A stretch of DNA of 33,565 bases. Origin: Segetibacter sp. (GTDB taxonomy: Bacteria > Bacteroidota > Bacteroidia > Chitinophagales > Chitinophagaceae). This document shows, one piece after another, positions 1 through 33,565 of the stretch (position 1 is its first letter; each line of letters starts with the position of its first letter). Under the pieces are notes generated by a model that did no database searches, was not told the DNA's origin, and was given only the letters and a program-made list of their open reading frames with translations. The position numbers and the translations under genes are program-made. The stretch spans positions 1 to 33,565 of the forward strand of contig JAOQAJ010000301.1 of NCBI GenBank assembly GCA_025963675.1, written 5' to 3'.

Positions 1-2
1 AC

Positions 3-194
3 AATGTAATGCCTGACGAAGCAGCAAATTTCTTTAGCAGTTATGGTGAGGCATATGCTGCCAGCGGTTTTGAATTAAGTTATAAACCCGGTGATACTGC
101 CTCACTTAATAGTTATCTTGGAGATACAATGCCAACCCTTGGCGTTTTTCCTGAATTGTATATTTTTTTGGGCTTAGCTGTTTTATCAGTGTAG
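3..194 (+). CDS. Possible 3' end of a CDS running in from the left edge (reading frame open to the window start); product unknown
   Basis: Frame is open from base 3 through the ORF at 9..194 to a TAG; no recognisable domain. Confidence 0.3.
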   Translation, partial: NVMPDEAANFFSSYGEAYAASGFELSYKPGDTASLNSYLGDTMPTLGVFPELYIFLGLAVLSV

Positions 195-268
195 TTCTCA
201 AAAGCAGTATTAGGATCAAGGAAAACGGCTGTGGAAATATTGGCATTAAAATTATATACTTCGCTAAT

Positions 269-910
269 ATGATCCATCCTCATACAGAGCTTGCATTTAT
301 TAGTCCTAAAATTGGATATGGTGTTGTGGCCACCGAATTTATTCCCAAGGGAACCATTACATGGGCGTGGGACAAACTCGACCAGGTTTTTACTCCTGCG
401 CAGGTTGACAGAATGGAAGATGTTTACAAAGAGATTATAAATAAATACACATACCGGGACCAAAAGGGTCATTTTATTCTCTGCTGGGATAATTCAAGAT
501 TCGTCAATCACAGCTTCAATTCAAGTTGTATTACCACTGCATACAATTTTGAAGTTGCTGTCAGAGATATTCATCCCGGCGAAGAGTTGACTGATGATTA
601 TGGATACCTCAATTGCTTAGAGCCTTTTACTTGCCTGCCAGAACCCCATACTTCCCGCACTAAAGTGATGCCCGATGATTTATTGCATTTTTATAAAGAG
701 TGGGACGAAAAGCTTATTTCAGCTTTTCAACATTTTAATAAAGTCCCCCAACCATTGTCATTTTTAATTCAACCAACGTACCGTAAAAAAGTTGCCTCTG
801 TTGCTAGTGGCATCGAACCGATGGATTCCATTTTAAACTGTTTTTATAGCGACGACGAGAGTAAGATGCTGGTTAAAGAAGGCCTGCTTCATAGTTACAG
901 CTATGCATAG
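269..910 (+). CDS. SET domain-containing protein
   Basis: 213 aa ORF with SET hallmarks: GYGVVATEFIPKGT near the N-terminus, RFVNHSFNSSC (NHSC-like) and PGEELTDDYGY (GEELxxDY). Confidence 0.8.
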   Translation: MIHPHTELAFISPKIGYGVVATEFIPKGTITWAWDKLDQVFTPAQVDRMEDVYKEIINKYTYRDQKGHFILCWDNSRFVNHSFNSSCITTAYNFEVAVRDIHPGEELTDDYGYLNCLEPFTCLPEPHTSRTKVMPDDLLHFYKEWDEKLISAFQHFNKVPQPLSFLIQPTYRKKVASVASGIEPMDSILNCFYSDDESKMLVKEGLLHSYSYA

Positions 911-939
911 TTTTCCTGGCGAAGAAGAAACAAAAAATT

Positions 940-1785
940 CTAAAAAGTAATTGGGTTCTTTCTGCAATATTCATCTTCTAACTCGCGGAACGACCCATAA
1001 AGGCTTCTTGTAATTTCTCCGGGTTCTCCATTGCCGACTGTAACATTATCAATTTTCAGAACAGGCAAAATTCGTTTTGTCGTACTTGTCAAAAATACCT
1101 CCGAAGCAGCTTTCAATTCTGAAAGAGTTATTGCTCTTGCTTCTGCCTTGTATTTGTTGCCGGCAATTTCTAAAACCTTTTTCCTGGTAATTCCATGCAA
1201 TACGTTTTCTGCCGGCGTAACAACAGTTTTGTCTTTGGTAACGATAAAAACATTAGAGCGTGGAAATTCAAGAATACAACCATCTTTAAAATACAATACG
1301 TCATCTGCCTTTTGAGCAATCAACTTATCTCTTAAATAAATCGCCATCAGGTAATTAATGGATTTAGCTGTGGGAATGTCCCTTAAGTATTCGTGTAGTA
1401 TTATCGCAATCCCTTTTTCGAATTTCGCTTCTGATGAAATCTCTGCAGGTTGGTGAGTAATAATGAGATTAGGCGTTGCAGGTTCAAAGCCATCAACTGA
1501 ATATCCGCCGGTGAGGATGATTTTGAAACCAGAGGTAGGAATTCGATTCTTATCGACCAGTTCAAAAACAATTTTCCTTAAGTCTTCCCTTGTTTTGCGA
1601 GGATCCAAATGCAGATAATCTGCAGATCTAAAGAAACGGTCAAAATAATCATCTATAAAAAGAGGCACATAATTGCTCGTTCTAAAAAAATCAAAAATGC
1701 CGAAACCTCGTTGGATCGAAAGATCACTTATACCAATGAAAGCTTCTTTTTCATCAACAAAACGATCATTAAGAAATACAATCAT
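940..1785 (-). CDS. Aminotransferase class IV (BCAT / D-amino-acid aminotransferase / ADC lyase-like)
   Basis: 281 aa; fold-type IV style motifs (GIFDFFRTSNYVPLFIDDYFDRFFRSADYL, FPRSNVFIVTKDKTVVTPAENVLHGITRKKVLEIA). Substrate not resolvable by eye. Confidence 0.85.
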   Translation of the reverse strand: MIVFLNDRFVDEKEAFIGISDLSIQRGFGIFDFFRTSNYVPLFIDDYFDRFFRSADYLHLDPRKTREDLRKIVFELVDKNRIPTSGFKIILTGGYSVDGFEPATPNLIITHQPAEISSEAKFEKGIAIILHEYLRDIPTAKSINYLMAIYLRDKLIAQKADDVLYFKDGCILEFPRSNVFIVTKDKTVVTPAENVLHGITRKKVLEIAGNKYKAEARAITLSELKAASEVFLTSTTKRILPVLKIDNVTVGNGEPGEITRSLYGSFRELEDEYCRKNPITF

Positions 1786-1819
1786 TTACACACTTTAAAA
1801 AGTGAAACAAAAAATCTAT

Positions 1820-3442
1820 CTACATAATAATATTTTCCTTCAACGCGCTCTTTTCCGGATAGTCAGTATTGAAATGCAAACCGCGGCTTTCTTTCCTGAA
1901 TGACGCTCCTTTTACAATCAGGTAACCAACGCTTATCAGGTTTCTTAGTTCACACAACTGGGGAGAAACTTTGGTGGAACGATAAAGATCTTCAGTTTCT
2001 TCAAAAAGTAAATCCAATCTTTTTAATGCCCTGGTTAAACGTACGTTCGTGCGTACTATACCTACATAATCACTCATCACCTGTTGCAGTTCTTTCATGC
2101 TTTGGGTAATCAGGATCATCTCTTTTGGTTCGCGTGTTCCCTCAGCATTCCAGTCAGGAATTTCTGCTTCGGAACCTGCCATCCCTTCTGACCTCAAATA
2201 CTGAAGCTCTTCAAACTTTTCCGCAGAATGCAGGTAGGCCCTGTGACCAAATACCATAGCTTCAAGTAAACTATTGCTTGCAAGGCGATTAGCTCCATGT
2301 AATCCTGTGCTTGCACATTCACCGCAGGCATAAAGATTCCTAATTGAGGTTCGCGCATACTCATCTGTTTTAATGCCACCGCAACTATAATGCGCTGCCG
2401 GTGCAACCGGTATCATGTTAATTGTAACATCAATGCCGAGGCTTAAACACTTTTGATGAATGTTAGGAAAATGATGAATGAATTTATCAAGAGGCATGTG
2501 TCGGCAATCAAGATATACATGCTCGGTACCATTCTTCTTCATTTCGCTGTCGATAGCACGTGCAACAATATCACGGGGAGCAAGATCTTTTCGCTCATCA
2601 TAACGCTCCATAAAAGCTTCACCAAACTTGTTTCTTAAAATTCCACCGTCCCCTCTGACGGCTTCAGTTATCAAAAACGAAGGCGATTCTCCTGGTTGAA
2701 ATAAAGCAGTAGGATGGAATTGTATGAACTCCATATTTTCTATTCTGCCTTTTGCCCTGTATACCATCGCCACTCCATCACCAGTTGCGATGATCGGATT
2801 TGTTGTTGTTCGATACGCTTGTCCATTTCCTCCTGTGGCTAAAACTGTAACATTTGAGATTATTTTTTCTATCTCATTTGTTTCAAGGTTTAATACATAT
2901 ACCCCGTAACACTGAATGTCTAAAGTTGATTTGGTAACAAGGTAACCCAGATGATGTTGGGTAATCAGGTCTATTACAAACCAATGATTGATCAGCCTGA
3001 TATTTGGAAGGCTTTGTATTTTTTGCAAGAGGGCCCTTTCCATTTCTCTTCCCGTAACATCTTTATGGTGCAGGATGCGGTTGACACTGTGGCCGCCTTC
3101 TTTGCCTAAGGTATAGTCGCCGTCAGGGTCTTTGTCAAACTGCGCTCCCCATTCTATGATCTCGCGTATTCTTTGCGGACCTTCTTTGACAACGATCTCT
3201 ACAATCTTTTCATTGCAAAGGCCATCACCGGCTATTAAAGTGTCTTCTATATGTTTTTGGTAACTGTCATTTTCATCATCCCAAACACCAGCAATTCCAC
3301 CCTGTGCGTACTTGGTATTGGTTTCATCAGAATGGGCTTTGGTTATTACAGTGACCTGCTTGTCAGGTCTCGCTTCTGCAACCTTTAATGCATATGTAAG
3401 TCCTGCTATACCGCTGCCAATTACCAGAAAGTCTGTTTGCAT
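1820..3442 (-). CDS. nadB: L-aspartate oxidase
   Basis: 540 aa; N-terminal FAD-binding GSGIAGLTYALKVAE, YAQGGIAGVWDDENDSYQKHIEDTLIAGDGLCNE, HPTALF, GANRLASNSLLEAMVFGHRA. Confidence 0.93.
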   Translation of the reverse strand: MQTDFLVIGSGIAGLTYALKVAEARPDKQVTVITKAHSDETNTKYAQGGIAGVWDDENDSYQKHIEDTLIAGDGLCNEKIVEIVVKEGPQRIREIIEWGAQFDKDPDGDYTLGKEGGHSVNRILHHKDVTGREMERALLQKIQSLPNIRLINHWFVIDLITQHHLGYLVTKSTLDIQCYGVYVLNLETNEIEKIISNVTVLATGGNGQAYRTTTNPIIATGDGVAMVYRAKGRIENMEFIQFHPTALFQPGESPSFLITEAVRGDGGILRNKFGEAFMERYDERKDLAPRDIVARAIDSEMKKNGTEHVYLDCRHMPLDKFIHHFPNIHQKCLSLGIDVTINMIPVAPAAHYSCGGIKTDEYARTSIRNLYACGECASTGLHGANRLASNSLLEAMVFGHRAYLHSAEKFEELQYLRSEGMAGSEAEIPDWNAEGTREPKEMILITQSMKELQQVMSDYVGIVRTNVRLTRALKRLDLLFEETEDLYRSTKVSPQLCELRNLISVGYLIVKGASFRKESRGLHFNTDYPEKSALKENIIM

Positions 3443-3599
3443 GCAATTCGTTTCTTGCTTTAATGATTATTCATTCTTCAAAATAATTTTAAAGATAAAC
3501 GTCTTTCGAATAAAGTTGTAAAAAGTGAAATGCGAAAAAGTCAAAGGTGAAAAGTGAGATCATTTTTGAACCGGGCAATATTGCTACTAGTTGGCCCCG

Positions 3600-3619
3600 G
3601 TTGCGTCGCACTCTTGTGC
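3600..3619 (+). repeat. Dispersed repeat copy A (GTTGCGTCGCACTCTTGTGC)
   Basis: Matches the family core GTTGYGTCRCWC-n-CTTGTRC. Confidence 0.65.
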
Positions 3620-3729
3620 TGTATATCTTTCGATGCAAACAACAATTGCCGCTGATATTGCTTTTGAGAAAAAGAAGTAGTTTTTTGAAAAATTTAATAA
3701 ATGCTGATTTTTGTTTTTGTGAAAACCCC

Positions 3730-3737
3730 TACTTTTG
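3730..3737 (+). promoter_or_regulatory. Bacteroidota-type -7 element (TACTTTTG) for the tRNA-Leu gene
   Basis: Matches TAnnTTTG, ending 7 nt before the tRNA 5' end; T/G-rich TTTTTG upstream in the approximate -33 region. Confidence 0.5.
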
Positions 3738-3744
3738 CAACCCC

Positions 3745-3826
3745 GCGGATGTGGCGAAATTGGCAGACGCACTAGACTTAGGATCTAGCGCCGCAAGGCA
3801 TGTAGGTTCGACCCCTATCATCCGCA
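3745..3826 (+). tRNA. tRNA-Leu (anticodon UAG)
   Basis: Acceptor stem GCGGATG/CATCCGC, anticodon stem CTAGA/TCTAG with loop CTTAGGA, GGTTCGACCCC T-arm; CCA not encoded. Confidence 0.95.
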
Positions 3827-3827
3827 C

Positions 3828-3860
3828 TAAAAACCTGGCTGTAAATAGTCAGGTTTTTTG
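3828..3860 (+). terminator. Rho-independent terminator after tRNA-Leu
   Basis: AAAAACCTGGCT-gtaaat-AGTCAGGTTTTTT hairpin with T-run. Confidence 0.7.
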
Positions 3861-3895
3861 TTTTGATACTACAGGAGAGCGATGTTGCGATAGTT

Positions 3896-3912
3896 GAACG
3901 GAGCGTCGCAAC
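3896..3912 (-). repeat. Dispersed repeat copy B (GTTGCGACGCTCCGTTC)
   Basis: Diverged core; central base differs. Confidence 0.45.
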
Positions 3913-4106
3913 AAAAGTGACATAAAAAATATGCGGCTGATTTACAAAAAATTAAGTGCATTAGCAGCAGCTCCTGTTTTTATAGGGTTAAAAATAATTA
4001 TGTATACTTTTTTTCGGCTCTAAAACTTACCTTCGCAGCCCGAAAAATTCAGCAGGCTATCGTTGTTTGCCGAAACGTTATAAAAATTTATATAAAATTA
4101 ATTAGT

Positions 4107-5468
4107 ATGGCTACGGTTTCAAGAGAGAATATTGGTAAGCTGACAGACAAGTTAACTGTTAAGCTTTCTAAAGACGATTACATGCCGGCGTTTGAACAAT
4201 CGCTGAAAAAATATGCTAAGACTGCAAACATTCCCGGTTTTCGTAAAGGAATGGTTCCGGCAGGAATGATAAAGAAAATGCATGGTGCACCCGTGTTTAC
4301 CGAAGAAGTCCTGCGTACCGTTGAGAAAGAACTCAACAAATATATGCAGGACGAAAAGCTGGATATATTTGCCCAACCCCTGCCTCTTGAAACGGATGCC
4401 CGCCAGTTGGATATGAACAATCCTGCTGATTACGCATTTGCCTTTGAAATTGGTTTAAAGCCTGCTATTGATATTGATGTTAAGAATATTACCGTTACCC
4501 GGCACAAGGTTGATGTAACAGATGCAATGATTGACGAAGAAGTTGACCGCTTAAAGGTTCGTCATGGAAAAATGACTGACCCGGAAGAGGTGACTACTGA
4601 AGAAAATGTGCTAAACGTAACCTTTGCTGAAAGTGATGCTGAAGGCAACGAAATCGAAGGTGGAATAAACAAGGGAAACTCTGTTTTGGTTAAATATTTT
4701 GCTGAGGGATTTCGCCCACAGCTAATGGGAAAGAAAAAAGACGATACGCTTGTATTGCAGTTGAACACTGCTTTTGATGAAAAAGAAAGAGAGTGGATTA
4801 CAAGTGATTTGGGAATTGCGGTAAATGAAGAAGGGGCAGCCGATAAGTTTTTCAAAATGACCATCACTAAAGTTGGGCTGGTTGAAAAACCTGAAATGAA
4901 TGAAGAATTCTTTTCGCAGGCATTTCCGGGACGAAACATAGTAAGCGAAGATGATTTTCGTAATGCGGTGAAAGAAGGCATTCAGGCTACCTGGGATGCT
5001 CAAAGTCGTAATCAATTGCACGACCAGATTTACCATCAGCTGATCGACCATACCCCAATTGATTTTCCTGAGGACTTTTTAAAACGCTGGATGCAGCAGG
5101 GGCAGGAAGAGCCTAAAACTGCCGAAGAGGCAGAAAAGGAATATCCTTCTTTTGCCAACTCTCTAAAGTGGACTTTAATAACAACGCAGCTTACTACTCA
5201 GAACGAAATAAATGTTGATCCTGCAGAAATAAAAGACTTTGCCAAGCAACAAATCATGGGTTACATGGGTGCTCAAAGTCTTGAGGAAGCCCCATGGTTA
5301 GACAGCTATGCCGAGAGTATGCTAAAAGACAAAAAATTCATTGAAAACACTTATTACCAGTTACAAACTAGCAAGTTGTTCAATGTGTTGGAGCAACAGG
5401 TAAATGTGATTGAAGACATAGTGACGCCTGAGGAATTGACTGCTATGCAGCATAATCACAGTCACTAA
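4107..5468 (+). CDS. tig: Trigger factor (peptidyl-prolyl isomerase/chaperone)
   Basis: 453 aa; N-terminal PGFRKGMVPAGMIKKMHG ribosome-binding signature; followed by clpP/clpX. Confidence 0.92.
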   Translation: MATVSRENIGKLTDKLTVKLSKDDYMPAFEQSLKKYAKTANIPGFRKGMVPAGMIKKMHGAPVFTEEVLRTVEKELNKYMQDEKLDIFAQPLPLETDARQLDMNNPADYAFAFEIGLKPAIDIDVKNITVTRHKVDVTDAMIDEEVDRLKVRHGKMTDPEEVTTEENVLNVTFAESDAEGNEIEGGINKGNSVLVKYFAEGFRPQLMGKKKDDTLVLQLNTAFDEKEREWITSDLGIAVNEEGAADKFFKMTITKVGLVEKPEMNEEFFSQAFPGRNIVSEDDFRNAVKEGIQATWDAQSRNQLHDQIYHQLIDHTPIDFPEDFLKRWMQQGQEEPKTAEEAEKEYPSFANSLKWTLITTQLTTQNEINVDPAEIKDFAKQQIMGYMGAQSLEEAPWLDSYAESMLKDKKFIENTYYQLQTSKLFNVLEQQVNVIEDIVTPEELTAMQHNHSH

Positions 5469-5484
5469 TGCAGCACAAATATTT

Positions 5485-5521
5485 AAAATAAGGTCAGGCT
5501 AAGGTCTGGCCTTATTTTTTT
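5485..5521 (+). terminator. Terminator downstream of tig
   Basis: AAAATAAGGTCAG...CTGGCCTTATTTTTTT stem with T-run. Confidence 0.75.
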
Positions 5522-5670
5522 GCATATATCCCTTTATAAAAAAAGCTCTACATTTTAAAAAGATAAATATGTGTAGGTGCTATTTTGTCGCATTTCTTAT
5601 TTTGCATAGTATTTGAATAAACCCACTATTAATTAACAACTGTTATCTTCACTTCAATAAATTATACTAA

Positions 5671-6363
5671 ATGAATTTTGGAAAAGAATTTGAAAAATAT
5701 GCTGTGAAGGATCGCGGCATCAGCAGCGCCACGTTGCACAATGTGCAGCAGCACCAGATAACCAACCTTACTCCATATATCATAGAAGAAAGGCCCTTGA
5801 ATGTGGCGAGCATGGACGTATTTAGCCGTTTAATGATGGATAGGATTATATTTTTAGGCGAAGGAATAAATGACTACGTAGCCAATATTGTTACCGCTCA
5901 ATTACTTTTTCTGGAAAGTACTGACCGAAGCCGTGACATTCAAATGTATATAAACAGCCCGGGAGGTAGTGTGTATGCCGGCCTTGGTATTTACGATACT
6001 ATGCAGTTTATCGGTCCTGATGTGTCAACCATTTGTACAGGTATTGCAGCAAGTATGGGTGCAGTATTGATGTGTGCAGGCGTAAAGGGCAAACGTACTG
6101 CACTGAAACACAGCCGTGTTATGATGCACCAGCCTAGCGGTGGCATAGGTGGGCAAGCAAGCGATATTTTGATTACAGTAAATGAGATCAAAAAGATCAA
6201 AAAAGAATTGTATGATATCATTGCCTTCCATTCAGGAAAAACGTCTGAACAGGTAGCAAAAGATAGCGACAGGGATTACTGGATGAGCGCCGAAGAAGCC
6301 AAGAACTATGGTCTCGTCGATGAAGTACTGCTAATTAATCCCAGGAAACAGAACAAAGATTAA
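5671..6363 (+). CDS. clpP: ATP-dependent Clp protease proteolytic subunit (first copy)
   Basis: 230 aa; INSPGGSVYAGLGIYDTM, IAASMGAVLM (Ser), RVMMHQP (His), DSDRDYWM (Asp). Confidence 0.95.
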   Translation: MNFGKEFEKYAVKDRGISSATLHNVQQHQITNLTPYIIEERPLNVASMDVFSRLMMDRIIFLGEGINDYVANIVTAQLLFLESTDRSRDIQMYINSPGGSVYAGLGIYDTMQFIGPDVSTICTGIAASMGAVLMCAGVKGKRTALKHSRVMMHQPSGGIGGQASDILITVNEIKKIKKELYDIIAFHSGKTSEQVAKDSDRDYWMSAEEAKNYGLVDEVLLINPRKQNKD

Positions 6364-6437
6364 GAGAAGCGAAAAGTGAGTAGGGTTGATCTTTCACAGC
6401 ACTTCAAAATTTTAAAAAAATTAATATTATTACGAAA

Positions 6438-7073
6438 ATGATCACATCAGAATATATAGTTAATCCTTACCGGATGGATGATGAAGAAGAAAAACCGAAA
6501 GAAGAACAACCATCTGCTGAAAGTAAACTTTTGGCAAAAAAGATGGAAAAACAATTCTTTGAGAAAAGAAGCGTTTATCTATGGGGAGTAGTTGATGATA
6601 AAAGCGCGAAAGATGTCGTTAGTAAACTTTTATTATTAGACTCAGACAAGCCGGGAGAGGAAATCAAATTTTACATAAATAGCCCCGGCGGTGTAGTCAC
6701 AAGCGGCATGGTTATTTATGATACGATTAAATTAATCAGTTCACCTGTAAGCACCATTTGTATGGGTCTTGCAGCAAGTATGGGTTCTATTTTATTGAGC
6801 GTTGGCGAGAAAGGAAAACGTTCTATTTACCCGCACGGCGAGGTCATGATTCATCAACCTAGCCTTGGCGGTTATTACCAGGGAACCAGTGCCGACCTTG
6901 AGATACAGGCAGTACAAACACAAAAGACGAAAGAGTTGGGAGCAAGAATATTGGCAGACAATTGTGGAAAGTCTTTTGAACAGATCATGAAAGATTTCGA
7001 TCGTGATTACTGGATGGATGCAAAGGAAGCGGTAGAATATGGAATTGTAGACAACATATTAGAGAAACTGTAG
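6438..7073 (+). CDS. clpP: ATP-dependent Clp protease proteolytic subunit (second, diverged copy)
   Basis: 211 aa; INSPGGVVTSGMVIYDTI, LAASMGSILL (Ser), EVMIHQP (His), DFDRDYWM (Asp). Confidence 0.93.
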   Translation: MITSEYIVNPYRMDDEEEKPKEEQPSAESKLLAKKMEKQFFEKRSVYLWGVVDDKSAKDVVSKLLLLDSDKPGEEIKFYINSPGGVVTSGMVIYDTIKLISSPVSTICMGLAASMGSILLSVGEKGKRSIYPHGEVMIHQPSLGGYYQGTSADLEIQAVQTQKTKELGARILADNCGKSFEQIMKDFDRDYWMDAKEAVEYGIVDNILEKL

Positions 7074-7091
7074 ATTTTTGTTAAATTACCG

Positions 7092-7141
7092 CCGCTACCC
7101 TGATAAGCTGAATGTTAAAGCTTATTTGGTAGCGGTTTTTT
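7092..7141 (+). terminator. Terminator downstream of second clpP
   Basis: CCGCTACC...GGTAGCGG with inner AAGCT/AGCTT pairing and T-run. Confidence 0.7.
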
Positions 7142-7236
7142 GTAAATTCGCAGTTCCTTCATAAGAATAATAGAAATTTTGCAATCTACCGCCTGCTTTT
7201 ATTAATATATTCTTATGATAAGGATAATTTCATTTT

Positions 7237-8472
7237 ATGCCTAAACAAAGTCATCTACATTGTTCTTTCTGCGGAAGAAGCCGTGATGAGGTTAAGATTC
7301 TTATTGCCGGTCAGGACGGACATATTTGTGAGAACTGTGTTGAACATGCACAGGAGATCATTTCGCAGGAACTCCAATTAAAAACTGAATCTCAGCCAAC
7401 TTCTTTCAAGCTTACAGTTCGTAAGCCAGTTGAAATAAAGAAGTTTATGGACGAGTACATTATTGGCCAGGATGATGCAAAAAAAGTGCTTGCAGTAGCG
7501 GTATATAACCACTATAAGCGTTTACAATACCGTCAGACAGAATCCGATATTGAGATAGACAAGAGCAACATTATAATGGTCGGCGAAACCGGTACTGGTA
7601 AAACACTACTTGCCAAAACCATTGCCCGCCTTCTGAATGTTCCATTTGCTATAGTTGATGCAACCGTTTTTACTGAAGCAGGTTATGTAGGTGAAGACGT
7701 CGAGAGCATGCTGACGCGTTTGTTACAGAATTGCAATTACGACGTCAGTTCTGCAGAAAGAGGAATAGTTTACATTGATGAGATTGACAAGATTGCGCGC
7801 AAAGGGGATAATCCATCTATTACCCGTGATGTGAGTGGAGAAGGTGTACAACAAGGATTGTTGAAAATGCTTGAAGGAACCGAAGTGCTGGTACCGCCTC
7901 AAGGTGGACGCAAGCATCCGGAGCAAAAAATGATCAAGGTAAACACACAGAATATCCTGTTCATTTGCGGAGGTGCCTTCGATGGAATTGATAAGGTAAT
8001 TGCCCGTCGTGTAAATACCAATGCAATTGGTTTCAATGTAAACAAGCAATTGCAGGATTACCAAAGAAAAAACCTGTTACAATTTATAAACGCGCAGGAT
8101 CTAAAATCTTTCGGATTGATTCCCGAGTTACTGGGTCGTCTCCCGGTAGTTACATACTTAAATCCCTTGGATGCTGAAACGTTAAGAGCGATTTTAACCG
8201 AACCTAAAAACAGCATCATAAAGCAGTATAATCGTTTATTCGAATTAGAAGGAATTACTCTTACTATCGATAATGACGTCTACGATTTTATGGTTACGAA
8301 AGCTATGGAATACAAACTGGGTGCCCGTGGATTAAGAAGCATTTGCGAAAGCATTTTAACCGAGGCAATGTATGAATTACCAAGTTCAGGTCAAAAAACG
8401 CTTCATGTAACTCTTGAATATGCTGAAAGACAATTTGGCAAGAGCAAGATAAGTATGCTGAAAGTAGCGTAA
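7237..8472 (+). CDS. clpX: ATP-dependent Clp protease ATP-binding subunit ClpX
   Basis: 411 aa; N-terminal zinc-binding CSFCGRS...[20 protein letters not shown] Walker [32 protein letters not shown] loop (NAIGFN). Confidence 0.97.
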
Positions 8473-8486
8473 TTGATTAAGACATA

Positions 8487-8521
8487 AAAAAAAGCCCTGG
8501 ATTTTTTCCAGGGCTTTTTTT
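8487..8521. terminator. Bidirectional terminator between convergent clpX and asd
   Basis: AAAAAAAGCCCTGGA-tttt(t)-TCCAGGGCTTTTTTT; poly-A on one side and poly-T on the other. Confidence 0.85.
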
Positions 8522-8583
8522 GTGTCTTTTACTTAAGTATCCGGATTTTATCAGTGACCAACAAGATTACATCATTCAACATG

Positions 8584-8594
8584 GTTGTGTCACA
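8584..8594 (+). repeat. Dispersed repeat copy C (GTTGTGTCACA), with CCAACA box upstream
   Basis: CCAACA at about 8568 then ACATGGTTGTGTCACA. Confidence 0.5.
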
Positions 8595-8725
8595 GTTGTT
8601 AACGCTTACCAATTCTTCATTGTTTATTTACAAATTATATGGCCGTTCCTATTTTTTCTTCATCACGTTTTCATGATTTTCTACCCTTTTTTGAAGAAAC
8701 GACCAAAAAATGTTATTACAAGAAC

Positions 8726-9718
8726 CTAATTCAAAAGGTCATTCTTCAATAAATATTCTGCAATCTGAATAGCATTTGTTGCAGCTCCTTTACGAAGGTT
8801 ATCGCTTACGATCCACATATTGAGTGTGTTTGGCTGGCTCTCGTCTCTTCTTAGTCTGCCAACGAAGACGTCGTCTTTTTCGTGCGCCCACAAAGGCATT
8901 GGATAAACCTGCTCCTGGATGTTGTCCTGTAAAGTAACTCCGTCAGACTCAGAAAGCAATTGCTTCACTTCATCAAGATCAAAATCATTTTCAAACTCCA
9001 CATTCACGCTTTCGCTATGTCCGCCCATTACAGGAATACGCACTGTAGTTGACGTCAATCGAATGCTATCATCCTGCATAATTTTTCTGGTCTCGTTCAC
9101 CATTTTCATTTCTTCCTTGGTGTAGCCATTCTCAAGAAAAACATCTATTTGAGGGATCACATTGAGATCGATTGGATACTTATAAGCCATTGGACCTTCC
9201 TCATTTTTTCTTTCATTCATAAGTTGTTCAACCGCTTTCACACCCGTACCCGTAACACTTTGGTATGTGCTAACCACAACCCTTGTGATCTTATATTTTT
9301 TATGCAAAGGCTGCAGAGCAACCACCATCTGTATGGTAGAGCAATTAGGATTTGCAATAATTTTATCTTCTTTAGTCAGTACTTCAGCATTCACCTCAGG
9401 CACTACCAGTTTTTTATTTGGATCCATTCTCCAGGCACTCGAGTTGTCAATTACAGTTATTCCAGCCTCTGCAAACTTTGGCGCCCATTCAAGTGATGTA
9501 CTTCCGCCTGCCGAGAAAAGTGCTACATCAGGTTTCGCTGCAATTGCGTCTTCCATGCTGACCACTTTATATTTCTTTCCCTTAAAATCAATTTCTTTCC
9601 CAACCGATTTTGCTGAAGCAACCGGCAATAATTCTGTTACCGGAAAATTTCTTTCTGTCAGAACCTGCAACATTTTTGTTCCGACAAGGCCTGTGGCGCC
9701 TACAACTGCAACTTTCAT
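8726..9718 (-). CDS. asd: Aspartate-semialdehyde dehydrogenase
   Basis: 330 aa; VAVVGATGLVGTKMLQVL, FSAGGSTSLEWAPKFAEAG, IANPNCSTIQMVVALQPLHK (active-site Cys), VMGGHSESVNVEF. Confidence 0.95.
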   Translation of the reverse strand: MKVAVVGATGLVGTKMLQVLTERNFPVTELLPVASAKSVGKEIDFKGKKYKVVSMEDAIAAKPDVALFSAGGSTSLEWAPKFAEAGITVIDNSSAWRMDPNKKLVVPEVNAEVLTKEDKIIANPNCSTIQMVVALQPLHKKYKITRVVVSTYQSVTGTGVKAVEQLMNERKNEEGPMAYKYPIDLNVIPQIDVFLENGYTKEEMKMVNETRKIMQDDSIRLTSTTVRIPVMGGHSESVNVEFENDFDLDEVKQLLSESDGVTLQDNIQEQVYPMPLWAHEKDDVFVGRLRRDESQPNTLNMWIVSDNLRKGAATNAIQIAEYLLKNDLLN

Positions 9719-9784
9719 TTTAAATGGTTTTTTCTGTTTTGTTATAAAAATTTATAATTGAGCCAACATCAGATCTTTTTTCAA

Positions 9785-9808
9785 CATCGTTGTGTCACTC
9801 ACTTGTAC
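9785..9808 (+). repeat. Dispersed repeat copy D (CATCGTTGTGTCACTCACTTGTAC)
   Basis: 24 nt identical to copy E; GCCAACAT box upstream. Confidence 0.9.
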
Positions 9809-9829
9809 TTTTTCGTTCTTTATTGAACA

Positions 9830-9916
9830 TTGTCCTTTGGACATTGAACATTGAACATTCAGTTTCAAACCTGAGAAATGTTCAATATTCAACGTTCAAT
9901 AATCAATGTTCAATTT
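9830..9916. repeat. Direct and inverted iterations of a TTGAACATT/AATGTTCAA motif
   Basis: ATTGAACATTG...ACATTGAACATTGAACATTC...AAATGTTCAATATTCAACGTTCAATAATCAATGTTCAATT read directly. Confidence 0.8.
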
Positions 9917-9969
9917 AGTGCATTATAAAAACGCTCTCCCTTTACTCCCCTTCAGGGGTTGGGGGCAAC

Positions 9970-9999
9970 AAAAAAGGCCTTCCGGTTAGGGAAGGCCTT
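9970..9999 (-). terminator. Minus-strand intrinsic terminator / attenuator hairpin upstream of asd
   Basis: On the minus strand AAGGCCTTCC-ctaacc-GGAAGGCCTTTTTT: perfect 10-bp stem, 6-nt loop, T-run. Confidence 0.75.
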
Positions 10000-10229
10000 A
10001 CTATTATTTATACATGTACAAACGCAGTAACGGCTTCCCTTAAGGGAGCTGTTTCTTTGTAGGTTTTGTATTTGTAATTATTTGTATCACCGCCGCGAAA
10101 ATAAATACAAAAAAAACGAATGACAAAATTTTTTTCCCGACATAGATTCTAAATGCTTTTATATTATTTAAATTTTTAATCCTTGTAAAAGGACAGTATA
10201 TTTAAGATGCAGCATCCAAAAAGCTGTTT

Positions 10230-11951
10230 ATGCAAAAACTTCTGCTAATCTTAATTGCCTTTTGTTTTCTTTTTTTCTTTAATGTAACAGGCCAAACTCC
10301 TCAACGATTTGATATTGTGATTGATGAAATACTCGCGGACCCAACTCCTGTTATTGGTTTACCAAATACCGAATTCGTCGAAATTAAAAACACAAGCGGA
10401 AAAAATATAAACGTGCAGGGCTGGAGGTTAAATAGTCTGCATACAAGAAGCTCGTCCTTTCCTTCTTACCTGTTAGCCGCTGATAGTTTTCTTATCATCT
10501 GCAATTCTGCCAACAGTTCATCATTTACGCCTTTTGGAAAAGTCATCGGAATTTCATCATTTCCTGCGTTAGATAATGCGGGCACCACTTTGTCTCTCAC
10601 ATCGAAAGAAGGAGTAACGATGCATTCGGTTAGTTACAATAATACGTGGTTTCAAAATGATGTAAAAAGTAATGGCGGCTGGAGTTTAGAAATGATTGAC
10701 CCAAAGAATCCTTGTTCAGGCTTTAGTAACTGGAAAGCGAGTACATCTGCAACCGGTGGATCGCCGGGTACAAGAAATTCTATTGATGCTAAAAATCCTG
10801 ATAAGATAGCTCCGGCGTTAGTAAGATCATATGCAATCGACGGTTTGTCCGTTGTGCTAACATTCAGCGAACCCGTTGATAGCGCCGGGTCTTCAATAGC
10901 TTTAAACTTCAATATCAGTGATGGTATTGGCTCTCCTATCAGTGCAACGGCATTAGCTCCCGATTTCACTAATGTTAAACTTAACTTTTCACACACCTTA
11001 TCAGACACTAAAGTATATACGGTAATGGCTAATAATGTTGCTGACTGCAGCGGTAATATTATTCACGCAGCTAATTTTGCCAGAGTTGGTCTTGCCAGTG
11101 TCGTCGACACATTTGATGTAATCATCAATGAAATATTATTTAATCCAAAACCGTTCGCAGTTGATTATGTTGAGATTTTCAACCGTAGCAAGAAGGTATT
11201 TAAACTAAAAGATTTTTACATAGCAAATCGATCTTCAGTAACCAATGCTTTAGGCAGCCTTCGGCAATTAACAACTGAAGATATTTTACTCTTTCCGGGA
11301 GACTTTTTTGTTATTAGTGAAAATGCCCCTGTTGTTAAGGCAAACTATGCTGCTCACAATCCTGATAATTTCATAGATGCAGTAATGCCTTCCTTACCGG
11401 ATGATGAAGGTGTGTTTGTGCTGCTGAATTTTCAAGGGAAAATTGTAGATGAGTTGCACTATTCATCTAAGTGGCACTTTGCATTAATAAATAATGAAGA
11501 AGGAATTTCGCTTGAAAGAATCGATTATAACAAGCCAACTCAAAATAAAGACAATTGGACATCTGCAGCATCAACAGTTGGTTTTGGAACCCCCTCCCAA
11601 CAGAATAGTCAGTTCAGAACCGATCTTTCTTTAAAGGCAGACATTACGATAACACCAAAAACTTTCTCACCTGATAATGATGGGTTTGATGACTTTACCA
11701 TAATTAACATTAAAATGTCCGATCCTGGTTATGTCGCAAACATCACCATTTTTGATGCTTCAGGCAGACCAGTAAGATACCTTGCTAAAAATGCAATCCT
11801 TGCTTCGACAGGAACAATCAGATGGGATGGATTAGATGATAAATTCCGTAAAGCGCCGATAGGTGTCTATGTAGTGTTTACAGAAGTATTTAATTTAAAC
11901 GGAAAGAAGAAATCGTTTAAAAATACAGTTGTAGTGGCAGCGAGGTTTTAG
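10230..11951 (+). CDS. Secreted lamin-tail-domain (LTD) protein with C-terminal FlgD-Ig/gliding-type domain
   Basis: 573 aa; signal peptide; two LTD-like units (IVIDEILADPTP...EFVEIKNTSG and VIINEILFNPKP...DYVEIFNRSKK); SPDNDGFDDF...IRWDGLDDKFRKAPIGVYVVF. Confidence 0.8.
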   Translation: MQKLLLILIAFCFLFFFNVTGQTPQRFDIVIDEILADPTPVIGLPNTEFVEIKNTSGKNINVQGWRLNSLHTRSSSFPSYLLAADSFLIICNSANSSSFTPFGKVIGISSFPALDNAGTTLSLTSKEGVTMHSVSYNNTWFQNDVKSNGGWSLEMIDPKNPCSGFSNWKASTSATGGSPGTRNSIDAKNPDKIAPALVRSYAIDGLSVVLTFSEPVDSAGSSIALNFNISDGIGSPISATALAPDFTNVKLNFSHTLSDTKVYTVMANNVADCSGNIIHAANFARVGLASVVDTFDVIINEILFNPKPFAVDYVEIFNRSKKVFKLKDFYIANRSSVTNALGSLRQLTTEDILLFPGDFFVISENAPVVKANYAAHNPDNFIDAVMPSLPDDEGVFVLLNFQGKIVDELHYSSKWHFALINNEEGISLERIDYNKPTQNKDNWTSAASTVGFGTPSQQNSQFRTDLSLKADITITPKTFSPDNDGFDDFTIINIKMSDPGYVANITIFDASGRPVRYLAKNAILASTGTIRWDGLDDKFRKAPIGVYVVFTEVFNLNGKKKSFKNTVVVAARF

Positions 11952-11981
11952 CAAAAAAAGAAAAGATGTTAGTTATTAGAC

Positions 11982-12404
11982 TTAGCAATTTTTACAAATC
12001 CCTGTCACCACAACATCAATGACTTTTGGCTTAAATCCACCCGGTAAATTTACTTCAGGAGAAACAACTGAGTCCAGGCAATAGGTGACATTACAGTTAT
12101 CACATACAAAATGTACGTGATTGTCATGATGATGGCCGGTAGAAGAACAATCATCTTTACACAAGGCATATAAAACAGAATTATCCGGGGTTGGAATAGT
12201 ATGTATAATTCCTTTTTCGACAAAAGTCTGAAGAGTACGATAAATGGTTACCCGGTCAAATTTCTCATCTGTTTTTTTCTCAATATCACTATGGGCCATA
12301 GCGCCATTATTTGCCTGAAAAAGTTCTAATATCTTTTTCCGGCTGTCAGTGATACTAAGTTGGTTTCGCCTTAATAATTCGTCAATCGAAATCGTTTCCA
12401 TCAT
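11982..12404 (-). CDS. Fur family transcriptional regulator (start trimmed to MMETISIDELLRR)
   Basis: Winged-helix KKILELFQANNGAMAHSDIEKK...FDRVTIYRTLQTFVEKGIIHTI; HVHFVCDNCNVTYCLD and C-terminal CKNC zinc ligands. Longer ORF start lies inside the upstream SCO1 gene. Confidence 0.9.
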   Translation of the reverse strand: MMETISIDELLRRNQLSITDSRKKILELFQANNGAMAHSDIEKKTDEKFDRVTIYRTLQTFVEKGIIHTIPTPDNSVLYALCKDDCSSTGHHHDNHVHFVCDNCNVTYCLDSVVSPEVNLPGGFKPKVIDVVVTGICKNC

Positions 12405-12420
12405 GTAAAAATTATTTGTT

Positions 12421-13080
12421 TTATCGGGGATTATTTCCGAACACCCCATTAACAAATCCGTTAGGCCCTGGGCTCTCTTTCAAAAGCCCTGCTATGTCTT
12501 TACTCAGCTTTTCCATTTCATCTTTCTTCAACGTATCATACACACCACCTCTTACGTTGCCTGCTTTATCAACAAGTGCGAGAAACTGTGTATGAATAAA
12601 CTGGTCTTCCAATTTCTCAACATTGTTCGCAGGATCATCCAGCAAATAACTTGCTCTTGCTGCCTTGTACAAACTATCTTTTCTACCTGTAACAAGCACC
12701 CATTTCTTTGTGTCAATCTTCATACTGTCGGCATAAAACCTCAATCTGGGAACGCTGTCTTTTTCGGGCTGCACCGTATGCGCCAGGATCATAAAGTCCG
12801 GCTCTTCCTTATATTGCGAATAGAGCTTTTTAAGGCTTGTATTCATTTTCGGGCAAATTCCCTTGCATGTCGTAAAGAAAAATTCAACAACAGTTACTTT
12901 CCCTTTCAGGTCGTTTTCGTCTATTTGTCGTCCATCCTGGTCTATGAAAGCAAAAGGTTTTACATAGCTGACAGTAGGTAGTTTCGCCTTCCAATTATCA
13001 GTACCGGCAAAGACAAAATATAAAAATAAACCTGTCAGAACAACAAAGAAAATACCATATGCAAGTAACCTTTTTCTCAT
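12421..13080 (-). CDS. SCO1/SenC family protein (thioredoxin-fold copper/redox protein)
   Basis: 219 aa; N-terminal TM, GKVTVVEFFFTTCKGICPKMNTSL (CxxxC), HTVQPEKDSVPRL, FIHTQFLALVDKAGNVRG. Confidence 0.9.
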   Translation of the reverse strand: MRKRLLAYGIFFVVLTGLFLYFVFAGTDNWKAKLPTVSYVKPFAFIDQDGRQIDENDLKGKVTVVEFFFTTCKGICPKMNTSLKKLYSQYKEEPDFMILAHTVQPEKDSVPRLRFYADSMKIDTKKWVLVTGRKDSLYKAARASYLLDDPANNVEKLEDQFIHTQFLALVDKAGNVRGGVYDTLKKDEMEKLSKDIAGLLKESPGPNGFVNGVFGNNPR

Positions 13081-13097
13081 GATTTTACATTAAAACG

Positions 13098-13105
13098 CAA
13101 AGGTA
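13098..13105 (-). promoter_or_regulatory. -7 element (TACCTTTG) upstream of the SCO1 gene
   Basis: Exact TAnnTTTG match on the minus strand, 18 nt upstream of the ATG. Confidence 0.5.
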
Positions 13106-13154
13106 CACCGCCCACTGTTAAGGCTTTTATATTTAAAAATAACATTTCTGGATA

Positions 13155-13171
13155 TTGCAACTTTGTTGCAA
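13155..13171. promoter_or_regulatory. Palindromic operator candidate TTGCAAC-TTT-GTTGCAA
   Basis: Perfect 7-3-7 palindrome just upstream of a TATATTTG -7 element (13177..13184) and the MerC-like ATG (13197). Confidence 0.65.
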
Positions 13172-13196
13172 ATTGCTATATTTGCCTTCCTTTAGC

Positions 13197-13589
13197 ATGA
13201 ATAAAAAGATAAATTGGGACGCACTAGGTATTACAGCTTCATTGGCCTGTGCCATTCATTGTGCTCTTTTGCCGCTGTTTTTTACCAGCCTTCCTGTTTT
13301 TGGTGTTAATGTTATAGAGAATACCTTCTTTGAAATCCTGATGGTTGCGGTGGCTTTTATCCTGGGAACTTACGCGTTGTATCATGGTTATAAAAAGCAC
13401 CACCACAGCGCTTTGCCAATTATTGTCTTCTCTGTTGGGTTTGCTTTTTTAATACTAAAACTATTCTTTGCCGAGTTTGAGCATTGGTTACTTATACCTG
13501 CTGTTTTCGGAATTATATCTTCGCACATCATCAACTACAAATTCTGCCAATTGCACAATCACGCGCACACCGAAGATTGTAATCATTGA
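13197..13589 (+). CDS. MerC domain-containing membrane protein
   Basis: INWDALGITASLACAIHCALLPLFFTSLPVFG (CxxHC) with further TM segments; C-terminal His/Cys-rich CQLHNHAHTEDCNH. Confidence 0.8.
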   Translation: MNKKINWDALGITASLACAIHCALLPLFFTSLPVFGVNVIENTFFEILMVAVAFILGTYALYHGYKKHHHSALPIIVFSVGFAFLILKLFFAEFEHWLLIPAVFGIISSHIINYKFCQLHNHAHTEDCNH

Positions 13590-13625
13590 TACTTTTTGTT
13601 GGCCAACATTGAAATCTCTTTTGTA

Positions 13626-13649
13626 CATCGTTGTGTCACTCACTTGTAC
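13626..13649 (+). repeat. Dispersed repeat copy E (CATCGTTGTGTCACTCACTTGTAC)
   Basis: 24 nt identical to copy D; GCCAACAT box upstream. Confidence 0.9.
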
Positions 13650-13774
13650 ATAAATCTTTATTCGGCTTTCCTTAGATTACAATTGTCTTTTGCGAGGTAT
13701 ATGTACATTAGACATGCTTCAAAAAAAACGTTGGTGTAGTTACACAACTGACGCCAGAAATTTTAAATATTGAG

Positions 13775-15292
13775 CTATACAAATGAGTAACTGATATTGC
13801 CATCTTTCTCGTCCTTTAAAGCAATCCCTAACTCCATTAGTTGCTTTCGAATGATATCTGAAGTAGCATAATCCTTTTTTGCTTTTGCCTGCTTCCTCAG
13901 TTCAATAAGAACCTGCAACACTCCTTCAAGTTTGGTGTAATCACCTTGTAGTTCACTCTTTAATCCAAAGATGTCTTCAACAAACAGCTTCATTTTGCTT
14001 TGCATCACAACAAAAGTCTCACGACTTAACAATGAAGGCAAGATATGTTTATCCTTTATAGAATTTATTACCGGCACAATTTCAAACATGCTCGCCAGCA
14101 CTTTTGCAGTATTTAAATCATCATTCATAAACTCATCAAACTCGGCAAGCAAAGTCACTACTTTATTATCAAGTTCCGCATCAATTTTCTCAGGATCGAA
14201 TTCATCCTCTGCTGCCTTCATTTTTTGCAACGCCTCATGCGCCTCCCAAAGTCTCTTAAGACCTTTCTCTGATGCCTGCAATGCATCGTTGCCGAAGTCG
14301 AGCGTGCTGCGATAATGTGTTTGTAAAATAAAAAATCTAACCGTCATTGGACTATACGCCTGCTCTAAAATAGGATGGTCACCACTAAACAACTCACTTA
14401 GTTTAATGACGTTGTTATAGCTTTTTCCCATTTTTCTGCCGTTAATGGTAATCATGTTATTATGTATCCAATAGGTGGCAGCCAGTTTATCGTTGCATAC
14501 GGCGCTTTGGGCAATCTCACATTCGTGGTGAGGAAACTGAAGGTCCATGCCTCCACCGTGAATATCGAATTGGTCACCCAAATATTTTGTACTCATTGCC
14601 GAGCACTCGATATGCCATCCCGGAAACCCTTCTCCCCATGGGCTTGCCCATCGCATAATATGCTCCGGTGGAGCTTTTTTCCAAAGAGCAAAATCCTGTT
14701 TATTTCTTTTTTCTTCCTGGTTATCGAGATCCCGGGTAGTATCTAACTGATCGTCTAAAACCCGACCGCTCAACATGCCATACGGCAGTCCTTTTTTTGA
14801 AAAGTCAGCATTATATTTTTCGACATCGAAATAAACACTTCCGTTTGCTTCATATGCATATCCATCTGTAATGATCTTTTCGATCATAACAATTTGCTCA
14901 ACTATATGGCCTGTCGCTGTGGGTTCAATACTAGGTTCTATTGTATTGAATTGTTTCATTGCCCAATGAAATAAGTTGGTGTACTTCTGAACCAGTTCCA
15001 TTGGCTCGAGCTTTTCAAGCACTGCTTTTTTGCTGATCTTGTCTTCTGCCTCACGTCCTTCTTCTTCAAAATGGCCGGCGTCAGTTATGTTTCTCACATA
15101 TCTGACTTTATATCCCAGGTATTGCAGGTAGCGGTAAACGATATCAAATGTGATGTAGGGTCTTGCATGTCCCAAATGGCTTTCGCCGCTTACGGTTGGT
15201 CCGCAAACATACATGCCAACAAGACCAGGAGTAATGGATTTAAACTCTTCTTTTTGACGTGTCAAAGTATTATACACTTTAAGTGTAGACAT
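13775..15292 (-). CDS. cysS: Cysteinyl-tRNA synthetase
   Basis: 505 aa; YVCGPTVSGESHLGHARPY (HIGH-like HLGH), GWHIECSAMSTKYLG, HGGGMDLQFPHHECEIAQ, GRKMGKSYNN (KMSK-like). Confidence 0.96.
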   Translation of the reverse strand: MSTLKVYNTLTRQKEEFKSITPGLVGMYVCGPTVSGESHLGHARPYITFDIVYRYLQYLGYKVRYVRNITDAGHFEEEGREAEDKISKKAVLEKLEPMELVQKYTNLFHWAMKQFNTIEPSIEPTATGHIVEQIVMIEKIITDGYAYEANGSVYFDVEKYNADFSKKGLPYGMLSGRVLDDQLDTTRDLDNQEEKRNKQDFALWKKAPPEHIMRWASPWGEGFPGWHIECSAMSTKYLGDQFDIHGGGMDLQFPHHECEIAQSAVCNDKLAATYWIHNNMITINGRKMGKSYNNVIKLSELFSGDHPILEQAYSPMTVRFFILQTHYRSTLDFGNDALQASEKGLKRLWEAHEALQKMKAAEDEFDPEKIDAELDNKVVTLLAEFDEFMNDDLNTAKVLASMFEIVPVINSIKDKHILPSLLSRETFVVMQSKMKLFVEDIFGLKSELQGDYTKLEGVLQVLIELRKQAKAKKDYATSDIIRKQLMELGIALKDEKDGNISYSFV

Positions 15293-15670
15293 TCTATTAT
15301 TTATTAATTAAACTAAATTTCTGTTTTGAAAAAGAGGCACAAAGGTAACCTAACGGCTTAGCAGCAGCAACAACAGCAAAGAAGATTATTTATAATTCTA
15401 ATAATGGCTTTCATTATTAATAGTTAATACCAGAAGAGGTTGTAAACTACAAAAAAAAGGCTGGATTAATGATGCTCAAATCTAACTATTTTTACAGGCT
15501 GTCGAAGTTCTTATTGCAAAACGACTCTTCCCTTGCTTATAATTAGTGATGTTTATTCAGCTTTTTATAGTCGCATTAGGTCCACTTCTCCACCTACTGC
15601 AATATCCGGATACAAACATTTGTAAGAACCTTTTTCAAGAGAAAAAAAGTATTTTTATTAAAAATTGGGT

Positions 15671-16090
15671 ATGGGCTTAGTTTATGCCGATATAACTCTT
15701 ATAAGTGGTGAAGATTTAGTGTTAGCCAAAAGAAATATCATTGGTGACGAAGAAGTGAAGCAAATGACGGTAAGTATGCTAGTTGATACAGGGAGTGTAT
15801 ATATGTGTATTAATGAAACAATTAAGGAGCAGTTACAGTTACCCATTATTGAAAAGCGTAAAGGTCAGTTGGCAAATGGTGAGGTAGTCGAATACGAGTT
15901 AGTGGGGCCGCTAGAAGTAAAGTTTAAAAACAGGCGTTGCAATGTTGATGCGATGGTTCTGTCCCGAGATAGTGAACCTTTGCTCGGTGCCATTCCTTTA
16001 GAAGACATGGATGTACTTATACACCCTTATCGTCGTGAACTAATTGTGAATCCTGAACATCCATATTTTGCACAAATGAAGCTGAAGTAA
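15671..16090 (+). CDS. Retropepsin-like clan AA aspartic protease
   Basis: About 139 aa; SMLVDTGSVYMCINETIKEQL with catalytic DTG, and VLSRDSEPLLGAIPLEDMDVLIHP; similar to bacterial clan AA aspartic proteases. Confidence 0.75.
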   Translation: MGLVYADITLISGEDLVLAKRNIIGDEEVKQMTVSMLVDTGSVYMCINETIKEQLQLPIIEKRKGQLANGEVVEYELVGPLEVKFKNRRCNVDAMVLSRDSEPLLGAIPLEDMDVLIHPYRRELIVNPEHPYFAQMKLK

Positions 16091-16148
16091 AATTGAATAT
16101 TTTGAAGAAATTATAAAGGGTGTAAAAAAAGCCCCTAAAGAAAATTCA

Positions 16149-16168
16149 GCAGAAGTGTGCGACGCAAC
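16149..16168 (-). repeat. Dispersed repeat copy F (GTTGCGTCGCACACTTCTGC)
   Basis: Core match on minus strand. Confidence 0.6.
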
Positions 16169-16211
16169 GGCTGCAGAAAAAGGATATACTGCCTGCTACC
16201 AAAAAATCCTG

Positions 16212-17336
16212 CTATTTAATTCCGATGTCGGCTACAAGCATCAGGTGATCACTAAGGTCTTCATCCACTAAATCAAATTGCTGCACATAAAAGTTGTTAT
16301 CCGGCAAAATATAATCGATTCGCAAGGTAGGAGCAAGCGCTATGTAGGTGCGACCAATACCTAATGAAGTTGCAAGGAATACATCCTGCCAATCTTTTCT
16401 TATATGAAAATAGGTGTAACTATTTGGTACGTCATTAAAGTCTCCGCATATAATACTAGGATACGGCGAATGGTCTAAAGCATCCCTTACAATATCTGCC
16501 TGTTCACCTCTTTTTGTGTAGGCCAGTTTCATTTTTTGCAAAAGACTTTTTGAAGCGGGTAAGGTTTTGTTTTCCGTATTTTTTATGATCTCGATATCCT
16601 CGTAATCTTCCTGTTTAAACTTAAACGATTGAAGATGGGTGGTAAAAATTCTCACAATTTTTTTTGGCGTTGCTATATCAGCATAAATAAGACTTTCGCT
16701 TGAGTTGCCGGGAAAACGAACTTTGCCGGAGTCTACAATTGGGTATCTTGAAAAGATAATACAGCCAGCCTGGTACCCTTGTTTAGGTCGTTCAAAATCG
16801 CGTGAAAAATAGTGGTAGGGGTAATTTTCTTTAAACCTCCGGAGATTGTTTTGTGTAGCAGAGTTATTGAATTCCTGCAGGCAAATAATATCAGGCTTTT
16901 GTGCTATGATCGTTTCAGGAATTGTCGCCCGATCAATTCTTTTTTTGTCTGCTTTATTACTTAACCCTTCCAGGCTCCTGGTATTCCAATCAACAATGCG
17001 AAGGTAGGTGCTGTCTTTTTTTTCGGTAAATGTCTGGTATTTATGGGTGGCGAATAAAACGCTCAACTGTTTCCAGCCAATAAGTAAGGTAATTATAGGA
17101 ATCAGCGAAAGTGATGGCTTTACAACCCACCAGAAAAACATAAAAAATACCAACAACAACGCCATATATGGAACTGAAAGGCCAATAACGCCCATGAACC
17201 ACCAGGTAGATGGATTGAGATAGGGAACAAGGCAGGCAATAAGAAACACCGCCGCTATCAGGCAGTTGATAATTACAAATATGCGGTTAAATACTTTTCT
17301 GATCTTTCCACCGGCCATGTTGTAAATATAAAGCAA
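16212..17336 (-). CDS. Endonuclease/exonuclease/phosphatase family protein with N-terminal TM helices (copy 1)
   Basis: RIVDWNTRSLEG, PDIICLQEF, IFTTHLQS, ICGDFNDVPNSYTY, LRIDYILP, SDHLMLVADI. Confidence 0.87.
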   Translation of the reverse strand: MLYIYNMAGGKIRKVFNRIFVIINCLIAAVFLIACLVPYLNPSTWWFMGVIGLSVPYMALLLVFFMFFWWVVKPSLSLIPIITLLIGWKQLSVLFATHKYQTFTEKKDSTYLRIVDWNTRSLEGLSNKADKKRIDRATIPETIIAQKPDIICLQEFNNSATQNNLRRFKENYPYHYFSRDFERPKQGYQAGCIIFSRYPIVDSGKVRFPGNSSESLIYADIATPKKIVRIFTTHLQSFKFKQEDYEDIEIIKNTENKTLPASKSLLQKMKLAYTKRGEQADIVRDALDHSPYPSIICGDFNDVPNSYTYFHIRKDWQDVFLATSLGIGRTYIALAPTLRIDYILPDNNFYVQQFDLVDEDLSDHLMLVADIGIK

Positions 17337-17369
17337 TTAGTTAGCAGCGACTTATAACAGAATTTTTAA

Positions 17370-18488
17370 TTATTTTTTCCAGCTTACATCAACAAATTGA
17401 GGAAAGTGATCAGATAAATACACATCGTCTTTACGAAAATTTGATATAGTAAATTGTTTATCGACTAGTAAAAAATCGATGCGAAGGCTTTTAGGATAGC
17501 CATCCATCGTAGTTCCCAGTCCCCATCCTTTTTTCGTAAACGGATCCTGCAAATGCTGAGACATCAGATGATAGGGATAAGAGGTTGGAACGGAATTCAT
17601 ATCAGCAGCAAAAATTACCGGGTAAGGACTATTATTAAGTGCATCTTTTGCAATCACAGCTTCTTTGGAATGTGCCTGAGCAAATGCTTTTAGTTTCTCA
17701 AACCTGGTGCTCTCATATACAAAGTTTGAGTCTCCGTAAAAAAGAACTTTATTTCTAGAGCTTGCAGGGCCGGCAAACAAATTAATTGATTTGAAGTGAG
17801 TAGTAAATATGCGCATTTTTTTATTTTGAAATGCGATATCTACAGCACCCAAATATTCAGTGTAAGAAGGATCGCCCAGCAGTACTTTAGCGGAATCGAT
17901 AATGGGAATTTTTGAAAATATAGCAGAGCATGTTATTATCACTCCACCCGGATTTTTATTTACTACATCATTTGTCAGGTACATATACCCATAGCCTAAT
18001 TTTCTTAAGTCTTCGGTGTTCGAAAACGTGCCCGGTAAGTAATGCTGTACAAACTCCTGCAGGCACAATACATCAGGATTAATTTCTGAGATGTATTTAA
18101 ACATCTGAGTCCGGGCCGAAGTAAGTGAGTCTGAACCAATAGAAGGGTTGTCGAAGCCTCTTACATTCCAGCTTAGGATTCTTAAAGAAGATGAATCCTT
18201 TGAGACCGCTGTTTTGGAGGAAGGATTAAGGGCGATTGTTGATACAAGGTTTTGGAAGCCGGCAAACAACAACAGAAATAAAACTAAAGCGACTTTTCTC
18301 TTGACGAGTACCCATATAAAGGCAAGAATAAGAATAACAGCGGCCAGGTATGGAAAGCCTAAAGCTAAAAAAGCCATAGGCCAAAAATCAACCGGACTCA
18401 CATAAGGAGTTAAGCAGCTAACCAAATAAGTAAAGGCAAGTATAAAAGTGATAAACGCAAAACCTGCAAAAACGAATTTCTTCATCAC
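17370..18488 (-). CDS. Endonuclease/exonuclease/phosphatase family protein with N-terminal TM helices (copy 2)
   Basis: RILSWNVRGFDNP, PDVLCLQEFVQ, IFTTHFKSINLF, FAADMNSVPTSYPY, LRIDFLLVD, SDHFPQFVDVSW. Confidence 0.87.
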   Translation of the reverse strand: MMKKFVFAGFAFITFILAFTYLVSCLTPYVSPVDFWPMAFLALGFPYLAAVILILAFIWVLVKRKVALVLFLLLFAGFQNLVSTIALNPSSKTAVSKDSSSLRILSWNVRGFDNPSIGSDSLTSARTQMFKYISEINPDVLCLQEFVQHYLPGTFSNTEDLRKLGYGYMYLTNDVVNKNPGGVIITCSAIFSKIPIIDSAKVLLGDPSYTEYLGAVDIAFQNKKMRIFTTHFKSINLFAGPASSRNKVLFYGDSNFVYESTRFEKLKAFAQAHSKEAVIAKDALNNSPYPVIFAADMNSVPTSYPYHLMSQHLQDPFTKKGWGLGTTMDGYPKSLRIDFLLVDKQFTISNFRKDDVYLSDHFPQFVDVSWKK

Positions 18489-19406
18489 TTATAACTCCTC
18501 ACTGCTGGCTTTTTTCAGGAACTCTTTTTCGTCTTCGGTCAGCGAGTTATAGCCTTTGTGATGAATTTTATCAAGTAAATCATCTACCCGTTGTTGGGTT
18601 ACATGAGGCGTCTTTTCGAAAGGTTTCTGGTTAGACTTATAAAACAACTGATTTTTAGGTGGGTTTTTAAAATGCTTTTTTTCAGGTCTGAATAAATCGT
18701 CAGCCCAATTGACCACATCTATCATCCACTGGCTCCAGTCATTTCCTTTTTGAAGTTGCCAAACAAAAACGTAACCTACAAGTCCACCTGCCATTAATGC
18801 GGCTATATGACCAAAATTACCACCCTCAACAGTGCCGAGACGAATTAAAACAAAAACCGCGGTTAATACCCACAGCGGAATATTAATCATCGGAAATATC
18901 TTATATCTCGGAGCTAGTGCTGTAGTCGCTACTGCCAGGGCCATCAATGCAGGACCAGCACCTAACAATGGAGAAATACTGTTTACGTTTTGGCTTAAGG
19001 ATGGGATGAGGTTTACAGCGAGCAAAAAGATAACAGAACCGGCAAGACCGCCATAGAGATAGACAGGAATCAATTTCTTGTTACCTGCCAAATCCTGGAA
19101 AATGTAGCCAAACCCCCATAACCATAACATGCTGCTCACCAACTCTAACAATTTGTAATGCGAAAACATGTATAACAGCAACGTCCACGGACGTGTAGCA
19201 AAAACCGCAGGCTGAGCCGGAACCGAGATGTAACTCAAAACCTGGGATTCGAAAACACCTGCTGTACCATTATTCAGCATGTACACCATCCTGGTAAAGT
19301 TGAGCAGAATGTAAACGATTATGTTGAATACTATCAGCAGGACAAGCGAGTTACCGTCCTGCCCTAATGAAATCCTTTTCCTGCTGTTTTGCTGCAATAA
19401 ACTCAT
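18489..19406 (-). CDS. Rhomboid-family membrane protein lacking the catalytic Ser (putative pseudoprotease) with C-terminal soluble tail
   Basis: Multi-TM; GxSG position reads LLGAGPALMALAVA (Ser to Ala), His helix FGHIAALMAGGLVGY kept; C-terminal VDDLLDKIHHKGYNSLTEDEKEFLKKAS tail seen in Bacteroidota rhomboid-like proteins. Confidence 0.8.
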   Translation of the reverse strand: MSLLQQNSRKRISLGQDGNSLVLLIVFNIIVYILLNFTRMVYMLNNGTAGVFESQVLSYISVPAQPAVFATRPWTLLLYMFSHYKLLELVSSMLWLWGFGYIFQDLAGNKKLIPVYLYGGLAGSVIFLLAVNLIPSLSQNVNSISPLLGAGPALMALAVATTALAPRYKIFPMINIPLWVLTAVFVLIRLGTVEGGNFGHIAALMAGGLVGYVFVWQLQKGNDWSQWMIDVVNWADDLFRPEKKHFKNPPKNQLFYKSNQKPFEKTPHVTQQRVDDLLDKIHHKGYNSLTEDEKEFLKKASSEEL

Positions 19407-19427
19407 TTCAATGATTATTAGCGATCT

Positions 19428-20258
19428 CTATATGTCCGTAAAATTTCTGCGGTCATTTCTGTTCCACGTTAATACTAACAAAAAACCAACCAAACCACCA
19501 CCAATGTGCGCCCAGTGAGCAATATTATCGTTGGGATTATTCTGGAAAGCTGAAATAACTTCATACCCAAAATAGGCCAGGCCAATCCATTTGGCTTTTA
19601 CCCCCAGTACAAAATATAAATATAATTTCCTATTAGGAAATAAATAAATGTAAGCAGCTAAAACTCCGAAAACAGCGCCACTCGCTCCTATAGTCGGTTC
19701 GCTTAAAACGGAATAAGTATAAGATGAAATATATTGAAGAACAGTATTTGCCGCGCTGCTATTGCCGGGATCAGCCAAATACATCTGCAAGCTGGTTCGG
19801 GCACCCTCATACTGATTTAGTCCAAATTGATTATAAAATGCCTCAAAACTTTCAGCAGATGGATGAAGGTTCACAGCATAAAACTGGTTGACCAAGGGAT
19901 GCCATTGAAACCACAACCACAGCAATTGTATGAGTGCAGCGCCAATGCCGCACAAAAAGTAAAAGGTAAGAAACCTTTTTGGTCCCCATCTGTCCTCAAG
20001 CTCAGAACCGAACATCCACAAGGCAAACATGTTGTACACCAAATGCATCAGCCCGCCATGTAAAAACAGATGTGTAATGATTTGCCATGGTTGAAAAAGT
20101 GGAGACTTCACATGATGAAGACCGAATAGAGCTTCCATATTTATGGAACCCCCTTTTCCAATAGTACTCTGTGCAAGAAACGCAAGTACGTTTATAATAA
20201 GCAAATTTTTAATGACTGTGGGTAGGTTCTGATAGCTGCTCGGGCTGTATTGATTCAT
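19428..20258 (-). CDS. Rhomboid family intramembrane serine protease
   Basis: 276 aa; HLFLHGGLMHLVYNMFALWMFG, TIGASGAVFGVLAAY (catalytic Ser), NIAHWAHIGGGLVGF (catalytic His). Confidence 0.92.
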   Translation of the reverse strand: MNQYSPSSYQNLPTVIKNLLIINVLAFLAQSTIGKGGSINMEALFGLHHVKSPLFQPWQIITHLFLHGGLMHLVYNMFALWMFGSELEDRWGPKRFLTFYFLCGIGAALIQLLWLWFQWHPLVNQFYAVNLHPSAESFEAFYNQFGLNQYEGARTSLQMYLADPGNSSAANTVLQYISSYTYSVLSEPTIGASGAVFGVLAAYIYLFPNRKLYLYFVLGVKAKWIGLAYFGYEVISAFQNNPNDNIAHWAHIGGGLVGFLLVLTWNRNDRRNFTDI

Positions 20259-20294
20259 GATACTTGATAGGTTAACAAAGGTATGCCGTAAAAG

Positions 20295-21695
20295 TTAGCG
20301 AAGTTTTAATTGCACGACGTTCTCAATATGTAAGGTATGGGGGAACATGTCTACCGGTTGAATTTTAGTCACCTGATATTTCTCATCCAGTATTGCCAGG
20401 TCGCGAGCCTGTGTCGCAGGATTGCAGCTGACATATACGATCGTCGGAGCTGCTATTGCAAGCAACTTCCTTACAAGTTTTTCATGCATACCAGCGCGTG
20501 GCGGATCAGTAATTATGACATCTGGTCGCCCATGGCTTTCAAAAAAAGCATCGTTGCAAATCTCGATCACATCACCGGCAAAAAAGGCAGCATTTTCAAG
20601 ATGGTTTAAAAGTGCATTTTCTTTTGCATCCGCAATTGCATCTTCAACAACTTCGACACCTACGATTTTATTTGCCAGCTTACTTACAAAAATGCCAATG
20701 GAACCGGTGCCGCAGTATAAGTCATAAACAGTTTGCGTTCCATTTAGTTCTGCAAATTCACGTGTTACCTGGTATAATTTTTCCCCTTGCGCCGTATTGG
20801 TCTGAAAAAAAGATTTAGGTGAAATTTTGAATTCAAAGTCTTCAAGCTTTTCTATTATATAACCTTTCCCGGAATAAATGATCGGGTCAAGATCATTTAG
20901 ACTGTCGTTTCTTTTAGGGTTAATAGTGTAGAGAAGGGTAGTTATTTCAGGAAACTTATTTTGAATAAACTGCAGCAGATCCGGTGTTATTTTTTTGTCT
21001 TCATAACCAACTACCAGGTTTACCATTATTTCACCTGTAGTTGCAATTCTTATTAAAAGATTTCGCAGGTAGCCGGTATGGTGACGAATATCGTAGTGCG
21101 TTAACTCATGTCGTTTGGCATATTCCCAAATTGCCAGCCGGATAAAATTGGTAGGTTCTGTTTGTAAATGACATTCATAAATCGGAACTACCTTATCAAA
21201 AAAACCTCTTGCATGAAAACCTGCCACATTTTCGTTTGGAGACACGTCGGGGTTGTTTAGTTCTTCGGCTAAAAGAAACCTTTTGTTCGAAAAAGTATAT
21301 TCCATCTTGTTACGGTACCGGGTAGTATGTTCAGCACCAATGATGGGCATCATTTCGGGCAAGACTACTTTACCAATCCGCTTCAGGTTATCTGCAACCT
21401 GTTGTTGCTTATATTGTAATTGTTGTGCATAAGGAAGCATCTGCCACTGGCATCCTCCGCAAACGCCGAAATGCTGGCAAAAAGGCTCAATTCGTAAATC
21501 GCTGTATTTATGATAGTGTAATGCAATCCCTTCCCCCCAGTCTTTTTTATTTTTTTGAAGTAACACGTCCACTTCATCGCCCGGAATTGTATTCTCCACA
21601 AAAATCACTTTTCCTTCAACCCGTGCAAGCGATTTCCCTTCTGCAGCATAATTCTCCATAACCACGTTATGCAAAACAACTTTCTTCCTTTTCAT
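20295..21695 (-). CDS. rlmD: 23S rRNA (uracil-5-)-methyltransferase, RlmD/RumA type (start trimmed to MKRKKVVL)
   Basis: TRAM-like N-terminus, CQHFGVCGGCQWQMLPYAQQLQYKQ Fe-S Cys cluster, SFFQTNTAQGEKLY, VYDLYCGTGSIGIFV, DPPRAGMHEKLV, VYVSCNPATQARDL. Confidence 0.9.
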   Translation of the reverse strand: MKRKKVVLHNVVMENYAAEGKSLARVEGKVIFVENTIPGDEVDVLLQKNKKDWGEGIALHYHKYSDLRIEPFCQHFGVCGGCQWQMLPYAQQLQYKQQQVADNLKRIGKVVLPEMMPIIGAEHTTRYRNKMEYTFSNKRFLLAEELNNPDVSPNENVAGFHARGFFDKVVPIYECHLQTEPTNFIRLAIWEYAKRHELTHYDIRHHTGYLRNLLIRIATTGEIMVNLVVGYEDKKITPDLLQFIQNKFPEITTLLYTINPKRNDSLNDLDPIIYSGKGYIIEKLEDFEFKISPKSFFQTNTAQGEKLYQVTREFAELNGTQTVYDLYCGTGSIGIFVSKLANKIVGVEVVEDAIADAKENALLNHLENAAFFAGDVIEICNDAFFESHGRPDVIITDPPRAGMHEKLVRKLLAIAAPTIVYVSCNPATQARDLAILDEKYQVTKIQPVDMFPHTLHIENVVQLKLR

Positions 21696-21791
21696 GCTGC
21701 AAAAGTATAGTGAAGTGAAACGTGAAATGTGAAACGTAAAACCTTTATGCTTTTGTTTTTTTATGATACCAGCAAAAGAATATCCATTAAA

Positions 21792-21815
21792 CATTGTTGT
21801 GTCACTCACGTGTAC
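21792..21815 (+). repeat. Dispersed repeat copy G (CATTGTTGTGTCACTCACGTGTAC)
   Basis: Two mismatches to copies D/E; GATACCAGCA box upstream. Confidence 0.85.
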
Positions 21816-21912
21816 TATCGATAGTTGCTTCTGCTGAAAAGACTTCTTATTTTAGCTTTATTCGTCCTAAGCGAATCGGCATTAAAAAAACTTTAGACCC
21901 CGAACCAAAAAC

Positions 21913-22590
21913 ATGAGCAGTTCTACAAATGAAAATTCAGGTTCAGGAGAAGCTTTAATTATATCGTACCTAAACCTGCGGAAGTTTGTTGGAATATTAG
22001 GAGTTGCGCTACCCTTTGTTTCGATTGTTGGGACTTATATTTTTAGTGATTGCAGAACCCTGCTTCCTTCAATAAGTCAGTATTATTATTCTGTAATGGG
22101 AGACTTTTTTGTTGGAACCCTTTGCGGTGTTGCCATCTTTTTATTTTCCTACAAAGGCTATAATACCTGGGATAAAGTATTAACGAACGTTGCAGGGGTA
22201 TGTGCTGTCGCTTCTGCCTTTTTCCCAACACACATTAACAGAGATTACATTTTATGTTATTCAACTGATCGTGATGTTACTAACTTTTCAGATATAACCC
22301 ATACCATCACTTCAGGTCTATTCTTTATTTCACTTGCCGCCATCAGCATTTTTTTATTTACCAAATCTAAAGGTGTGATGACTGCGGAAAAGAAAATGCG
22401 CAACAAAATATATCGTGTGTGCGGTTATACTATGATTGCAGCTATCTTATTAATTGGTCTATATAGAATTCCTGCGATTCATGTTTATTTCGAAAGGTAT
22501 AAGCCAACAGTTATTTTAGAGACCCTTGCTTTAATTGCATTCGGTTTTTCGTGGCTTACCAAAGGTGAGTTCTTATTGAAAGACGAATGA
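21913..22590 (+). CDS. Multi-pass integral membrane protein of unknown function
   Basis: 225 aa, about six hydrophobic segments; SISQYYYSVMGDFFVGTLCGVAIFLFSYKGYNTWDKVLTNVAGVCAVASAFFPT. Confidence 0.75.
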   Translation: MSSSTNENSGSGEALIISYLNLRKFVGILGVALPFVSIVGTYIFSDCRTLLPSISQYYYSVMGDFFVGTLCGVAIFLFSYKGYNTWDKVLTNVAGVCAVASAFFPTHINRDYILCYSTDRDVTNFSDITHTITSGLFFISLAAISIFLFTKSKGVMTAEKKMRNKIYRVCGYTMIAAILLIGLYRIPAIHVYFERYKPTVILETLALIAFGFSWLTKGEFLLKDE

Positions 22591-22783
22591 TTCGGGCCGT
22601 CAACTTAAAAGCAGTTTTTTATTTCGCTTTTAAAAAAAAGAACAAAACATTTGTTGTCTCCCTCTTTTAAGTGTTCACGAGGACACTTAAAAGTAAAAGA
22701 AAAACCGGGACCCGTACCGTTGAATGTAACCCAACCATCCTCGCTCCCGGCAGTGCAATCATTTTTCATATAGCAACTCGTGT

Positions 22784-22828
22784 TAATAGCAAAGGTCGCC
22801 TGTAAAAAACAGGCGACCTTTGCTATTA
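22784..22828. repeat. Perfect 20-bp-stem hairpin (loop AAAAA) just downstream of the M43 protease gene
   Basis: TAATAGCAAAGGTCGCCTGT-aaaaa-ACAGGCGACCTTTGCTATTA, read directly. Confidence 0.9.
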
Positions 22829-22848
22829 TATTAAGTGATGCTGAATGT

Positions 22849-23838
22849 TTATTGTGCGAAAGATGCTCTTGGCCCTCCATTAGAGAAAACTGCAAGCATT
22901 CTATCTCTTTGCCCGTTTGTAAACATATACATGCATTGGTCGTAAGTATAATCCATGTAGTTCATAGTCATTTCACGCGGCGTGCCTGTGCAAGTGCTTA
23001 AGTGAGGCTGTGCAGGGCAACCACCATTTGAGGTATTGTGTTGAGGTGTATCTCCGACCTGGTCAGTACCACAGGTAGCATCACCCCAGATATGACGAAG
23101 GTTCATCCAATGGCCTACTTCGTGAGTAGCGGTTCTGCCTAAGTTGTAATTGCTTGTATAAGTACCTGTCGCTTTGGTCTGGCTTCCAAAGGCTGAATAA
23201 AGTATTACCACTCCGTCAGTGGCTGCATTTCCACCTGGAAACTGTGCATACCCCAATAAACCCCGTCCAAGATTACAGGACCACATGTTTAGGTAATACT
23301 TGGCGTCGAGAGGGTTGCTTCCGCCTTTGGCAGTTCTCTTAACATCATCATTTGAGCTAAAACTTGTTTTTTTAGTTGGTACACGAACGATCTTATCTAA
23401 AACAAACCGAACGCCTACTTTCGTTTGCTCATCCTTAAATTCAAGAGGCGTATTTGCCCCGTCTGCATTGGTATTATTAAAATCCTCATTCAAAACAGTT
23501 ATCTGCGATTGTACCTGAGCGTCACTAATATTTTCAGCAGCAGTACGGTACACCACATGTACTGCCACAGGAATTTCAATTACTCCATTTACCAAACGAT
23601 AGGCACCTGGATTCTTAATTACTTTTTTAGTGTAAGCTTCGATCTCATCCATATGTCTTCTCAACGATGGATCTGCGGCGATCTGTTCTTCCAGAACTTC
23701 ATGCGACGCACAACTGCGTTCCATTATAACAGGAGTTTCTAACTGCTGTTCTTCTTCCCGGGCAATTTTTGCATCCTGCTTATTACAGGACAGAACGAGC
23801 AATAGCAAGCCTAATAGTGAGGTGGATAGTTTTCTCAT
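22849..23838 (-). CDS. Secreted M43 (pappalysin/cytophagalysin-like) zinc metalloprotease
   Basis: 329 aa; lipoprotein-like N-terminus (LLLLVLSCNK), TATHEVGHWMNLRHIWGD (HExxHxxxxxH), MNYMDYTYDQCMYMFTNGQRDRM (Met-turn). Confidence 0.92.
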   Translation of the reverse strand: MRKLSTSLLGLLLLVLSCNKQDAKIAREEEQQLETPVIMERSCASHEVLEEQIAADPSLRRHMDEIEAYTKKVIKNPGAYRLVNGVIEIPVAVHVVYRTAAENISDAQVQSQITVLNEDFNNTNADGANTPLEFKDEQTKVGVRFVLDKIVRVPTKKTSFSSNDDVKRTAKGGSNPLDAKYYLNMWSCNLGRGLLGYAQFPGGNAATDGVVILYSAFGSQTKATGTYTSNYNLGRTATHEVGHWMNLRHIWGDATCGTDQVGDTPQHNTSNGGCPAQPHLSTCTGTPREMTMNYMDYTYDQCMYMFTNGQRDRMLAVFSNGGPRASFAQ

Positions 23839-23986
23839 GATACTTAAATTTTTGTTAACTTAAAGGTATTAGTAATATAATAACTTTTATAATATTTAAT
23901 TAATAGATACCGGTCATATTGATAAATGAGTAATGGTACAAAAAACGATTACCGGAATTGAGCAGGTTGCTGAAGCAAGCACAGCA

Positions 23987-24010
23987 GTAAAAGTGAGTGA
24001 CACAACGATG
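23987..24010 (-). repeat. Dispersed repeat copy H (CATCGTTGTGTCACTCACTTTTAC)
   Basis: One mismatch to copies D/E on minus strand. Confidence 0.85.
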
Positions 24011-24197
24011 TTCAATTATTTATTCGACCGCTTGTTACCCAAAAAAATACTTTCGCTATTTTATTAAAATAACCAGAATTACAATAAAAACCATTTTCAG
24101 AGGTTATTACATTTGGCCTTGGGTAATTAACAAATTGAAAAAAACTCTTTGCCATTTTAAAGATATTTTTACAACTAATCCTATATTAGAAAACAGT

Positions 24198-25712
24198 ATG
24201 AGGCGATTCGTATTTACATGCATGGCAGTTATATTGATTAGCCTGGCATCGGCAGCACAAAATAAAACGGTAAAGAAAACGGCCGGTACTCCAGCAAAAA
24301 CCCCCGCTGCGGCAGCAGCAAAAACATCTGGTGGTTACAATATTCCAATTACACTTACACCTTTTAAGAACACCTGGGTTTATTTGGGATGCTATTTTGG
24401 TAAATATAAAAATCTGTCTGACTCGGCATGGTTAAACGAAAAAAGCCAGGGGGTATTTAAAGGAAAAGAGAAATTGCCTCGTGGAATCTACTTCGCCGTA
24501 TCACCACAGAAATACCTGTTATTCGAATTTTTGATGGATAAGGATCAAAACTTTTCGATCAAAGCAGACACAACCAACCTTTCAAATGTTACTATAACCG
24601 GCTCTGCAGATAACCAGATGTTCCAGGACTACACAAAATTTCTTGCTCAAAAAACCCCAATGCTGTCCGCTTTGCAAAAACAATTGAGTGAGGCAAAGAC
24701 AGCAAAAGACTCTGGCTTGCTAAGAACTGCAATGACGAGGGCAAATAAAGAATTACAGGATTACAGAGAAACGTTCTCAAAAACGCATCCGACCTCAATG
24801 CTTGCAAGTTTTTTTTACGCGATGAAAAGGCCCGAAATTCCTGCTATTCCAATGGGTAAAAACGGCAAGGCCGATTCGTTGCATCCTTACAGATATGTGA
24901 AAGACAATTGGTGGCAGGGTGTGGCATTTGACGACGAAAGCCTTGTACGTACTCCTTTTTTTGAGCCTAAGCTCGAAGAATATTTTAAATATTATGTTGC
25001 GCCGGAACCCGACTCGGTCATTAGTGAAGTAAACTATATGCTGTTGGTATCGCGTGAAAACCGCGAAATGTTTAAGTACCTGCTGGGTAAGTTTACCGAT
25101 AAATACATCAACCCTGAATACATGGGCCAGGAGAAAGTTTTCCTTTTTCTTTTTGATAAGTACTATAGCAAAGGCGATACGGCGTGGCTTAATTCAAAAC
25201 AGACAAAGTTTATTTTTGACCGAGCGTACAGCCTTATGGCCAACCAGCTTGGCGAGCCGGCAGCAGACCTGGTTATGGCCGACACAAGTGGAAAACCGGT
25301 TTCATTGTATGGTATCAATGCTCCGTACACGTTTGTTACATTTTGGGATCCAAATTGCGGCCATTGTAAAGAAACTGTTCCAAGGATTGATTCGATATAC
25401 AGAGCAAAATGGAAAGGCCTTGGTGTAAAATTAGTTGGCGTAAATGTAGATGAGGGGGCAAACGAGGCGTGGAAAAAGTTTGTGAAGGAGAATAAGCTTG
25501 AAGGATGGGCGCACATGTACCAGACAAAAGCTGCAAGGGATGAAGAAACTAAAAAAGGGGTGGCGAATTTCAGGCAGTTATACGATGTTTATAAAACACC
25601 TACTTTGTATCTGCTCGATGCTCAAAAACGAATCATAGGTAAAATGCTGAGCATTGAACAATTCGATGACGTGCTCAAAGCCAAAATTAAATCTCCAACC
25701 ACTGCTAAATAA
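24198..25712 (+). CDS. Thioredoxin-like/redoxin domain secreted protein with N-terminal DUF4369/DUF5106-like region
   Basis: Signal peptide from MRRFVFTCMAV; C-terminal FVTFWDPNCGHCKETVPRIDSIY (CxxC) and TPTLYLLDAQKRIIGK. Start trimmed from ORF call. Confidence 0.82.
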   Translation: MRRFVFTCMAVILISLASAAQNKTVKKTAGTPAKTPAAAAAKTSGGYNIPITLTPFKNTWVYLGCYFGKYKNLSDSAWLNEKSQGVFKGKEKLPRGIYFAVSPQKYLLFEFLMDKDQNFSIKADTTNLSNVTITGSADNQMFQDYTKFLAQKTPMLSALQKQLSEAKTAKDSGLLRTAMTRANKELQDYRETFSKTHPTSMLASFFYAMKRPEIPAIPMGKNGKADSLHPYRYVKDNWWQGVAFDDESLVRTPFFEPKLEEYFKYYVAPEPDSVISEVNYMLLVSRENREMFKYLLGKFTDKYINPEYMGQEKVFLFLFDKYYSKGDTAWLNSKQTKFIFDRAYSLMANQLGEPAADLVMADTSGKPVSLYGINAPYTFVTFWDPNCGHCKETVPRIDSIYRAKWKGLGVKLVGVNVDEGANEAWKKFVKENKLEGWAHMYQTKAARDEETKKGVANFRQLYDVYKTPTLYLLDAQKRIIGKMLSIEQFDDVLKAKIKSPTTAK

Positions 25713-25725
25713 TAGTTCAACTTAC

Positions 25726-27651
25726 ATGAAGAAAGTTGCATTGGCTTTTGCTTCTGTATTACTCGTAACTGCGTCTTTTGCTCAAAATATTTTTTATTAT
25801 GGTAAAAATGCTGTTACAAAAGATGAATTTGTAAGAGCATTTAATAAAAATCCAACGGCCGGAACAGATCGTAAAAAAGCATTAAAAGAATATTTAGATC
25901 TGTACATCAATTTTAAGCTGAAAGTTCAAGCTGCATTTGATGAAGGCATGCATAAAAATGCTACCCAGCAATTTGAGTTACAAAATTTTAAGAAGCAGAT
26001 TGCAGACAATATCATCAACGATGAAGCAAATGTAAAAACGCTGGTAAAGCAGGCGTTTGACAGAAATCAGAAAGAAATCAATCTTCTGCAGGTTTTTGTT
26101 GAGGTACCTACCGGTGGCGACACGATTGAAGCATTTAAAAGAATTCAATCCGCATACAGGCAACTAAAAGAAGGGAAAGATTTTGGTGCGGTGGCCCAGG
26201 AATTTTCAACAGATGAGGCAACCAAACAATCTAAAGGTAATCTCGGATTTATCACCGTTTTCACGCTTCCTTACAATATTGAAAATGAGGTTTACAAGTT
26301 AAAAGCAAACTCGTTTTCTACTGTAGTAAAAAGCAAAGCCGGTTATCATATTTTCAAAAATGCGGGTGAGAGAAACTCTTTAGGTTCACGACGTGTTGCA
26401 CAAATATTAGTTGCCGTTCCACCTGATGCTACACCTGAAGATAAAATTTCTGCTGGCCGAAAAGCTGATAGTTTATATAACCTTCTTACAACCGGAACTG
26501 ATTTCGCAGAACTAGCTGTAAAAGCCAGTAACGATGCAAGCAGCAGCAATAACGGAGGAGAATTACCGGAGTTTTCAACCGGCACTTATAATTCAGATTT
26601 TGAAAATGTGGCTTTTTCTTTAAAAAACGTCGGTCAGGTTTCGAAACCTTTTCAGACAACATTCGGTTACCATATATTAAAGTTGATTGAAGCAAAGCCC
26701 GCCGCGACTGACATAAATGATCCGGTAACGTTCGCTGCTTTTCAGGAAAAGGTAATAAAGGATAACAGATTGGAGCTTTCAAAAAAGGAGCTGATTCAAA
26801 AGAAATTGGCGGTTATTAAATACAAAGCTTCTGCCTTTAATACAAACGATCTGTACGCTTATACGAACAATGCCTTGCAAAAAGAAAATCCGGTTGCAGT
26901 AAAAGGAATCAATGGAAATACGCCACTGTTTTCATTTGCTAAACAAAACATAAAGGCATCAGACTGGGTAAAGTTTGTAAAAGGTCATCCTAATAATTCT
27001 TACTTAACGAATGTAGAACGGTATAAGGAATTGTATAAAGAATACGTAGGGACTGTTGCAAACGAGTATTATCAAAACCATCTTGAAGACTATAATAGCG
27101 AATACTTAAAACAGGTGCAAGAGTTTAAAGAAGCCAACCTCTTGTTTGGAATAATGGACAAGAAAGTTTGGGGGAAGGCAAACATCGATTCTTCAGGGTT
27201 GTTGCAATATTACCATCTACATCAGTCGAAATATGTCTGGCCTGCTAGTGCCGATGTCATTCTTGTTACCAGCAAGAATGAAATGATTGCGCAGGAAATG
27301 CAACAAAAACTAAAAGGAAATTTGAATAACTGGAGACAACTTACCAGCGATAAAGGTTCGGACGTAACTGCTGACAGCGGGAGATATGAACTAGCGCAAT
27401 TACCTGTGTTGGACCGAACAAATTTCACGGCGGGTTTAATTACCGCGCCGGTGAAAAATCTATATGATGGTACGTCTACCTTCAACTGTATCATTAAAGT
27501 GTACAACGAACCGGGGCAGCGAAGTTTCGAAGAGGCACGCGGAATGGTTATAAGTGATTATCAACAGGTGCTTGAAGATAAGTGGATCGCTGAGTTGAAA
27601 AAGAAGTATTTAGTTAAAGTAAATGAAGCGGTTTTTCAATCAATAAAATAG
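25726..27651 (+). CDS. Periplasmic peptidylprolyl isomerase (PpiC/SurA-type, two parvulin-like domains)
   Basis: Signal peptide MKKVALAFASVLLVTASFAQ; two rotamase-like units (FSTDEATKQSKGNLGFITVFTLPYNIENEVYKL...GYHIFK; ASNDASSSNNGGELPEFSTGTYNSDFENVAFSLKNVGQVSKPFQTTFGYHILKL). Confidence 0.87.
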   Translation: MKKVALAFASVLLVTASFAQNIFYYGKNAVTKDEFVRAFNKNPTAGTDRKKALKEYLDLYINFKLKVQAAFDEGMHKNATQQFELQNFKKQIADNIINDEANVKTLVKQAFDRNQKEINLLQVFVEVPTGGDTIEAFKRIQSAYRQLKEGKDFGAVAQEFSTDEATKQSKGNLGFITVFTLPYNIENEVYKLKANSFSTVVKSKAGYHIFKNAGERNSLGSRRVAQILVAVPPDATPEDKISAGRKADSLYNLLTTGTDFAELAVKASNDASSSNNGGELPEFSTGTYNSDFENVAFSLKNVGQVSKPFQTTFGYHILKLIEAKPAATDINDPVTFAAFQEKVIKDNRLELSKKELIQKKLAVIKYKASAFNTNDLYAYTNNALQKENPVAVKGINGNTPLFSFAKQNIKASDWVKFVKGHPNNSYLTNVERYKELYKEYVGTVANEYYQNHLEDYNSEYLKQVQEFKEANLLFGIMDKKVWGKANIDSSGLLQYYHLHQSKYVWPASADVILVTSKNEMIAQEMQQKLKGNLNNWRQLTSDKGSDVTADSGRYELAQLPVLDRTNFTAGLITAPVKNLYDGTSTFNCIIKVYNEPGQRSFEEARGMVISDYQQVLEDKWIAELKKKYLVKVNEAVFQSIK

Positions 27652-27664
27652 GCCCTGCAAGAAT

Positions 27665-27714
27665 TGGTGATAAAATAAAAAGAGGGAAATTTCCCTCTTT
27701 TTATTTTATCACCA
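27665..27714. terminator. Bidirectional terminator: 50-bp perfect palindrome between convergent ppiC-like gene and metF
   Basis: TGGTGATAAAATAAAAAGAGGGAAA|TTTCCCTCTTTTTATTTTATCACCA, exact self-complement. Confidence 0.9.
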
Positions 27715-27725
27715 GATTACAAAAA

Positions 27726-28679
27726 TTATAGTATTTCCTTGACTACATTCCAGATAACTTTTGGCTTACCCAGGGTGTAATAATGCAAGACAGGTACACC
27801 AAATTTCTTCAATTCCCTGCTTTGTTGGGTAAGCCATTCCTGGCCAACCTGTTCGCATTCCTGGTCATTCTTACACCGCATAATTGCGTTTGAAAGATCG
27901 GTCGGAATATCAACATGAAATATTCTTGGTAAAATCGTTAGTTGCTTTTTGCTGGTAATTGGTTTTAAACCGGGAATGATAGGAACATCAATTCCAATTG
28001 AGCGACATGCCCTTTCAAAGTCGTAGAACTTTTGATTATCAAAAAACATTTGAGTCATTATGTAGCAAGCTCCGGCGTCAACTTTTTCCTTTAAATAGCG
28101 CAGATCGATCTCAAGATTTGGCGCTTCAAAATGCTTTTCAGGATAACCTGCAACTCCTATACAAAAGTTCGTTTTCCCTCCATTCTGTATGTCTTCGTCA
28201 AGATAGATTCCGTTGTTTAAATCAACAACCTGTTTTAACAAGTCGATTGCATAACTATGTCCGCCTGCCTCTGGTTCAAATGACGATTCGTTTTTAGCAG
28301 CGTCGCCACGCAATACCAGGACATTCTCTACATTTAAAAAATTCAGGTCAATTAATGCATCCTCCGTTTCACGTTTATTGAAACCGCCACATATAAAGTG
28401 AGGAACCGCGTCAATTTTATAATGGTTCATTATGGAAGCACAAATTCCGACGGTACCCGGACGTTTACGAACTTCTACTTTTTCGAAAGTTCCATCAGGC
28501 TTCTTTTTAAACATCGTCTCACTGCGATGATAAGTAACATTAATCCAGGAAGGCTTAAACTCCATTAAAGGATCGAGGTGGTCAAAAATTGATTTGATGC
28601 TTTTACCTTTTAATGGTGGCAGAACTTCAAAAGAAACAAGCGTATCTTTTGCTTGTTTAAGTTGGTCAATAACTTTCAT
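27726..28679 (-). CDS. metF: 5,10-methylenetetrahydrofolate reductase
   Basis: 317 aa; VSFEVLPPLKGKS, NVTYHRSE, VENVLVLRGDA, GVAGYPEKHFEAPN, GACYIMTQMFFDNQKFYDF, IPIIPGLKPI. Confidence 0.95.
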   Translation of the reverse strand: MKVIDQLKQAKDTLVSFEVLPPLKGKSIKSIFDHLDPLMEFKPSWINVTYHRSETMFKKKPDGTFEKVEVRKRPGTVGICASIMNHYKIDAVPHFICGGFNKRETEDALIDLNFLNVENVLVLRGDAAKNESSFEPEAGGHSYAIDLLKQVVDLNNGIYLDEDIQNGGKTNFCIGVAGYPEKHFEAPNLEIDLRYLKEKVDAGACYIMTQMFFDNQKFYDFERACRSIGIDVPIIPGLKPITSKKQLTILPRIFHVDIPTDLSNAIMRCKNDQECEQVGQEWLTQQSRELKKFGVPVLHYYTLGKPKVIWNVVKEIL

Positions 28680-28851
28680 CCTTTATATTAAAATTGTTGC
28701 AAACATAAGTTGTAAACGGCTAAAAACAAGGCAAAAGAAGACCTTGAATGTCTTTAGCAAATCTTTTTGAAAAGGCAATAAGGCATTGTTTACACCCGGC
28801 GTTGTATGTTTCGTATTTGTTTTTGATACCAACATTGCCACCCTGATTAAT

Positions 28852-28874
28852 CATCGTTGCGTCGCATTTCGTTC
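28852..28874 (+). repeat. Dispersed repeat copy I (CATCGTTGCGTCGCATTTCGTTC)
   Basis: Core match; GATACCAACA box upstream. Confidence 0.65.
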
Positions 28875-28986
28875 ATCTTCATAACTAGCTGAAGCTTGTT
28901 TTTGTTTTGACAATTGTTCGGCATCTGTCAGAAGTTAGGCAACCCGTCTCAACATAAGTTTGTGAAAAGCTGCATAAAGATTTTCT

Positions 28987-29010
28987 GCACAAGGGAGTGA
29001 CACAACGATG
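28987..29010 (-). repeat. Dispersed repeat copy J (CATCGTTGTGTCACTCCCTTGTGC)
   Basis: Two mismatches to copies D/E; CCAGCA box upstream on the minus strand. Confidence 0.85.
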
Positions 29011-29128
29011 GCAGGTAAAGGACCGCTGCTGGCGACAAAAAGACGTTACAATCCAACAAACTGTTAAGAGGTAACAGCTATTCATATTAAACAGGGTATT
29101 ACTGTATTTTTGTTTAAATATTTACGTA

Positions 29129-29938
29129 TTGAGCCTTATCATTCATACCGAGGAACTTATTAAAAGCTATCGTAATCGCACTGTGGTAAACCATGTGTCT
29201 GTAAATGTAAAGCAGGGCGAAATTGTTGGTTTGCTTGGGCCAAACGGAGCAGGAAAAACCACTACGTTTTATATGGTGGTGGGCTTAATAAAGCCTGACG
29301 AAGGAAGTGTGTTTTTGAATGACACAAACATAACTAAACTGCCCATGTATAAGCGGGCTCAAATGGGCATCGGTTATCTTCCACAGGAAGCAAGTGTTTT
29401 TAGAAAACTTTCTGTTGAAGATAATATTAAGGCTGTGTTAGAGATGACGAAGCTTACGAAAAAAGAGCAGAGAGTAAAACTAGATGCGCTTCTCGACGAA
29501 TTCAACCTACACCAGGTTCGTAAAAACAACGGCGACAGCCTCAGCGGAGGTGAAAGACGCAGAACAGAAATTGCACGTGCGCTTGCTGTTGATCCAAAAT
29601 TTATTTTACTGGACGAACCGTTTGCAGGTGTAGACCCAATAGCAGTCGAAGACATTCAGACCGTAGTAGCTAAATTAAAGTACCGCAATATCGGCATATT
29701 AATTACAGACCATAACGTAAACGAAACCCTTTCAATCTGCGACCGGGCGTATTTGCTAATTGAAGGAAAAATCTTTAAGCACGGAACCGCTGAAGAGTTG
29801 GCAGGTAACGAGCAGGTAAGAAATCTTTACCTGGGAACGAATTTTGAACTGCGCCGTAAGGACTGGATCATTGATATGGAAAGAGACAATGCATTGTTAC
29901 GAGCCGCCGAGGAACTAGCTGAGGAAGAAAAGGAATAG
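29129..29938 (+). CDS. lptB: LPS export ABC transporter ATP-binding protein (TTG start)
   Basis: [96 protein letters not shown]. Confidence 0.95.
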
Positions 29939-30007
29939 GGTTATTTAGACTGAAGAAAAAAGTAACTTTAGAGAGTGCAATTGTTATTAACGAAATGACT
30001 ATTCAAG

Positions 30008-30255
30008 ATGGCTTACGATATCTCAGAAATTAAAAAGCTTTCTACTAAAGAGAAGCTACAAATCATAGACGAGTTGTGGGAAACTATGGATCCACCTTAG
30101 GTTGATGCAGAAGAAACTTTCGATGAAGATCCTGAAGTGGTTGCAATGTTACAGGAACGGATAGAAAAATATGAGAGCGGAGAGGGTGAATCATTGGGGA
30201 AGAGGCTAAAAAGATGCTTTTTTCTAATATTGACAAAAGAGAAAATGGGAAGTAA
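30008..30255 (+). pseudogene. Degraded antitoxin of a type II addiction module (PF09720-like)
   Basis: MAYDISEIKKLSTKEKLQIIDELWETMDPP-stop(TAG)-VDAEETFDEDPEVVAMLQERIEKYESGEGESL, frame shift, then EEAKKMLFSNIDKRENGK-stop. Confidence 0.75.
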
Positions 30256-30549
30256 TCTCTCCCTGAGTGTCTCATCTTCCGCCTTAAAAGATATTGATTC
30301 AATTACGGCATGGTATCATAAGATAAGTAGAAAACTGCCAATGAGGTTTGTTAAGGAGATAGAAAATTCTTTAATTAAAGTAGCCAATTCTCCTAAAGCT
30401 TTTTAGCGTTTTTAGAAACTATAGTTCGGTACGTAGAAATAAAATGAACGTCTTTCCCTTTATGATTTTCTATCACACGACCTCTTTACATATTTGCGAT
30501 CATTCACGCCTCCCGTTCACTTCGCTACATAGGCCGCGGGTTAAAATAA
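30245..30549 (+). pseudogene. Degraded RelE/ParE-family toxin
   Basis: SLSVSSSALKDIDSITAWYHKISRKLPMRFVKEIENSLIKVANSPKAF / SVFRNYSSVRRNKMNVFPFMIFYHTTSLHI / AIIHASRSLRYIGRGLK in three successive frames. Confidence 0.75.
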
Positions 30550-30596
30550 TCAGACGTTGTTCATATCATTTATATATTTGTCTTTAATACAATCTA

Positions 30597-32129
30597 ATGA
30601 AGCTTTTAAGTCCTGCCATATCAAGATTAGCGCGGTTTAGGCTGTGGCGAATTGAACATTGGATGAATAATCCCGTTGCTGTTCAATTCGAATTGTTGCA
30701 GGACCTCATAACATCTGCACAATACACAGAGATCGGGCGGAAGTATGGCTTCGAAAACCTGTATACAATCAAGAGCTTCAAAGATGCAGTTCCCATTCAC
30801 GAATACGACGATCTGAAACCTTACATCGAGCGTTGCATGCAGGGCGAACAAAACCTTTTATGGAATACTCCCATAACCTGGTTTGCCAAAAGCAGCGGCA
30901 CAACAAGCGAGAAAAGCAAATTCATCCCGGTTTCAGACGAAAGTCTTGAGGAAAGTCATTTTCAAGGGGCTAAAGATGTTCTTACCTTATACTATAATTA
31001 TAACCCCGACAGCGACTTGTTAATGGGTAAAGGACTGGTAATTGGCGGCAGCCACCAGGTTAGCAAACTAAATGAAGAAACCCAATATGGAGACTTAAGC
31101 GCTGTTCTTATGCAGAACACTCCCTTTTGGGGTCATTGGCTTCGCACGCCGGAATTATCAATTGCATTATTAGATGAATGGGAAACCAAGATAGAGAAAC
31201 TTGCCACAGCGACGATAATAGAAAATGTTACCAGCATCAGCGGGGTTCCTACCTGGACGCTTGTTCTAATTAAGAGAATACTTGAAATCACAGGCAAGCA
31301 GTATTTAAAAGAAGTTTGGCCGAACCTCGAATTGTACATTCATGGCGGGGTGTCTTTTACTCCTTATAGAGAACAGTTTGAAAAACTGATAGGTGCACCT
31401 ATAAATTACGTCGACTTGTACAATGCAAGTGAGGGGTTTTTTGGTGCCCAAAATAATCCGCTTGAAGAGGGAATGTTATTGTTTCTTCAACACGGCATTT
31501 TCTACGAGTTTATGCCGGTAGAAGAATACGGAAAAGAGAAGCCCCACACTTTGCAACTGGATGAAGTTGAGACAGGAAAAAACTATGCAGTGGTGATCAG
31601 TTCAAACGGTGGACTATGGAGATACCTGATTGGGGATACCATCCAGTTTACTTCATTGGCTCCATTTAAGATAAAAGTCTCAGGCAGAATAAAGCATTTT
31701 ATCAATGCATTTGGTGAAGAGGTCATTGTAGATAATTCCGACAGGGCGATTGCTTCTGCAAGTGAAAAAACCGGCGCTGTAGTTAAGGACTACACTGCAG
31801 GACCTATTTATTTCAGCGAAAATGGAAATGGCGGTCATGAATGGCTAATTGAGTTTGAGAGGAGCCCTTCAGACCTTGGCCTTTTTACATTTGAACTGGA
31901 TAACGCGTTAAAAAACGTAAACAGTGATTACGAGGCCAAGCGACATAAAGACATTGCTCTAAAAATGCCGGTTGTTCATTCATTAAAAAAAAGTGTCTTT
32001 GAAGAATGGTTACGGAGCAAAGGTAAATTAGGTGGTCAGCATAAAGTGCCCCGGTTAAGCAATGATAGAAAATACATTGAAGAAATCCTGGCCGTTGCCA
32101 ACAATGAAAATGCCAACTCTTGCTTTTGA
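30597..32129 (+). CDS. GH3 auxin-responsive promoter family protein (adenylate-forming enzyme fold)
   Basis: 510 aa; FKDAVPIHEYDDLKPYIERCMQGEQNLLW, WFAKSSGTTSEKSKFIPVS, YNASEGFFGAQNN, GGLWRYLIGDTIQFTSLAPFKIKVSGRIKHFINAFGEEV. Confidence 0.9.
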   Translation: MKLLSPAISRLARFRLWRIEHWMNNPVAVQFELLQDLITSAQYTEIGRKYGFENLYTIKSFKDAVPIHEYDDLKPYIERCMQGEQNLLWNTPITWFAKSSGTTSEKSKFIPVSDESLEESHFQGAKDVLTLYYNYNPDSDLLMGKGLVIGGSHQVSKLNEETQYGDLSAVLMQNTPFWGHWLRTPELSIALLDEWETKIEKLATATIIENVTSISGVPTWTLVLIKRILEITGKQYLKEVWPNLELYIHGGVSFTPYREQFEKLIGAPINYVDLYNASEGFFGAQNNPLEEGMLLFLQHGIFYEFMPVEEYGKEKPHTLQLDEVETGKNYAVVISSNGGLWRYLIGDTIQFTSLAPFKIKVSGRIKHFINAFGEEVIVDNSDRAIASASEKTGAVVKDYTAGPIYFSENGNGGHEWLIEFERSPSDLGLFTFELDNALKNVNSDYEAKRHKDIALKMPVVHSLKKSVFEEWLRSKGKLGGQHKVPRLSNDRKYIEEILAVANNENANSCF

Positions 32130-32262
32130 TCAATCCGTCCGCTCAAAGCAACTTTTTTTGTTGAATCATTCTTCTTGCACCTCGTAGTTTTCGTTCTTCT
32201 GTAGACCTTTGTGTAGATTGGTTATGTAATTTTTTACTTCCCAGTTTTCTTTACCAATACTA

Positions 32263-32349
32263 ATGCTTCAATTTGCTGATGTTCAGAAATTTTATGGCAG
32301 TTTTTTAGCCATCGATATTCCTTCTCTATCTATTGAAGATGCTGGCTTT
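32263..32349 (+). pseudogene. Truncated N-terminus of an ABC transporter ATPase
   Basis: MLQFADVQKFYGSFLAIDIPSLSIED resembles the start of an ABC ATPase, but no Walker A follows. Confidence 0.45.
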
Positions 32350-32453
32350 GTCTTTTGTTCTTTACAATGCCTACTATTATCACTACGAAAAAGAATACAA
32401 GTGAATTTGTCAGATCGATTAGGCTTAATGAGAAAAGCGTCATCAAAACGCTA

Positions 32454-33326
32454 TCAATAATTAATCTCCATTCCCTCATTATTTAAGTAGATCTTTTTGC
32501 CTGAAGCCGTCTCGATCTCGTATACATCAGGCTTTCCCTGCACCTGTAATTTATAAATTGTTGCTGCCCGGAAACCGGCAGGTTGTTTCGCAATATAAAC
32601 GCTAACTGCACGCGGGGGTTGCACCAAAGGAAACTCAGTACGCATATCAAGCCTTTGGCCTGATGCGTTATAATTGGTAGTTACCCATTGTGCGCCCGAT
32701 CGATATCTTGCTGAATAAATAGTTGTATCTACGTTGTTTCGCGTCCAGGTAGCGCGGTTCGACTCGGGAAAGTCTTTGTTGAAAGAGGCGGTAATGGGTG
32801 GTGGTATAGTCCATTGGCTTTCACCAACGGTGCTCCTGCTGTTTCCCCAATTGGTTTGGCCAAATTGCGCTTGCCCTGATCTGTCAACTGCTCCGGAATT
32901 AGTAGTAACACCGCCTTGCGTCATAGTCGTATTTACATTAAAAGTTGTATCGTTTCCACCTCTTATGGTTGTATTGTTGGCTGACCCTGTATTTAGATTA
33001 TTCCGGTTTGCAACTGTATCAAAACTCTTTGCTGCATTCTCACCAGGGTGAACGCCGCCAACAAAAGGGCTGTTATTGTTGGCCCGTGTTGCAGGACGTT
33101 GAGTAGTATTATTTCCGTTTCTGGCGGGACCATTCAGATACCGGTCCGTAGCAGTTTGCCGGGGAGCTAAAGGCTGGGTATGATCGGTTGTTTGAGGATT
33201 AACTGATCCAACAGGGGGAGCGGTTCTGGGGGTGGTATTAGGTGTTGCCCTGCTAACCTTTCTTTGGCCCTGGCTAAATGCATTGAGAGAAAAAACAGTT
33301 AACAAGATTATTGCCCAGGTCTTCAT
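32454..33326 (-). CDS. Secreted protein with Asn/Thr-rich low-complexity region and C-terminal PepSY-like domain
   Basis: 290 aa; signal peptide MKTWAIILLTVFSLNAFSQ; Asn/Thr/Arg-rich middle; FPESNRATWTRNNVDTTIYSARYRSGAQWVTTNYNASGQ...YKLQVQGKPDVYEIETASGKKIYLNNEG. Confidence 0.7.
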   Translation of the reverse strand: MKTWAIILLTVFSLNAFSQGQRKVSRATPNTTPRTAPPVGSVNPQTTDHTQPLAPRQTATDRYLNGPARNGNNTTQRPATRANNNSPFVGGVHPGENAAKSFDTVANRNNLNTGSANNTTIRGGNDTTFNVNTTMTQGGVTTNSGAVDRSGQAQFGQTNWGNSRSTVGESQWTIPPPITASFNKDFPESNRATWTRNNVDTTIYSARYRSGAQWVTTNYNASGQRLDMRTEFPLVQPPRAVSVYIAKQPAGFRAATIYKLQVQGKPDVYEIETASGKKIYLNNEGMEINY

Positions 33327-33387
33327 AGGATTTGGTTAAATGGTTTACAAAAGATAAGGTTAGCAGGTTTACACTTTTTATGGAACC

Positions 33388-33565
33388 CTATTTCTCCCTG
33401 TTTATTAGTTTAAAGAAACGGCTTTCTTTTCCACCTGAGGTGTGATCCTGGTAAAGGAAGGCAAGCTTGCGGTCGTTGAAAGTTTCATACCACTCTTCCC
33501 AGGAAATCTCTTCTAAAGTGTCTTGCCCGGAATACCCCGGAAAATCAATTCGTAACACTCCTCCA
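33388..33565 (-). CDS. C-terminal end of a CDS running off the right edge (hypothetical protein)
   Basis: Minus-strand frame GGVLRIDFPGYSGQDTLEEISWEEWYETFNDRKLAFLYQDHTSGGKESRFFKLINREK-stop, open to the window end. Confidence 0.75.
   Translation of the reverse strand, partial: GGVLRIDFPGYSGQDTLEEISWEEWYETFNDRKLAFLYQDHTSGGKESRFFKLINREK

Follow-up and report, generated by a model that had tools for sequence, protein, structure and literature searches.

A probable lysine-responsive leader-peptide attenuator upstream of asd in Segetibacter and other Chitinophagaceae

Leader-peptide attenuation is a classical mechanism of transcriptional control, and a 2004 study by Vitreschak is said to have described Bacteroidetes/Chlorobi cases for branched-chain amino acids, histidine, threonine, tryptophan or phenylalanine. 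The Bacteroidota phylum hardly uses Shine-Dalgarno sequences. In lysine biosynthesis dapA is the first lysine-only step, whereas asd also feeds threonine, methionine and isoleucine. The enterobacterial thr leader (Rfam RF00506) and the trp, his, phe, leu and ilv attenuators combine a leader peptide containing codons for the product, a stop codon by segment 2 of the RNA, and an antiterminator and terminator that exclude one another; the asd leader described here resembles them in each respect. For Flavobacterium psychrophilum, the main text of PMC9723704 presents clues to leader-peptide attenuation, with structured 5' elements at, for example, hisG and pheA. Lysine genes are under lysine riboswitch control in 'other species' (PMC1262725).

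Here we analysed the region preceding asd in a 33,565-nt stretch of Segetibacter sp. DNA (the window). The asd leader, itself on the minus strand, is flanked by asd and by a divergent lamin-tail-domain gene (10230-11951, plus strand). asd is convergent with clpX and is without a co-directional neighbour downstream. The features referred to below are as follows.

8726..9718, minus strand: asd, aspartate-semialdehyde dehydrogenase, 330 aa, the presumed controlled gene (Pfam PF01118 and PF02774, ORF list)
10124..10127, minus strand: TTTG, predicted -33 element of a Bacteroidota primary-sigma promoter (sequence; conservation in leaders)
10096..10103, minus strand: TATTTTCG, predicted -7 box, consensus TAnnTTTG (sequence; conservation in leaders)
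10091, minus strand: predicted transcription start, giving a 5' UTR of ~1 nt (from the box placement in the main text of PMC9723704)
10040..10090, minus strand: leader frame GTG...TAA, (V)IQIITNTKPTKKQLP (sequence; frame and peptide conservation in 132 leaders)
10065..10070, minus strand: outer part of segment 1, TACAAA, pairing with TTTGTA at 10022-10017 (sequence; outer 1:2 covariation, 132 leaders)
10043..10048, minus strand: inner part of segment 1, CTCCCT, pairing with AGGGAAG around the stop codon (fold)
10032..10040, minus strand: segment 2, AGGGAAGCC, antiterminator 5' arm (2:3 covariation)
10017..10022, minus strand: 3' arm of the outer 1:2 helix, TTTGTA (sequence, covariation)
9988..9997, minus strand: segment 3, GGCCTTCCCT, antiterminator 3' arm and terminator 5' arm (covariation, sequence)
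9970..9999, minus strand: intrinsic terminator 3:4 with U-tract (sequence; 3:4 covariation)

An earlier sequence-only reading had placed a promoter here, and its elements are present as described, with a 20-nt spacer separating TTTG from TATTTTCG. Among 132 distinct leaders a T-rich or TTTG element is conserved ~36-41 nt 5' of the start codon, and 101 of the 132 carry a TAnnTTnG box 5-9 nt 5' of it. The main text of PMC9723704 places the Flavobacterium box, consensus TAnnTTTG, at -12 to -5. Because of this placement the start is predicted at ~10091, one base 5' of the GTG (10090), and the box-to-start gap in the 101 leaders predicts a 5' UTR of ~1-5 nt. The attenuator transcript is predicted to be nearly leaderless. 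The position of the GTG almost at the transcript start had been counted as a weak point of the locus, but this closeness is itself a conserved feature.

The 16-codon leader frame of the window, which had been read correctly base for base, encodes VIQIITNTKPTKKQLP followed by a TAA stop codon (10042-10040, minus strand) inside CTCCCTTAAGGGAAG, in hairpin 1:2. Lysine codons lie at 10066-10064 and, as a Lys-Lys pair, at 10057-10052 (minus strand), alongside threonine, isoleucine and asparagine codons. The consensus of the peptide core is K-H-T-K-R-T-K-K in the 132 leaders; the window copy reads K-P instead of the K-R of its relatives. Of the ATGs within 36 nt 5' of the core, 223 are in frame with it, compared with 0 and 4 in the other frames. 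The core frame contains no in-frame stops, the other two 247 and 96. Entropy rises over codon positions 1, 2 and 3 (0.41, 0.78 and 1.11 bits), so that third positions vary most, with free AAA/AAG wobble at lysine and wobble among ACA, ACC, ACG and ACT at threonine, and this pattern holds also at c6-c8, outside the outer 1:2 helix. Lysine makes up 24% of leader residues against 13% in translated spacer, and a KK dipeptide occurs in 123/132 leaders. These statistics indicate that the frame is under selection as a peptide. All leaders entered the set through either a nucleotide model or an ORF filter, and such selection carries some bias towards frames; since the frame bias is so large, this selection is an unlikely cause of the signal.

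Hairpin 1:2, the alternative 2:3 pairing and the perfect 3:4 terminator, all part of the initial proposal, were recovered at the positions given above. The terminator AAGGCCTTCC-CTAACC-GGAAGGCCTT (9999-9974) is a perfect stem with six T at 9975-9970 (minus strand). The 131-nt leader RNA folds better than 200/200 shuffles (z -3.15), and predicted energies in the window are -14.5 kcal/mol for the 2:3 duplex, -16.9 kcal/mol for the 3:4 hairpin and -7.1 kcal/mol for the inner 1:2 hairpin. The outer 1:2 helix is shortened here to TACAAA:TTTGTA, compared with CATACAAAACGT:ACGTTTGTGTATG in relatives; this shortening and the K-P exchange count against the attenuator reading.

Covariation was assessed across the 132 leaders by comparing the pairing energy of each sequence with that obtained with permuted partners. 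Own partners paired far better for 2:3 (z -11.5), 3:4 (z -17.1) and the outer 1:2 helix (z -13.2), whereas two control pairings that had not been proposed gave z values of 0.3 and 0.2. Such permutation tests leave shared ancestry in, which weighs against the attenuator, although the control pairings are subject to the same ancestry; so does the conservation of the core DNA, part of which is structural because the core also pairs with the downstream arm. Compensated variants include GGAGAAG/CTTCTCC, GGAAAGG/CCTTTCC and GGGGC/GCCCC. In an alignment of 34 sequences, four of the five base pairs in helix 2:3 vary in both partners, and the signal disappears when the partner is shifted out of register. 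As judged from these alignments, the 2:3 antiterminator and the 3:4 terminator are mutually exclusive and each co-varies. Comparison of asd upstream regions among relatives, suggested as a check by the sequence-only reading, thus shows co-varying 1:2, 2:3 and 3:4 pairings together with conserved lysine codons, rather than conservation of the terminator alone.

We simulated the effect of a ribosome on these pairings by letting it cover 16 nt before and 12 nt after the A-site codon, with segment 4 not yet made. As long as the A site lay within the core, up to and including Lys-Lys, segment 2 paired with a mean share of 0.81 of segment 3 (132 leaders). This share was 0.47 two codons beyond the pair, 0.17 three codons beyond it and 0.035 with the A site on the stop codon, where all 132 leaders had a lower value. 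In this model, a ribosome stalled at the control codons would free segment 2, and one at the stop codon would cover it. Because the simulated share falls beyond it, the Lys-Lys pair is among the last codons where a stall would give antitermination. When the ribosome was omitted, an equilibrium model gave a mean 2:3 share of 0.61 for asd leaders and 0.86 for the window; formation of the antiterminator in many leaders under these conditions argues against the mechanism proposed here. In a classical attenuator hairpin 1:2 favours termination while the leader is untranslated; the outer 1:2 helix does co-vary, but with 2:3 still able to form in this model a protective role of 1:2, and the basal behaviour of untranslated RNA, can be put forward only tentatively.

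We consider it about 85% probable that the asd leader (120 nt) is a ribosome-mediated transcription attenuator with charged lysyl-tRNA as its main signal. Transcription would begin ~1 nt 5' of the leader frame, and a ribosome would start on a transcript that hardly has a 5' UTR. With ample lysine, it would reach the stop codon and cover segment 2, the 3:4 terminator would form and asd would not be transcribed. When lysyl-tRNA is short, it would stall at the lysine codons and leave segment 2 free to pair with segment 3 while segment 4 is still to be transcribed, and RNA polymerase would read into asd. Such an attenuator would very probably let the bacterium make Asd only when lysine is short. 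Transcription and translation of the leader, lysine as the signal in vivo and the direction of the response are what we infer here. The anatomy, the selection on the peptide frame, the covariation of three pairings, the placement of the stop codon and the association with asd and dapA were computed. The classical ribosome-mediated attenuator first suggested for this locus is supported by the selected frame, the co-varying and exclusive 2:3 and 3:4 pairings and a stop codon at which a ribosome would cover segment 2.

Among 40 relatives searched at the DNA level, members of the same genus and family carried the element. It lay upstream of asd in the 10 related genomes first examined, and the copies all had a start codon, a common peptide ending and a terminator. 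Querying named genomes with the asd protein placed the family as Chitinophagaceae and added more diverged copies in Limnovirga, Sediminibacterium, Niastella, Flavihumibacter and others, cultured carriers including Limnovirga soli and Sediminibacterium roseum (L039, L042); in the same scan, no such leader was seen at asd in Mucilaginibacter, Pedobacter, Flavobacterium, Dyadobacter and Spirosoma. From 34 aligned copies we built model R1, which is mostly a sequence model because RNAalifold retained just five pairs of the MAFFT alignment, those of 2:3. R1 matched 196/299 Chitinophagaceae genomes in 76/104 genera, with asd at 102 of 110 fetched loci and dapA at 7 of the other 8. Phylum-wide, the strong form was confined to Chitinophagaceae, and weak matches outside the family were thrA leaders, ilvD leaders or places without clear assignment. 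Weak second matches at four loci (L283, L284, L285 and L287) were set aside as they showed no convincing leader, and the DNA search found no second copy in the genome of the window. Conservation upstream of asd is much stronger evidence than any single-sequence statistic.

A gap of about 250 nt containing repeats had been listed as a further weakness. It is real in the window (255 nt), but few genomes share it and many have ~20-100 nt. Between terminator and asd, TTGAACATTGAA units form an imperfect inverted repeat of 38 nt at 9822-9914 that is 82% complementary; it is missing in most relatives. A dispersed repeat, GTACAAGTGAGTGACACAACGATG, occurs in the window at 9785-9808 (minus), 13626 (minus), 21792 (minus), 23987 (plus) and 28987 (plus), and has 356 copies with <=3 mismatches in the same genome, where the reversed control pattern has none. 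Related copies precede asd in several relatives.

Where a genome has two strong R1 matches, the second precedes dapA (L149, L150, L153, L155, L157, L158 and L161), and further dapA leaders were found at L270-L274 and L276. These leaders retain lysine, as in KKHTKQVKKHS, and have mostly valine at c6 where asd leaders have threonine. Two of them, MNLIKKYSSKKNISEREDA and MNSIKKYACKKNIFQREDA (L271 and L274), are without any threonine codon. In Segetibacter itself dapA directly follows an accA-like reading frame without a leader of the asd kind, so the lysine regulon of the genus may be asd alone. The lysine riboswitch (RF00168) was found in none of 120 family genomes nor in the window, and positive-control genomes were matched.

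Other leaders turned up in these searches. The weaker R1 matches in the family include nine hisG leaders with histidine runs. In the genome of the window, a leader 5' of hisG (L305) reads MNSNLHKSHHHILP and has a TATATTTG box 4 nt before its ATG and a terminator; it has no Rfam match and, from its sequence, appears to be a histidine attenuator built like the asd leader. Upstream of thrA in the same genome (L306) a Thr/Ile-rich frame, VTTIITTTTTL-stop, precedes a weak hairpin and has no clear ATG, GTG or TTG start. Thr/Ile-rich thrA leaders of another family (f19; L260, L265 and L266) likewise have no ATG at the usual place and possibly use a non-canonical start. Leader ITVIINVIGTKYRPGK upstream of ilvD (family f40; L261, L262, L268 and L269) has a terminator of the type seen at asd and is probably an Ile/Val attenuator. 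In general, the ilvD and thrA frames of other families read without a clear ATG, those at ilvD being rich in Ile/Val codons. That the control codons follow the product at hisG, thrA and ilvD supports lysine at asd and dapA.

Because the lysines of K-x-x-K-K are invariant, the element also precedes dapA and some dapA leaders are threonine-free, lysine is the likely signal of the asd attenuator as judged from its codons. Of the aspartate-family control codons first proposed, lysine proved conserved, and the set narrows chiefly to it. The same attenuator might instead sense threonine, or threonine and lysine together, which we regard as unlikely. The conserved threonine codons that asd leaders keep speak against a purely lysine-specific device: threonine occupies c3 in 100/125 (80%) and c6 in 82/125 (66%) asd leaders, with Ile or Asn often at c6 instead, the window has Thr, Ile and Asn codons, and asd serves threonine, methionine and isoleucine too. 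Lysine is more constant, however, at the two final core positions K1 and K2 (116/125 and 112/125). The element of lysine-only dapA, with its c6 valines and its two threonine-free leaders, and the separate Thr/Ile-rich frame 5' of thrA in the same genome also disfavour this alternative. Threonine may nevertheless add to the lysine signal at asd.

We give little credence to an independent small RNA that lies before asd by coincidence, the alternative named in the sequence-only reading and now less likely. A promoter and terminator of its own and a size of ~120 nt would suit such an RNA, and in Sinorhizobium meliloti both the RNA and the peptide of the trp attenuator have functions in trans (PMC7298713), but the strict same-strand linkage to asd or dapA is unexplained by it, and a plain small RNA has no use for 2:3 covariation. 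The attenuated ~120-nt RNA could have an additional role in trans.

Less credence still is due to a riboswitch or protein-bound RNA switch that acts independently of translation, the frame being incidental to a conserved RNA. The core does pair with the downstream arm and is conserved at the DNA level, and helix 1:2 takes in part of the frame. The ATG frame bias, the lack of in-frame stops and the codon-position pattern, including c6-c8 outside the outer helix, are at odds with this explanation, as are the cognate codon changes in the hisG, thrA and ilvD leaders and the lack of any Rfam riboswitch at gathering score. A chance association of an A-rich spacer with a terminator, conceivable in an A+T-rich region where the motif first noticed was short, is refuted by conservation, frame statistics, covariation and footprint geometry.

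The ribosome-mediated, lysine-responsive attenuator was then compared with described systems. At gathering score Rfam reported one tRNA only in the window. In a permissive scan of the window Thr_leader (RF00506) scored 20.3 bits and Phe_leader (RF01859) 34.4 bits, the latter mostly on the terminator, against a gathering score of 55 each; these sub-threshold leader families match mainly the terminator and were rejected. As none of the leaders is in Rfam, they are presumably unannotated in many genomes. The kind of attenuator is known and the lysine version apparently undescribed: we found no described lysine attenuator in the open-access literature. On balance we favour the combined view that the asd leader is the first ribosome-mediated attenuator specific for lysine, a Chitinophagaceae Lys-Lys leader on a nearly leaderless transcript that controls asd and in some genera dapA, that it replaces the lysine riboswitch, and that it is one of several similarly built Bacteroidota leaders (hisG, thrA, ilvD). 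If so, lysine joins the amino acids sensed by attenuation, the lysine codons may explain control of the lysine pathway in a family without the lysine riboswitch, and the leader offers a testable model of how attenuation proceeds when a transcript has hardly any 5' UTR.

Compared with the enterobacterial thr leader, the asd element controls asd or dapA, uses lysine rather than Thr/Ile codons, is predicted to have almost no 5' UTR and has no apparent sequence relation. The lysine riboswitch (L-box, RF00168) likewise controls lysine pathway genes in cis in other phyla, but its aptamer senses free lysine. The S. meliloti trpL attenuator has a 14-codon leader, a transcript that begins at the ATG and an attenuated RNA of small-RNA size, much as predicted for the asd element; it differs in its Trp codons, its target trpE(G) and its occurrence in Alphaproteobacteria (PMC7298713). 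The F. psychrophilum leaders belong to the same phylum, have the same proposed mechanism and are likewise absent from Rfam, and the main text of PMC9723704 names hisG and pheA among its examples but no lysine, asd or dapA case.
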